This document shows positions 1 to 64,000 of a DNA stretch of 64,000 nt, piece after piece. How positions within the stretch are numbered: the stretch's first letter is position 1; each line of letters begins with the position of its first letter. Made by a program: the position numbers and the translations under genes. The notes under the pieces were generated by a model. That model searched no databases. It was given only the letters and a program-made list of their open reading frames with translations, and had not been told where the DNA came from. The stretch lies in NCBI GenBank assembly GCA_902519445.1, contig CABYJR010000001.1, positions 1 through 64,000 of the forward strand, in the 5' to 3' direction. This DNA comes from an uncultured Pelagibacteraceae bacterium (GTDB taxonomy: Bacteria; Pseudomonadota; Alphaproteobacteria; Pelagibacterales; Pelagibacteraceae).

Positions 1-2
1 AC

Positions 3-269
3 GGAAATGAAGTTCAGATAAGCACAAAAAAAATAGTGCAAGATTTAATAATTTATGTCGATGATGATGGTCCGGGAATCCCGGAAAATGAATACGAAAA
101 AGTCATAAAACCATTTTATAGAATAGACAAAAGTAGAGGGCAAAATAAATCTGGGGTGGGTTTAGGTCTATCTATTGCTAATGATATAGTTCGATCACAT
201 GGAGGAAAAATTTCCTTGGATTCGAGTCCGTTAAATGGACTTAGGGTTAAGATTTCTTTGCCTTTTTAG
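3..269 (+). CDS. sensor histidine kinase, C-terminal part (truncated by window start)
   Basis: HATPase_c motifs DDDGPGIP and GVGLGLSIANDIVRSHGG; frame stays open upstream of the listed GTG at 36. Confidence 0.85.
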   Translation, partial: GNEVQISTKKIVQDLIIYVDDDGPGIPENEYEKVIKPFYRIDKSRGQNKSGVGLGLSIANDIVRSHGGKISLDSSPLNGLRVKISLPF

Positions 270-501
270 ATTTTTTTTTTATTTTTATCTTGTTTAATTT
301 AATTAGATCTTTTTGTAATTTTTGAAGAATTTTTTTTTGTATTTCGAATTCTTCTCTTGAAACAAGATTTAACTTATTTGCAATTATTTGCATCTTTAAA
401 TTTAATGAATCTTCTACCTCTTTCTTCAAATCCTTTGAGGAGAATAAACCTTTTTCAATTAATTCCGTTATATTTCTTAATAACTTGTTATACTTTTCCA
501 T
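247..501 (-). CDS. UbiK/YqiC-like BMFP-family accessory protein
   Basis: Short protein with VSREEFEIQKKILQKLQKDL coiled coil and Lys-rich tail typical of the BMFP family. Confidence 0.65.
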   Translation of the reverse strand: MEKYNKLLRNITELIEKGLFSSKDLKKEVEDSLNLKMQIIANKLNLVSREEFEIQKKILQKLQKDLIKLNKIKIKKKSKKAKKS

Positions 502-562
502 ATATTTTTTAACGCGTTTAAGTTATTTTAATTTGTTTACTAAATAAATCTTTTTTTTATAA

Positions 563-1372
563 ATGTTTATACATAATTTTGATCCTGTTTTAATTGATTT
601 AGGATTTTTCCAAATTCGATGGTACTCAGTAGCCTATATCCTGGGAATTTTAATAGGATGGATATATGCAAACAGAATAATTAAATCAACAGCAAATAAT
701 CAATATAATTTCAAACAAATTACATCTGAACACTTTGATGATCTAATAATTTATTTGATAATAGGAATCATTCTTGGTGGAAGATTGGGGTATGTAATAT
801 TTTATAATTTAAATTATTACAGTGAAAATTTATTGGAAATTTTTAAGCTTTGGCAAGGGGGGATGTCTTTTCACGGAGGTTTGCTAGGTGTTGTAATATC
901 AACCTTCTTATTTTCAAAAAAAAAACAGATAAATTTTTTTAAATTTTCAGATATTATTTCATGTGTAGCTCCTATTGGTATCTTGTTAGGAAGAATAGCT
1001 AATTTTATTAATGGAGAACTCTATGGAAAAATCACAACATTACCATGGGGTGTAATATTTCCTGCTGCAGGAAATTTTTCTAGACATCCATCTCAACTTT
1101 ACGAAGCAATACTGGAGGGAATTTTTCTATTTTTAATAATAAACTATTTGGCTGCAAAAAATAAATTGCTATATAGACCTGGCTATATTTCAGGTATTTT
1201 TTTAATTTTATATTCAATTTTTAGAATGTTCTCAGAAATTTTTAGAGAACCAGATATTCATATTGGTTTACTATTTAATTATTTATCTATAGGAACTTTG
1301 CTAAGTTTAATAACTATAATTTTTGGACTATTTATAATTTTATTTATAAAAAAAAATGAACGAAATAATTAA
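563..1372 (+). CDS. lgt: prolipoprotein diacylglyceryl transferase
   Basis: GGMSFHGGLLG, GRIANFINGELYG, RHPSQLYEA motifs. Confidence 0.95.
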   Translation: MFIHNFDPVLIDLGFFQIRWYSVAYILGILIGWIYANRIIKSTANNQYNFKQITSEHFDDLIIYLIIGIILGGRLGYVIFYNLNYYSENLLEIFKLWQGGMSFHGGLLGVVISTFLFSKKKQINFFKFSDIISCVAPIGILLGRIANFINGELYGKITTLPWGVIFPAAGNFSRHPSQLYEAILEGIFLFLIINYLAAKNKLLYRPGYISGIFLILYSIFRMFSEIFREPDIHIGLLFNYLSIGTLLSLITIIFGLFIILFIKKNERNN

Positions 1373-2420
1373 TATATTAAAAGAAAAAAAATCTATTCCC
1401 CTAGACAAATTTATTAATATTGCTCTTTATAACAAAAAATTTGGATATTACATGAAGAAGAACCCTTTTGGAAAAGAGGGAGATTTTATAACTGCTCCCA
1501 TGATCTCAAATCTTTTCGGAGAAATGATAGCAATTTGGTGTGTGTCATTTTGGGAAAGTGTAGGTAAGCCAAGTAAAATTTTATTAGTTGAGCTTGGCCC
1601 GGGTGATGGTTCTTTATGTAAAAACCTATTAAAAACATTTAAGCAATTCAAAAACTTTTATAATTCTTTAGAAATAAATTTATTAGAAACAAGTGATAAA
1701 TTAAAATTGTTACAAAAAGCAAAAATAAATAATAAAAAAGTCAAATGGGTCAAAAATATTAATAACATAAATCGCGGACCTATAATTTTTTTAGGAAATG
1801 AATTTTTTGATGCATTGCCTATTAAACAGATATATAAAAGGAAAAAATTATTTTTTGAAAAGTATGTTGCTTTATCAAATGATAATAGAAAAATAAAATT
1901 TTTACATAAAAAAGCGAATGATAGTCTTGTAAAAAATATACAAAATTTAAATTTAATTTCTAAAGGAAATACAATTGAATATCCCGTAGAAGCAATAAAA
2001 TTTCTCAAGGGTATTTCAAAAAAAATCAATAAATTTGATGGCGGACTTTTAATTTTTGACTATGGCTATAAAATTAAAAAAAATCAAGATACCATGCAAT
2101 CTGTCGCAAAGCATAGATATTTAGATCTTTTTTCTAATCCTGGACATTCGGATATCACGTCACACATAAATTTTAGATTATTTCAAAAAATTTTAAAAAA
2201 AAATAATCTAAATGTAAAAAAAATAGCAAATCAAAATGAATTTTTAAAAAAAATGGGTATACTTGAAAGAGCAAACATCTTATCAAAAAAAATGACCTTT
2301 AAGGAAAAGGCAAATATGTTTTACAGACTAAAAAGATTACTAGACCCTAAAGAAATGGGACATCTTTTTAAAGTAATTTTTGCGCAAAAAAAAAATAAGA
2401 ATTTTTCTTTAGGTTTTTAA
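1356..2420 (+). CDS. SAM-dependent methyltransferase, MidA/NDUFAF7 family
   Basis: GDFITAPMISNLFGEMIA, VELGPGDGSL, NEFFDALPIKQ motifs; overlaps lgt by 17 nt. Confidence 0.88.
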   Translation: MNEIINILKEKKSIPLDKFINIALYNKKFGYYMKKNPFGKEGDFITAPMISNLFGEMIAIWCVSFWESVGKPSKILLVELGPGDGSLCKNLLKTFKQFKNFYNSLEINLLETSDKLKLLQKAKINNKKVKWVKNINNINRGPIIFLGNEFFDALPIKQIYKRKKLFFEKYVALSNDNRKIKFLHKKANDSLVKNIQNLNLISKGNTIEYPVEAIKFLKGISKKINKFDGGLLIFDYGYKIKKNQDTMQSVAKHRYLDLFSNPGHSDITSHINFRLFQKILKKNNLNVKKIANQNEFLKKMGILERANILSKKMTFKEKANMFYRLKRLLDPKEMGHLFKVIFAQKKNKNFSLGF

Positions 2421-2422
2421 TT

Positions 2423-3184
2423 ATGTTTTTTTCAAAAAAATTACAAAAATTTCAAAATATAAAACATTGTTTTTTTTCAAGAAAAAATGGTTTTTCAAAA
2501 GGAATTTATGAAAGTCTGAATTGTGGAACGGGATCAAATGATAGTAAAGAAAATGTTTTTAAAAATTTACAACTTGTAAGTAATAAAATTAATTGTAGTA
2601 ACGATTCTTTAATTACCTTAAATCAAAAACATACAAACCAGGTTATACACTTTAAAAACGAAGCATCCGTTGAAAACAAACTAACCGCAGATGCTATTGT
2701 TTCAGAAGTCAAAAATATTGGCATCGGTATACTTTCTGCAGATTGCGCACCTATACTTTTTTACGATCACAAAAAAAAAATAATTGGATGCGCTCACTCA
2801 GGATGGAAAGGTGCTCTCAATGGAATAATCAAAAATACTGTGAAAAAATTTAACGAACTAAATTCAAATAATAACGATTTAATAGCCGTAGTTGGTCCAT
2901 GTATAGATAAAAAAAATTACAAAGTTAAAGAAGATTTTTTTAATAAATTTATTTCTCAAGAAAGTAATAATAAAATCTTTTTTGAAAAAATTGATAATGA
3001 AGAATTTCTTTTCGATTTACGCTCTTTTATAAACAATAAAATATTAGAATCAGGTATAAAAAATATAGAAAATTTAGAAATGGACACTTTTTCACAAAAA
3101 GAATTTTTCTACAGTTACAGAAGATCGCAACTTAATAAAGAAAAGGATTATGGCAGATGTATTTCCGTCATATTAATGACTTAA
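2423..3184 (+). CDS. pgeF: peptidoglycan editing factor PgeF (YfiH/laccase-domain)
   Basis: NQKHTNQV, SADCAPILFYD, HSGWKGALNGI, VVGPCI motifs. Confidence 0.9.
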   Translation: MFFSKKLQKFQNIKHCFFSRKNGFSKGIYESLNCGTGSNDSKENVFKNLQLVSNKINCSNDSLITLNQKHTNQVIHFKNEASVENKLTADAIVSEVKNIGIGILSADCAPILFYDHKKKIIGCAHSGWKGALNGIIKNTVKKFNELNSNNNDLIAVVGPCIDKKNYKVKEDFFNKFISQESNNKIFFEKIDNEEFLFDLRSFINNKILESGIKNIENLEMDTFSQKEFFYSYRRSQLNKEKDYGRCISVILMT

Positions 3185-3201
3185 TTAAATGTTTTATTAA
3201 A

Positions 3202-3229
3202 TTGAAAAGTTTAATTAAAGTTGTATAAA
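3202..3229 (+). promoter_or_regulatory. candidate sigma70-like promoter of prs (TTGAAA-N16-TATAAA)
   Basis: TTGAAA at 3202-3207 and TATAAA at 3224-3229; ATG of prs at 3241. Confidence 0.5.
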
Positions 3230-3240
3230 CGGCTTATCTT

Positions 3241-4173
3241 ATGAAAGTTCTTGCTGGTACAAGTAATTTAAAACTGTGTAAAGACATCGCAAGACAGCTC
3301 AAGCTAAAATTAGTTAATTCTCACATAAAAAGATTTGCCGATGGAGAAGTTTATATAGAAATTAATGAAAATATTAGAGGGAATAGTATATTCGTTGTTC
3401 AATCAACTTCTAACCCCGCAAACGATAACTTAATGGAATTATTAATTTGTGTAGATGCTTTAAGAAGATCGTCTGCTAAAAATATCACGGCTGTAATTCC
3501 ATATTTTGGATACGCAAGACAAGATAGAAAAGTTGTTCCAAGGACTGCTATTTCTGCAAAATTAGTTTCAAATTTAATTACAAATGCAGGTGCTAATAGA
3601 ATACTGAGTGTTGATTTGCATGCTGGGCAAATTCAAGGTTTCTTTGACATTCCTGTAGATAACCTGTTTGCAACACCTATATTTGCCAGACACATCAAAA
3701 ATAAAAGTAAACTAAAAAATGTTATTTGTGTTGCTCCAGATGTAGGTGGAGTTGAAAGAACAAGAGCGTTAAGTAGAAGAATAAATTCCTCAATTGCAAT
3801 TATTGATAAGAGAAGACCAGCTCCAGGTAAATCCGAAGTAATGAACCTTGTTGGAAATGTAAAAGACAAGAACTGTATAATAGTTGACGACATAATTGAT
3901 TCTGGGGGAACAATTGTTAATGCAGCAAAGGCTTTAAAAGAAAAAGGAGCAAAAGATGTTTATGTTTATATCACCCACGCAGTACTAAGTGGTAATGCAG
4001 TAGAAAAAATACAAGCTTCAAAAATTAAAAAATTAATTACTACGGATACAATTGATAATTCAAAAAAAATTGTAAAAAGTAATAAGATCGAAATAATTTC
4101 TATAGCCCCAATGATTTCAGAGGCAATGAAAAGAATTGCGAACTCTACGTCGGTTTCTAGTCTTTTTAAATAA
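3241..4173 (+). CDS. prs: ribose-phosphate pyrophosphokinase
   Basis: FADGEVYIEI, YFGYARQDRK, CIIVDDIIDSGGTI motifs. Confidence 0.96.
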   Translation: MKVLAGTSNLKLCKDIARQLKLKLVNSHIKRFADGEVYIEINENIRGNSIFVVQSTSNPANDNLMELLICVDALRRSSAKNITAVIPYFGYARQDRKVVPRTAISAKLVSNLITNAGANRILSVDLHAGQIQGFFDIPVDNLFATPIFARHIKNKSKLKNVICVAPDVGGVERTRALSRRINSSIAIIDKRRPAPGKSEVMNLVGNVKDKNCIIVDDIIDSGGTIVNAAKALKEKGAKDVYVYITHAVLSGNAVEKIQASKIKKLITTDTIDNSKKIVKSNKIEIISIAPMISEAMKRIANSTSVSSLFK

Positions 4174-4226
4174 TTTTACTTGTTTTTATTACAAACATAT
4201 TATAAAAACACTCTTTCAATTAATTT

Positions 4227-5009
4227 ATGAATATTTTAAAAGCTACAAAAAGAACAAGCGCATCAACTGGTCAGGTAAATAAACTAAGATCGGAAGGTTT
4301 TATTCCTGGTGTATTGTATGGTGGAAAAAAAAATAATTTAAACATAAGTTTAAAAAAATTACATCTACAAAATATTATAAATACAGAAACTTTCATGTCT
4401 AAAGTTTATGATCTAGATATCGATGGAAATTCTGAAAAAGCTTTAGCTAGAGATATATCCTACGACCCTGTTTCTGATGAACCAATACATATTGATTTTA
4501 TGAGAATTACAAAAGGTTCTCAGATAACTTTAGAAATACCAGTAAAATTTATAAATTCAGATAAATCCCCCGGTCTAAAAAAAGGAGGCGTTCTAAATAT
4601 TGTTAGAAGAAAAGTAGAATTAAGATGTCCAGCAGAAAACATTCCCGATGAAATAGTTGTTGATTTAGATAATACTGAAATTAACAGTAGTTTGAAAATA
4701 TCTTCTGTAAAATTGCCTGAAAATGTTTTGCCAGCAATTACTGGCAGAGATTTCGTTATAGCTACGGTTGTTTCTCCAACAATATTAGTAGAGCCAGAAA
4801 AAACAGAAGAAGTCTCTGCAGAAGGAGAAGTTCCGGCTGAAGGTGCCGTAGAAGGTGCTGCAGAAGGTGCTGCTCCAGAAGAAGGAAAAGATAAATCTGC
4901 TAAAACTTCGGATGAAAAAGGAAAAGCTGCTACAGGCGATAAGGCAAAGTCAACAAAACCTTCTGGTGAAAAAGATAAATCAGCAAATAAAGAAACTAAG
5001 AAAAAATAA
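4227..5009 (+). CDS. rplY: 50S ribosomal protein L25/general stress protein Ctc with long disordered C-terminal tail
   Basis: L25 N-terminal and TL5 C-terminal domain pattern (GFIPGVLYGG, HIDFMRI, DLDNTEI); E/A/K-rich tail. Confidence 0.92.
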   Translation: MNILKATKRTSASTGQVNKLRSEGFIPGVLYGGKKNNLNISLKKLHLQNIINTETFMSKVYDLDIDGNSEKALARDISYDPVSDEPIHIDFMRITKGSQITLEIPVKFINSDKSPGLKKGGVLNIVRRKVELRCPAENIPDEIVVDLDNTEINSSLKISSVKLPENVLPAITGRDFVIATVVSPTILVEPEKTEEVSAEGEVPAEGAVEGAAEGAAPEEGKDKSAKTSDEKGKAATGDKAKSTKPSGEKDKSANKETKKK

Positions 5010-5029
5010 TATAGGAAAAATTGTAATAT

Positions 5030-5590
5030 ATGCTTCTTTTAGTAGGCTTGGGAAATCCTAATCCAAATAATTCTAACAATCGACATAACGTAGGTTTCTT
5101 AGTAATCGACGAAATTAATAAAAAATTTAAATTATCAAAACAAAAACCAAAGTTTAAAGGATTACTAACTACAGGAAATATTAATGAACAAAAAGTCTAC
5201 GCTATAAAGCCACTAACTTTTATGAATAGTTCAGGAATTTGCATTAAAGAACTTATTGAATATTTTAAAATAGATGTGAAAAATGTTTTTGTATTTCACG
5301 ATGATATGGATATTGACCTTGGTAAAATAAAAGTAAAATTTGGAGGAAGTAGTGCCGGACATAATGGAATAGAGTCAATAGACAAAAACATTGGTAAAAA
5401 TTATTCTCGCATAAGAATAGGAATAGGAAGACCAAAAAAGAATTCTACTGGTGCGGATCATGTTCTAGATAACTTTTCAAATGAAGAAATGGACAACGTT
5501 CAAAGTGTTACAAAAAATATAATAGAATCATTATCTATTCTCATAAGTAGAGATTTAGATCTTTTTTCAAGCAAAATTAATCAAAATTAA
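5030..5590 (+). CDS. pth: peptidyl-tRNA hydrolase
   Basis: GLGNPNPNNSNNRHNVGF, FMNSSG, HDDMDIDLGKIKVKFGGSSAGHNGI. Confidence 0.95.
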   Translation: MLLLVGLGNPNPNNSNNRHNVGFLVIDEINKKFKLSKQKPKFKGLLTTGNINEQKVYAIKPLTFMNSSGICIKELIEYFKIDVKNVFVFHDDMDIDLGKIKVKFGGSSAGHNGIESIDKNIGKNYSRIRIGIGRPKKNSTGADHVLDNFSNEEMDNVQSVTKNIIESLSILISRDLDLFSSKINQN

Positions 5591-5592
5591 TA

Positions 5593-6666
5593 ATGGGTTT
5601 TAAATGTGGAATTGTTGGTTTGCCCAATGTCGGTAAATCAACATTATTTAATGCTCTAACTACTTCGAAAAAAGCCCAAGCAGAAAATTTTCCTTTCTGC
5701 ACTATTGATCCAAATGTTGGAATAGTCGCTGTTCCAGATGAAAGATTGAATAAAATATCAACAATTACAAAATCAGCAAAAAAAATTAATGCAGCAATTA
5801 CATTTGTCGACATTGCTGGCCTTGTTAAAGGCGCTTCAAAAGGAGAAGGGCTGGGAAATAAATTTCTTTCTCATGTTAGAGAAGTTGATACTATTATTCA
5901 CTTAACTAGATGTTTTGACTCAGAAAAAATACAAAACGTAAATAAAGATGTAAATCCTGTTCGTGATTTAGAAATTATTGAAACTGAAATTTTATTATCT
6001 GATTTAGAATCACTTCAAAAAAGATTAGAGAAAAGCAATAAAAAGAAGTTGGAAAAGGGAGAATTAGACTTTCTAGAAGAATGTAAAAAATTAATAAATG
6101 ATGGAAAAAAACCAGAAGAATTAAAAAAAAAGTATAGCAATGATATTATAAAAAAATCAGCTCTTTTATCTCTTAAACCAAGAATAATTGTATGTAATGT
6201 AGATGAAAAAAGCTTGCCCGATGGAAATAAATACTCTGATGAATGTAAGAAAAAATTTCCATATGAAAATATAATTGTTGTTTGTGCAGATATTGAAGAT
6301 CAAATTATGGGTCTTGAAACTAAGGATAGAAAAGATTTTATGCTCGAATCTGGAATAAAAAGTACAGGTTTAGATAATCTAATTAAAACAGGCTACAACG
6401 CTTTAGGTCTTAGTACTTTTTTTACATCTGGACCTGAAGAAAGTAGAGCTTGGACCATCGAAAAAAACTCTAAGGCTGCAGATGCAGCAGGTGTAATTCA
6501 TACAGATTTTAAAAAAAAATTTATTAGAGCAGAAACCGTAACAACTGAAGACTTTATAAAATATAAGGGTTTTAATGAATGCAAGAACGCTGGAAAATTA
6601 AGACTTGAAGGAAAAGACTATTTGGTCAATGACGGTGACGTAATGTACTTTAGGGTGGGAAGTTAA
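5593..6666 (+). CDS. ychF: redox-regulated ATPase/GTPase YchF
   Basis: GIVGLPNVGKSTLFNALT, DIAGLVKGASKGEGLGN. Confidence 0.96.
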   Translation: MGFKCGIVGLPNVGKSTLFNALTTSKKAQAENFPFCTIDPNVGIVAVPDERLNKISTITKSAKKINAAITFVDIAGLVKGASKGEGLGNKFLSHVREVDTIIHLTRCFDSEKIQNVNKDVNPVRDLEIIETEILLSDLESLQKRLEKSNKKKLEKGELDFLEECKKLINDGKKPEELKKKYSNDIIKKSALLSLKPRIIVCNVDEKSLPDGNKYSDECKKKFPYENIIVVCADIEDQIMGLETKDRKDFMLESGIKSTGLDNLIKTGYNALGLSTFFTSGPEESRAWTIEKNSKAADAAGVIHTDFKKKFIRAETVTTEDFIKYKGFNECKNAGKLRLEGKDYLVNDGDVMYFRVGS

Positions 6667-6770
6667 GATTCTTCCTATTTATTAGAAAAAAACTGCAGTC
6701 ACCACTAATAAAATAAATACCCAGATATAAAAAAGGTCAAATCGATATTGTCGATCTTTTTGAAAAATCA

Positions 6771-6845
6771 TTATGATAAAATTGTTGCTATTGTAAAGAA
6801 TATAACAACTAGAGACCAGGAAGATATAAATAAGATTTTTGTCAT
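6771..6845 (-). CDS. predicted tiny single-TM protein (24 aa: MTKILFISSWSLVVIFFTIATILS)
   Basis: Read manually from the minus strand; hydrophobic; TAATAATATG junction after the preceding mini-ORF; not in the ORF track because of size. Confidence 0.35.
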   Translation of the reverse strand: MTKILFISSWSLVVIFFTIATILS

Positions 6846-6849
6846 ATTA

Positions 6850-6924
6850 TTAATTAACGAACGGGCCCACAACTAAAACTGTCCAGTATAAAAAAATGAA
6901 AGTATAAAATAATTTAAAACGCAT
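6850..6924 (-). CDS. predicted tiny single-TM protein (24 aa: MRFKLFYTFIFLYWTVLVVGPFVN)
   Basis: Read manually; single hydrophobic helix; downstream of petC on the same strand. Confidence 0.4.
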   Translation of the reverse strand: MRFKLFYTFIFLYWTVLVVGPFVN

Positions 6925-7024
6925 CTAGCGTTCATTTAATAATAGATTGTGTTTAAAATATGAAAGAAATTTAAAAAAAAAATTAAGATAAAAACTTTTT
7001 TGTCGCAGGTCTAAGTAGCTTTGA

Positions 7025-7900
7025 TTATTTAAAAGTCTTAGGATCTTCGCCTTCATATTCGGTCACAGCTCTTTCTGCTTTATCGAAAGCTTCCTCTTCT
7101 TCTTTTTCTCTTTTAGAACTAAATCGCGACCAAACTTTTTGTTTGCTTAAATAGACCATTGTTAAAAGAATAATTAAGAAAAAGAAGACCTTAAATCCCA
7201 TTCTGTGTCTTGATTCAAGATGTGGATCTGCTGCCCAAACTAAGAAAGCGGTAACATCCTTTGAGATTTGCGCTTTTGTTGTTTCTGTGCCATCCATGTA
7301 CTCTACTATTCCATCAGATATAGGTTCTGCCATCTTAATTTTATTACCGGGCATGTATTTGTTGTAATAAACGCCATCATCTAATTCATATCCCGCTGGA
7401 GCTTCCTCGTATCCCATTAGTAAAGAATAAATATAATCTGCTCCACCCTTTCTTGCTTTAGCTAAAACTGACATATCCGGTGGATAGGCTCCTCCATTTG
7501 CAGCTGCAGCTGCTTTTACATTTGGAAATGGCTTAACAAACTTATCTGATAGTCTTCCTGGTCTTGTAAACATCTCCCCATCTTCGTTTGGTCCATCTGT
7601 TACTTCAAATTGTGCTGCTATGGCCTTAGCTTCTTCAGGCAGAAATTCTGGTCCACCTTTTTCGGATAAATTTCTATAACTTAAATGTTGCACCGAATGA
7701 CAGCCTGCGCAGACTTCCTGATAAACTTGATATCCCCTTTGTAAAGAAGCTCTATCAAAAGTTCCAAATATTCCATCAAAACTCCAATTATTTTTTAAAA
7801 ATTCTGCTTTATTTTCTTCAGAGTAAGCTAAGTTGCCGGTTCCTATAATAAATATTATTAAAAATATTTTGGCAAGCAGACTATTTAAACGTTCCAACAT
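7025..7900 (-). CDS. petC: cytochrome c1 of the bc1 complex
   Basis: CAGCHS heme-binding motif, cytochrome c1 architecture with C-terminal TM. Confidence 0.95.
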
Positions 7901-9167
7901 TTTCTCCTTCGTATTTTCCTGCCATTTCTTTAAATTTATCCAATGCTCCAGGTTTATCTAAAACTGGATCGGAAATACTCATTGGTAATGGATCGGTTTT
8001 TTCATAACGACCTAATAGAGGTAACAAAATTAAGAAATGAATGAAGTAATAAGCTGTACCTATTCTAGCTAAAATTAAATATATTCCTTCTGGGGGTTTT
8101 GCACCTAAGTAACCAAGTAATATTACAGTAATTACTAATACCCAGAAAAATTTTTTATATATTGGTCTAAAGGTTGCTGACCTAACTTTTGAACTATCCA
8201 GCCATGGCAAACCTACTAAAACGAAAATTGAGGCAAACATAAAAATTACTCCTCCCAACTTACTTGGTATAGCTCTTAAAATTGCATAAAAAGGTAATAG
8301 ATACCACTCTGGAACTATATGTGCTGGTGTAATCAATGGATCAGCTGGAATATAATTATCTGGATGTCCCAAAAAATCTGGCAAAAAGAAAACAAATGCA
8401 AAAAATAATAATAAAAAAGCTAATAAGGCTGTAAGATCCTTCATAACCATATAAGGATGAAAAGGCATAGTTTCATTGCTGCCTTTCTTAACATCTATAC
8501 CAACAGGATTATTGTTTCCCGGAATATGCAATGACCATATATGTAATATTACTAAACCAAAAGTCAAAAACGGTAATAAATAATGTAAACTATAAAATCT
8601 ATTCAAAGTTGGATTGTCTACAGAAAATCCTCCCCATAACCAATTAGTAACACTTTCTCCTATGAGAGGAATTGCACTAAATAAGTTAGTAATTACAGTG
8701 GCGCCCCAAAAACTCATTTGACCCCATGGCAAAACATATCCCATAAAAGCTGTAGCCATCATTAATAGATAAATTGCAAGACCAATAATCCAAATCATTT
8801 CTCTTGGAGCTTTATAAGAACCAAAGTACAAACCTCTAAAAATATGAATATATACAGCAAGAAAAAACATAGATGCTCCATTTGAATGAACATATCTCAT
8901 AAGCCATCCATAATTTACATCTCTCATTATATGTTCAATGCTTGCAAAAGCATGTTCTGTGTGAGCTACATAATGCATTGCTAAAATTATTCCTGTTACT
9001 ATTTGGGTAATCAAACAAAAAGTTAATATTCCCCCAAATGTCCACCAGTAATTTAAATTTTTTGGAGTCGGATACGATTTTAAATGATGCGAAAGAGACA
9101 AAAGTGGTAAACGACTATCAAACCACTCTGCTAGTTTTGTTTTTGGAACATATTTTTCTTCACTCAT
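7881..9167 (-). CDS. petB: cytochrome b of the bc1 complex
   Basis: [36 protein letters not shown]. Confidence 0.97.
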
Positions 9168-9176
9168 AATAATAAT

Positions 9177-9689
9177 CTAGCCTATTTTAATTGTATTATT
9201 GTCGACAAATTCATATTTAGGAATTTCTAAATTAGTTGGAGCTGGACCTTTTCTAATTCTTCCCGAAGTATCGTAGTGCGATCCATGACATGGACAAAAC
9301 CAACCTTTATATTCACCTTTGTTTTTTAATGGAACGCAACCTAAATGGGTACAAACTCCAATCATAACCAGCCATTCAGGATTTTTAGCCCTATCTGAAT
9401 CTTTTTCAGGATCTTTTAAATCTTTTAAATTAACTTTGGCAGCTTCGCTAATTTCTTTCTCTGTTCTTCGTTTTATAAATATTGGTTTGCCCCTCCATAA
9501 TACCGTTATCTCCTTTCCGGGTTCAATGCTACTGACATCAACTTCTGTAGTTGATAAAGCTTTGACGGAGGCATCGGGATTCATTTGATCTACTAAAGGC
9601 CATACTGCTGCTCCCAATCCTACAGCTCCAATTGTATAAGTGGCAGTAAATAGAAAATTTCTTCTTTTGGGTTCAATTTTATTAGTCAT
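9177..9689 (-). CDS. petA: ubiquinol-cytochrome c reductase Rieske iron-sulfur subunit
   Basis: CTHLGC and CPCHGSHYD Rieske motifs, N-terminal TM. Confidence 0.96.
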
Positions 9690-9795
9690 ATATTCGAAGC
9701 TATTATTGTTACGTATTATATATTATTAATTAATTAAAATTTATATAATTTTGCTAGGGTCAGAATGACACACAAATTAAGACATAAATAAAACA

Positions 9796-10239
9796 ATGTT
9801 TAACATTGCTCTATATCAACCTGATATACCCCAAAATACAGCTGCGATAATTCGTTTATGTGCATGTTTTGATGCAACTCTAGAAATAATTGAACCTTGC
9901 GGTTTTCACCTTGATGATAAAAGATTAAAAAGAGTTGCTATGGACTATATGGATAAAAGTAAAATAGTGATTTACAAATCTTATGAATATTTTTTAAAAA
10001 AGAAAAAAAATTCAAGAATTATATTAATGACCACAAAAGCAAAAAAAAAATATAACAATTTTAATTTTAAACAAAAAGATACGCTTTTATTCGGCAGAGA
10101 AAGTGAAGGTGTACCAAAAATTGTTCATAATGACTCTTATGAAAGTTTAAAAATACCTTTAAAAAAAAATTCAAGGTCTTTAAATATTGGAATGGCAGTT
10201 GCCATAACTTTGGCAGAGGCTTTAAGACAAAATTCTTAA
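9796..10239 (+). CDS. trmL: tRNA (cytidine(34)-2'-O)-methyltransferase (SPOUT family)
   Basis: LYQPDIPQNTAAIIRLCACF, LLFGRESEGVP, SLNIGMAVAITLAEALRQ. Confidence 0.92.
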   Translation: MFNIALYQPDIPQNTAAIIRLCACFDATLEIIEPCGFHLDDKRLKRVAMDYMDKSKIVIYKSYEYFLKKKKNSRIILMTTKAKKKYNNFNFKQKDTLLFGRESEGVPKIVHNDSYESLKIPLKKNSRSLNIGMAVAITLAEALRQNS

Positions 10240-10242
10240 TTT

Positions 10243-11052
10243 ATGAAAATAAAAAAAAAACAAAAATTAACTAGAGAATGGTTCATTAAATTACAAAATA
10301 TTATTTGTAATAATATTGAAAAATTAGAAAATGAATATGGTTCTAAAATAAAGTTTAAAAAGAAAAAATGGAAACATGGAGAATTCAGAATTATAAAAGG
10401 AAAAGTAATTGAAAAAGGAGGAGTTGCATTTTCAAATGTTATAGGCAAATTTCCTAAAGAATTTGCTAAAAAGATTCCAGGAACTCAAAATAACACAAAT
10501 TTTTGGTCTTCTGGTGTTTCTGTAGTACTTCATCCAAAAAATCCTAAGATACCCGCTATGCACTTTAACACTAGGTTTATTTGCACTAAAAAGAATTGGT
10601 TTGGCGGTGGTATGGATGCAACACCTTGTCTTAATGATATGAAAGAAAAAAAATATTTTCACAAAACTTTAAAACAAATGTGCGACCTTCATAATAAAAA
10701 ATATTACCCTAAGTATAAAAAATGGTGTGATAATTATTTCTACTTGCCGCACAGAAATGAACCGCGCGGTATAGGCGGCATTTTCTTTGATTACAAAATG
10801 GATAATTGGGAAAAAGACTTTTTATTTACTAAAGATGTAGGAGCTACTTTTGCATACTTAGTTAATAAAATTATAAGAAAAAAAATGTTTTTAAAATGGA
10901 CAATAAGAGAGAAAAAAATTCAACAAATAAAAAGAGGAAGATATGTTGAATTTAACTTGCTATATGATAGAGGTACAAAATTTGGATTAAACAGTGGAGG
11001 CAATCCTAAAGCAATATTAATGTCAATGCCTCCATCTGCTGACTGGGAATAA
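10243..11052 (+). CDS. hemF: oxygen-dependent coproporphyrinogen III oxidase
   Basis: GGVAFSNV, MHFNTRF, NEPRGIGGIFFDY, RGRYVEFNLLYDRGTKFGLNSGGNPKAILMSMPP. Confidence 0.95.
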   Translation: MKIKKKQKLTREWFIKLQNIICNNIEKLENEYGSKIKFKKKKWKHGEFRIIKGKVIEKGGVAFSNVIGKFPKEFAKKIPGTQNNTNFWSSGVSVVLHPKNPKIPAMHFNTRFICTKKNWFGGGMDATPCLNDMKEKKYFHKTLKQMCDLHNKKYYPKYKKWCDNYFYLPHRNEPRGIGGIFFDYKMDNWEKDFLFTKDVGATFAYLVNKIIRKKMFLKWTIREKKIQQIKRGRYVEFNLLYDRGTKFGLNSGGNPKAILMSMPPSADWE

Positions 11053-11055
11053 TTT

Positions 11056-11532
11056 ATGGAAAAAGAACCAATAACTTCAGAAGGACTTAAAAAAATAAAA
11101 AAAGAACTAGAAGAATTAAAAAATATCAAACGACCAAAAATAATTGAAGCAATAGCAGAAGCCAGAGCTCATGGCGATTTAAAAGAAAATGCTGAATATC
11201 ATGCTGCTAAAGAAGAGCAAGCAAAAATTGAAAGTAGAGTTATTGAGATAAATGATTTAATTGCAAGGGCTAATGTTATTGACGTAACCAAAATTGAAAA
11301 AAAAGACAATGTAATTTTTGGATCTACGGTTTATTTGATGGACCTAGAAAGTAATACAAAAAAAAATTATAAAATAGTCGGAAAAGACGAAGCTGATGCT
11401 ACAAAAAATTATATTTATTTTAGATCACCAATCGGTAAAGCTTTAATTGGAAAAAATAAAAAAGATATAATAACTGTAATAACTCCGTCTGGGGAAAAAA
11501 ATTTTGAAATAATAGAAATTAAATATATTTAG
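11056..11532 (+). CDS. greA: transcription elongation factor GreA
   Basis: EARAHGDLKENAEYHAAKEEQ. Confidence 0.95.
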   Translation: MEKEPITSEGLKKIKKELEELKNIKRPKIIEAIAEARAHGDLKENAEYHAAKEEQAKIESRVIEINDLIARANVIDVTKIEKKDNVIFGSTVYLMDLESNTKKNYKIVGKDEADATKNYIYFRSPIGKALIGKNKKDIITVITPSGEKNFEIIEIKYI

Positions 11533-12827
11533 TTTTCATTTCTTTTTCCCAAAGATTTCTCAAGCATTTTATTATCTATAACAAAATTATTTTCAATCCA
11601 TTTTTCCTCTAGTGATTTAAGTTTTTTTCCTAATACTTGCCCTGTCTTATACCCATGTTCTTTTAGATAATCTCCCGAAACCGGAAATTTTGGTATTTTA
11701 CAAATGTTCACATAATCTAGTAATGCTTCAACAGGATAATTATTTTTTTTTGCATTCTCACATATTGAAAAAAGTATTAAATCTTTTACGTAATTTTTAT
11801 TTGATAAATATATCAATTTCTTAATGTTTGCTTCTGTATAAAATTTTTTATTTTTAAGACTTTCAAAATTTTCTGAAATATTTTTAAATCTACTTTTAAT
11901 AACATTAGATGTTTTGTATTTATGACAAAAATATTCATAATCATTAGATTGGTCTAATATAAGCAATCCTAAAATTAAATTATTATCATATTTTGACTTA
12001 AGTTTTTTATTTAAAGTTTTGAATATTTTTAGTCTCTCATAATATTTTAATTGTGGAAAAATATTTATAATAATTTCATTAGATGTCCTATTAGAAAATA
12101 AGCTAAATAAATCTTTTAATAGAATAATTTTATTTAATTCATCAAATATTCTTTCATTTGATACTTTATTTAATCCATTTATGTATTTTTTAATTGAGCG
12201 AATAACTTCCTCATTATGACCTGTTTTGCTGTACTGAGTAAAAAATCTAAAGTAGCGTAAAATTCTTAGATAATCTTCTTGTATTCTTTCATCTGGCGTA
12301 CCAATAAATTTTACAACCCCATTTTGTAAATCTGAAATTCCGTTTAATGGATCAAAAATCCGTCCTTGTATATCAGCGTATATTGCATTTATCGTAAAAT
12401 CTCTTCTTAACGCATCCTCTCTCCAGTCTGAAGTGAAAATTACTTTTGCATGTCTTCCATCAGTTGAAACATCCTTTCTTAAAGTGGTAATTTCAAATTT
12501 TTTTTTATTTATAATCACAGTAACAGTCCCATGAGAAATTCCTGTATCGATAACTTTAATATTTTCCTTATTAAGTCTTTTTTTTACTTCATTTGGTTCA
12601 AGAATTGTTGCTAGATCAATATCATCAGTACTCTCTCCAGAAATTGATTTTCTTACACAGCCCCCGACAAATCTAACGCGATCTTCTCTCTCATTTTCAT
12701 TAAGATAAGTAAAAATTATTCGAGCTTCTTTTATATTTTCTAAACCTTTGGTGCTTTTATCCGTGCCAAATTTTTTGTAAAGAAAACTATCAGTTTTTGA
12801 AATAATATTTTTTAATTTTTTAAACAT
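11529..12827 (-). CDS. cca: CCA tRNA nucleotidyltransferase / polyA polymerase family
   Basis: FVGGCVRKSI, DDIDLAT, RRDFTINAIYAD. Confidence 0.9.
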   Translation of the reverse strand: MFKKLKNIISKTDSFLYKKFGTDKSTKGLENIKEARIIFTYLNENEREDRVRFVGGCVRKSISGESTDDIDLATILEPNEVKKRLNKENIKVIDTGISHGTVTVIINKKKFEITTLRKDVSTDGRHAKVIFTSDWREDALRRDFTINAIYADIQGRIFDPLNGISDLQNGVVKFIGTPDERIQEDYLRILRYFRFFTQYSKTGHNEEVIRSIKKYINGLNKVSNERIFDELNKIILLKDLFSLFSNRTSNEIIINIFPQLKYYERLKIFKTLNKKLKSKYDNNLILGLLILDQSNDYEYFCHKYKTSNVIKSRFKNISENFESLKNKKFYTEANIKKLIYLSNKNYVKDLILFSICENAKKNNYPVEALLDYVNICKIPKFPVSGDYLKEHGYKTGQVLGKKLKSLEEKWIENNFVIDNKMLEKSLGKRNEN

Positions 12828-12831
12828 TTTT

Positions 12832-12905
12832 TGGCTGGGGCGCTAGGATTCGAACCTAGGATGGTGGTACCAAAAACCACTGCCTTACCGCTTGGCTACG
12901 CCCCA
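12832..12905 (-). tRNA. tRNA-Gln (anticodon TTG)
   Basis: TGGGGCGTAGCCAAGCGGTAAGGCAGTGGTTTTTGGTACCACCATCCTAGGTTCGAATCCTAGCGCCCCAGCCA folds as a cloverleaf; loop TTTTGGT; CCA encoded. Confidence 0.95.
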
Positions 12906-12939
12906 AATTTAATTCGACATATATCACAAATGTTTTATT

Positions 12940-13803
12940 TTATATAGTTTTTGATACAACACACCAATACTTTGGATATTTTGATCTTATCAATTTTTGA
13001 GCAGAAATAGTATTAGCTCTATTAGAAAATATTCCTATACATGCTGATCCAGAGCCAGTGATTCTTGAAAAAACACAACCTTTTTGTGACCTAATGTAGT
13101 TAATAATTTTTCCTATTCTTGGATAAATTTTAATTACAATTTTTTCAAGATCATTTTTATCATTTTTTAAAAAATAGTTTAATTTCGCCCTATTTTTTTC
13201 ATTATAATAATATTCATTTCCAGTAGAATTATTTATTCTATTTCTCTTATATATCTTTCTAGTTGAGCAAATTATATTTGGATAAACTATTAATAAATTA
13301 AGATTAAATTTATGATTTATTCTCAGCATTTTATTGTTCTTGCCTGTCAAAAAAGTATTCTTTTTTTCCAGACAAATAGGCACATCTGAGCCAATTTTTT
13401 TTGCAAGACTAATCATTTCATTTTTTTTTAATTTAAATTTCATTTTATTATTAAAATGATTCAATAAATACGACGCATTTGATGATGCTCCACCAAGCCC
13501 AGAACCGTGGGGTATATTTTTTTTTACATTTATTTTGAATGATTGATTTTTTATTAATTTCTTTTTTCTTAATACCTTCAATACCGCAGTAATGGTATTA
13601 GATTTGCTATTAATATAATTAGAAAATTTTCCTGAAAAAGTAATTTTATCTTTATGTTTTTTTATTTTTGATATTGATATTACATCATGCAGGTCAGAAA
13701 AAGTTATTAAGGAAGATATATTGTGATATCCGTTTTTTAATTTCTTTATAATTCTCAAAGATAAATTAATTTTGCAATAAGATTTTATTTTAAAATTTTT
13801 CAC
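12940..13803 (-). CDS. ispE: 4-diphosphocytidyl-2-C-methyl-D-erythritol kinase
   Basis: IPHGSGLGGASSNAS GHMP kinase motif; FSRITGSGSACIGIF. Confidence 0.9.
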   Translation of the reverse strand: MKNFKIKSYCKINLSLRIIKKLKNGYHNISSLITFSDLHDVISISKIKKHKDKITFSGKFSNYINSKSNTITAVLKVLRKKKLIKNQSFKINVKKNIPHGSGLGGASSNASYLLNHFNNKMKFKLKKNEMISLAKKIGSDVPICLEKKNTFLTGKNNKMLRINHKFNLNLLIVYPNIICSTRKIYKRNRINNSTGNEYYYNEKNRAKLNYFLKNDKNDLEKIVIKIYPRIGKIINYIRSQKGCVFSRITGSGSACIGIFSNRANTISAQKLIRSKYPKYWCVVSKTI

Positions 13804-13810
13804 TTAAAAA

Positions 13811-15520
13811 TCATAGCTTGTTAGTGATGCCAAAAATCAATTTTTTGTTTACTTGATCTTTTAATTTTTGTTCTATTTTATCTAATTTTAAAACACTCTC
13901 CCAAATATATCTTGCTTGGATAGTTTTATTTAACATCCATAAATTATCTCCGTAATGATCATTTATTATCGGATCTCTTGGAAGTAGCTCCACGGCTCTT
14001 TGTAAATATTTTTCTGCTTTAACATAATCTTTTTTTGCATAATAAGCCCAACCTAATGAATCAATTATATAGCCATCATCTTTTCTTATAGAATTTGCTT
14101 TTATTAGCATTTCTAAACCTTTGTCTAAGTTTATTCCTTTATCTATCCATGAATAAGCCAAATAATTCATTACATGCGCATCATTAGGTTTTATTCTAAG
14201 AGATTCTAATAAATCTTTTTCTGCATTTTCCCAGTCCCCCAACCTCTCGTGACTTGTTCCTCTTCTATCTAAAATTTTTGGAACTAAAAAATGTTTAGAA
14301 TTTATTTTTTCTAAAGCTAGCGAATAATATATTATAGATTTTTTGTAATATTTATTATCTTTATAAAAATTTGCCATTTCATAATAGTGATCAAAGCTTG
14401 GATTAGATATAGATTTAAAATCCTTTTCTAATCTTTTTTTAGAATATTTTTTTCCTTTTTGATCAAGCAAGATTGCGGAAATGCTTTTGGATGAATACCA
14501 CGAATACACCGGTCCTATTAACTTGAGTTCTTCATAAATATTTTTAGATAGCTTGTATTTTCCTTGGTAATAATAATTTTCTGCTAAAAGTGCTTTGTTA
14601 GGCAAGAATTTATTATTTAAGAATTGGGAAATTTTTAAATAAAAATTTGATGATCTATAATCTTTCTCACTCGCGTATAGATTAGCTATAACATAAAAAA
14701 ATTCTGCAAGAGAATCGTTAGGATTTTTACAGTTAAAAAAACTTTTAATCTTTTCTCCTTTTCCTTCTTTCAAAAAATTTTCTGTTTCTTCTATCAACAA
14801 ATTTGATCTATTTTTTTTTATCGCATTTTTTATGATTTTTAGTGCCTCTTTTTCCTTATTTTGAGACACAAGATAATTTGCTAAAAAAAAATTGTATCTT
14901 GAAAAATTATAATCTTTATTTTCAATTATTTTTTTAAAAAAAATTTCAGTATCATCCATATCAAAATAACATTTTAAAAATCCTTTCTGAGTTTTTTTTA
15001 AATGACGATATGGCTTAGGAATTTTTTCAAGAATATTGAAACTCTGCTCTTTTTTTCCTAACAACGCTTTGTTCCAGGCAATTAAAACATTGCCTATAAA
15101 ATCATCAAATAAATTGTATCTGTAAATTTTATTTAATTTTTGAAAATATTTTTCTGCATTTTTATAATCTTTATTTTTAAAAAAATTTAATCCTAATAAA
15201 AGATCTCCTTCGAAAAAGAATTTTTCTTCGTTTGACACGCTTTCTGAAAAAGCAAAAGCTTTATCAAATTTTTCAAGCACAACAAGTGTGCTAAGATACT
15301 CGATATTATATCTTGAATGATGTTTTTTCAGTAATTGAATTTTTTTTAAATATTTGTAACTTTCGTTATAATCATGATTTTTTAAAGAAATTAGACCAGA
15401 TAAATAATTTGAAATATTTTCTCCTGTATGTAGAACTTCACTATCCCTAGCAAAAGTATGGGGTTGGAATAAAATAAGTAATAATGAGAGAATATAAATT
15501 TTTTTAATTATAAATTTCAT
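13811..15520 (-). CDS. TPR-repeat protein, exported
   Basis: N-terminal signal peptide and C-terminal TPR units (NAHVMNYLAYSWIDKG..., DGYIIDSLGWAYY). Confidence 0.85.
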   Translation of the reverse strand: MKFIIKKIYILSLLLILFQPHTFARDSEVLHTGENISNYLSGLISLKNHDYNESYKYLKKIQLLKKHHSRYNIEYLSTLVVLEKFDKAFAFSESVSNEEKFFFEGDLLLGLNFFKNKDYKNAEKYFQKLNKIYRYNLFDDFIGNVLIAWNKALLGKKEQSFNILEKIPKPYRHLKKTQKGFLKCYFDMDDTEIFFKKIIENKDYNFSRYNFFLANYLVSQNKEKEALKIIKNAIKKNRSNLLIEETENFLKEGKGEKIKSFFNCKNPNDSLAEFFYVIANLYASEKDYRSSNFYLKISQFLNNKFLPNKALLAENYYYQGKYKLSKNIYEELKLIGPVYSWYSSKSISAILLDQKGKKYSKKRLEKDFKSISNPSFDHYYEMANFYKDNKYYKKSIIYYSLALEKINSKHFLVPKILDRRGTSHERLGDWENAEKDLLESLRIKPNDAHVMNYLAYSWIDKGINLDKGLEMLIKANSIRKDDGYIIDSLGWAYYAKKDYVKAEKYLQRAVELLPRDPIINDHYGDNLWMLNKTIQARYIWESVLKLDKIEQKLKDQVNKKLIFGITNKL

Positions 15521-15525
15521 ATAAT

Positions 15526-16242
15526 ATGCTTTATAAAATGAAAAAAAATTTAAATCAAAAGCTAATTAACCTAATTGAATATTATAATTTAATTAATGCT
15601 AACTTTTTTTTAAGCAATAAGCCCATAGTTAGAACAGTTACAAATACAACCTTTCCCTCTTTCGGAACAAAAAAAGAAAAACTAGACAAGTTAAAAAAGA
15701 AAATTCAACTAATTCAAAACTGTAAGTTAAAAAATAATGCTAAAAATTTAGTTTTTAGCGATGGCAATATCAACTCAAAAATAATGATCATTGGAGAGGG
15801 TCCCGGTGCTAATGAAGATATGGAGGGTAAACCATTTGTTGGTAGAGCTGGTAAGCTATTAGATAAAATGTTGGCTTCAATTAAGTTAGATAGAACAAAA
15901 GTATACATATCAAATGTTGTTAATTACAGGCCGCCGGAAAATAGAAAACCAACAGAAGAAGAAATTGATAGATATTTGCCTTATTTAAAAACTCATATTG
16001 AAATAATAAATCCAAAAATTTTAATACTATTAGGTAGTACAGCTTTAAACGCTTTGGTCGGTGATGAAGTGGTAATTTCAAAGGCTAGGGGAAAATGGAT
16101 TCAAAAAAAAATTGGCGAAATCGATACTTGGGTTATTGCCTCTTTTCATCCTGCTTTTTTAATGCGACAGCCAGAACAGAAAAAATTGGCTTGGATAGAT
16201 CTAAAGATGATAAGAGAAAAATCTAAAGCTTTAAAAATATAA
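15526..16242 (+). CDS. uracil-DNA glycosylase, family 4 type
   Basis: GEGPGANEDMEGKPFVGRAGKLLDKML, NVVNYRPPENRKP, FHPAFLMRQP. Confidence 0.9.
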   Translation: MLYKMKKNLNQKLINLIEYYNLINANFFLSNKPIVRTVTNTTFPSFGTKKEKLDKLKKKIQLIQNCKLKNNAKNLVFSDGNINSKIMIIGEGPGANEDMEGKPFVGRAGKLLDKMLASIKLDRTKVYISNVVNYRPPENRKPTEEEIDRYLPYLKTHIEIINPKILILLGSTALNALVGDEVVISKARGKWIQKKIGEIDTWVIASFHPAFLMRQPEQKKLAWIDLKMIREKSKALKI

Positions 16243-16248
16243 ATAATT

Positions 16249-16839
16249 TTGCAAAAAATTAATAAAATAGCTGGAGTCGATGAAGTGGGCAGAGGATGCC
16301 TTGCCGGGCCAGTATTTGCTGCAGCGGTTATATTAAATAATGGAATTGATACAAAAGATATAAAAGATTCAAAAAAAATTTCTTTTAATAAAAGAATTGA
16401 ACTATGTGAATATATAAAACAAAACTCAATATATGCTTTGGGCAGTGCTACGGTAGAAGAAATAGATAAAATAAATATTTTAAATGCTTCGCTTCTGTCT
16501 ATGAAAAGAGCTTTATCTAAACTTAGATTAAAACCTACTATCGCTTATATTGATGGGCCTTTTGCACCAAGCCTTAATATTAAATATAAAACTTTTATAA
16601 AAGGTGATGAAAAAATAACTTGTATTGCGGCCGCTTCAATAATTGCAAAAGTTTCTAGAGACCTCTTTATGATAAAATTATCTAATAAATTTCCCAAATA
16701 CTCTTGGCACAAAAATTTTGGATACGGGACAAAAGATCATTTATATGGTCTTAAAAAATATGGAATTACTAAGTACCATAGAAAAAAATTTAAACCAGTA
16801 CACAATATCTTGTTCCGCTCAACACGTGAAACACTATAA
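16249..16839 (+). CDS. rnhB: ribonuclease HII (TTG start)
   Basis: AGVDEVGRGCLAGPV, KGDEKITCIAAASIIAKVSRD. Confidence 0.94.
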   Translation: MQKINKIAGVDEVGRGCLAGPVFAAAVILNNGIDTKDIKDSKKISFNKRIELCEYIKQNSIYALGSATVEEIDKINILNASLLSMKRALSKLRLKPTIAYIDGPFAPSLNIKYKTFIKGDEKITCIAAASIIAKVSRDLFMIKLSNKFPKYSWHKNFGYGTKDHLYGLKKYGITKYHRKKFKPVHNILFRSTRETL

Positions 16840-16889
16840 GATTCATTTTTTTTTATTAAAGTTTGACTGATCCCCGAATTTGGAGTCTA

Positions 16890-16908
16890 ATTCAACGTAA
16901 AGTTGAAT
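16890..16908. promoter_or_regulatory. hairpin/operator candidate ATTCAAC-GTAAA-GTTGAAT in ccrM leader, bracketed by GANTC sites
   Basis: Perfect 7-bp inverted repeat; GANTC at 16840-16844, 16883-16887, 16905-16909. Confidence 0.5.
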
Positions 16909-16914
16909 CTAGAT

Positions 16915-17985
16915 ATGTCTAAATTTGAAAACAAAATTGTTAACGGAAATTCGTTAGAAATTTTAAAAAAAATTCCTGACAAAACTTTCGAATTAATTTT
17001 TGCTGATCCTCCCTATAATTTACAAATTGGAGAAAAGTTAAAAAGGCCTGATAATAGTAAAGTTAATGGAGTGGATGATAAATGGGACCAGTTTGAAAGT
17101 TTCGGACATTATGATCGTTTTTGTAAAGATTGGTTAAAAGAATGTAAAAGAATTTTAAAAGACAACGGTAGTATTTGGGTTATAGGATCTTATCACAATA
17201 TTTTTAGACTGGGTTATCACTTACAAAATTTAAACTATTGGTTACTTAACGATGTTATTTGGAGAAAAAATAATCCAATGCCAAATTTCAGAGGTACAAG
17301 ATTTACTAATGCGCACGAAACTTTAATTTGGGCCTCAAAGAACAAAAAATCAAAATATACTTTTAACTATCAATCTCTTAAATGCTTGAATGATGATTTA
17401 CAAATGCGTTCGGATTGGACTTTTCCTATATGTAGCGGAAAAGAAAGATTAAAAAAGAATGGGAAAAAAGTTCATTCTACTCAAAAACCAGAAGCTCTTT
17501 TACATAGAATTATATTGGCAACTTCAAATAAAGGCGATGTCATTTTAGACCCATTTTTAGGCACTGGAACTACTGCAACTGTAGCAAAAAAATTGGGAAG
17601 AAAATACTTTGGTATAGAAAAAGACAAAAGCTATTTTAAAGTAGCAAATGAACGAATTGATAAAACTAAAGTTATCGAGGAAAGCCATTTAGATACCTTA
17701 GAAAATAACAAGTCTAAGCCAAGAGTCCCTTTTGGCTCGTTAGTTGAGTTAGGAATAATTAAACCAGGAACGAGTATTTTTGATCAAAAGAAAAAAATAA
17801 ATGCAAAAATTATGGTGGACGGAAGTATTAAACATAAAGAATCTTCTGGCTCTATACATAAAGTTGCAGCTAAAATAATGGGAACTGAAAGTTATAATGG
17901 ATGGACTTATTGGTATTGTAACTTTGGCGGATCAATAGTTCCTATAGATAATCTTAGACAAAGATTTTTAAATAAAAATATCTAA
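16915..17985 (+). CDS. ccrM: CcrM-type adenine-N6 DNA methyltransferase (GANTC)
   Basis: ADPPYNLQ, DPFLGTGTTATVAKKLGRKYFGIE plus C-terminal domain GSLVELGIIKPGTSIFD...NGWTYWYC; ATG at 16915 preferred over the listed TTG at 16903. Confidence 0.92.
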   Translation: MSKFENKIVNGNSLEILKKIPDKTFELIFADPPYNLQIGEKLKRPDNSKVNGVDDKWDQFESFGHYDRFCKDWLKECKRILKDNGSIWVIGSYHNIFRLGYHLQNLNYWLLNDVIWRKNNPMPNFRGTRFTNAHETLIWASKNKKSKYTFNYQSLKCLNDDLQMRSDWTFPICSGKERLKKNGKKVHSTQKPEALLHRIILATSNKGDVILDPFLGTGTTATVAKKLGRKYFGIEKDKSYFKVANERIDKTKVIEESHLDTLENNKSKPRVPFGSLVELGIIKPGTSIFDQKKKINAKIMVDGSIKHKESSGSIHKVAAKIMGTESYNGWTYWYCNFGGSIVPIDNLRQRFLNKNI

Positions 17986-17986
17986 A

Positions 17987-19114
17987 TTATTTATATATTT
18001 TTCCTAAGTAGCTCTGTATAAAATTTTTGTTTATTACAAGACGTTTTAAAAAAAAGTTTCTTAAAATCTCTAGCAAAGGATTGGAAATATGAAATCCAAA
18101 ATAATTAAATTTTGACCTTTTATTAATTTGCTTTGTTCTTTTTAGTCTTCTTTTGAAATAAAGATTTTGTACATTTTTTTTATTTTCATTCAATAAATTA
18201 AATAATTCAAACGCAGCTTCAATTGATTGCGATGCTCCCTGCGCAAGGGCTGGAACAAAAGTATAAAAAGCATCTCCCAAATAAAATACATTATCGTGAA
18301 TCGATTTTATAGGCTTTTTAGTTACATAAACAGGCCATAAGTTTAAATCTGCTTTTAATAAATTTTCTAAATTTTTATTTTTTGATAAAATTTTTTTTTT
18401 AATTATCGAATGTATATCATAATTTTGGGATAATTTTTCTCTCACAATACAAACTAAATTAAAATCATTTTTTTTATTTATTGGATAGATAACAACGTGA
18501 GCATTTGGAAACATTATCAATGATATATTTTTACTTTCATAATCGAACTCTTCAGAAAATTTAATTACTGTTCTAATAGCAACTGAACCATTGTATCGAG
18601 GTTTAATATCTTTTTTTTCAATTATCGATTTTGTATTAGAAAAAACTCCATCCGATACAATTATAAAATCAACTAAATCATTTGTATGATCAGAAAAATT
18701 AATTAAAAGCTTATCTTTAATTTTTGAAACTTTTCTAACTTCTTTTCCAAATCTAAAATTATTTGCAAATAATTTATCTTTCAAAAATTCAATTAGAGTA
18801 GATCTTTGTAGCGTTGTATATTTAATTGATTCATTATTGAATTTTCCTAAATCTAAATCACAAATTTTATTATTATTTGAATAAAAATTTAATTTTAATG
18901 GATTAAAAATATCGTTTTTATTTATATTTCCGAATCCTATTTTATTTAAAATAGAAATACTATTGGGAGCTAACTGTATTCCATATCCCTCATCTAAACT
19001 TAACATTTTTTCTTTTTCATAAACAATTATTTCAATATCAGAATTTTTTATTAATAAATTTGCAGCTGTTAAGCCTCCAATGCCTGATCCGATTATTGCA
19101 ATTTTCTTTTTCAT
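17987..19114 (-). CDS. FAD-dependent monooxygenase
   Basis: IIGSGIGGLTAANLLIK, YLGDAFYTFVPALAQGASQSIEAAFEL. Confidence 0.85.
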   Translation of the reverse strand: MKKKIAIIGSGIGGLTAANLLIKNSDIEIIVYEKEKMLSLDEGYGIQLAPNSISILNKIGFGNINKNDIFNPLKLNFYSNNNKICDLDLGKFNNESIKYTTLQRSTLIEFLKDKLFANNFRFGKEVRKVSKIKDKLLINFSDHTNDLVDFIIVSDGVFSNTKSIIEKKDIKPRYNGSVAIRTVIKFSEEFDYESKNISLIMFPNAHVVIYPINKKNDFNLVCIVREKLSQNYDIHSIIKKKILSKNKNLENLLKADLNLWPVYVTKKPIKSIHDNVFYLGDAFYTFVPALAQGASQSIEAAFELFNLLNENKKNVQNLYFKRRLKRTKQINKRSKFNYFGFHISNPLLEILRNFFLKRLVINKNFIQSYLGKIYK

Positions 19115-20085
19115 TAATACAAGTGTGTAATTTGCTTGAAAATTTTTTTGGTAAATGAAGGAATAAATTCCTTATTTTTATTTAAAGAATACCAATTATA
19201 TTTGGAAGGTATTTTTGAAGAAAATTTATAATATAAATTAAGATCTAATTTTTTATTTGATATAGAATTTTTATAATTACACAAAAATCTCCAGTTTTTA
19301 TTTTTTTTAGATGTAACTTTAATCTTTGGTAAATTAAATTTTTTTAAAAATCCTAAATTATTATTTTTTGTTAATGCTATTTGTTTTTTATTTTTTTTTA
19401 AGTAGCAAAAAATATCATAACTTTTTGCTTGAATCTTAATTTTCTTATTAAATTTAATTTTTGATTCTGATTTATAAAAGAAACAATTTTTTTTTAATTT
19501 ACATTTATGACATAGTGGATCTTTTGGTTTGCATATTACAGCACCGAATTCCATAAGGGCTTCGGCTAAATCGCCATTTCTTTTAGTCTTAAACAAATTT
19601 TCTGGATTTTTAACTTCTAAATTAAACAACCTGAACAAAACTCTTTTAACATTTCCATCTACTCCAATACGCGGATGATTAAAAATTAAAGCCAAAAGAA
19701 TGTTAGCTGTATAATCTCCAATCCCCGGCAATTCTTTTAACTTTTCAAAAGAATCTGGAATTTGACTATCGTATTTTTTAACTAATATCTTAGAGGTTTT
19801 GTGTAAATTTTTTGCTCTAGAATAATAACCAAGTCCTTCCCATAGTTTTAATATTTTTTTTTCATTACTTTTAGATAAAGCTTTAAGATTTGGAACTTTG
19901 TGGACAAAATTTTTAAAATAAGGAATTACAGTCTTTACTTGAGTTTGTTGAAGCATAAATTCACTTAAAATTCTATAATATTGGTTTTTTTCGGAATTTT
20001 TACTTATTCTCCAGGGCAATTTGCGTTTGTTATTATCATACCACGAGAGAATTTTTTTTGATAAATTCAAATTATATATATGCAT
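19114..20085 (-). CDS. mutY: A/G-specific adenine glycosylase
   Basis: WRISKN..., EFMLQQTQVKTVIPYF, LPGIGDYTANILLAL, VDGNVKRV, Cys cluster CKPKDPLCHKCKLKKNC; likely ATG at 20085 (MHIYNLNLSKKIL), not 20124. Confidence 0.93.
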   Translation of the reverse strand: MHIYNLNLSKKILSWYDNNKRKLPWRISKNSEKNQYYRILSEFMLQQTQVKTVIPYFKNFVHKVPNLKALSKSNEKKILKLWEGLGYYSRAKNLHKTSKILVKKYDSQIPDSFEKLKELPGIGDYTANILLALIFNHPRIGVDGNVKRVLFRLFNLEVKNPENLFKTKRNGDLAEALMEFGAVICKPKDPLCHKCKLKKNCFFYKSESKIKFNKKIKIQAKSYDIFCYLKKNKKQIALTKNNNLGFLKKFNLPKIKVTSKKNKNWRFLCNYKNSISNKKLDLNLYYKFSSKIPSKYNWYSLNKNKEFIPSFTKKIFKQITHLY

Positions 20086-20559
20086 CACAAGCAAAATAAT
20101 AAAGAAAGCAAAACTTACGTGCAAGGATTAAGACCATTTGGGAATACTTTGCCGCGAGGCTTAAAAGGTATTTTAAAAAAAAACGGTTATAACTATTCTG
20201 AAATAATAAGTAAATGGAGCATATTAGTAGGAAAAAATATTGCAAATTGTTCTCATCCAAAGTCGATCAAAATGAAAAAGGGTAATTCAAATGGAACTTT
20301 AATTCTTGCGGTAAATAGAGGTAATGAAATAAATGTTGAATATTCAAAAAAAGAAATTATTCAAAAAATTAATAGTCATTTTGGTTATAAATTAATAGAT
20401 GAAATAAAATTAAAAAGTATTAACTCAGAGAATTTAAACTCAAAAAATAAAGAAATAAAAAACAAATTTAATAAAAGCTTTCAAAATAAAATCGATAAAA
20501 TAGAAAATAAAAGTATTAGAGAGTCTCTTTCTGAACTTTTAAAAGAAGCAAACAAATGA
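20080..20559 (+). CDS. DUF721/DciA-family protein
   Basis: GNTLPRGLKGILKKNGYNYSEIISKWSILVGKNIANCSHP resembles the DUF721 N-terminus. Confidence 0.7.
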   Translation: MHHKQNNKESKTYVQGLRPFGNTLPRGLKGILKKNGYNYSEIISKWSILVGKNIANCSHPKSIKMKKGNSNGTLILAVNRGNEINVEYSKKEIIQKINSHFGYKLIDEIKLKSINSENLNSKNKEIKNKFNKSFQNKIDKIENKSIRESLSELLKEANK

Positions 20560-21170
20560 TTCATTATCATGTAAACCAAAAATTACTTTTAGTAATTAAG
20601 ATTTTTGTTATTTATTTTTTTATTTCGACAAAAATTTTTGCTATGGACAGCAAAAATATAAAAGATATTACTGAAGGAAATACAAATGCAAAAGTGGAAA
20701 TTTTAATTTATGAATCTCTAACGTGTCCACACTGCGCAACATTTCACAAAGAAATCTACCCTGACTTAAAGAAAAATTTTATTGACAAAGGTTTGGTAAA
20801 AATTCAATTCAAAAGTTTTCCTTTGGATATTGCGGCATTAAATGCTTCAAAAATTGCACATTGCAAAAATGATGGCAAACCAGATATTTTACATTTTTTA
20901 TATAACAACCAAAAAAAGTGGATGGAAGGTGAAAACATAGACCAAATTAATTCAAATTTAAAAGCAATTATAAAAAAACAAGACCTAAAATTAGACTTTA
21001 GTAAGTGCATAAATGACAAAAAAATTGAAGACCATATATTAGAAGAACGAATAGAAAGTGTAAAAAAATTTGAAATAAATTCTACTCCTACTCTAATAAT
21101 TAACAACAAAAAGTTCAGTAAACCGCTAACTTATAAAAATATAAAAAAAGAAATTGAAAAGCTGATATAA
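20556..21170 (+). CDS. DsbA-family thiol:disulfide oxidoreductase, exported
   Basis: YESLTCPHCATFHKEIYP, STPTLIINNKKF. Confidence 0.9.
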   Translation: MIHYHVNQKLLLVIKIFVIYFFISTKIFAMDSKNIKDITEGNTNAKVEILIYESLTCPHCATFHKEIYPDLKKNFIDKGLVKIQFKSFPLDIAALNASKIAHCKNDGKPDILHFLYNNQKKWMEGENIDQINSNLKAIIKKQDLKLDFSKCINDKKIEDHILEERIESVKKFEINSTPTLIINNKKFSKPLTYKNIKKEIEKLI

Positions 21171-21178
21171 CTAATTTT

Positions 21179-23575
21179 ATGAAATTTAAAAGGCTCGACC
21201 TTACTGGATTTAAATCTTTTGTTGAAAAAACATCTATCACAATTGAAAAAGGTCTAACTGGCATAGTTGGTCCAAATGGATGCGGAAAATCAAATATTGT
21301 TGAATCTATTCGTTGGTGTATGGGGGAAAATTCAGCGAAAAGTATGCGAGGGTCAGGAATGGAAGATGTGATATTTTCAGGGACAGCTAATAAACCATCA
21401 AAAAATATTGCGGAGGTCTCTTTAACCCTGGATAACTCTGATAAGGAAGGTCCAATTCAATTTAAAGAATTAGATATAATAAATGTGAAAAGAAAAATAC
21501 AAAAAGATAAAGGCTCAAAATATTATATAAATGAAAAAGAAATGAGAGCCAGAGATATTCAAACTCTTTTTGCAGATCTTTCTACGGGAGCACATTCTCC
21601 TTCAATGATAAGCCAGGGGAGAATTGGAGCGTTAGTGACGGCTAAGCCTACTGACAGAAGAGCAATATTAGAAGAAGCTGCTGGAATTTCAGGCATACAT
21701 GTAAGAAGACACGAATCTGAATTAAGACTTAATTCAGCAGAAAACAATCTAAAAAAAGCTGATGATTTAAGAAGGCAGCAAGAAAAACAACTTGAAAATT
21801 TAAAAAAACAAGCTGTAGAAGCCTCAAAATATAAATCAATTTCTGAAGACATAAAAAAAATTGAAGCTGGTCTTTATTACATTAAATTAATTGAAATTAA
21901 AAAAGAAATAGATTCAACTAAAAATGTTACGAGTGGATCTGATAATGAAATAAATGATTTAAAAAAAATAATTGATGAAAAAAATAGTTCTTTGGAAAAA
22001 GCTAATTTAGAATTAAAACCGTTAAGAGATAAAAATATGGAAATATTATCTAAATTACAAAGACTTAATTTAGAACTCCAAAATTTAGAGGATGAAGAAA
22101 AAAGAATCAAAACGGATAAAGATAGATTACAGAAATCTCAGGATACGCTTACAGATGATATCGAGAGAGAGAAAAATATTATTTTAGAAGCAACTTCAAA
22201 TGAAAAAAGACTTAAAGAAGAAAAAAATGAATTAATTGAAATAGATTCGAAATACTACGATACAGAAAAAAAATCTAGCGAAGACTTGAATGTTACAAAA
22301 AACAGGTTAACGGCTGAGATAGATAAAGTTAAAGAGTTGGTAAGTGCTCAAAAAAATGATGAAGCAATAGCTGTCCTTAATAATTTTAAAACAATCATAG
22401 AAGAATATGCGGATAGTTACAGTAAAAATCAAAATATAAAAAATGAGTCTATAAAAAGAAAAGAGAGAATTAATACAATCGATACAGAAATAGAAAGTTG
22501 GAAAAATTTGAAATTTAACTCAGAAAAAATGTCAAATGAATTAAATGAAAGAATTAACACTGTTAAAACTGATATGAAAAATATTATTAAACTGCCAGAA
22601 CAGCTGGCTGAAAAAAAAGGCAGACTCATACAAAATACATCTGACACTGAGAACAAAAAACTGGAAATGTCAAATGAACTAAATGAGTCAGAAAAAATAT
22701 ATCAAAATATGAATAAAGAGTTAAAAGAAGTTGAACAAAAAATGATGGTCGCGAGAGAAAATAAAGCAAGATCTGGGGCAACTTTGGAAGGCCTTGAAAA
22801 TAGAAAAAAAGATTTAATTAATACATTAAGAAATGATTTAAATATTGACGAAAAAAACTTATTAGATATGTCTGACTTAAAAAATATCGAAGAATTACCT
22901 AATGTAATTGAACAAGAGGATAAATTAGATGCTAAAAAAAATGAAAGAGAGCGTCTTGGTTCAGTTAATTTGAGAGCAGATGAAGAAACTAAGCAATACT
23001 TAGGTACAATTAAAAAAATGGAAAAAGATAGAGAAGATTTAATTTCTGCGATATCTAAACTTCGCGGAAGCATAAATGAACTAAATCAAAGAGGAAGAGA
23101 AAGGCTGATCGAAGCATACGAAAAGGTTAATAAAAAATTCAATGACGTTTATACAAAACTTTTTAATGGAGGAACGGCTAAGTTAGAATTTGTTGAATCT
23201 GACGATCCTTTAGAAGCAGGCTTAGAAATGTTAGTAAGCCCCCCAGGGAAAAGATTGCAATCTATTACATTGTTATCAGGCGGAGAGCAGGCCTTAACGG
23301 CTTTATCATTAATATTTGCAGTTTTCTTAACTAGTCCTGCTCCTATTTGTGTATTAGATGAAGTAGATGCTCCATTAGATGATGCTAATGTAACAAGATT
23401 TTGTTCTTTATTGGAGGATCTGACCAAAATCACAGAAACTAAATTTATAATAATAACACACCATGCTTTAACGATGTCCAAAATGGATAGACTTTATGGT
23501 GTTACTATGCCTGACAAAGGAATTAGCCAGCTAGTCTCTGTAGATTTGCAAAAAGCAGAAGAATTAGTTGCCTAA
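21179..23575 (+). CDS. smc: chromosome segregation protein SMC, short form (798 aa) without recognisable hinge
   Basis: Walker A GPNGCGKSNIV, signature LLSGGEQALTALSLIFAVF, Walker B PICVLDEVDAPLDDANV; middle is all charged coiled coil. Confidence 0.93.
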   Translation: MKFKRLDLTGFKSFVEKTSITIEKGLTGIVGPNGCGKSNIVESIRWCMGENSAKSMRGSGMEDVIFSGTANKPSKNIAEVSLTLDNSDKEGPIQFKELDIINVKRKIQKDKGSKYYINEKEMRARDIQTLFADLSTGAHSPSMISQGRIGALVTAKPTDRRAILEEAAGISGIHVRRHESELRLNSAENNLKKADDLRRQQEKQLENLKKQAVEASKYKSISEDIKKIEAGLYYIKLIEIKKEIDSTKNVTSGSDNEINDLKKIIDEKNSSLEKANLELKPLRDKNMEILSKLQRLNLELQNLEDEEKRIKTDKDRLQKSQDTLTDDIEREKNIILEATSNEKRLKEEKNELIEIDSKYYDTEKKSSEDLNVTKNRLTAEIDKVKELVSAQKNDEAIAVLNNFKTIIEEYADSYSKNQNIKNESIKRKERINTIDTEIESWKNLKFNSEKMSNELNERINTVKTDMKNIIKLPEQLAEKKGRLIQNTSDTENKKLEMSNELNESEKIYQNMNKELKEVEQKMMVARENKARSGATLEGLENRKKDLINTLRNDLNIDEKNLLDMSDLKNIEELPNVIEQEDKLDAKKNERERLGSVNLRADEETKQYLGTIKKMEKDREDLISAISKLRGSINELNQRGRERLIEAYEKVNKKFNDVYTKLFNGGTAKLEFVESDDPLEAGLEMLVSPPGKRLQSITLLSGGEQALTALSLIFAVFLTSPAPICVLDEVDAPLDDANVTRFCSLLEDLTKITETKFIIITHHALTMSKMDRLYGVTMPDKGISQLVSVDLQKAEELVA

Positions 23576-23583
23576 AAAATTTA

Positions 23584-23877
23584 ATGAAAAAAATTAAAGA
23601 AATTGCTACTCGCCTGGAAATTGCAAAAAAAAATATAAAAAATACGCAAAAAAATAAAGAAGGTTCAAATGCCGCATCTTTGGGCAAAGCTTTAAAAATT
23701 AGCACTGAATTAGTTGCCGCTGTAGTTGTAGGATCAATAATAGGGTTTCTTTTAGATGGTTGGTTTGATACTAAACCGCTGTTAACAATTAGTTTTTTTA
23801 TTATGGGTGTGGCGGCAGGAATGTTAAATGTTTTTAGATCAGCAAAAAAAATGCATAATAATAGGTATAAAAATTAA
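23584..23877 (+). CDS. atpI: F0F1 ATP synthase assembly protein AtpI
   Basis: Two TM helices, GFLLDGWFDTKPLLTISFFIMGVAAG; precedes atpB. Confidence 0.85.
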   Translation: MKKIKEIATRLEIAKKNIKNTQKNKEGSNAASLGKALKISTELVAAVVVGSIIGFLLDGWFDTKPLLTISFFIMGVAAGMLNVFRSAKKMHNNRYKN

Positions 23878-23892
23878 ATTAAGGAAATAATA

Positions 23893-24627
23893 ATGGCTAC
23901 TAATCCAATGCATCAATTTGAAGTTTACAAAATAGGACCTGAAATAAATTTGGGTGGAGTAAATCTTTCTTTCACAAATGCAAGTCTTTTTATGACTATA
24001 AGTTCAGCTCTCATATTATTATTTTTATTTCTTGGCACAAAAAAAAAATCATTAGTGCCAACAAAAATCCAATTTATAACTGAGTCAAGTTATACTTTTG
24101 TTGCAAAAATGATAAATGATACTGCTGGTTCTAGCGCCAAATCTTTTTTTCCATTTATATTTACTTTATTTATGTTTGTTTTATTCGCCAACATGGTTGG
24201 AATGCTACCCTATTCTTTTACAGTAACTAGCCATATAATTGTAACGTTTGTACTAGCATCAATAGTTTTTATTGGAGTTACAATATTAGGATTTATTAAA
24301 CATGGCTTTAAGTACTTAGGGCTTTTTGTGCCAAAGGGCGTTCCTGTAGTTCTTTTACCTTTAATAGTTATTATTGAAATTATTTCTTATTTGAGCAGAC
24401 CTGTCAGTTTATCAGTTAGATTGTTTGCAAACATGATGGCTGGCCACACGATGCTAAAAGTATTTGGGGGGTTTGTAATAAGTTTGGGATTACTAGGTGG
24501 TTGGCTGCCGCTTGGTTTTTCTGTCGCATTAACTGGGCTTGAAATTCTTGTCGCTTTTCTTCAAGCTTATGTTTTTGCAATTTTAACATGCATCTATTTA
24601 AACGATGCATTAAATTTACACCATTAA
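23893..24627 (+). CDS. atpB: F0F1 ATP synthase subunit a
   Basis: SVRLFANMMAGHTMLKV, LEILVAFLQAYVFAILTCIYL. Confidence 0.96.
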   Translation: MATNPMHQFEVYKIGPEINLGGVNLSFTNASLFMTISSALILLFLFLGTKKKSLVPTKIQFITESSYTFVAKMINDTAGSSAKSFFPFIFTLFMFVLFANMVGMLPYSFTVTSHIIVTFVLASIVFIGVTILGFIKHGFKYLGLFVPKGVPVVLLPLIVIIEIISYLSRPVSLSVRLFANMMAGHTMLKVFGGFVISLGLLGGWLPLGFSVALTGLEILVAFLQAYVFAILTCIYLNDALNLHH

Positions 24628-24641
24628 CATAGGAGGAAAAA

Positions 24642-24869
24642 ATGGAGTTAGAAGCAGCTAAAATGATAGGAGCAGGACTAGCAGCAATTGCCTTGGCTGG
24701 TGCTGGAGTTGGTATTGGTCTTATTTTTGGTAATTATTTATCAGGCGCAATGAGAAATCCTTCTGCAGCGCAAAAACAGTTTCCAAATTTACTTTTGGGA
24801 TTTGCATTAGCAGAAGCTACTGGTTTATTTGGACTGGTAGTCGCATTAATAATTTTATTTGCGTTTTAA
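24642..24869 (+). CDS. atpE: F0F1 ATP synthase subunit c
   Basis: GAGVGIGLIFGNYLSGAMRNPSA, FALAEATGLFGLVVALIILF; AGGAGG-like RBS upstream. Confidence 0.96.
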   Translation: MELEAAKMIGAGLAAIALAGAGVGIGLIFGNYLSGAMRNPSAAQKQFPNLLLGFALAEATGLFGLVVALIILFAF

Positions 24870-24885
24870 TAAATAAAATTTAATT

Positions 24886-25464
24886 ATGAAAAAATTATGC
24901 ATAGCCTTGTGCTTTGCTTCAGTTTTTTATGTAAATAAATCTTTTGGGTCTGAAGCTGGAATGCCTCAGCTAAACCCGGAATTCTGGAGCGCTCAAATAT
25001 TTTGGTTAATATTAATTTTTTCCACTTTATATTTAATAATTTGGAAAATATTTTTACCTAAAATTACTTATAGTATTGAAAGCAGAAAATCGAAAATAGT
25101 TAATAATCTTGATGAAGCTCAAAAACTTAAGGAAAGTGCTGAAACAAAACTTAAAGAATATAATAAAATTATAGAAAATTCTAAAAGTGAAGCAAAAAAA
25201 ATAATTGATGAAGAAAGAAAAAAACTTGATAAAGATATTGAGGTAAAAAAGAAAAATTTTAACAGTGAAATTGAAAAAGAATTAGCTGCTGTTGAAAAAG
25301 AAATTAAGGATTTAAAAAAAACTTCTTTGTCAAGTATAAGTAAAATTGCATCGGAAACATCTGCTGAATTGATAAAAAATATAGTTAATACCGAAGTTAA
25401 TAAAAGTAATGTCGCTGCGGTAGTAGAGGACATAATAAAAAAAAATAAGGAAAAATATATATGA
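24886..25464 (+). CDS. atpF': F0F1 ATP synthase subunit b'
   Basis: PQLNPEFWSAQIFWLILIFSTLYL plus coiled coil. Confidence 0.88.
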   Translation: MKKLCIALCFASVFYVNKSFGSEAGMPQLNPEFWSAQIFWLILIFSTLYLIIWKIFLPKITYSIESRKSKIVNNLDEAQKLKESAETKLKEYNKIIENSKSEAKKIIDEERKKLDKDIEVKKKNFNSEIEKELAAVEKEIKDLKKTSLSSISKIASETSAELIKNIVNTEVNKSNVAAVVEDIIKKNKEKYI

Positions 25465-25958
25465 TAATAGATGCTACTTTTTGGGTAGCCGTATCCTTTT
25501 TCATTTTTATTGGTGGATTAGTTTACCTAAAAGTTCCACAAAAAATAAATAATTCACTCACAATTCAAATTAGTAAGATTAAAAAAGATATAGAAGAAGC
25601 AGAAAAACTTAAAGTTGAGGCAAAAAATCTATTAAGTGACTATGAAAATAAAATAGATAAATCAAAAAAAGAAGCGCGAGACATAATAAATATAGCTAAA
25701 AAAGATAGTGAAAAAAATATTCTAGATAAAACAAAAAAATTTCATGAATTGTTAGAAGAAAGAAAAAAAAATGCGGAACTTAAAATTATTCAAATGAAAG
25801 AAAATGCATTAAAAGATATAAAAAATATTTCAATAAAAATTAGTATAGAAACAGTCGAACGCTTAATCAAAAACTCTATTGACAAAAATAAAATTGAAAA
25901 AATTTATAGTGAAAGCTTAGACCAAGTTAAAGATTCTTTAAAACATACTAAGGTTTAG
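25461..25958 (+). CDS. atpF: F0F1 ATP synthase subunit b
   Basis: N-terminal TM then long charged coiled coil; follows b'. Confidence 0.88.
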   Translation: MIIDATFWVAVSFFIFIGGLVYLKVPQKINNSLTIQISKIKKDIEEAEKLKVEAKNLLSDYENKIDKSKKEARDIINIAKKDSEKNILDKTKKFHELLEERKKNAELKIIQMKENALKDIKNISIKISIETVERLIKNSIDKNKIEKIYSESLDQVKDSLKHTKV

Positions 25959-26187
25959 AATGAGATCCATCACAAAATGGTTGATGATTTGTTCGTTTAC
26001 ATCCACAAAACCAAACTTCTTTATTTGAATTTGCTAAATACTTAACTGACTTAAAAAGCCCTCCTTTATGAGAGCCATCACAAAAAGGCTGTTTTTGGGA
26101 TAAACCACACGAACACCAAGAATAGGTTTTATCTTTTTCAACTTTAACCTTGTAGGGAGCATTTTGAGATGAAGTTGGATTTGTCAT
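25948..26187 (-). CDS. double CDGSH iron-sulfur domain protein
   Basis: Two motifs: CSCGLSQKQPFCDGSH and CGCKRTNHQPFCDGSH. Confidence 0.93.
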   Translation of the reverse strand: MTNPTSSQNAPYKVKVEKDKTYSWCSCGLSQKQPFCDGSHKGGLFKSVKYLANSNKEVWFCGCKRTNHQPFCDGSHSKP

Positions 26188-26237
26188 AAAGTAACAATAC
26201 TTTATATTAATAAAAAAAGATATAAATATTTAATAAA

Positions 26238-27206
26238 ATGGCTGTATATACAAAATTATCCGAATCTGACTTAAAAATTTTATTTTCAAAATATAATTTA
26301 GGAAAGCTGATTAATTTTAAAGAAATAAAAGAGGGTATTGAAAATACAAATTATTTTGTTGAGTTAGAAAAAGGCAAATTTATCCTTACTTTATACGAAA
26401 AAAGAGTTGAGGAAAAAGATTTACCTTTTTTTATTAGTTTGATGAAAAATCTTTTTGATAAAAAATTTCCTTCTCCTCAACCTATGATTAATAAAAATGG
26501 AAATTATATATCTGAAATTTTAAATAAAAAAGCTGCTGTTGTATCTTTTCTAGATGGAAAAGCTAAAAAGAATTTGCTGCCAGATGACTGCTATCAAGTT
26601 GGAATTTATACTGCCAAATTACACTTGATAACAAAAAATTTGACTGGGAAAAGAGAGAATAAACTTTCCGTAAAATCTTGGAGAGAAATATATAACAAAG
26701 TTAAAATTGACTGTTCAAAAATCCACCCTAACTTATCAAAAATAATTGAAAGTAATTTGGATAAAATTGAAAAAAACTGGCCTAAAAATATTCCTGCTGG
26801 GGTTATTCATGCTGATTTATTTCCTGATAACATTTTTTTTAATAAAAAAAGTTTATCTGGAATTATTGATTTTTATTTTTCTTGCTACGATTTTTATGCT
26901 TTCGAAATAGCTATATGCCTAAATGCTTTATGTTTTGAAGGAAAAAATGAAAATTTAAGCTTTAATGTGACTAAAGCGAAAAGATTTATTGATGGATATT
27001 CAAGTTTAAGAAAATTAAATGAAGATGAAAAAAAATCCTTAAAAATATTATGTCAGGGAGCAGCTATAAGATTTTTGTTAACAAGAGTTTTTGATTACTT
27101 AAATTTAACAGAAGGCGCAATAGTAAAAATTAAAGATCCAGTTGAATATTTAAAGAGGTTAGAATTTCATGATAGCGTTAATAGTTATGAAGATTATTTT
27201 TTTTAA
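26238..27206 (+). CDS. thrB: homoserine kinase (type II, APH-like)
   Basis: GIENTNYFVE, GVIHADLFPDNIFF, LSGIIDFYFSCYDFYAFEIAIC. Confidence 0.92.
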   Translation: MAVYTKLSESDLKILFSKYNLGKLINFKEIKEGIENTNYFVELEKGKFILTLYEKRVEEKDLPFFISLMKNLFDKKFPSPQPMINKNGNYISEILNKKAAVVSFLDGKAKKNLLPDDCYQVGIYTAKLHLITKNLTGKRENKLSVKSWREIYNKVKIDCSKIHPNLSKIIESNLDKIEKNWPKNIPAGVIHADLFPDNIFFNKKSLSGIIDFYFSCYDFYAFEIAICLNALCFEGKNENLSFNVTKAKRFIDGYSSLRKLNEDEKKSLKILCQGAAIRFLLTRVFDYLNLTEGAIVKIKDPVEYLKRLEFHDSVNSYEDYFF

Positions 27207-27208
27207 TT

Positions 27209-27655
27209 ATGGAAATTAAAATCTATACCGACGGAGCTTGTGTAGGTAATCCTGGACCGGGAGGATGGGCAGCCATTATTCTTCTTGAAAATGAAAAAAG
27301 AGAATTGTTTGGTGGGGAAAAACTTACTACTAACAACAGAATGGAACTAACAGCAGCAATTAAAGGATTAGAATATTGCGATTCAAAAGAAGGAAAGCAG
27401 CTTTCTTTAAAAGAAATTAAAATTTATACTGATTCTCTTTATTTAAAAGATGGAATTACAAGTTGGATAAGCAATTGGGAAAAAAATAATTGGAAAACTT
27501 CTGATAAGAAAAATGTAAAAAATGTTGATCTTTGGAAAAAATTAAAAGAACTTGTAAAATTTAAACAAATCGAATGGTGTTGGGTAAAAGGTCATTCAAA
27601 TGATCCCATGAACGATTTGGCTGACAAATTAGCAAAAGAAGCAACTCCAATATAA
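27209..27655 (+). CDS. rnhA: ribonuclease HI
   Basis: IYTDGACVGNPGPGGWAAI, TNNRMELTAAI, WVKGHSNDPMNDLADKLAKEA. Confidence 0.96.
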   Translation: MEIKIYTDGACVGNPGPGGWAAIILLENEKRELFGGEKLTTNNRMELTAAIKGLEYCDSKEGKQLSLKEIKIYTDSLYLKDGITSWISNWEKNNWKTSDKKNVKNVDLWKKLKELVKFKQIEWCWVKGHSNDPMNDLADKLAKEATPI

Positions 27656-27663
27656 TTTATTAC

Positions 27664-29040
27664 TTACACTCTTTCCAAAATATAATTTTTAACTTTGCTT
27701 AAATCTTTTGGAAGGGTTTCTATTCTTTCTTTTTGATTTAATATTTTTCTAAGATATTCAGGTAAATCTGGCTTTATATTTGTTTCATTCATAACCACTT
27801 CAGAAAATTTTGCTGGATGGGCTGTAGCCAAAACTACTGTATTATCTTCTAAAGAAATTTTATTTGCCACTCCTATTCCAACTGCCGTATGAGGATCTAT
27901 TAAAATCCCTTCTTTCTTATATACATCATTTATTACAAACTTAGTTTCTTCTTCGGATAAACTTTCAGCAAAAAAATTTGCTCTGATCTTATCTAAATGT
28001 TCCTTTTTAAGAGTAAACTCTCCTTTTTCATTAAGATCATTCATCAATCTTAATATTTCATTTGAGTTAGAAGAACATACATCAAAAATAAGTCTCTCAA
28101 AATTACTTGCAACTTGAATATCCATACTTGGAGAAATTGTATGTTTAACTTTTAAAGGCTTATATGCTCCAGTGTTAAATACTCTTTTCAAAATATCGTT
28201 ATTATTAGTTGCTATAATTAATTTACTAATTGGAAGACCCATTTTCTTTGCTACATAACCCGCGTAAATATCCCCAAAATTACCTGTCGGCACAACAAAG
28301 TTTATTTTTTTTTCCTTTGCTAGCTTAAAATAAGAAAAAAAATAATAAACAACCTGGATTGCAATTCTTGACCAATTTATTGAATTCACTCCTGACATTT
28401 TTATGGAGCTACTAAAATTTTTATCACCAAACATCGATTTTACAAACTTTTGACATTCATCAAAATTTCCCTCAAGAGCTATGTTAAATACATTTTTTGA
28501 ATCAACTGTTGTCATAAATTTTCTTTGAACTTCAGATATTTTATCTTTTGGGTGTAGAACAAAAATTTTCATATTGTTTCTGTCTTTTATTGCACTAATT
28601 GCTGCCGCACCAGTATCACCTGAAGTTGCAACAACAATATTAATTTTTAGATTATTTTTTTTCAGTATTTTTTCATACATGTTTCCAATTACTTGCATGG
28701 CTATGTCTTTAAAAGCTAAAGTAGGACCATGAAAAAGTTCTAATAAATTTAATTTTCCAATTTTTTTTATTATTACTACATTTTTTGTACGAAAACTTTT
28801 ATAGGAACTTTCTATTATTTCTTTAATTTCTTTTTGATTAAATTCATTTCCACTAAATTTTAAAATTATTTTTGCTGCCAATTCATTGTAGGATAAATTT
28901 TTTAACTCTTTTAACTCTTCTTCAGAAAATATTGGAATTTCTTTTGGAACAAAAAGGCCACCATCAGGAGCTAGGCCTTTTAAAAAAACATCTTTAAAAG
29001 AAAAAGTATTTTTTGTATTTCTTGTACTTATATATTCCAT
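27664..29040 (-). CDS. thrC: threonine synthase
   Basis: MEYISTRN...APDGGLFVP, HGPTLAFKDIAMQ, ATSGDTGAAAI, VPTGNFGDIYAGYVAKKMG. Confidence 0.95.
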   Translation of the reverse strand: MEYISTRNTKNTFSFKDVFLKGLAPDGGLFVPKEIPIFSEEELKELKNLSYNELAAKIILKFSGNEFNQKEIKEIIESSYKSFRTKNVVIIKKIGKLNLLELFHGPTLAFKDIAMQVIGNMYEKILKKNNLKINIVVATSGDTGAAAISAIKDRNNMKIFVLHPKDKISEVQRKFMTTVDSKNVFNIALEGNFDECQKFVKSMFGDKNFSSSIKMSGVNSINWSRIAIQVVYYFFSYFKLAKEKKINFVVPTGNFGDIYAGYVAKKMGLPISKLIIATNNNDILKRVFNTGAYKPLKVKHTISPSMDIQVASNFERLIFDVCSSNSNEILRLMNDLNEKGEFTLKKEHLDKIRANFFAESLSEEETKFVINDVYKKEGILIDPHTAVGIGVANKISLEDNTVVLATAHPAKFSEVVMNETNIKPDLPEYLRKILNQKERIETLPKDLSKVKNYILERV

Positions 29041-29104
29041 ACTCTCTATTAGTACAGATTTTTGGTATTATCTAGGCAAAACCAAATGTTAATAAATATT
29101 TGAA

Positions 29105-29293
29105 TTATTTTTGTTGAGAACGTTGATTTTTATTTGAAAAATATTTTTTCCAAGCCCAATTTCCAGCGGCCAAAACAATTAAAGAAGAAATGATAATAAG
29201 CAAGGCTATTTGCCCTCCATTTCTATCAGAAACACAAACTGCACATAAACTAATTAGTTTTTCTGGTTGAATTATTAAAGTCTGAGGTATCAT
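29105..29293 (-). CDS. small single-TM protein at the end of the cox operon, unknown function
   Basis: ORF directly follows ctaG; CAVC motif and one TM helix. Confidence 0.6.
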   Translation of the reverse strand: MIPQTLIIQPEKLISLCAVCVSDRNGGQIALLIIISSLIVLAAGNWAWKKYFSNKNQRSQQK

Positions 29294-29295
29294 TT

Positions 29296-29793
29296 TTAGC
29301 TTTCGTTTTTTTTATATTCTGTATAATCAAAAAAAGTAAACTGGATAGTAATCTCTTTAACGTTTTTTGTCTTGCTATCTTTTGTCACCTCTGGATCTAT
29401 AAACATAACAACAATGTATTTATCGCTTTCTTTAGCTTTTAAAGTTTTGGCATCATAGCAAAAGCAATTGATCTTACTTATATAATTTCCATAATTTCTA
29501 GGAAAATATTGAAATGTGGCAATGCCAGTGCTTGCTCTATTAGCTAAATTTTTAACTTCATATTCAATAGTGGTCACTTCACCCGGTTTGATAAGTAATT
29601 TTTTTTTTAAAGGTTTAAAGGACCAAGATAGATCTGGATGAACGCTTGTAAGTAAATTTACACTTACAGATTTTAAAGAAGTTTCATTATTTTTTTCGTA
29701 TAGATTTTTAAAATACAAAAATAATAAAACAAAAAATAAAAAAAAAAATATAATTAAATAAATTTTGTTTATTTTTGTTTTATTAAAATTCAT
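29296..29793 (-). CDS. ctaG: cytochrome c oxidase assembly protein CtaG/Cox11
   Basis: CFCYDAKTL copper-site motif, VMFIDPEV, ITIQFTFF. Confidence 0.92.
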   Translation of the reverse strand: MNFNKTKINKIYLIIFFFLFFVLLFLYFKNLYEKNNETSLKSVSVNLLTSVHPDLSWSFKPLKKKLLIKPGEVTTIEYEVKNLANRASTGIATFQYFPRNYGNYISKINCFCYDAKTLKAKESDKYIVVMFIDPEVTKDSKTKNVKEITIQFTFFDYTEYKKNES

Positions 29794-29805
29794 TTTAAAA
29801 TATTT

Positions 29806-30711
29806 TTATATAACGTTATCTATTAAAATAGAAGTAAAAATCATGAAAAGATATATTATTGAATACCCAAATAATTTAGCTGCCAACTTTTTTTCTACTG
29901 CTGAATTTTTTTCTTTTAACAATTTATAAGAAATAAAAATATAATATATGCTTAAAATTGAAGACAATAAAAAATAGGTTAATCCTGAAAAATTAAAAAA
30001 GTATGGAGCTATAGCAACTGGAAATAAAATTAGAGAATATATAAATATGTTAAGTTTTGTCGCTTTAACTCCTGAAATAATTGGGAGCATCGGAATTTTT
30101 GCTTTTTTATAATCATCAGTTTTATATAAACTCAATGCCCAAAAGTGAGAAGGTGTCCAAATAAATATAATTAAAAATAAAATAATAGGTTCAAGTGATA
30201 TTGTGTTTGTGGCAATTGCCCATCCTATAACGGGAGGCAACGCTCCTGAGGCTCCGCCTATAACGATATTTTGAGGAGTTTTTCTCTTAAGCCAAACTGT
30301 ATAAATAAATACATAAAATAGTATTGTAATAGCTAAAGTTGTAGCTGCAATTAAATTTGAAAAAAAATAAAGCCCTACTACAGAAATTAATGAAGAAAAA
30401 ATTCCAAACGTTAAGGCTTGGTTTCTTGTTAACTTACCAGTTGGAATAGGACGCAGACAAGTTCTGGTCATCAATGAATCTAAATCAGATTCATACCACA
30501 TATTTAACGCACCAGCCGCCCCTGAACCTAAGGCAACAGCCATTAAAGAACAAATAGCATCTATGAAATTAATTTTTACAGGAGCAATCAATAAACCTAC
30601 CGCACAAGTAAAAATCACAAGGGACATTACTCTAGGTTTCATTAAATTAAAAAAAGCTTTTATATTACTAAAGTAATCTAACTTTAGTGTTTTTGATTTA
30701 ATGTTAGTCAT
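29806..30711 (-). CDS. ctaB: protoheme IX farnesyltransferase
   Basis: NMWYESDLDSLMTRTCLRPIPTGK, GGASGALPPVIGW. Confidence 0.95.
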   Translation of the reverse strand: MTNIKSKTLKLDYFSNIKAFFNLMKPRVMSLVIFTCAVGLLIAPVKINFIDAICSLMAVALGSGAAGALNMWYESDLDSLMTRTCLRPIPTGKLTRNQALTFGIFSSLISVVGLYFFSNLIAATTLAITILFYVFIYTVWLKRKTPQNIVIGGASGALPPVIGWAIATNTISLEPIILFLIIFIWTPSHFWALSLYKTDDYKKAKIPMLPIISGVKATKLNIFIYSLILFPVAIAPYFFNFSGLTYFLLSSILSIYYIFISYKLLKEKNSAVEKKLAAKLFGYSIIYLFMIFTSILIDNVI

Positions 30712-30729
30712 TATTTAAAAGATTGTAGT

Positions 30730-31062
30730 TTAGCTCCCTACTACAAAATAAAACATTCTTGTGAAAAATGTATAATAAGATTCAGCTACCATTATAGCTA
30801 TGAACACTCCTATTGCTGTCATCGGCCAGAGAAGAACATTAACTATTGCCCAACGTTCCCAGTAAAGGTGCATAAATATTGCCATTATAAATCCTGCCTT
30901 AGCTAACATAAAAAATATAATCAAAGACCATCTTAATAGTCCCTGATAATTCATGTAGTCCACCATGTATGAAAAAAAGCTGAATACAAACAGCAATCCC
31001 CAGATCCACAAGTAGATCCCTATTTTATGTGTATGTACTTCTTGTTTTTTATCAATTCCCAT
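30730..31062 (-). CDS. cytochrome c oxidase subunit IV-like protein
   Basis: Three TM helices, AIFMHLYWERW; follows subunit III genes. Confidence 0.75.
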   Translation of the reverse strand: MGIDKKQEVHTHKIGIYLWIWGLLFVFSFFSYMVDYMNYQGLLRWSLIIFFMLAKAGFIMAIFMHLYWERWAIVNVLLWPMTAIGVFIAIMVAESYYTFFTRMFYFVVGS

Positions 31063-31070
31063 TGTTTACC

Positions 31071-31778
31071 TTACCAGAGATAGAAAAATGCAAAAATAAA
31101 AACCCAGACTAAATCAACAAAGTGCCAATACAATCCTAAAATTTCTATAGCTTCATAATCGGATTTCATAGAAGTAAAATATCCTCTTCTGCCTGTTTCA
31201 AAATCTCCTCTAAAAACTTTTCTTGAAAAAATAAATAGAAAAATTACCCCGATAGAAACATGTGTGCCGTGGAATCCCGTAATCATAAAAAAGAAAGCTC
31301 CGAATTGTTCTGCGCCAAATGGATTGCCCCACGGTCGAACCCCATCATGAAAAATTAATTTTGACCATTCAAATGCTTGCATTCCAACAAAAGTTAAACC
31401 ACCTATTGCAGTAGCTAGTAAAAACCAGCCACATAATTTTCTATTTTTCTCATAACCATACTTAACTGCAATAGCCATTGTTCCACTGCTCGTAATCAGT
31501 ACAAACGTCATAATTGCTATTAGCAATAAAGGAACACTTGTACCAAAAACTGTTAATCCAAAAACTTCACTAGCATATGGCCACGGAACTACTGTTGACG
31601 CACGAGCTGTCATCAATGAAATTAAAAAACAGCTAAAAATAAATGTATCGCTTAAAAGAAAAATCCACATCATAGCTTTGCCCCAGGGTACTCCTTTAAA
31701 TGCTCTTTGGTCTGAGCCCCAGTCATACATGAAGCCTTTTGGGCCTTTTGGAAGTTTTTCTATATCGAATTGACTCAT
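31071..31778 (-). CDS. cytochrome c oxidase subunit III-family protein (second copy)
   Basis: TGFHGTHVSIGV, GLYWHFVDLVWVFIFAFFYLW. Confidence 0.88.
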   Translation of the reverse strand: MSQFDIEKLPKGPKGFMYDWGSDQRAFKGVPWGKAMMWIFLLSDTFIFSCFLISLMTARASTVVPWPYASEVFGLTVFGTSVPLLLIAIMTFVLITSSGTMAIAVKYGYEKNRKLCGWFLLATAIGGLTFVGMQAFEWSKLIFHDGVRPWGNPFGAEQFGAFFFMITGFHGTHVSIGVIFLFIFSRKVFRGDFETGRRGYFTSMKSDYEAIEILGLYWHFVDLVWVFIFAFFYLW

Positions 31779-31792
31779 TAATTATTTCCTTT

Positions 31793-32428
31793 TTATGTCA
31801 CTATCATTAAACCAAACAAAATAAACCAAACTACAAGCAAAAAGTGCCAGTAAATAGCACATAGTTCTATTGCTTGCTTAATTTTTAAAATGTTAAAATT
31901 TTTTGTAAATAATTTTGTTGTTGCTCTTCCCCAAAAAAATAAACCTCCTAACACATGTGCACCGTGCAAGGCTGTAAATAAGTAAAAGAAAGCATTAGCT
32001 GGATTTGTTGAGGCATACTGTCCAAGATTTACATAATGCTGCCAAACTAATAACTGTCCAGTAATAAAAGCAAAAGTTAAAAAACCAACTAAAAGTAAAT
32101 AATTTTTAGCTTTTTCTAATTCTGCCTTATCAGATAGAATTTTTGCTTTATGAAATACAAAACTAGTAAAAATCAAAATTATAGTATTAATCCAGAGTAA
32201 CCATGGTTCGGACAAGCTTCTCCAATCATGAACCAACATTCTATCAGAATAAGAAACGATAAATAAAGAAAAAATAACTGTGCTAACTACCATAATAGTT
32301 CTAACGCCTAGCTTTTCTCTGCTTAAAGTTAATGTCTTGCCATCATGTTTATCATCGATTGCTTTTTGAGATTCCTCCCAAGGTTTTTCCGATAATAATT
32401 TAAAAATATTTAGTTCTTTTTTACTCAC
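31793..32428 (-). CDS. cytochrome c oxidase subunit III-family protein (first copy)
   Basis: TALHGAHVLGGL, CAIYWHFLLVVWFILF. Confidence 0.85.
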   Translation of the reverse strand: MSKKELNIFKLLSEKPWEESQKAIDDKHDGKTLTLSREKLGVRTIMVVSTVIFSLFIVSYSDRMLVHDWRSLSEPWLLWINTIILIFTSFVFHKAKILSDKAELEKAKNYLLLVGFLTFAFITGQLLVWQHYVNLGQYASTNPANAFFYLFTALHGAHVLGGLFFWGRATTKLFTKNFNILKIKQAIELCAIYWHFLLVVWFILFGLMIVT

Positions 32429-34251
32429 GTTTGCTCTACCTTTGCTGTTGGAACTTCGCTAGGTGCTACATGCTGCGGAATAAATTCTTTGTCAGATCCA
32501 GGAACACTAAAATCATAAGGCCAACGATAAACGACTGGCAGTTCCTTGCCAAAATTTCCATGAGTTGGCGGATAGTCAGGCGTATGCCATTCTAAAGAGT
32601 TTGCTTTCCATGGATTTCTCTCTGATTTCTCGCCCTTGTACCAACTTGTAAAAATATTATATAAAAATAAAAATTGAGTAAAGCCGACAATTAACGCTGC
32701 CACTGTAATAAATTGATTTAAACCTACACCAGATGTCATATATGGGCTGTCATACATTTCATAATATCTTCGCGGCACACCTATAAAACCTAAATAATGC
32801 ATTGGAAAATATATTGCGTACGCACCAACAAAAGTTATCCAAAAATGAATTTTTCCCAAAGTTTGATTTAAATGTCGCCCAGTAATCAGAGGATACCAGT
32901 GATAAATTGCTGCAAATACCACCATTAAAGGAGCTATTCCCATAACCATATGAAAATGCGCAACTACAAAATAAGTATCAGAAAGTGGAACATCGATAAT
33001 TACATTGCCTAAAAATAATCCTGTAATACCACCATTAACAAAAGTTACAATAAATCCTAAAGAAAATAACATCGGAATAGTTAAGTGAATATTTCCTCTC
33101 CATAAAGTTAAAACCCAGTTATAAACTTTTATGGCTGTAGGTACTGCAATAATTAAAGTTGTTGTGGCAAAGAAAAAACCAAACCAAGGATTCATCCCGC
33201 TAACATACATATGGTGAGCCCAAACAATAAAACTTAAAGCTCCTATAATTACTATAGCCCAAACCATCATTCTGTATCCAAAAATATTTTTTCTAGCATG
33301 TACAGAAATTACATCAGATACAATTCCAAAAGCTGGAAGCGCTACAATATAAACTTCTGGATGTCCAAAAAACCAAAATAGATGTTGAAATAAAATTGGA
33401 CTTCCTCCACCTGTTTCTAATTTTTCACCCATAGTAAATATTTCGGGCATAAAGAAACTCGTCCCTATTAAATTATCAAGCGTCATCATTATACAAGCAA
33501 CAAAAAGAGCTGGAAAAGCTAAAAGTGCAAGAACCGTAGCAGTAAATATACCCCAAATAGTTAAAGGCATACGCATTAAAGTCATTCCTCTAGTTCTAGC
33601 TTGAAGAACAGTGATTACGTAATTTAAACCGCCCATTGTAAAGCCGATAACAAACAATGATAAAGAAATTAACATCAGAACAATTCCCATTCCTGATCCA
33701 GGTGTTCCAGGTAATATTGCTTGAGGAGGATATAAAGTCCAACCTGCTCCAGTCGGCCCTCCGGGAACAAAAAAGCTCGCTATTAAAACTAAAACAGCAA
33801 CTAAGAACATCCAATAACTAACCATATTTACATATGGAAAAACCATGTCTCTTGCTCCAACCATTAAAGGAATAAGATAATTACCAAACCCTCCAAGAAA
33901 TAATGCTGTAAGAAGATAAATCACCATTATCATTCCGTGCATTGTTACTGATTGATAATAAGTTGCTGGACCTAAAAATGAAAAAGTTTCTGGGAAACCT
34001 AGTTGCAACCTCATACCCCAAGACAATATTAATCCAATCATTCCAATTGCTGTTGCTGTTAAAGCATATTGTACACCAATAACTTTAGCATCCTGACAAA
34101 ATACCCATTTTGTCCAAAAACTTTTTGCATGGTATAATTCTTGATCAGGCGATTCCTTAGCTGGAATATGATCTGCCGGTGGCGCATAACCACCAGAAGA
34201 CGAATCTGCTGATTTTGCTTCTATCTTATTTTCTGTGTATTCATCGCTCAT
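32425..34251 (-). CDS. ctaD: cytochrome c oxidase subunit I
   Basis: FWFFGHPEVYIVALPAFGI, WAHHMYVSGM, DTYFVVAHFHMVMG. Confidence 0.96.
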   Translation of the reverse strand: MSDEYTENKIEAKSADSSSGGYAPPADHIPAKESPDQELYHAKSFWTKWVFCQDAKVIGVQYALTATAIGMIGLILSWGMRLQLGFPETFSFLGPATYYQSVTMHGMIMVIYLLTALFLGGFGNYLIPLMVGARDMVFPYVNMVSYWMFLVAVLVLIASFFVPGGPTGAGWTLYPPQAILPGTPGSGMGIVLMLISLSLFVIGFTMGGLNYVITVLQARTRGMTLMRMPLTIWGIFTATVLALLAFPALFVACIMMTLDNLIGTSFFMPEIFTMGEKLETGGGSPILFQHLFWFFGHPEVYIVALPAFGIVSDVISVHARKNIFGYRMMVWAIVIIGALSFIVWAHHMYVSGMNPWFGFFFATTTLIIAVPTAIKVYNWVLTLWRGNIHLTIPMLFSLGFIVTFVNGGITGLFLGNVIIDVPLSDTYFVVAHFHMVMGIAPLMVVFAAIYHWYPLITGRHLNQTLGKIHFWITFVGAYAIYFPMHYLGFIGVPRRYYEMYDSPYMTSGVGLNQFITVAALIVGFTQFLFLYNIFTSWYKGEKSERNPWKANSLEWHTPDYPPTHGNFGKELPVVYRWPYDFSVPGSDKEFIPQHVAPSEVPTAKVEQT

Positions 34252-34260
34252 TTTTCTCTC

Positions 34261-35094
34261 CTAATTTTTATTTTCTGCTATTAATAATTTTTTTCCACTA
34301 TTTTTTGCAAACATTTTTTCAAAACTAATCTGTTTAGCTAACCAATTAGAATAATCTTTTTCCTCATCGACTTGAACGTATCCGCGCATTGCATAGTGGC
34401 CTGTGCCACAGTATTCGGCGCAAAGAATTTCAAACTTTCCTGTTTTCTCGGGCGTAAACCAATAATAAGTTATAATTCCCGGGAGCGTATCCATTTTTGC
34501 TCTAAATTGTGGAACATAAAAATTATGCAACACATCGAAAGATCTAAGTTCAACTTTAACAGGTTGATTAATTTTTAAATGAAGATCTGCATCCATAACT
34601 AAAATATCATCTTTGCTATTTGGGTCTTTTGAATCTAAGCCGTATGGGTTTTCGTCACTCACTAAATCTATACTTGTTTTACCTAAAACTCCGTCATCAC
34701 CTGGAAGTCTGTAATTCCATCCCCATTGGTAAGCAACCACTTCTATTTTAAAAGCATTGTCAGGAACTGAAACATATTCTTTCCAAACTACAAGTCCTGG
34801 AGCAAGTAAAGCTACAACACCTAATGCCGTTAGCCACGTAAGTCTAAATTCTAATTTTTTATCTTCTGGTTTATATTCTGCTTTTCTATCTGGTCTATAA
34901 CGGTATTGCCAAACGCAATAAGACATGAATAAACAAACTGCCACGAAGACAGCCCCAGTTACCCAAAAAGTTAAAATGATTGTATCATCAATATTGCCCC
35001 AATTTGATGCTACTGGAGTCCACCACCACGGACTCCAAAAATGAAAAGCTATTGATGCTACTATGACTAATGCAAAAATTATCGCTACAAACAC
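34261..35094 (-). CDS. ctaC: cytochrome c oxidase subunit II
   Basis: CuA motif CAEYCGTGHYAM, AYQWGWNY, two N-terminal TM helices. Confidence 0.95.
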   Translation of the reverse strand: MFVAIIFALVIVASIAFHFWSPWWWTPVASNWGNIDDTIILTFWVTGAVFVAVCLFMSYCVWQYRYRPDRKAEYKPEDKKLEFRLTWLTALGVVALLAPGLVVWKEYVSVPDNAFKIEVVAYQWGWNYRLPGDDGVLGKTSIDLVSDENPYGLDSKDPNSKDDILVMDADLHLKINQPVKVELRSFDVLHNFYVPQFRAKMDTLPGIITYYWFTPEKTGKFEILCAEYCGTGHYAMRGYVQVDEEKDYSNWLAKQISFEKMFAKNSGKKLLIAENKN

Positions 35095-35243
35095 TTAATA
35101 TTTTCTCCTAAATTTTTTAAGCCTATTTTTACAACTTTTTCATTTTTATAACAATATTTTACACTGTGAATCTTTTTCGATAAGAGCAAATTGACTAAGA
35201 AAATTAATTCGTTTGATGTGTCAACTTGATGCAGTTTTAAAAT

Positions 35244-35966
35244 TTAACTTAGATTCAAGTGATAGTTTACTATTGTAATCGCAGAAAGGGCCGCCGTTTC
35301 AGCTTTTAAAATATTTTTTGCTAAAGAAATTGGATAAGTTTGATTAAGATTAATTATCATTTTTCTTTCATTTTCTGAAAAATCACCTTCAGGACCTATA
35401 AGAATACATATTGGGCCATCAATATTTTTTATTAAAATATTTTTTAAATTATTTTTTTTCGAATTAATATCACAAAAAATCAAAGATGCATTTTCTGGAA
35501 GTTGAGACAAAAAATTTTTTAATAGTTCTGGTTTATTAATCTCTGGAACAGAAATTCGATTAGATTGTTCGCTGGCTTCTATAATAATTTTTTTAATTCT
35601 TTCAATATTAATTTCTCTTACAACTGTTCTTTCCGATAAAATTGGAATAAATTTTTGCACTCCCAATTCCGTACCTTTTTGAATTAGAAAATTTAATGGA
35701 TTTTGTTTTATTGGGGAAAAAGCTAACCAAATATTTTTATCATTACCTTTGTCTCTTACTTTGCCTGTTATTTTTATCTTCACTCCTTTTTTTTCATAAT
35801 TTTCGATAACCGCTTCCCATTCTCCTAAAGTATTAAAAATAGATAGTTTATCTCCTATTTTTAATCTCATAACATCTTTTAGATAGTGGGTATGCTCCTT
35901 AGATAAGTGTGATGATAAATCACTTTGAATTTTATCAGGAAAGTATAACCTTATTATAGAAGACAT
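35244..35966 (-). CDS. rsmE: 16S rRNA (uracil(1498)-N(3))-methyltransferase
   Basis: ILIGPEGDFSENE, LAKNILKAETAALSAI. Confidence 0.94.
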   Translation of the reverse strand: MSSIIRLYFPDKIQSDLSSHLSKEHTHYLKDVMRLKIGDKLSIFNTLGEWEAVIENYEKKGVKIKITGKVRDKGNDKNIWLAFSPIKQNPLNFLIQKGTELGVQKFIPILSERTVVREINIERIKKIIIEASEQSNRISVPEINKPELLKNFLSQLPENASLIFCDINSKKNNLKNILIKNIDGPICILIGPEGDFSENERKMIINLNQTYPISLAKNILKAETAALSAITIVNYHLNLS

Positions 35967-37029
35967 GAAAAAAACTTTCTTAATATCCTTATTAATAATA
36001 TTTTTTTCATTAAACTATAATACTTTTGCAAAAACTATGAAAGATTTACCTTTTCATCATTTACCCGACGGAACATTTAGAAACCCCGAAGGAAGTCCAT
36101 TAAGAGATCCTAATTTTAAATGGGATATGTCAAAATGGAATGAAGAAAAGAAAAAAATTAAAATTAATATTCCTGCAGATCATGTAATAGACAAAAAAAA
36201 AGTATTAGAAGATTTAGCAAAATATAAAAATGATAACTATGTTGCTTGGATTGGACACGCAACATTTTTAATCAAGCTGGGCAATACAACAATTATTACC
36301 GACCCAGTTTTTTCTAAAAACATGGGACCCTGGATTTTTGGACCAAAAAGATATGTTGATCCAGCTATTGATTTAAAAGAATTACCAGAGGTAAATTTGT
36401 TTTTATTAACTCATAATCATTATGACCATTTAGATTATAAAACTATAAAAAAATTTCCTTATAAAGAAGCTGCGGTCTTAGCTCCCCTTAAGCTTGGAAG
36501 ATATTTTACTAAAAACAAATTTAAAAAAGTTAAAGAAATGGATTGGTACGATGAAACAATAATTAATGACTTAAAAGTTACATTTGTTCCAGCAGTACAC
36601 TGGTCAAAAAGAACATTAACTGACACTGACAAAACTTTGTGGGGAAGTTTTTTGATAGAATACAAAAATAAAAAAATATTCTTTGCTTGCGATACAGGTT
36701 ATGGAAATGTTTATAAAGAACTTGGAGAAAAATATGGTCCTATCGATTTAACTTTCATTAATATAGGCGCCTATAATTTTTACCCCATGGCACCCAAAAA
36801 AGACTACTCCATTTTTCACACAAATCCTGAGGAAGCATTGAATATTGGCAAAGACTTAAGAAGTAAAAAAGTTTTGGGAATGCATTGGGGAACTGCGATT
36901 CTTTCTCTTGAAGATCCTTTCGAGCCACCAGTAAGATTTAAGAACGCAACCAACATGTATGGTTATCATAAAGATGATGCTATTATATTTAAAATTGGTG
37001 AAGTTCAAAAATTAGAAGATTTGTTATGA
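35965..37029 (+). CDS. exported MBL-fold metallo-hydrolase (UlaG/NAPE-PLD-like)
   Basis: WIGHATFLIKLG, TDPVF, LTHNHYDHLD, FACDTGYGN, MHWGT. Confidence 0.9.
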   Translation: MKKTFLISLLIIFFSLNYNTFAKTMKDLPFHHLPDGTFRNPEGSPLRDPNFKWDMSKWNEEKKKIKINIPADHVIDKKKVLEDLAKYKNDNYVAWIGHATFLIKLGNTTIITDPVFSKNMGPWIFGPKRYVDPAIDLKELPEVNLFLLTHNHYDHLDYKTIKKFPYKEAAVLAPLKLGRYFTKNKFKKVKEMDWYDETIINDLKVTFVPAVHWSKRTLTDTDKTLWGSFLIEYKNKKIFFACDTGYGNVYKELGEKYGPIDLTFINIGAYNFYPMAPKKDYSIFHTNPEEALNIGKDLRSKKVLGMHWGTAILSLEDPFEPPVRFKNATNMYGYHKDDAIIFKIGEVQKLEDLL

Positions 37030-37694
37030 AAGTAGAAAACATTAAAGCCTGTGTATTTGATGCTTATGGAACTTTATTTGATGTGAATTCTGCAGCGGCA
37101 AAATGTAAAGAAAAACTTGGAAATAAATGGGAAGGCTTTGCAAATGCTTGGAGAACTACTCAACTTGAATATACCTGGTTAAGAAGTCTTATGAAGAAAC
37201 ACAAAAATTTTTGGGAAATTACAGAAGATTCTTTAGATCATACTATGGAAACTTTTAAAATAAAAAAAGAAATGAGAAATGAATTATTGAATTTATATAA
37301 AAAACTTAATCCTTATCCTGAAGTTAAAGAATGTTTAGAGGGTCTTAAAACAAAAAAAATTAAAATAGCCATACTATCTAATGGAACTCCTGATCTACTA
37401 ACAGAACTAGTAAAAAGTAATAATATAGAAAATTATTTTAATGATATTATGTCAATTGAATCGGTGGGTATATATAAACCTGATTCAAAAGTTTATGAAA
37501 TGCCAATAAAAAAATATAATTGTGAACCTGAAAATATTTGTTTTATGAGTTCAAATACTTGGGATATTTCTGGGGGTGGAATTTTTGGTTATAATGCAGT
37601 TTGGGTGAATCGCTTTAATAAAGTTTTTGACAAATTAAGTTATAAACCAAAATTTGTAATTAATAATTTAAAAGAGTTGCTAAATATAATTTAA
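37026..37694 (+). CDS. HAD superfamily hydrolase, haloacid dehalogenase type II-like
   Basis: CVFDAYGTLFDVNSAA, ILSNGTPDLL, KPDSKVYE, FMSSNTWDISGG. Confidence 0.92.
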   Translation: MKVENIKACVFDAYGTLFDVNSAAAKCKEKLGNKWEGFANAWRTTQLEYTWLRSLMKKHKNFWEITEDSLDHTMETFKIKKEMRNELLNLYKKLNPYPEVKECLEGLKTKKIKIAILSNGTPDLLTELVKSNNIENYFNDIMSIESVGIYKPDSKVYEMPIKKYNCEPENICFMSSNTWDISGGGIFGYNAVWVNRFNKVFDKLSYKPKFVINNLKELLNII

Positions 37695-37701
37695 TCATGA
37701 A

Positions 37702-38676
37702 ATGACAAAAGTCGTAAAAATTGAAAAAAATGGTGGTCCTGAAGTTCTCGAAATAAAAAAAGTGGATATAGAAAATCCTAAACCAGAAGAAGTTTTAATA
37801 AAGCAAAAGGCAATAGCGCTGAATTACATAGACACTTACCATAGGACAGGATCATATCCTCTTCCTCTCCCTACAGGAATAGGTTTGGAAGCTGCTGGTG
37901 TAATTAAAAAAGTTGGTTCAAAAGTTAAAGATCTAAGTGTAGGAGACAAGGTTGCTTATGCAGGCGCGCCGCTTGGCGCCTATGCTGAAAATAGAATTTA
38001 TCCAGCTGATAAACTGGTAAAATTACCTGACGGAATTACCGAGGAAATCGCAGCATGTATAATGACAAAAGGCTTAACTACATATTATCTTTTGTATAAA
38101 ACTTTTCCTGTTAAATCACATGATACAATACTATTTCATGCAGCAGCTGGAGGTGTTGGGCAAATTTTCTGTCAATGGGCTAAAAGTTTAGGCTGCAAAG
38201 TTATAGGTACCGTTGGTTCAGAAGAAAAAATCAGTATAGCAAAAAAAAATGGATGTGATCTTGTTATTAATTATTCTAAAGAAAATTTCGTAAAAAAAGT
38301 TGAAGACTTTACAAAGGGAAAGGGGGTTCCTGTAGTATATGATGGGGTTGGAGCAAAAACTTTTGAGGATTCTATTGCTTGTTTAAAAAATACAGGTACT
38401 TTCGTTTCTTTTGGAAATGCCTCGGGACCTGTAAAAAATGTTGATGTAAAAAGACATATAGCACCAAAAAGTTTATTTTTTACTCGACCTACTTTAGGTC
38501 ATTACTTTCCTAACAAAGAATTATTACGCGAGGCTGCCGAAATATTATTTAATCAAATAAAGTATGGAAAAGTAAAAATAAAAATATTTAAAAAATATAA
38601 ACTAGAAGAAGTTGTACAAGCCCACAAAGATTTAGAGGCAAGAAAAATCACAGGTCCAGCAATTATTATTCCTTAA
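37702..38676 (+). CDS. qor: NADPH:quinone oxidoreductase (zinc-free MDR family)
   Basis: GLEAAGVIKKVG, AAAGGVGQIFCQWAKSLG. Confidence 0.92.
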   Translation: MTKVVKIEKNGGPEVLEIKKVDIENPKPEEVLIKQKAIALNYIDTYHRTGSYPLPLPTGIGLEAAGVIKKVGSKVKDLSVGDKVAYAGAPLGAYAENRIYPADKLVKLPDGITEEIAACIMTKGLTTYYLLYKTFPVKSHDTILFHAAAGGVGQIFCQWAKSLGCKVIGTVGSEEKISIAKKNGCDLVINYSKENFVKKVEDFTKGKGVPVVYDGVGAKTFEDSIACLKNTGTFVSFGNASGPVKNVDVKRHIAPKSLFFTRPTLGHYFPNKELLREAAEILFNQIKYGKVKIKIFKKYKLEEVVQAHKDLEARKITGPAIIIP

Positions 38677-39539
38677 TGGAAAAGTTTAAAATAATAATCC
38701 AATTAACTAGACTAAATAAACCTATAGGCTTTATGCTTTTATTTTGGCCTTGTTTATGGGGATTAACACTTGGTTATTATTTTAATGATCAAGTTTCTAT
38801 ATATTTTAAATATATTATTTTGTTTTTTTTAGGATCTGTTTTAATGCGAAGTGCTGGATGTATTTTTAATGATATAGTTGATAGAGATTTTGATAAAAAA
38901 GTTGAGAGGACAAAAAGCAGACCCATAGCATCTGGAAAAATTTCAGTTTTAGAATCTTCTTTTTACATAATTGCACTATGTTTAATTGCTCTCTTAGTGC
39001 TATTACAGTTTAATAAACTAACAATAATACTAGGCATGAGCTCAATGATTTTTGCTTTCTCTTATCCATTTATGAAAAGAATTACATATTGGCCACAACT
39101 CTTTTTAGGACTAACTTTTAATTGGGGAATAATAATGGGATGGTCCGCATTAACAAATAATATATCTATTGAACCTCTGCTCTTATACATGTCAGCCATA
39201 TTTTGGACACTTGGTTATGACACGATTTATGGACTTCAGGACATGCATGATGATGAAATTATTGGAGTAAAATCTACATCCATCAAGTTTAAAAATAATC
39301 CGAAAGTCTTTGTTGGAAGCTGTTATTGTTTATGTGTTTTTTTTATTTTAATAATGTTTTTTATGATGGATTTAAATAAATATATCTTATTTTTCTCTAT
39401 ACCTTTTATTGTTTCTTTATTTTATCAAATAAAAATCTTTGATATAAAAAATGAAAAATCATGTTTGAATGCTTTCAAATTTAATAATTTTTCAGGATTT
39501 TTTAACTTTTTATTTATTTTATTAATTAATTTAAGATGA
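38676..39539 (+). CDS. ubiA: 4-hydroxybenzoate polyprenyltransferase
   Basis: NDIVDRDFDKKVERTKSRPIASGKIS, DTIYGLQDMHDDEIIGVKST. Confidence 0.94.
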   Translation: MEKFKIIIQLTRLNKPIGFMLLFWPCLWGLTLGYYFNDQVSIYFKYIILFFLGSVLMRSAGCIFNDIVDRDFDKKVERTKSRPIASGKISVLESSFYIIALCLIALLVLLQFNKLTIILGMSSMIFAFSYPFMKRITYWPQLFLGLTFNWGIIMGWSALTNNISIEPLLLYMSAIFWTLGYDTIYGLQDMHDDEIIGVKSTSIKFKNNPKVFVGSCYCLCVFFILIMFFMMDLNKYILFFSIPFIVSLFYQIKIFDIKNEKSCLNAFKFNNFSGFFNFLFILLINLR

Positions 39540-41281
39540 AATTTGACGAACTAAAAAAAACTTTATTAAGACTTTTTAATTCATATGTTAAAAGATATTT
39601 TAGTAAATTAATACTTTCGCTTATATTGTCCCTTGTGGTTGCTGGTTCAACAGGAGCCATAGCTTGGCTATTAGATCCAGCAATAAAAAAAATTTTTGTC
39701 GATCAAGACAAAACAATGATGTTGATCATTCCTATAGCCATTGCTTTAACATTTACTATTAAAGGAGCCTCGCTATATGCGGCTAGAATTATTTTAATCA
39801 ATATTTCTAATAATGTTGTAAAAAATATGCAAACTCAACTAGCTTCTTGTATTTTAAAATCAGACATAAATACAATAGAATCAAAACATTCAGGAAAGTA
39901 TATTGCGCACTTCTTTTATGACGTTGGGCAAGTAGCATCTTTGGTGGGCTCAGGTATTCTTAATCTTATGAAAGATTCTTTTACTCTGATTGTTCTGGTT
40001 GGCGTAATGTTTTACCAAAATTGGAATCTTGCATTATTTGCTATGATCATGATGCCTATGGCGGCTTTGGTGGCAAAATCTTTAGGAAAAAGAATTAACA
40101 AAGCTGTCGCTGAAAGTGCAAAAATAGAGGGCGGCATAACCTCTTATTTATCTGAAATTATTAAAGGAACTAGAATGATTAAGATTTATCAGCAAGAAAA
40201 TTTTGAATTTGATAGATCTTCAAAAAAAATTGATGAAAGAACAAGTATACAAATTAAAATAGGTAAAATTCTAATCAGGGCAACTCCAATTATGGAATGT
40301 CTGACAGGTATTATGATTGCGGGATTTATTTATTATTCAGGATTTATGATTGCCAGTGGTCAAATGCAAATAAACAATTTTTTCTCTTTCCTAACAGCAA
40401 TGATGTTAGCCTATCAACCTATTCGTTCACTAGCCACGATTAGTATGCTTTTTAACCAAGGTGCTGTGGGAGCTAATCGTGTATTTAATATTCTCGATGC
40501 ACAACCAACTATTAAAGAAATTAGTTCAGATGAAAATTTAAATATCAAAAAAGGAAATGTTGTATTCGATAAAGTGAGTTTTTCATATCCTAACACACAA
40601 GAACAAGCTATAGAAAATATCAACATTACTGTTGAAGGAGGTACTACTGTAGCTTTAGTTGGTCATAGCGGTGCAGGAAAAAGCACAATAATGAATCTTC
40701 TTCCAAGATTTTATGATCCTAAGCAAGGAAAAATTTTTATTGATGAACAAAATATTAGTAAAATTAAACTTTCTTCCTTAAGAAAAAATATATCAATGGT
40801 AAGTCAAGATATTATATTATTTGATGATACTGTTCACGCAAATATAGCTTATGCGAATATGAATGCTTCTGAAAAGCAAATTATGGAAGCTTGTGACTTT
40901 GCAGCTGCTACAGAATTTATTGATAAATTGCCAAAAAAATTTGAAACTATTATCGGCGAAAATGGTGTTAAGTTATCTGGTGGACAAAAACAAAGAGTTT
41001 CGATAGCGAGGGCATTTTTAAAAAATTCTCCCATAATACTCCTGGATGAAGCTACATCTTCTTTAGATGCTGAGTCAGAAGAAAAAGTTCAAAATGCGGT
41101 TATGAATTTAACAAAAAACAAAACTACTTTGGTTATAGCTCATAGATTATCAACTATTATTAGGGCTGATAAAATAATTGTTATAAATCAGGGAAAAATT
41201 ACTGATATTGGAACGCACAAAGAACTTCTGGAAAATTCTATTATTTATAAAAATTTATATAGCAAACAACTAAGCGCATAA
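39536..41281 (+). CDS. msbA: ABC transporter ATP-binding/permease, MsbA-like
   Basis: GHSGAGKSTIMNLLPRFYDP, LSGGQKQRVSIARAFLKNSPIILLDEATSSLD; next to waaA/lpxK. Confidence 0.9.
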   Translation: MKFDELKKTLLRLFNSYVKRYFSKLILSLILSLVVAGSTGAIAWLLDPAIKKIFVDQDKTMMLIIPIAIALTFTIKGASLYAARIILINISNNVVKNMQTQLASCILKSDINTIESKHSGKYIAHFFYDVGQVASLVGSGILNLMKDSFTLIVLVGVMFYQNWNLALFAMIMMPMAALVAKSLGKRINKAVAESAKIEGGITSYLSEIIKGTRMIKIYQQENFEFDRSSKKIDERTSIQIKIGKILIRATPIMECLTGIMIAGFIYYSGFMIASGQMQINNFFSFLTAMMLAYQPIRSLATISMLFNQGAVGANRVFNILDAQPTIKEISSDENLNIKKGNVVFDKVSFSYPNTQEQAIENINITVEGGTTVALVGHSGAGKSTIMNLLPRFYDPKQGKIFIDEQNISKIKLSSLRKNISMVSQDIILFDDTVHANIAYANMNASEKQIMEACDFAAATEFIDKLPKKFETIIGENGVKLSGGQKQRVSIARAFLKNSPIILLDEATSSLDAESEEKVQNAVMNLTKNKTTLVIAHRLSTIIRADKIIVINQGKITDIGTHKELLENSIIYKNLYSKQLSA

Positions 41282-41284
41282 TTT

Positions 41285-42547
41285 ATGTATTTTTGGTATA
41301 GATTCTTTACATACCTCTTTTATCCTTTTACTTCGATATATTTATTTTTTAGAAAAATAAGAAAAAAAGAAGATCCAATCAGATATAGAGAAAAACTTTC
41401 TAAAATAAATATAACAAGAGGGGAAGGTTTTTTAGTTTGGTTTCATGTAGCTAGCGTTGGAGAAGCGATGAGTATTCTTCCTTTGATCGACAGCTTCATA
41501 CAGGACAAAAAAATTGATAGAATTCTTATAACATCAATAACTTTAAGTTCGGGTAAAATTTTAGAAAAAAGATTTTCTGAAAATAAAAAAATAAATCATC
41601 AATTCTTACCTTTTGATATAACTTTTTTGGTAAAGAAATTTTTAAAGCACTGGAAACCAAATTTAGCTATCTTTATAGATTCTGAAATATGGCCAAATTT
41701 AATATCAAAAATTAGTGAAAATAAAATTCCTTTAATACTTGTTAATGCCAGAATAACAAAAAAAAGTTTTGATAGATGGAGACTTTCAAAAAATTTTGCA
41801 AAAAAAGTATTTGAAAAATTTGATTTATGTATAGCTTCTAATAAAGAAAGCGAACACTTTCTTAAAGTTTTAGGATCAAAAAATATAAAAAATTACGGTA
41901 ATCTAAAATTTTCTAATATTAGAACTAATACAAAAAAATTAGATTTAAATTTTCTGAATAAAGTTAAAGACAGAAAGGTATGGTGTGCGGCCAGCACACA
42001 TCCAACTGAAGAAACAATATGTGCTGAAACACATTTGCAAATAAAAAAAAATTATAATAATATTTTAACTATTATTATACCTAGACACATAGATAGAGTT
42101 AAAACAATAAAAGAAGAATTAATAAAATTTAATTTAAATGTAATTCTGTCTACGGAACTTAATAATTTTAATGAAAATACAGATATTGTGCTGATAGATT
42201 CTTATGGAGAGTCTTTAAAATTTTATAATATTTCGAAATATGTTTTTCTTGGAAAATCATTAGTAAAATCTTTAGCGAAAGATGGAGGTCAAAATCCTAT
42301 TGAACCTGCTAGGTTAGGATGCAAAATTTTACACGGTCCATATGTAAGTAATTTTGCTGAAACCTATGACTATCTAAAAAAACTAGGAGTGACTAAAAAA
42401 ATAAGTAGCTCAAATGAACTAGGCCTATCGTTAGTTGAAGAATTGGAAATAGATGAACCAAAAAATCACGAGATTGCAGGAAAAATAGATAACTATGGTC
42501 AAAATATATTGAATAATGTGATCATGGAATTAAAAAAATATATATAA
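41285..42547 (+). CDS. waaA: 3-deoxy-D-manno-octulosonic acid transferase
   Basis: VWFHVASVGEAMS, DSEIWPNLI, CAASTHPTEE, GGQNPIEPARLGC. Confidence 0.93.
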   Translation: MYFWYRFFTYLFYPFTSIYLFFRKIRKKEDPIRYREKLSKINITRGEGFLVWFHVASVGEAMSILPLIDSFIQDKKIDRILITSITLSSGKILEKRFSENKKINHQFLPFDITFLVKKFLKHWKPNLAIFIDSEIWPNLISKISENKIPLILVNARITKKSFDRWRLSKNFAKKVFEKFDLCIASNKESEHFLKVLGSKNIKNYGNLKFSNIRTNTKKLDLNFLNKVKDRKVWCAASTHPTEETICAETHLQIKKNYNNILTIIIPRHIDRVKTIKEELIKFNLNVILSTELNNFNENTDIVLIDSYGESLKFYNISKYVFLGKSLVKSLAKDGGQNPIEPARLGCKILHGPYVSNFAETYDYLKKLGVTKKISSSNELGLSLVEELEIDEPKNHEIAGKIDNYGQNILNNVIMELKKYI

Positions 42548-42557
42548 ATACTTATAG

Positions 42558-43487
42558 ATGAATTTTTTTAAACCAAAGTTTTGGGATAAAACTGAATTTT
42601 CATTATTTTCTCTATTCCTTTACCCAATTACTTTAATAATAAAATTATTAACTCTTTTTAGACCCCTTCTAGCTAAAAAAAATCAATGCTCAATTCCGGT
42701 TATTTGTGTTGGTAATATATATTTAGGGGGAACTGGAAAAACTCCTTTATCTATTGAAATATATTCCATTTTAAAAAATTTAAATATGAATCCTGCTTTT
42801 ATTAGAAAAAAATATCTATCTTTTCAAGATGAAGTGGAATTGCAAAAACAAACAGGTCCGGTTTATCAAAATAAAAAAAGAATTGAAGCTATAAAAGAAG
42901 CTATTCGAAATAATATTGATGTTGCTATTCTTGATGATGGTTTTCAGGATTTTTCCATAGATAAAGATTTATCCGTTGTTTGCTTCAATGAAAATCAATG
43001 GATTGGAAATGGTTTAACTATCCCATCGGGTCCACTAAGAGAAAATCTTTCGTCTTTAAAAAGAACAAATTTAGTATTTATAAATGGTGAAAAAAATACC
43101 GATATTGAAAGTAAAATTTACAATAAAAATAAAGAAATAAAAATTTATTATGCAAAATATAAACCGACGAATATAAATGAATTTAAAAATAAAAGTGTAT
43201 TAGCTTTTGCTGGTATTGGTAACCCTGCCAATTTTTTTGATCTATTAAAAAAAAATAATATAAATATTATTGAGGAAAAAAAGTTTCCTGATCATCACAA
43301 TTATTCTGAAAAAGAACTCGATGATTTAATAAATAAAGCAAAAGAAAAGAATTCCATCCTGCTAACGACTGAAAAAGATTATTTTAGAATTAATAAAGAG
43401 TATAAAAAAAATATAAATTTTTTAAGAATAAAAGTTGAAATAGAAAATAAGGATGACTTTGTCAAGGAGATAAAAAAAATTATATGA
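42558..43487 (+). CDS. lpxK: tetraacyldisaccharide 4'-kinase
   Basis: VGNIYLGGTGKTPL, AILDDGFQ, LTTEKDYFR. Confidence 0.94.
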   Translation: MNFFKPKFWDKTEFSLFSLFLYPITLIIKLLTLFRPLLAKKNQCSIPVICVGNIYLGGTGKTPLSIEIYSILKNLNMNPAFIRKKYLSFQDEVELQKQTGPVYQNKKRIEAIKEAIRNNIDVAILDDGFQDFSIDKDLSVVCFNENQWIGNGLTIPSGPLRENLSSLKRTNLVFINGEKNTDIESKIYNKNKEIKIYYAKYKPTNINEFKNKSVLAFAGIGNPANFFDLLKKNNINIIEEKKFPDHHNYSEKELDDLINKAKEKNSILLTTEKDYFRINKEYKKNINFLRIKVEIENKDDFVKEIKKII

Positions 43488-44359
43488 AAATTATTAAATA
43501 TTTTTTCGAATTTATAAGTATTATATCCTTGTTTTTTATATTTAAAATAATAGGTCTTAAAAATGCTTCCAACCTTGGAAGTGTACTAGGAAGATTTATT
43601 GGCCCTTTATTTAGATCAAAAGAAATCATTAAACAAAATATAAAAACAGCATTAGGAGAAATAGATAAAAAAGAAGAAACTATGATTATTAATAGTATGT
43701 GGTCAAATATTGGAAGAACTTTTGCGGAATATGTTTTTTTAAAAGATTTTAAATTTAATAGAACTAATTTTGATCATATGAAAATTAAAGGCATTAACTA
43801 TTTAGAAAAAATTAAAAAAAATAATGAAACAGTAATTTTTTATTCGTGTCATTTTGCAAATTTTGAGTTAATGGCTATGGAATTAGATAAATTTGGAATT
43901 AAGTGTGCAGCAATTTATAGACCATTAAATAACTTTTTTTTAAATCCATTAATGGAGTACCTGAGAATGAAATATATTTGTCCTATTCAGATTCCTAAAG
44001 GTCGGATGGGAATTAGGGAAATAATTGGTAAAGTAAAAGATGGTTACAGCGTCGCTTTAATGGTTGATCAACGCGTCAGTGAGGGACCTAGAACTCTTTT
44101 TTTTAATAAGCTGGCACATACAACAACTATACCCGCGCAACTTGCTTTAAAATATAACTGTAAGTTAGTGCCTATTTCCATAGAAAGAAAAGATGGTACA
44201 AATTTTGAAATAAATATACATGAGCCATATAAAATTGAAAAAACTGGAAATGATGATGAAGATACAAAAAATATTACACTTAAAATTAACCAAACTATTG
44301 AGAAAATGATAATTAAAAATCCAAAACAATGGATTTGGTCTCACAATCGTTGGAAATGA
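43484..44359 (+). CDS. lipid A biosynthesis lauroyl acyltransferase family
   Basis: YSCHFANFELMAM, AAIYRPLNN, WIWSHNRWK. Confidence 0.9.
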   Translation: MKIIKYFFEFISIISLFFIFKIIGLKNASNLGSVLGRFIGPLFRSKEIIKQNIKTALGEIDKKEETMIINSMWSNIGRTFAEYVFLKDFKFNRTNFDHMKIKGINYLEKIKKNNETVIFYSCHFANFELMAMELDKFGIKCAAIYRPLNNFFLNPLMEYLRMKYICPIQIPKGRMGIREIIGKVKDGYSVALMVDQRVSEGPRTLFFNKLAHTTTIPAQLALKYNCKLVPISIERKDGTNFEINIHEPYKIEKTGNDDEDTKNITLKINQTIEKMIIKNPKQWIWSHNRWK

Positions 44360-44365
44360 TAAAAA

Positions 44366-45039
44366 ATGAATATTATTAAATTTTTTCATATTGTTCATAA
44401 CTTATATTTCAAACAAAAATATTTTATTAAAAGAAAATATTATTCTAGCGAAGGTGAAGATTTATTTTTAAAAAAAAAATTAGATTTAAAAAAGAAAGGT
44501 TTCTATGTAGATGTGGGAGCCTACCATCCTATTAGACACAACAATACTATGATTTTATATCAAAATGGATGGAGGGGCATAAATATCGACGCTAACCAAT
44601 TTTCAATTGATTTATTTAATTTTATAAGACCCAAAGATGAAAATTTTAATATTGCTATATCTGACAAGAGTGAAAAAATAGATTTTTACTCTTCAAAAAA
44701 ACATGATCCTCAATCTACTGCGAGCAAAATTTTTTTAAAGCATGATTATATAGATAAGAATAGAAAATATAAAAAAAAGAAATTGAAGCAAAAACTCTTA
44801 ATGATGTTTTAAAAAATTCTAAGTATACTGGTCAGCAAATTGATTTTTTAAATATAGATGTTCAAGGATATGATTATAAAGTATTAAAATCTTTAGACTT
44901 TGAAGTATATAAACCAAAATATATATGTATCGAAATACAATTTATTAATGAAAAAGAAATTATGGATTTTTTAACATACAATAAATACCAAAAAATTTGG
45001 ACTGGAATTAACAGCAATATTTTTGAAAAGATTGAATGA
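44366..45039 (+). pseudogene. FkbM-family methyltransferase split by a -1 shift at A8 (frameshift, slippage or assembly error)
   Basis: First ORF 44366-44812 (VDVGAYHPIRHNNT) goes out of frame at 44771-44779; the -1 frame continues EIEAKTLNDVLKNSKYTGQQIDFLNIDVQGYDYKVLKSLDF...KIE* to 45039. Confidence 0.85.
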
Positions 45040-46103
45040 AAAATATAAAAAAAATAAATATTATTTATATATTACCTGCGCACAAAAATGCATCTGGTGG
45101 ATCTAAAGTAATTTATCAACACAGTGAATTGATAAATAAGTTTAAAATAGGAAATATATCATCTCATATATTGCATCTTAAAAAGAAGAAGATGGATAAA
45201 ATCTTTTTATCCCTAAAAAAAAGAATTTTTAATAAATCATCAAAAAAATATGGCTGGCATGGAAATGAAATGAAACCGGTAAAATCATTCACACCCTCGG
45301 CTTCTTGGACAAAAAATAAAATTTTAATTAAAAAAGATATGAACTTTAATCCTAAAACTGATTTTGTAATTCTGCCAGAAATTTGGGCTCATTTTGCGAA
45401 TGATTTTTTAATAAAAAAAAAAATTAAATACTCAATTTTTGTACAAGGTTTTTATCACATGAACTCATTTTATGACCATGAAAAGCTATTTGAATCTTAT
45501 AATAAAGCTGAATTTATTATAACAACGTCAGAAGAAACTTACAAATGCTTAGAATTTATTTTTCCTAATAAAAAAAATAAAATTTTTAAAGTAAATATTT
45601 CATTTGATCATAAAAAATTTAAAGTTCCAAATAGAAAGAAAAATTTAATAACCTTTATGCCAAGAAAACTTAGTGATCATTTTCACATACTTTCATTATT
45701 TTTATTTAAAAAATTACCAAAAAAATGGAAAATGGAATCATTAAGTAATTTGGATGAAAAACAACTTTTTTCTAAACTTGTTAAATCAAAAATATTTTTA
45801 TCTTTTTCTTATACTGAAGGATTTGGGATGCCTCCACTTGAAGCAGCAATTGCAGGAAATAAGGTTATTGGTTATACAGGCGGTGGTGGTAAAGAATATT
45901 GGAACAAGCCAATCTTTGAAGAAATCCAATCTGGCGATATTAAAAATTTTTCTGAAAGAATATTAAACTCCGTTAAAAATTTACCAGAAAATTGGCATAG
46001 AAAAACTATAACTCACAGAAAAAAACTTGCCAAAAAATATTCTGAAATTAATGAAATGAAATTAATTAAAAAATTGGTTAAAAAAATTTCTTCTTACTAT
46101 TAA
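45036..46103 (+). CDS. glycosyltransferase, GT4-like
   Basis: FLSFSYTEGFGMPPLEAAIAGNKVIGYTGGGGKEYW. Confidence 0.82.
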   Translation: MKNIKKINIIYILPAHKNASGGSKVIYQHSELINKFKIGNISSHILHLKKKKMDKIFLSLKKRIFNKSSKKYGWHGNEMKPVKSFTPSASWTKNKILIKKDMNFNPKTDFVILPEIWAHFANDFLIKKKIKYSIFVQGFYHMNSFYDHEKLFESYNKAEFIITTSEETYKCLEFIFPNKKNKIFKVNISFDHKKFKVPNRKKNLITFMPRKLSDHFHILSLFLFKKLPKKWKMESLSNLDEKQLFSKLVKSKIFLSFSYTEGFGMPPLEAAIAGNKVIGYTGGGGKEYWNKPIFEEIQSGDIKNFSERILNSVKNLPENWHRKTITHRKKLAKKYSEINEMKLIKKLVKKISSYY

Positions 46104-46888
46104 TTTTTTATATTTAATACAGTAGCTGGATCCAAACGAGTTTGAAACCAATTAAGCCTCACATCTAAATGTGCTCCTGTTGATCTCCCTGTTGAGCCAA
46201 CGGTGCCTATAACTTCTCCTTGTTTTACTTTTTGACCTTTTTTTACCAGCAATGTTTTCATGTGCATATACAATGTTGAAATACCATGACCATGATCAAA
46301 AATTAAGGTGCCGCCAGTATAAAATAAGTCTGGCTCAGATAAAGTAACAATTCCATCTAACATAGCTTTTATTTCTGTACCTTCTTCAGCAGCAAAATCT
46401 ATACCGTAATGAGGCCATTTAGGTTTTCCATTTAAAATTCTTTGACTTCCATAAACCCCTGTGACTATTGCGTTTTCTAATGGATTAATAAATTTTTTTT
46501 TAAAGAAAGTTAGGTCGCTATTAATGGCCCTAGCCTCACCTATCCATTTGTTTTCTCTTTTAATTCTTTCGTAAACTTCTTCAGGTGGGGTCACTTTTTT
46601 TTCTTCTAAACCATCTATTCTTTGAATTTTATATTCTCTTTTAAAAACTTTTTTTACAATTTTTTTCTTATTTATTGTTATTACAACATCATTTTTTCTA
46701 TCTCTGCCCAATCCAAAAGCAAAGTATCCTTCGTTTGTAACTTTTACCTTTCTTTTATCAATAAAAACTTCTGAACCTGGTTCAGTTTTTCCAAGAATAA
46801 AAGAACCTTGAATAAACTTTCCCTTGAAAGTTTCTGCAAAACTCGAGGTTGTAATGAACAAATAAACTATAATTAATAAAATTCTCAT
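46100..46888 (-). CDS. M23-family peptidase (LytM/murein hydrolase activator-like), exported
   Basis: HYGIDFAAEEGTEIKAMLDG, LYMHMKTLLVKKGQKVKQGEVIGTVGSTGRSTGAHLDVRL. Confidence 0.92.
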   Translation of the reverse strand: MRILLIIVYLFITTSSFAETFKGKFIQGSFILGKTEPGSEVFIDKRKVKVTNEGYFAFGLGRDRKNDVVITINKKKIVKKVFKREYKIQRIDGLEEKKVTPPEEVYERIKRENKWIGEARAINSDLTFFKKKFINPLENAIVTGVYGSQRILNGKPKWPHYGIDFAAEEGTEIKAMLDGIVTLSEPDLFYTGGTLIFDHGHGISTLYMHMKTLLVKKGQKVKQGEVIGTVGSTGRSTGAHLDVRLNWFQTRLDPATVLNIKN

Positions 46889-47082
46889 TTTTTATTTAGT
46901 TCTTCGTATCTTTGTTGAGCTTCCTTGGGTGAAAAGTAAGCTTCTTGTAATTCAACATTCCAATAGGTTAACTTGTTTAAAGGAATATCTTTCCCAGAAA
47001 CTGCACAAACAACATAATCCCCATTCTCAACAATTTCAAAATTGTTTGGATTAAATTTAAGTTTTGCTTTATTTCCACTCAT
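46885..47082 (-). CDS. DUF2093-family protein
   Basis: LKFNPNNFEIVENGDYVVCAVSGKDIPLNKLTYWNVELQEAY. Confidence 0.8.
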   Translation of the reverse strand: MSGNKAKLKFNPNNFEIVENGDYVVCAVSGKDIPLNKLTYWNVELQEAYFSPKEAQQRYEELNKK

Positions 47083-47113
47083 GTATATTTAATTATTAAT
47101 ATACCTATAATAT

Positions 47114-47242
47114 ATGAATTTAGCTGTCTTAGGAAGTGGTGGTCGAGAGCATGCAATTTGCTATAAACTTAAACGGTCATCAAAAATTAAAAAACTATAC
47201 CAAGTTATAATAAAAAATAATTATGCGAATTATATCAGGTAA
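47114..47242 (+). pseudogene. purD: 5' remnant of purD (GAR synthetase), about 29 homologous codons
   Basis: Manual translation MNLAVLGSGGREHAICYKLKRSSKIKKLYQVIIKNNYANYIR*; matches the PurD N-terminal pattern (MNxLVLGSGGREHALAWKLxxSxxVxKLY), then a stop overlapping rsmD. Confidence 0.85.
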
Positions 47243-47792
47243 ACTAAAAGGAACGATTTTGTATCTTCCTAAAGATAAAAATACTAGACCTCTTAAAGAT
47301 TTAGTCAGAGAAAGTATTTTTAATCTGTTAAATCACTCTAACAAAATTTCATTAAAATTGGAGCATTCAAATATTTTAGATTTATACGCGGGAACAGGCT
47401 CTTTTGGGTTAGAATGTTTATCAAGACAAGCTGGTAATGTTTGTTTTGTTGAAAAAAAAAAGGATGCAATTGAAATATTAGAAAAAAATATTAAAAAATT
47501 GAGAGTGAGAAATAAGGCAAAAATATTTTATAATGATATTTTTGAAGCAATTGAAAAAGATAAAATCTCTGAATCTAAATTTGATCTTATTTTTTGCGAT
47601 CCTCCCTTCAAAGATATAAATATTGAAAAATTAATTAATTTAATTTTTAATAAAAATTTAATGAATAAAAATGGAATTATGGTTCTTCATAGAAATAAAA
47701 ATACTAAGGAAAAATTACCAAACTGTTTTAGAATAATAGATGAAAGAATATATGGAGTGTCAAAAATAATTTTTGGAAAATTTCTATCTTAA
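47223..47792 (+). CDS. rsmD: 16S rRNA (guanine(966)-N(2))-methyltransferase
   Basis: MRIISGKLKG, TRPLKDLVRESIFNLL, DLYAGTGSFGLECLSR, FCDPPF. Confidence 0.94.
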   Translation: MRIISGKLKGTILYLPKDKNTRPLKDLVRESIFNLLNHSNKISLKLEHSNILDLYAGTGSFGLECLSRQAGNVCFVEKKKDAIEILEKNIKKLRVRNKAKIFYNDIFEAIEKDKISESKFDLIFCDPPFKDINIEKLINLIFNKNLMNKNGIMVLHRNKNTKEKLPNCFRIIDERIYGVSKIIFGKFLS

Positions 47793-48992
47793 AATTTTCT
47801 TTGTTTCAATTTTGACCTGTTCTACAGCTGGTTGATCAAATGGATTTACGTTCATTAAACGCGACAAAAGAATTGTCTCTAAAACAAAAAAAGTAAAAAT
47901 CTCTCCTAATTCCTCTTCGTTTCCCTTTTGAAAGATAAATTGTCTAAAAGGAATATTTTTTAATTTAAAAATATTTTTTGCAGCACTGCATTGCGCGTTG
48001 ATAATAAATCTTAAATTTTTATTTTTTAAAAATCTCATATTATTAGGAATAATTTCTTGCGAAATTTTTAATTTATTTTCTTTTTTTGATGAACTAAAGA
48101 AAGTAAAAAATTTATCTTTAGGGCCATCTAAGTAAAGTTGTAAAAGGCTATGATGATCTTTGGGTCCAAAAGAAAGAGTTGGATTAATCCCTTTGCCTTT
48201 TTTGCCTAAACTTTCTGCAACAAGTTGCTGGTACCAATATCCTAGATCATCTAAACTAGAATCATAATTCAAAATAACAGAATTATTAATTCTTTTTAAA
48301 TTTAAAGTATATATAAAAGCCACATTTTCTATTAAAGACAAAACAAATTTTTTGTTTTTAATTAATTTTTTTATGTTTTTAAATTTCATTATATTTAAAC
48401 CCATTAATGCAGCTGGGAACATCCCTGTTTCCGATAAAACTGAATAACGCCCACTTATAAACTCCTTGTGTTCAATGATCTCAGCATTATATTTATTGGC
48501 TATATTTATTAAAGCGTTGTCAGTTAGCTGAGCAATAATGATTAATTTATTTTTTAATAAATTTTTTGAAAAAATTGATCCTAAATTTATTATTGTTTCA
48601 ACTGTTCTTCCTGACTTACTAACTACTATAAAGCAGGAACTCTTCAAATTTCTTATTTTTTTAAATTTTAAATTTAAATCTGAATCTAAATTATCGAAAA
48701 AAAACACTTTCTTTTTAATTTTTTTTTTAAAAAATGAATAAATACTTTTTGTTCCTAAGATCGATCCTCCCATACCAATAATAATAATATTTTTGTATTT
48801 AGAAAATTTTTTTACAGTATCCTTTGAAAAATCAAATTCATAATCTTTTTCATATGATTCAAGCAAAGGAATATCAAAATTTTTTAGTTCAAATAAAAAT
48901 GAGTTAAAAACCTTTTTAGTTTTTTTTAAATTATTATGATAAGCGTTTGATTTTTTAATATGATTTTTAAAAAAATTATCTCTTTTAATCAT
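47784..48992 (-). CDS. pgi: glucose-6-phosphate isomerase
   Basis: IIIGMGGSILGTKSIYSF, VVSKSGRTVETI, SGRYSVLSETGMFPAALMG. Confidence 0.9.
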   Translation of the reverse strand: MIKRDNFFKNHIKKSNAYHNNLKKTKKVFNSFLFELKNFDIPLLESYEKDYEFDFSKDTVKKFSKYKNIIIIGMGGSILGTKSIYSFFKKKIKKKVFFFDNLDSDLNLKFKKIRNLKSSCFIVVSKSGRTVETIINLGSIFSKNLLKNKLIIIAQLTDNALINIANKYNAEIIEHKEFISGRYSVLSETGMFPAALMGLNIMKFKNIKKLIKNKKFVLSLIENVAFIYTLNLKRINNSVILNYDSSLDDLGYWYQQLVAESLGKKGKGINPTLSFGPKDHHSLLQLYLDGPKDKFFTFFSSSKKENKLKISQEIIPNNMRFLKNKNLRFIINAQCSAAKNIFKLKNIPFRQFIFQKGNEEELGEIFTFFVLETILLSRLMNVNPFDQPAVEQVKIETKKILR

Positions 48993-49301
48993 TTATTTTG
49001 ATTGAATTTTTTTTAGTATAGATGTTTCGGCTGATGATCGATTGGTCGACCCTTCTTCTTTTTCGGTCTCTAGGGTATCTTGAAAAATAGATTCTTCTTC
49101 TAGATCAAGATCTCTTTCGTCTGGATTCGGCAAGTTTTCATAATCCGGAGGCAAAATAAGAGGGTCTTTCTTTTTCACTAAAAATTCATCAGCAGAACTT
49201 TTTTTCGCTCCTGTCAAACCCCTCTTTACTGAGTCAAAAGTATCTGCGCAAGAAGTTAGGAAGGCAAATAATAAAATAATACTAATTATATTTTTAAGCA
49301 T
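48993..49301 (-). CDS. DUF3035-like lipoprotein (possible BamF-type)
   Basis: Lipobox [32 protein letters not shown]. Confidence 0.7.
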
Positions 49302-49764
49302 TGTTAGAAATTTTTTCTCTTTTTGTTATTTCAATGATTAATAATCCAATTATACCAAGCGTTATAAAAATATCAGCAACATTAAAAATAAACCAATGAT
49401 AATTTGCTATATGAAAATCTATAAAATCAGGCACAGCATGATAATATATTCTATCAAACAGATTTCCTAGTGCCCCCCCTATAATTAAAGCAAGCAGATA
49501 TGCATAAGTCCCTTTGGATTTGAGAATCAAATATATTAGGATAAAATTAACAATAACTATTATTCCAGTAATCAAATGATAATAAATATTTGAATCCATG
49601 GATGCTAAACCAAAACCAATACCACTATTCCAAACTAGGTAAAAATTTAAAAAAGGGTTTATATAAAAATCAATTGTTGTTCCGGAAATTTCTAAATTTA
49701 ATAGATAAATTTTACTAGCTCTGTCTAAAAAAAATATAACTAAAATTATAATAATTTTTTTCAT
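49294..49764 (-). CDS. lspA: signal peptidase II (lipoprotein)
   Basis: [42 protein letters not shown]. Confidence 0.94.
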
Positions 49765-49770
49765 TTAAGA

Positions 49771-52536
49771 TCAATTTTTTAATACACTTCCGCATCTTTC
49801 ACATGGATTGCCTAATATTTTCCAACATCGAGAACATTTCTGCCCTTCCGCCTTTTTCACTGATACGGCTATATCGTCTATACCTTCTATTTTGAAAAAT
49901 TTATCACTAATAACCATGCTTTTAGCTTTAGCATGTGATGTAATAAAAAATTCAGACAAATTTATGTCTTTCGCCAACTTTAAATATTGTTCGCCCAAAT
50001 AAACTTCTATATCAGCTTCCAGACTAGAGCCTATATCTTTATTCGATCTTTTAACCTCAATAGCAGCATTTGTAACATTTCTGACTATTTTAAGTTTTTC
50101 CCATTTTTCAAAAATTTTCTTATTTTCCCATTTTTGAGGAATCTCTGGAAATTTTTCTAAATGTATACTGGTTTTTTTTTCTTTGTTCAGAATTTGAAAA
50201 ATTTCTTCAGTAGTGAATGAAAGTATTGGAGCAAACCATTTTAATAAAATATCTAATGTTAATCCTAATAAATTTATACATATTTTTCTATTTGGAGATT
50301 TTAAATCGTCGCAATAAAGTACATCTTTTCTAATATCAAAATAAAAAGCTGATAAATCCAAAGAGCAAAAGTTAAGTAGCTCCTTGTAAAGCTTATGAAA
50401 ATTATATTCTTTTAAATATTTTTTAAAATTTTTGTCAAGAATACAAATTTGATGAAGTATATAACGTTCAATTTCAGGCCATTTTTCAATTTCTTTTGAA
50501 TCTAAATCAAAATTTACTTTTTCATCTTTTAAATTCCCTAACAAAAATCTAAAAGTATTTCGAATTTTTCTATAAGATTCTGCGTGTTGTTCCAAAATAG
50601 AAAAGTCTAACCTTAGATCTTCGGAGTAATCTGATGCAGCTACCCAAGCTCTTAGAATATCTGCTCCATATTTTTTAAGAATATCTTCTGGTGCAATAAT
50701 ATTGCCAGTTGATTTTGACATCTTTAATCCTTTTCCGTCCACAACAAAACCATGTGTTAAAATACTTTTAAAAGGAGCCCTACCTCTAGTCCCGCAAGAT
50801 TCTAGCAATGATGAATGAAACCAACCTCTGTGCTGATCAGATCCTTCTAGATACATTGATGCTGGCCAGGCTAAATCTTTTCTTTTTTCAAGTACATAGC
50901 TATGTGTTGCTCCGCTATCAAACCAAACTTCAACTATGTCATTAGATTTTATGTAGTCATCCTTTTTATATTTTTTTCCTAAAAATTTTTGAGGATCATC
51001 TGTAAACCAACAGTCGGCCCCTTCTTTTTCAAAAATTCTTGCAATATTTTCTATTACCTCTAAATCTTTCAATGGTTCTTTTGTTTTTTTTGAAACGAAT
51101 AGTGGTAAAGGCACTCCCCAAATTCTTTGTCTAGAAATACACCAGTCTGGTCTAGTTTCAATCATTGATCGAATTCTATCTCTACCTCTTTCAGGATAAA
51201 AATCTGTATTATCAATTGCTTTAAGTGCTTTTTTTCGTAAATCCTTTTTTTCCATAGAAATAAACCATTGAGATGTAGCTCTATGAACTAAAGGTGCTTT
51301 AGACCTCCAAGAATGAGGATAGCTATGAGTAAGTTTTCCATTTGCTAATAATTTTTTACATTCTTTGAGATTTTGAATTACGATTTGATCTGCTTTAAAA
51401 ATATGAATTCCTTCAAATTTTTCTATATGCTTAGTATATCTACCATCATCATCTATTGTGTCTAATGATTTAATTCCATGTTTTAAACACAAATTAAAAT
51501 CATCTGGTCCATGACTGGGAGCGCAATGAACAATACCTGTTCCCTGCTCAAGTGTTACAAAATTTGCTTCTAACATTGGAACTTCGTACTGATATCCTAT
51601 GCTTTTAAAAGGATGTGAACAAATTGTTCCATTAAAATCTTTTCCTTTAATTTTTTCAATTACTTTATAAGTTCCTAATTCACACTCTTTCGACACTTGA
51701 TCGAGGAGTTCAGTGGCAATTACAATTTTTTTATTATCAAAATTCTCTGATGTTGAATTAATCTCTATAATTGAATAATCCAGATTTTTATTGTAGGCCA
51801 AAGCTTTATTCGCTGGAATAGTCCAGGGTGTAGTGGTCCATATGATAACTTCTGTGCCTTTTAATGAGTTAATTTTTGAAGTTTTAACTTTAAAACCTAC
51901 ATATATTGTATTGGAAGTATGATCCTTATATTCAACCTCAGCATCCGCAAGTGCAGTTTTTTCCACCGTAGACCAAAGCACAGGTTTGTAACCTTGGTAT
52001 AAGCTACCATCAAGTAAAAACTTGCCCAGCTCTCTAACTATTTGCGCCTCAGCATCGAAGCTCATTGTAGAATAATAATTTTTCCAATCTCCGACCACGC
52101 CTAATCTTCTAAATTCTTCTATGTGTATCTTTATCCACTTTTCTGCAAATTCTCTGCATTCTAATCTAAAATCTTTTATTGGAACTTGATTTTTATCTTT
52201 TTTATTTTTTTTATATTGTTCCTCAATTTTCCACTCGATAGGTAATCCGTGACAATCCCAACCTGGAACATAGACAGAATCTTTTCCTGCCATTTGGTGA
52301 AATCTAGTAATCATATCCTTTAAAATTTTATTTAAGGCGGTTCCCATATGAATGTGACCGTTTGCATAGGGAGGGCCATCATGTAAAATAAATTTTTCCT
52401 TGCCTTTGCTAGATTCTCTAAGTTTTTTATATAGATTTAAATTTTCCCAAATTTTTAAAATTTCAGGTTCTTTGTTGGGTAAATTTGCCTTCATTGAAAA
52501 TGAAGTCTTGGGTAAATTAATATTTTCTTTACTCAT
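49771..52536 (-). CDS. ileS: isoleucyl-tRNA synthetase
   Basis: HDGPPYANGHIHMGTALNKILKD, KMSKSTGNII, C-terminal zinc motif CSRCW...CERCG. Confidence 0.97.
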   Translation of the reverse strand: MSKENINLPKTSFSMKANLPNKEPEILKIWENLNLYKKLRESSKGKEKFILHDGPPYANGHIHMGTALNKILKDMITRFHQMAGKDSVYVPGWDCHGLPIEWKIEEQYKKNKKDKNQVPIKDFRLECREFAEKWIKIHIEEFRRLGVVGDWKNYYSTMSFDAEAQIVRELGKFLLDGSLYQGYKPVLWSTVEKTALADAEVEYKDHTSNTIYVGFKVKTSKINSLKGTEVIIWTTTPWTIPANKALAYNKNLDYSIIEINSTSENFDNKKIVIATELLDQVSKECELGTYKVIEKIKGKDFNGTICSHPFKSIGYQYEVPMLEANFVTLEQGTGIVHCAPSHGPDDFNLCLKHGIKSLDTIDDDGRYTKHIEKFEGIHIFKADQIVIQNLKECKKLLANGKLTHSYPHSWRSKAPLVHRATSQWFISMEKKDLRKKALKAIDNTDFYPERGRDRIRSMIETRPDWCISRQRIWGVPLPLFVSKKTKEPLKDLEVIENIARIFEKEGADCWFTDDPQKFLGKKYKKDDYIKSNDIVEVWFDSGATHSYVLEKRKDLAWPASMYLEGSDQHRGWFHSSLLESCGTRGRAPFKSILTHGFVVDGKGLKMSKSTGNIIAPEDILKKYGADILRAWVAASDYSEDLRLDFSILEQHAESYRKIRNTFRFLLGNLKDEKVNFDLDSKEIEKWPEIERYILHQICILDKNFKKYLKEYNFHKLYKELLNFCSLDLSAFYFDIRKDVLYCDDLKSPNRKICINLLGLTLDILLKWFAPILSFTTEEIFQILNKEKKTSIHLEKFPEIPQKWENKKIFEKWEKLKIVRNVTNAAIEVKRSNKDIGSSLEADIEVYLGEQYLKLAKDINLSEFFITSHAKAKSMVISDKFFKIEGIDDIAVSVKKAEGQKCSRCWKILGNPCERCGSVLKN

Positions 52537-53468
52537 ATAACCAGCTTTCCTTTTAAACCTTTTTTTGCCAAAATTACATCTTTATTCATTTGCTTGATTA
52601 AACGCGATGAGTTCTTAAATTTTTTATCTGATCTAATAAATTTTATGAAATATACTCTCAATTTCTTTTTATATAAATTTTTTTTAATCCCAAAAATATA
52701 TATTTCAAGAAAAACTTCTTTACCATCAAAAGTAGGTCGTGAACCAATATAAGCGACTCCAGGATACAATTTCTTTTTTTTGGCTATTGATAGCTTCACT
52801 GCATAAATTCCAGCCTTAGGCAAAACATAATTTTTAATTCTTATATTGCACGTACGATAACCTAATTTTCTACCTAATTTTTTTCCCTTTACCACCTGTC
52901 CATCAATGAACCAGGTTCTGGAAAGCAATTTGTTTGCTAAATTAATATTCCCTTTTTGTAGTAATTTACGAATTTTTGTAGACGAGACTATTTTTTTTTT
53001 ATATTTGTCAGGCTTAATTTTAAATAATTTATAATTATATTTTTTTTCAAATCTTTTTAAAAAACTTACATTGCCTTTTCTTTTATTTCCAAACCTAAAA
53101 TTATTACTAACAAAAATTCTCTTTGGGTTTATTTTTTTATAAATAATATTTTTTATAAAATTTTCAGCCGTAATTTTTGAAAATTTTTTATTAAATTTAA
53201 TATTTACAACAAAATCTGCATTAAATTTTTTTAACAAACGAAATTTTTCCTCTTCAGAGGCTAATCTATAATTTTTAATTTTTTTATTAAAAAACATAAC
53301 TGGCAGAGGTGTAAAGGTAAGAATACCAAATTTTAATTTAGTTTTTTTAGCATGTTTAAAAACTTTCTGATGGCCTTTATGAACGCCATCAAAGTTTCCA
53401 ATTGCTAAGGAAGATTTTTTATATCCTTTTGAAATTATAAAATTATTAAAAATTTTCATTTTTACCAA
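52533..53468 (-). CDS. ribF: bifunctional riboflavin kinase/FAD synthetase
   Basis: AIGNFDGVHKGHQKV, SSTKIRKLLQKGNI, LGYRTCNI. Confidence 0.93.
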   Translation of the reverse strand: MVKMKIFNNFIISKGYKKSSLAIGNFDGVHKGHQKVFKHAKKTKLKFGILTFTPLPVMFFNKKIKNYRLASEEEKFRLLKKFNADFVVNIKFNKKFSKITAENFIKNIIYKKINPKRIFVSNNFRFGNKRKGNVSFLKRFEKKYNYKLFKIKPDKYKKKIVSSTKIRKLLQKGNINLANKLLSRTWFIDGQVVKGKKLGRKLGYRTCNIRIKNYVLPKAGIYAVKLSIAKKKKLYPGVAYIGSRPTFDGKEVFLEIYIFGIKKNLYKKKLRVYFIKFIRSDKKFKNSSRLIKQMNKDVILAKKGLKGKLVI

Positions 53469-54280
53469 TTTAATTTTTCCTGATAATAATTTGTTTTAGT
53501 TTTATATTTGTTCAAAACTTTATCATAGTTCTCTGCAGCTATATTTAAAAATTCTTTTTTATGAATTCCGCCTGTTATAAATAATGAATCAAATTTCATC
53601 GTATTAGCGCCTACTATATCTGTTTTTATATTATCTCCAATCGCAAGGACTCTTTCATTTTTTTTTATAAAAAAATTATAAATCTCTGGATAAGGTTTCC
53701 CAAAATAAATAACCTCTCCTCCTATCTTTTCAAAAAGAGCTGCTATCGACCCTGCGCAATATTCTATTTTTGATCCTCTATGTACTACTAAATCTGGATT
53801 TGTACACAACATTTTTAATTTTATTTTTTTTTTTAATAGATTTTCATAATAATGAAGTGAATTAATTTTATCATCAAAAAGCCCTGTACATAAAATAAAA
53901 TCACATTTATCTAAACTTGTTTTATTTTTATCAAACCCTCTAATTAAATCCTCATCTCTTTTAGGACCTAAGTGATAAAATTTTTCTCCATAAATATTAT
54001 TTTTTAAACTTTGTAATGCGGCTTCTCCTGAAGTAATTAGGTTGTTAAGAAAAGTTTTATCCATTTTTAGTTTTATTAAATATTTTTCAACACTTTTTGA
54101 AGGCCTGGGAGCATTTGATATTAATACAAACCTTTTGTTTAGTTTGCTTAAATTTTCCAAAACATCTATTGCTTCGGGATAAGTTTGAATTCCGTTGTGA
54201 ATTACACCCCACAAATCTATAAAAAAAGCATCATATTTGCTATGTACTTCCCTTAATCCTTTAATTAATTTCGTCTTCAT
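53462..54280 (-). CDS. HAD-superfamily class IIA hydrolase
   Basis: DAFFIDLWGVIHNGIQTYPEA, LISNAPR, YFGKPYPEIYNF, AIGDNIKTDIVGAN. Confidence 0.9.
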   Translation of the reverse strand: MKTKLIKGLREVHSKYDAFFIDLWGVIHNGIQTYPEAIDVLENLSKLNKRFVLISNAPRPSKSVEKYLIKLKMDKTFLNNLITSGEAALQSLKNNIYGEKFYHLGPKRDEDLIRGFDKNKTSLDKCDFILCTGLFDDKINSLHYYENLLKKKIKLKMLCTNPDLVVHRGSKIEYCAGSIAALFEKIGGEVIYFGKPYPEIYNFFIKKNERVLAIGDNIKTDIVGANTMKFDSLFITGGIHKKEFLNIAAENYDKVLNKYKTKTNYYQEKLNW

Positions 54281-54423
54281 ATTATTTAATGATTAGCTCA
54301 AGAATCGCAAAAAATATACTATTTTGGTAAATTTGTGATATAAATTCTGAGTTTTTGAGGGGTATTGAAATTTTTAAATCCAATATTATATATCTGCTTA
54401 TAAAAAATTAGGAGAAAATTGAT

Positions 54424-56377
<1,954 letters not shown>

Positions 56378-56427
56378 TACGTTTCCATTTAGAGAACACT
56401 CTAAATACAAAAATTAAACAAAATTAG

Positions 56428-56461
56428 AACCCTCGGAATGAAAGTTTCGGGGGTTTTTTTT
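56428..56461 (+). terminator. rho-independent terminator after groEL
   Basis: AACCCTCGGAA-TGAAAG-TTTCGGGGGTT then T-tract. Confidence 0.8.
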
Positions 56462-56801
56462 ATTTCTTTTTTGAAGCAAAGCACAAATATATAGCAAATA
56501 ATGCCCCTACTATCGGAATGAACGGTAGAATAAGGAGTCCCTTATTCATTTTAAGATTTTTCAATCTTCTTGAAATGTTAGCAAGTAATGAAATAAATAG
56601 TATAATTCTAAAACCAAAATAATATAATAGTGAATCTGCTTCACCGGGTGTATCTAAAAAATTAGTAATTATATAAGCACCAAATAGAAAAAAAATAATT
56701 AAAAAAATAAAATAGATGCAATATTCAAACTGATTTGAATTTCCATCAAAATTAAATGTTCCAATAATTCCCTTTTTAATTGATTGAAATAACTTATTCA
56801 T
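56460..56801 (-). CDS. DUF805-like membrane protein
   Basis: Three TM helices; FDGNSNQFEYCIYF..., ANISRRLKNLKMNKG. Confidence 0.65.
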   Translation of the reverse strand: MNKLFQSIKKGIIGTFNFDGNSNQFEYCIYFIFLIIFFLFGAYIITNFLDTPGEADSLLYYFGFRIILFISLLANISRRLKNLKMNKGLLILPFIPIVGALFAIYLCFASKKK

Positions 56802-56862
56802 ATAAGGGAGTTTAGAATATTTTCTTCTTCTTTTCTATTTTTTTGAATAGTATAATGAAATT

Positions 56863-57030
56863 ATGAAAGGATTAACTATAGCTGCGGGAACAGCTCTAAC
56901 TATCATTGGTGCTATTATGGTTCTTCAACCATGGGTGAGAGGAGATATTGAAGGTGCTAAAAGTTATGCGGGAATTTTAGTGGTTGGAATAGTTATATTG
57001 GTTGTTTCTCGTTTTATTAAAAAAAAATAA
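56863..57030 (+). CDS. small two-TM protein (55 aa)
   Basis: Manual ORF MKGLTIAAGTALTIIGAIMVLQPWVRGDIEGAKSYAGILVVGIVILVVSRFIKKK*. Confidence 0.55.
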   Translation: MKGLTIAAGTALTIIGAIMVLQPWVRGDIEGAKSYAGILVVGIVILVVSRFIKKK

Positions 57031-57091
57031 CTATTAGTGCTGTATTGCACCACATCAAAACTAGAAAGATGTATAGAGATAGTTTTTTCAT
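57017..57091 (-). pseudogene. orphan signal-peptide module (24-aa ORF MKKLSLYIFLVLMWCNTALIVIFF)
   Basis: Copy 1 of the signal-peptide repeat with no mature domain; ATG overlaps the upstream stop (TAATG). Confidence 0.7.
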
Positions 57092-57093
57092 TA
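57052..57093 (-). repeat. signal-peptide repeat, copy 1
   Basis: TAATGAAAAAACTATCTCTATACATCTTTCTAGTTTTGATG on the minus strand. Confidence 0.9.
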
Positions 57094-57366
57094 TGGAATT
57101 CTACAATCAGTTGTTTCTATTTCATCATCTGCAAAAAATACCACACAATACATAATCCATTTATTTTTACTTAAAGTATAAATCGCTTTATCATTAGTTA
57201 TTTTTACTGATTTAATTTTCCATCCATAATTAATAATATTATTGTTTAAAGATTCTTTAGTAGTTGTGTAATCTTTGTTCCATATTGGTAGATTTTTTTT
57301 ATCTTCAGCAAACCCAACATTGCAAAACATCAAAACCAGAAAGACGTATAGAGATAGTTTTTTCAT
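57091..57366 (-). CDS. exported small protein, unknown function, on repeat-type signal peptide
   Basis: MKKLSLYVFLVLMFCNVGFA-EDKKNLPIWN... Confidence 0.75.
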   Translation of the reverse strand: MKKLSLYVFLVLMFCNVGFAEDKKNLPIWNKDYTTTKESLNNNIINYGWKIKSVKITNDKAIYTLSKNKWIMYCVVFFADDEIETTDCRIP

Positions 57367-57368
57367 TA
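57325..57368 (-). repeat. signal-peptide repeat, copy 2
   Basis: TAATGAAAAAACTATCTCTATACGTCTTTCTGGTTTTGATGTTTT. Confidence 0.9.
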
Positions 57369-57376
57369 AAATCAGT

Positions 57377-57481
57377 TTAATCCACTTCTAAAAAGAAATC
57401 ATCCTTCTCATACCCTTCTCGTTTCATCTGATTCTGCAGTGAAGTTTGCAGTGAAGAAGTTAAATAAGTGTGTATTGGCAC
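57377..57481 (-). CDS. possible small ORF or gene-end fragment (VPIHTYLTSSLQTSLQNQMKREGYEKDDFFLEVD)
   Basis: Open frame read manually; contains a 12-nt period tandem repeat (TGCAGTGAAG x2); start codon uncertain. Confidence 0.3.
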   Translation of the reverse strand: MPIHTYLTSSLQTSLQNQMKREGYEKDDFFLEVD

Positions 57482-57525
57482 TAAATGAATGCGAATGTAA
57501 TCCCCAATTTACTCAAACAAAAATT

Positions 57526-57558
57526 CAAAAAGGGCAGTTTTTACTGCCCTTTTTTTTG
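57526..57558. terminator. rho-independent terminator, probably bidirectional
   Basis: AAAAAGGGCAGT-TTTT-ACTGCCCTTTTTTTT. Confidence 0.85.
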
Positions 57559-57609
57559 TTTATACGAAAATCATTAGTGATGAAGGAATGATGAAGGTTT
57601 CGGAGGTTT

Positions 57610-58443
57610 TTAATTTTTATAACCAATCTCTTCAAGATATTCCTTTGACATTACAGGAAATAAATATGCATCAGAATCGGTTGGAAAATTTTCCCATTCG
57701 AAATTATCTTCTGGAGCAATCATGTACAATCGAGTCACTCCATCAGTGCCAGCACCAAGATTTTTGCTACCCATACCTAGTGAGACATGGGCATTAGTTG
57801 CATAACCCATTATTCCAATTACTTCACCTTTTTTTACTTTCTTATATTTAATGCCACCACAATTTTCAGGCAAACTGATTCCTTCGCTCCATCCAATTTC
57901 ACTTTGAAATTTTCTTTCTGCGCAATTTCCTTTTGAAAAACCTGGAACTAATGGTGTGGACATCAGATGATAATAGCGAATGAAATTACCATACTTATCA
58001 TCAATAAAAACAAGTGATATATTATCAAAAGGATAAGCACATCTTTGTTTTTTTCCTGTTATTGGATTTATAATTTTTTTTGTTTGTTTTATTCTTTTTT
58101 TCACTTTTTGAGATTCATTTTGTATAATACATCGATATTGAGAACTCCAATTTCTTGCTTCATATAAAGTCATGTCAGTAATTGCCACCACAGGCATGCC
58201 GCGTTTTTTAGATATTGACTCTATAGAAGTACCATTTTTTCCTTTATATGCTGAACATCCAGGGCAACATCTATTTTTTTTTACTTTGGGATCTTCATAT
58301 GGTACTGCAGAGGGTCCAAGTTTAACTCCATTAAATTTACAAGGTAATTTTTTATAAGTTTTATATTTTATTTCTGCAAACGAATGCGATGTGAAAAGAG
58401 AAAACATCAAAACCAGAAAGATGTATAGAGATAGTTTTTTCAT
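57610..58443 (-). CDS. exported Cys-rich, degenerate M23/LytM-like protein on repeat-type signal peptide
   Basis: MKKLSLYIFLVLMFSLFTSHSFA; IRYYHLMSTPLVPG..., VKKGEVIGIMGYATNAHVSLGM resembles the M23 core; CCPGC motif. Confidence 0.65.
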   Translation of the reverse strand: MKKLSLYIFLVLMFSLFTSHSFAEIKYKTYKKLPCKFNGVKLGPSAVPYEDPKVKKNRCCPGCSAYKGKNGTSIESISKKRGMPVVAITDMTLYEARNWSSQYRCIIQNESQKVKKRIKQTKKIINPITGKKQRCAYPFDNISLVFIDDKYGNFIRYYHLMSTPLVPGFSKGNCAERKFQSEIGWSEGISLPENCGGIKYKKVKKGEVIGIMGYATNAHVSLGMGSKNLGAGTDGVTRLYMIAPEDNFEWENFPTDSDAYLFPVMSKEYLEEIGYKN

Positions 58444-58454
58444 TATTTAAATCC
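58391..58454 (-). repeat. signal-peptide repeat, copy 3
   Basis: ATTTAAATAATGAAAAAACTATCTCTATACATCTTTCTGGTTTTGATGTTTTCTCTTTTCACATC. Confidence 0.9.
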
Positions 58455-59750
58455 TTTAAATATAGGATTAATCAATAATTTTTTATGATTATATTTAAAT
58501 TTTTTGTGGTTGTAGTGTTGTGAATGTAAAATTACAATTCTTGAATCTTCAACATTAATTAGAATTGCCTTTCCGCCATATCCACCCATTCCAAAAACTA
58601 TCTTATCTTTTAAACCTGGATAATTTAAATGAAATTGTCCACCATATGATTTGGTTCGATTAAATAATGGTTCTCCCCTCATTCCATCATGATTTAGATT
58701 TTTAGGTATTCTTCTCTCATAGATTTCTTTTAAATATTTTCCAACACAATTTTGTTTTTGATAATCATCCATGATTGCTAGTGCAATCCTAAGATAATCA
58801 TATCTTGTTGCATAAAACATAGGATCTGCGTTACCTTGCCCCCGTGATGCATTTTTTTTATAGAAATATACTGGATATTTAATTTTTGCTTTGTCTTTAA
58901 ATGTTTTGTCTAATATTTTTTGAAAATCATCTCCTGTTTTAAACAAAGTATAATTAAAAATTAAATTAGTATTCATTACATTGTAGTTGTATCTTTTTTT
59001 ATCTGGTTTTTTGTCTCTAAAATAAAGATTCAAATTACTTTTAACTGAAACAGGATCGATATCAGTGCCAGATCCTCTATAATCTGCATCAACCTCACCA
59101 TTTACTATGGCAGCGCTGTCATAAACATATTTTTGATCTCCAGATGCCATATTTAAAATATCAATTAACTTATGATTTTCATACAAAGTATTTTTTACTA
59201 AACTCCAGTCACTTATTTTACTATCAACACTTTTTATATATCCCTCACAAATAGCATGACCCAATACATATGATACTAATGATTTGCCCATAGATTGGGA
59301 TCTTAACTTAGTTTGGTTGTTCATAAATTTTCCAAATTTATCATCTGGAGATATCTGATCTATTACAATTTTATTATTTTCAAAATATAAGTAACTTAAG
59401 ATTGGTTTTGTTTTTAACTGCTTTATTACAAATTTATTTTCAATCAAATCAAAATTAAACTCGTAAGGATTTTTTGATGGAAATACGGTGTAGGTATTAC
59501 TGCTCGAAGGAGCACGAAAAAAATTATCTCTATAAAAATAATATTGTAAAGTAGCTAGATTAGGATTTGCACGAAAGGGTATGTGATAAGATTTGTATCT
59601 TGTTGTTTTTTTAAAATCTATTTCTTTAAATACACCACTATCTTTTAAGGACTGGGGAGCATTAGAAATGTCTGTATATTCAGATGCTTTTATTGATGTA
59701 AAAAGAGAAAACATCAAAACCAGAAAGATGTATAGAGAGAGTTTTTTCAT
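58443..59750 (-). CDS. exported serine beta-lactamase-fold hydrolase on repeat-type signal peptide
   Basis: S-x-x-K (QSMGKSLVSY), YNYNVMNTNLI, GGQFHLNYPG...GGYGGKAILINVEDSRIVIL. Confidence 0.82.
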   Translation of the reverse strand: MKKLSLYIFLVLMFSLFTSIKASEYTDISNAPQSLKDSGVFKEIDFKKTTRYKSYHIPFRANPNLATLQYYFYRDNFFRAPSSSNTYTVFPSKNPYEFNFDLIENKFVIKQLKTKPILSYLYFENNKIVIDQISPDDKFGKFMNNQTKLRSQSMGKSLVSYVLGHAICEGYIKSVDSKISDWSLVKNTLYENHKLIDILNMASGDQKYVYDSAAIVNGEVDADYRGSGTDIDPVSVKSNLNLYFRDKKPDKKRYNYNVMNTNLIFNYTLFKTGDDFQKILDKTFKDKAKIKYPVYFYKKNASRGQGNADPMFYATRYDYLRIALAIMDDYQKQNCVGKYLKEIYERRIPKNLNHDGMRGEPLFNRTKSYGGQFHLNYPGLKDKIVFGMGGYGGKAILINVEDSRIVILHSQHYNHKKFKYNHKKLLINPIFKGFK

Positions 59751-59758
59751 TATTTAAA
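59697..59758 (-). repeat. signal-peptide repeat, copy 4
   Basis: ATTTAAATAATGAAAAAACTCTCTCTATACATCTTTCTGGTTTTGATGTTTTCTCTTTTTACATC. Confidence 0.9.
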
Positions 59759-59914
59759 TACGTAAATTATCGTTAAAATTATAAGTACTACGATAATCCA
59801 AATAGTGAAATTAGTTAAGAATTGTTTTAGTTTAGAATTTGATTGTAAAAAAGCAGGAAGGACTAATAAAAGTACTCCTATCATATAAATTACGGGTAGT
59901 ATCTGATCCAACAT
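59750..59914 (-). CDS. small two-TM protein (54 aa), translationally coupled to the downstream hydrolase
   Basis: Manual ORF MLDQILPVIYMIGVLLLVLPAFLQSNSKLKQFLTNFTIWIIVVLIILTIIYVFK*, stop overlaps next ATG as TAATG. Confidence 0.6.
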   Translation of the reverse strand: MLDQILPVIYMIGVLLLVLPAFLQSNSKLKQFLTNFTIWIIVVLIILTIIYVFK

Positions 59915-60083
59915 TCCAAACCTTAACCTGCCTCTGAAATGAAGTCATCTTTTGAATTGCTTTTTATAGTGATGAAGAGTAATGAAATAACCTATATTGC
60001 ATTAAATGCGGCGTTTATTACTTGGTGCAATATAACAAATAAATTATTTGATATATTAATCGTTATTTGATGAATTTAATTAA

Positions 60084-60809
60084 ATGATTAACATAAATAA
60101 ATCCTTTGTTCACTTTTATGATGTAAAAAATTCTGAAAGAGTGAGCGTTAAATCAGTACTAAGTACTGAAAATAAAAAAATTTTTTTACTAAAAGAATGT
60201 AGGTCAGAAACTATAAGTGAACATCCATTTTTGCACTTAGATAGATATGAATTCTTTTCAATTATAGAAAATGATAAAACTCATTTAATCAGAACATCTC
60301 CCGTGGATAGCAAGAAGGAAAATATTGAATTGAGCAATCCATTAAAAAAAAAGCATTGTATAGTTGAAAGTGATGTTAATTATTTAAATTTTGAAAAAGT
60401 TAATGAAATAGTTACATCAGGTAAAACGGATAATATTTATTCTGAAATTAAATATCAGCACGAAGGAATAAAATATAATTTAATCTCAAAATGTGAATTT
60501 ATAAATTATAATACTGAAAAAAACAGTGAAAAGTATTTACAACCTATAATGGGATATGTTCCTTTTGTCCATAAAAACCAATTAAGATACGGTTATGTTG
60601 TTTTGCACATAACTGAAAAGAAAAATGGATATTTAGAGTTTTTACTTAATGAAAAAACTGGTATTTTAAATACCAATCCAAAACAAAATTTAATTAGATT
60701 AAATATTAAAAAAATTTTAAATATGTTTTTATTTTTTGTGAAAAAAAATGATTTTACAAAAGTAATTTCTATTAAAGAAAGTAAAATTAATTTTTTTACA
60801 TATAATTAA
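60084..60809 (+). CDS. hypothetical protein, no recognised family
   Basis: 241-aa ORF with coherent codon usage, no motif recognised. Confidence 0.65.
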   Translation: MININKSFVHFYDVKNSERVSVKSVLSTENKKIFLLKECRSETISEHPFLHLDRYEFFSIIENDKTHLIRTSPVDSKKENIELSNPLKKKHCIVESDVNYLNFEKVNEIVTSGKTDNIYSEIKYQHEGIKYNLISKCEFINYNTEKNSEKYLQPIMGYVPFVHKNQLRYGYVVLHITEKKNGYLEFLLNEKTGILNTNPKQNLIRLNIKKILNMFLFFVKKNDFTKVISIKESKINFFTYN

Positions 60810-60810
60810 T

Positions 60811-61488
60811 TTAAATTAACGAATTTAAAAAAGGTCGCAATTTTGTGGCTTTTTTTTTTGAAATTAGTAAACACGCTTGAGAATTTAAAATACATCCATC
60901 CTTAAGAACTCTAAGGTTATTATCTTTTAAAGTTTTTCCTGTCGAAGTTATATCTGTAATAATTTCAGATGATCCAATAAATGGATAGGTCTCTGTAGCT
61001 CCAAGACTTGGTACAATTTTGTATTGGGTGATTCCCTTTGAAACTAAAAAATTATTAGTTAGATTTGGATACTTCGTAGCAACTCGTAATCTGGTATTCT
61101 TTTTGTCCCGAAAGTCAAAAGACACTTCTTCTAAATCTGCTAATGTTTGAACATCTATCCAATCATTAGGAATAGCAACTACTACTTCGGCTACACCAAA
61201 ATCTAGTTTTTTTTTAATTTCAATTTTTTTTTGAAAATTAATAGATGATTCTTGCAATAGATCTAGACCAGATATCCCTATGTCAATTGTGCCGTCACCA
61301 AGTCTTTGGATTATTTCTTTGGCGTGCAAATAAATAATTTTTGAGTTAGGCAAATTCTCTATTTGCGCAAAGTAATTTCTTTCACCCCCATTTGATGTTG
61401 GTTTAAAATTATTTTTTTCGAAAAAACTTATTGAATCTTCTTTTAATCTTCCTTTGCTTGGTAAACCTATGGTTATTAAATTTTTCAT
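60811..61488 (-). CDS. hisG: ATP phosphoribosyltransferase, short catalytic form
   Basis: IGLPSKGRLKEDS, GDGTIDIGISGLDLL, DITSTGKTLKDNNL. Confidence 0.94.
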   Translation of the reverse strand: MKNLITIGLPSKGRLKEDSISFFEKNNFKPTSNGGERNYFAQIENLPNSKIIYLHAKEIIQRLGDGTIDIGISGLDLLQESSINFQKKIEIKKKLDFGVAEVVVAIPNDWIDVQTLADLEEVSFDFRDKKNTRLRVATKYPNLTNNFLVSKGITQYKIVPSLGATETYPFIGSSEIITDITSTGKTLKDNNLRVLKDGCILNSQACLLISKKKATKLRPFLNSLI

Positions 61489-61490
61489 AT

Positions 61491-62537
61491 TTATAAATTA
61501 TTTAAATTAATTGCGGCTCCAACTGCTGAAATATTTTTTTTGGATCCTAGGCTTTTTAACAAACCGTCATATCTACCGCCTCGTGCTATCTCTTTTTTTG
61601 ATGAATTATATATTTCAAAAACTATCCCGGTATAATATTCTATATTTCTGCCGAAATTTGTTGAAAAAATAGTCTTTGAATTTATTTTAGATAAATTTTT
61701 TATAGTTGATAAATCTTTGAAAACATTATTACTTAATTTATTTTTTTCAACAAAGCTTTTTAATGTTTTATCTAATTGATTGATTGGGCAATTAATTTTT
61801 AAAAACTCTCTAATAATTTTAACAATTTTTTTATTCTCTGCAAACGATCTTGGATCTTTTATTTTTCTATCAAATCTAGACAAAATTTCAGAAACTTTGC
61901 GACTTGCAATTTCTTTGTTTTGATCAAAATTTTTCATTTCGGTAAATCTTTTTTTATCTAGCTCAACTTCCGTTGGATCTACATCAGAGTTAGTTTCAAG
62001 CCTTTTGAGCAAATCCTCAAAATATTGAGGTCTCCAAAAGTGTCTTTTCAGCCGCATCTTCCATCTTTCTGGGATTGTTAAAGACTCTATTAATTTTTGA
62101 AATAAACTTGCATCGCTCACTTTAATCGATGTATTTTTTATTTTTATTTTTTTAATTGAGCTCGCAATTGTTTTTAAAACTTTTAAATCATCAGTAGATT
62201 TATTTTTAGAACCTAAAATCTCTATTCCTAACTGATCATTGACAACTTTATCCTTTAAATTATTTGATCTTCTATAAGCTTGACCAGAGTAAAAAATTTT
62301 TGAATTTCCTTTAGATTTATCTTTTAAATATTTTATACAGGAAGCGACCGTCAAATCTGGTCGTAAACAAACACTTTTCCCACTGTCATCCTCAAAAGTA
62401 AGCATTAACTTTCTAAAATTTTCTCCTGATCTTTGGATAATATAATTTGAATCTAAAAGAACATCTGGTTCTGATAAAACAAAACCATCTTTTTTAAAAA
62501 CTTTTATTATATTTTCAGAGTAGTTTTTTGATTTCAT
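61491..62537 (-). CDS. hisZ: ATP phosphoribosyltransferase regulatory subunit
   Basis: HisRS-like paralog (LRPDLTVASCIKYL, YSGQAYRRSN, ARGGRYDGLLKSLG) adjacent to short hisG. Confidence 0.9.
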   Translation of the reverse strand: MKSKNYSENIIKVFKKDGFVLSEPDVLLDSNYIIQRSGENFRKLMLTFEDDSGKSVCLRPDLTVASCIKYLKDKSKGNSKIFYSGQAYRRSNNLKDKVVNDQLGIEILGSKNKSTDDLKVLKTIASSIKKIKIKNTSIKVSDASLFQKLIESLTIPERWKMRLKRHFWRPQYFEDLLKRLETNSDVDPTEVELDKKRFTEMKNFDQNKEIASRKVSEILSRFDRKIKDPRSFAENKKIVKIIREFLKINCPINQLDKTLKSFVEKNKLSNNVFKDLSTIKNLSKINSKTIFSTNFGRNIEYYTGIVFEIYNSSKKEIARGGRYDGLLKSLGSKKNISAVGAAINLNNL

Positions 62538-63849
62538 TTACTAGATCCTCAATTTTAACCAGGTTTTCTTTACCACTTTCAAGATTTTTTAATGTTGCCT
62601 TTCCAGATTTTATTTCGTCATCGCCATACAAAATAACTGCTGGAGATCCAATCTTATTTGCATACTCCATTTGCTTTTTTAACTTACCTTCCCCTGGATA
62701 AATCTCAGAACTGATATTTGACATTCTAAGTTTATTTAATATCCCAACATATTCTTTGTTTTTGTTTTTATCAAAAACACATATGACTACTGGTCGGGTA
62801 GTCTTTATTTTAAAATCTTTTTTTTGAATTAAAGCAAAAACTAACCTGTCAAGCCCAATTGATATCCCAGTTGCGGGACAATCAAAATTTCCAAAATTGC
62901 TTACAAGATTATCATACCTTCCTCCTCCGCCTATTGAACCAAATTGAATAACTTGTCCTTTTGCATTCTTTACCTCAAAATTTAAATTAACCTCAAAAAT
63001 AGGCCCCGTATAATATTCCAAACCTCTTATTACCGATGGATCAAATTTATAATTTTCAAAATTATAATCTTTAAATATTTTAATAATCTCTAAAACGTCT
63101 TCACTGTCAGATGTTTTGCTTTTTAAAGAATTTTCAATAATTTTTATCTGATCATTATTAAGATTTGCGCCCTTTGTATAATCTCCAGATTTATCTTTTC
63201 TGCCTTCTGCAAGAAGTTTCTTTGCTTCTCCCCATCCAAGCCTGTCTATCTTATCAAGAGCACGTAAAGTAGTCGATATTTGCTCTTTTGATTTAATTTT
63301 TAATTTCTCAAAGAGTTTATCTGTGAATTTTCTAGAAGAAATCTTAACTGTATAATCTTTTTTATCTAGTCCGCATTTTTCTAATATCTCAGATATTAAT
63401 ACACAAAGTTCGGCATCAGCTTGTAAACTCTTTGTTCCTACATAATCTGCATCAAATTGTAAAAACTCTCTAAATCTTCCGGGTCCTGGTTTTTCGTTTC
63501 TCCATACCGTTCCTAGTTGATAGCGTTTAAAAGGTTTGGAAATTTCAAGATAATTTTTTGCAACGTACCTTGCTAAAGGTGCGGTAAGATCATATCGAAG
63601 TGATAACCATTTATTTTCATCTTTAAAAGAAAACACTCCTTGATCTGGTCTTTCTTTGTCAGGCAAAAATTTTCCAATACTATCCGTATACTCGAAACTT
63701 GGTGTCTCAAGATATTGAAACCCGTATTTAGTCATAACTTCTTTAATTTTAGAAATTATAAAATCTCGGATTAATAATTCTTTTTCTTGTCTATCTACAA
63801 AACCTAAAGGCAAATCCTTAGAGGGTTTAAGATTTTTTTCTTTACTCAT
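62515..63849 (-). CDS. hisS: histidyl-tRNA synthetase
   Basis: LRYDLTAPLARYVA, QLGTVWRNEKPGPGRFREFLQFDADYVG, GGGGRYDNLV; start MSKEKN at 63849, as the listed upstream extension lies in tRNA-His. Confidence 0.95.
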   Translation of the reverse strand: MSKEKNLKPSKDLPLGFVDRQEKELLIRDFIISKIKEVMTKYGFQYLETPSFEYTDSIGKFLPDKERPDQGVFSFKDENKWLSLRYDLTAPLARYVAKNYLEISKPFKRYQLGTVWRNEKPGPGRFREFLQFDADYVGTKSLQADAELCVLISEILEKCGLDKKDYTVKISSRKFTDKLFEKLKIKSKEQISTTLRALDKIDRLGWGEAKKLLAEGRKDKSGDYTKGANLNNDQIKIIENSLKSKTSDSEDVLEIIKIFKDYNFENYKFDPSVIRGLEYYTGPIFEVNLNFEVKNAKGQVIQFGSIGGGGRYDNLVSNFGNFDCPATGISIGLDRLVFALIQKKDFKIKTTRPVVICVFDKNKNKEYVGILNKLRMSNISSEIYPGEGKLKKQMEYANKIGSPAVILYGDDEIKSGKATLKNLESGKENLVKIEDLVNEIKKLL

Positions 63850-63854
63850 TGTTT

Positions 63855-63931
63855 TGGTACAGCAGGGTGGATTCGAACCACCGACCCCTAGTTCCACAAA
63901 CTAGTGCTCTAACCAACTGAGCTACTGCTGC
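63855..63931 (-). tRNA. tRNA-His (anticodon GTG), G1:U72, A73, no encoded G-1
   Basis: GCAGCAGTAGCTCAGTTGGTTAGAGCACTAGTTTGTGGAACTAGGGGTCGGTGGTTCGAATCCACCCTGCTGTACCA. Confidence 0.95.
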
Positions 63932-64000
63932 ATAACTCCTTTTTATATTAATTATTAATAAATTTGTATTTTAAATATGTAATGATTTAGCTAAGCAATA

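Follow-up and report, generated by a model that had tools for sequence, protein, structure and literature searches.

Shared signal-peptide DNA blocks and a cassette insertion site at the groEL stop codon in SAR11 bacteria

The window, by which we mean the whole stretch of DNA analyzed here, covers 64,000 nucleotides from an uncultured Pelagibacteraceae bacterium. Between its groEL and hisG genes lies an island made up of two tandem cassettes (Table 1). Cassette B (57492-56378) contains the 91-aa gene, an M1 scar, the 55-aa gene and the DUF805 gene. Cassette A (~59986-57501) contains the 54-aa, 435-aa and 277-aa genes, and its R-end is so decayed that the core is no longer recognizable. A 241-aa plus-strand gene of no recognized family (60084-60809) adjoins hisG and lies outside both cassettes. 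Searches of the region against Rfam gave only chance-level matches, under the gathering scores, and a promoter scan of the region was uninformative because its matches were fewer than those in shuffled sequence.

Table 1. Positions of the features of the groEL–hisG island in the window
Feature	Position	Strand	Basis or remark
groEL, insertion target	54722..56377	+	ORF list, junction comparison
Core TTACATTC at the groEL stop codon (insertion site)	56370..56377	-	Empty versus filled junctions
Terminator, groEL-side L-end of cassette B	56426..56457	.	Not present in empty sites; recurs at further cassette borders
113-aa DUF805 protein, cassette B cargo	56460..56801	-	Pfam, 33.5 bits versus cut-off of 25.7
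55-aa ORF, cassette B cargo	56863..57030	+	ORF list
M1 copy 4, without payload	57053..57091	-	1 mismatch; start of 24-aa ORF 57017-57091
Payload 3, 91-aa exported protein, function not assigned	57091..57366	-	ORF list, Pfam search
M1 copy 3	57328..57366	-	Codons 1-13 of the 91-aa gene; 1 mismatch
R-end of cassette B: paired repeats TTCACTGCA at 57455 and 57443, leader, M1	57367..57492	-	Core-to-repeat distance 37 nt, as in most of type 2
Core TTACATTC between cassettes A and B	57493..57500	-	Identical core bounds cassettes in other genomes
L-end of cassette A: repeats TTCATCAT/TTCATCAC at 57595 and 57584; terminator 57554-57527	57501..57595	-	Layout as in other L-ends
Payload 2, 277-aa Cys-rich exported protein, weakly M23-like	57610..58443	-	Relatives in G051 and G223 only
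M1 copy 2	58405..58443	-	Codons 1-13 of the 277-aa gene; 0 mismatches
Payload 1, 435-aa exported protein	58443..59750	-	Probable beta-lactamase-fold hydrolase
M1 copy 1	59712..59750	-	Codons 1-13 of the 435-aa gene; 1 mismatch
54-aa membrane-like ORF, first cassette A gene	59750..59914	-	Relatives in G120 and G051
Decayed R-end of cassette A: repeat TTCATCAC at 59976, leader	59915..59986	-	No clear core
hisG, other island flank	60811..61488	-	ORF list, locus comparison

The 39-nt signal-peptide block M1 (ATGAAAAAACTATCTCTATACATCTTTCTGGTTTTGATG) occurs four times on the minus strand of the island. Pattern matches with at most one mismatch fall at 57053-57093, 57328-57368, 58405-58445 and 59712-59752, against a chance expectation of 0.00 and none in 100 dinucleotide shuffles; no further copy with up to three mismatches is present in the rest of the organism's own genome (733 kb, 64% complete). 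Pairwise identity among the four copies is 0.95-0.97 over nt 1-39 and 0.30-0.60 across the 40 nt upstream, and it reaches background beyond about nt 60 (0.17-0.39 after nt 70). The 24-aa ORF that begins with copy 4 runs into the 3′ end of the gene on the opposite strand, and this copy looks like a scar.

The initial annotation had described four near-identical signal-peptide modules, fronting three different proteins, one of them of 91 aa, and a lone 24-aa ORF, with unrelated mature parts and one pair of copies sharing additional flanking sequence. Our comparisons agree on each of these points, and the ORFs, of 435, 277, 91 and 24 aa, stand in the order that it gave. By phmmer the mature parts belong to separate families, with no full-length homology between payloads, and the pair with the longer shared tract, ~70 nt in all, consists of copies 1 and 2, which have ATTTAAATA in common upstream and TTTTCTCTTTTxACATC downstream. 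Its names for the payloads hold less well: the ORFs are as described, but the M23 and beta-lactamase labels are only hinted at. Payload 2 scores 17.8 bits against Pfam M23, below the gathering cut-off of 28.7. Payload 1 is probably a beta-lactamase-fold hydrolase, a fold suggested by S153xxK156, invariant across 12 homologs, and by marginal profile matches, to a class C-related hydrolase with PDB profiles (E 0.064) and, for 1 of the 12 homologs, with Pfam (0.0047). A single-sequence structure model of payload 1 was too poor for use.

M1 is not peculiar to this locus, as would have been the case had the initial annotation's modules been absent from other strains and loci. Copies with up to three mismatches are present in 11 of 297 Pelagibacteraceae genomes, and relatives detected with a nucleotide model, some of which are M2 (below), in 64 of the 297, with as many as nine per genome. 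The genes downstream of the block fall into 25 families, 12 of which have it with no more than three mismatches; among them are MORN, pentapeptide-repeat and M23-like proteins, recognized by eye and with Pfam, as well as many unknowns. Across SAR11 genera, M1 fronts 16-17 unrelated payload families. When the signal-peptide-like starts in the fetched loci were clustered, M1 and a second block, M2, emerged as two large DNA clusters, with 17 and 14 payload families in this clustering. M2 encodes MKKLLGI[LV]VLGLL (DNA ATGAAAAAACTTTTAGGGATC(T/G)TGGTTCTGGGTTTGTTG), is present in 16 of the 23 genomes of the genus with up to nine copies per genome, and fronts 14-22 unrelated payload families. Because the loci were partly picked by similarity to M1, these family counts are no census, and genome-wide repeats were sampled through the fetched loci only. 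A possible third shared signal peptide (MKKILWILILIF.FFT..SF) fronts two unrelated payloads (L019:1766 and L141:2313).

The boundaries of the blocks can be read directly from comparisons between families, taking one copy per family. For both M1 and M2, identity is ~0.3-0.4 up to the base before ATG; from there it is ~1.0 at ATG, at least 0.95 over the first ten bases and ~0.9 near nt 35, levels that are imposed by the use of the 39-nt window as the selection criterion, as the sharp upstream edge is not. After codon 13 identity drops, to 0.45 at nt 40-60 and to background beyond. Some M1 and some M2 copies carry a common tail, TGGTGCAATGTTGGGTTTGC (WCNVGFA), which indicates that the signal peptides are themselves mosaic.

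What is shared is DNA and not only peptide sequence. At amino-acid-identical positions of M1 copies on different families, the same codon is used in 87% of cases versus 51% expected for copies with up to three mismatches, a rate inflated by the choice of close copies; with up to eight mismatches allowed, the values are 71% and 53%. The M1 consensus codons have a probability of 8e-8 under local codon usage, and codon 7 of M2 is the rare Ile codon ATC in all 48 copies. The pN/pS ratios are moderate, 0.37 and 0.58, over just 39 nt. The blocks are also seen to change places within families. Payload 1 carries M1 in the window, M2 in G003, in G016 and on contig C50 of the window's own genome, and unrelated signal peptides elsewhere; its homologs occur in 46 of the 297 genomes, with other signal peptides. 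Aligned with the G003 protein, the window protein is 54% identical overall and diverges in the signal peptide and directly beyond it. (Close to the end of contig C50, at locus L165, a frame change seems to have disrupted the paralog there.) The MORN and M23-like families likewise have mixed signal peptides. That one payload family has M1, M2 or other signal peptides depending on the genome indicates that signal-peptide DNA is exchanged between genes; mixing within three families also answers in part the question, posed in the initial annotation, whether module trees disagree with payload trees. Together these observations support the view that M1 is reused DNA fused to unrelated exported proteins, a swappable export leader.

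Several other readings of the shared block have to be weighed against this one. Whole-gene tandem duplication with later divergence of the mature parts would fit the adjacency and common orientation of the window copies, but it is contradicted by the lack of phmmer homology between the mature parts, by the presence of the block in many unlinked genes and by payload 1 homologs that, at ~50% identity, have other signal peptides; we regard it as hardly tenable. Selection at the level of RNA or DNA on the first 13 codons, for example for small-RNA pairing or translation start, could keep M1 and M2 identical without recent copying, and it is in keeping with an identity that starts exactly at ATG in both blocks, with invariant rare codons such as the ATC of M2 and with the near identity of M2 across genera. 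Such selection alone, however, leaves unexplained how unrelated genes acquired one block, why there are two distinct blocks and how swaps arose within families, and we consider it quite improbable. Finally, a near-identical peptide on many exported proteins is what would be expected if the signal peptide marked a functional sorting class under protein-level selection. Codon-level identity is nevertheless higher than selection on the protein would predict, members of payload families can do with other signal peptides, and neither NCBIfam nor Pfam signal-peptide models matched the window proteins, so that a sorting class seems very improbable. Exchange of signal-peptide DNA between genes remains our preferred reading.

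The groEL–hisG locus itself is an insertion hot spot. The stop codons of the two genes lie ~5 bp apart in 11 genomes of the genus, and in other genomes the gap holds differing genes; the expectation that payload sets at this locus vary between strains was borne out. Base-by-base comparison of filled and empty junctions places the exchange point at TTACATTC, an 8-bp core formed by the groEL stop codon and five coding bases. The hisG-side junction has the native left flank and the cassette right flank, and the groEL side is reversed. The core occurs once at the empty site, flanks cassettes at both borders in G057, G073, G082, G100 and others, and is repeated between tandem cassettes. Many inserts at the groEL stop codon are bounded by TTACATTC, and their two ends are asymmetric.

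The ends are laid out with a spacing that is directly visible in the 20 distinct R-ends compared. Type 1 R-ends consist of the core, 50 nt (in 10 of 10) and a pair of TTCATCAC repeats, and type 2 R-ends of the core, 37 nt (in 8 of 10) and a TTCAYTG pair; in many R-ends the repeats are followed by AAAGCAATTCAAAAGATGACTTCATTG...GTTAAA. At the L-end, a repeat pair and a terminator precede a stretch of mostly 93-96 nt to the core (13 L-ends). The type 1 repeat pair was found in 14 of 297 genomes, every time at the groEL island (a reversed-pattern control gave 0), and in six genomes it flanks one cassette on both sides. Type 2 repeats are mostly at groEL, though elsewhere too (G087:C3:127222 and 129213; G051:C1:400918; G223:C1:39638); in G051 and G223 these distant repeats lie ahead of an M23-like gene whose signal peptide resembles M1. 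As regards Tn7-like transposons, which have terminal inverted repeats along with transposase and target-selection genes, the cassette ends by inspection are asymmetric and do not form inverted repeats. As in islands of the tyrosine-recombinase type, a short core is repeated at both ends and arm-type repeats lie at a fixed distance from it. Some filled sites in other genera have no R-end with the core TTACATTC. Several of the genomes are fragmented single-cell or metagenome assemblies, but these structures were seen repeatedly in assemblies made independently, long contigs among them.

The cargo comprises HsdMSR type I restriction-modification systems, an AlwI-type enzyme, PD-(D/E)XK proteins, a Cas4-like/helicase protein, MORN proteins and M1 proteins, and the smallest cassettes are 0.8 kb. 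Many cassettes, such as those with type I restriction-modification systems, have no signal-peptide gene. Three genomes have one and the same 6.6-kb HsdM/HsdS/HsdR cassette at the groEL stop codon (L259:3187-9914, L260:208-6915 and L167, the last in G170, where HsdS has a differing N-terminus). At four loci (L154, L156, L166 and L169), the groEL 3′-end terminator and last bases are copied at internal cassette borders, and the copies sometimes resemble the version of a different species more closely than that of the host.

No recombinase was found with these structures. Phage_integrase genes, usually one per genome, were absent from the island, both in and next to the cassettes, in the 16 genomes searched, and no recombinase, nor an integron integrase beside the array, was seen among the island ORFs. 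G009 and G123 each have a second integrase, but at another place and without the core. When IMG/VR was scanned, M1, M2, the leader and the R-end all returned no match, and neither cassette end matched phage records. A single IMG/VR match to the repeats was rejected as a low-complexity tract in a contig of 49% GC, without the core. A search of the openly accessible literature, including PMC2217521, likewise turned up no account of the groEL site or of the M1 and M2 blocks.

It could be argued from this that no site-specific recombinase is involved and that the island is altered by ordinary homologous recombination between strains. Homology arms could be provided by groEL and by the ends of 100-200 bp that cassettes share, and in genus g6 some inserts contain groEL 3′ remnants. 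(Two loci of this genus, L218 and L235, have a 620-aa TypA-like gene and a groEL 3′ remnant between hisG and groEL; in genus g3 this TypA-like gene normally flanks groEL.) On the other hand, lone cassettes stand at otherwise empty hisG–groEL junctions with only ~8 bp in common, and the repeats lie at fixed distances on both ends, in one orientation, like the ends of mobile elements. We consider homologous recombination rather unlikely and favor site-specific recombination, carried out in trans by a putative recombinase.

How, then, are signal-peptide exchange and cassette insertion related? The R-end leader runs unbroken into M1 in the window (57366) and in G100, G264 and G170, and the same leader precedes other signal peptides in other cassettes. 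Genes far from groEL can likewise begin with M1 or M2, but there the leader is absent. Probably, then, it is the R-end that provides the leader, and the exchange of the signal-peptide block is independent of it. Given in addition the cassettes that lack signal peptides, signal-peptide exchange and cassette insertion appear to form two layers that need not be linked. The initial annotation had suggested a secretion cassette or a recombination seam; the reused, swappable leader stands, but the site-specific seam is the groEL core TTACATTC and not the signal peptide.

We think it probable that two overlapping mechanisms are at work, the copying of signal-peptide blocks between genes and the insertion of small cassettes at the groEL stop codon. 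M1 is one of at least two SAR11 signal-peptide DNA blocks through which mature proteins that are not related come to have one export leader in common, presumably by short-tract recombination. The shared tract extends from the start codon to within or just after the signal peptide; a ATGAAAAAA start, common to nearly all such genes, could provide microhomology for copying and is probably why the tract starts there. A well-preserved cassette consists of the core TTACATTC, an R-end with paired repeats and leader, the cargo, and an L-end with repeats and terminator beside groEL. Where the R-end leader passes directly into M1, as in several cassettes, the cargo would receive a ready-made leader and export signal and might be expressed from the R-end. 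More tentatively, and with doubts that outweigh our confidence, one may imagine a SAR11 gene-capture system at the groEL stop codon: small integrase-less cassettes would be moved in trans by a putative recombinase, their end would supply a leader and often a swappable signal-peptide block, captured genes would be expressed and exported at once, and M1 and M2 would be shuffled between exported proteins like bacterial exons.

SAR11 bacteria are among the most abundant organisms known and have very small genomes, which raises the question of how they gain new functions. The reuse of signal-peptide blocks at the nucleotide level is a direct instance of modular evolution of bacterial proteins, and one that is open to testing. 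The cassettes at the groEL stop codon, with their defined site, ends and cargo, provide a handle on the spread of defence and surface genes in the ocean, and any metagenome can be screened for their core and repeats.

Several known systems resemble parts of what we describe. YSIRK-G/S signal peptides of Gram-positive surface proteins also place one signal-peptide type on many unrelated exported proteins, but their conservation is that of a protein motif, whereas in M1 and M2 it is the DNA that is kept, down to rare codons, and a single payload family may have either block or neither. The vsp/vlp surface lipoproteins of Mycoplasma are similar in having clustered genes with near-identical 5′ ends and divergent mature parts. 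There, however, conservation extends upstream and the mature proteins belong to a single family, whereas here identity begins at ATG and the payloads are unrelated. Rickettsia palindromic elements are likewise short in-frame DNA in unrelated genes of an alphaproteobacterium; they are palindromic and inserted inside genes, in contrast to M1 and M2, which always form or replace the gene start. Integron arrays, like the groEL island, gather small promoter-poor cassettes in tandem, at one site and in the same orientation, but no integron integrase was found here, and the borders are the 8-bp groEL core with direct repeats. The hypervariable regions of SAR11, in which attC sites are reported absent, have strain-variable gene content (HVR1-4) with no site-specific boundary described, and none of HVR1-4, judged by gene numbers, lies at groEL (SAR11_0162) (PMC2217521). 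Islands integrated in the 3′ end of a conserved gene offer a parallel for the site itself. One of them, PAISt of Streptomyces, is a large island at an 8-bp site in the 3′ end of bacA that excises in modules (PMC4057263). The groEL cassettes differ from it in being as small as 0.8 kb and in that their recombinase was not found, but they share with it a fixed 8-bp site at the 3′ end of a gene, an intact target gene and modular content (PMC4057263).
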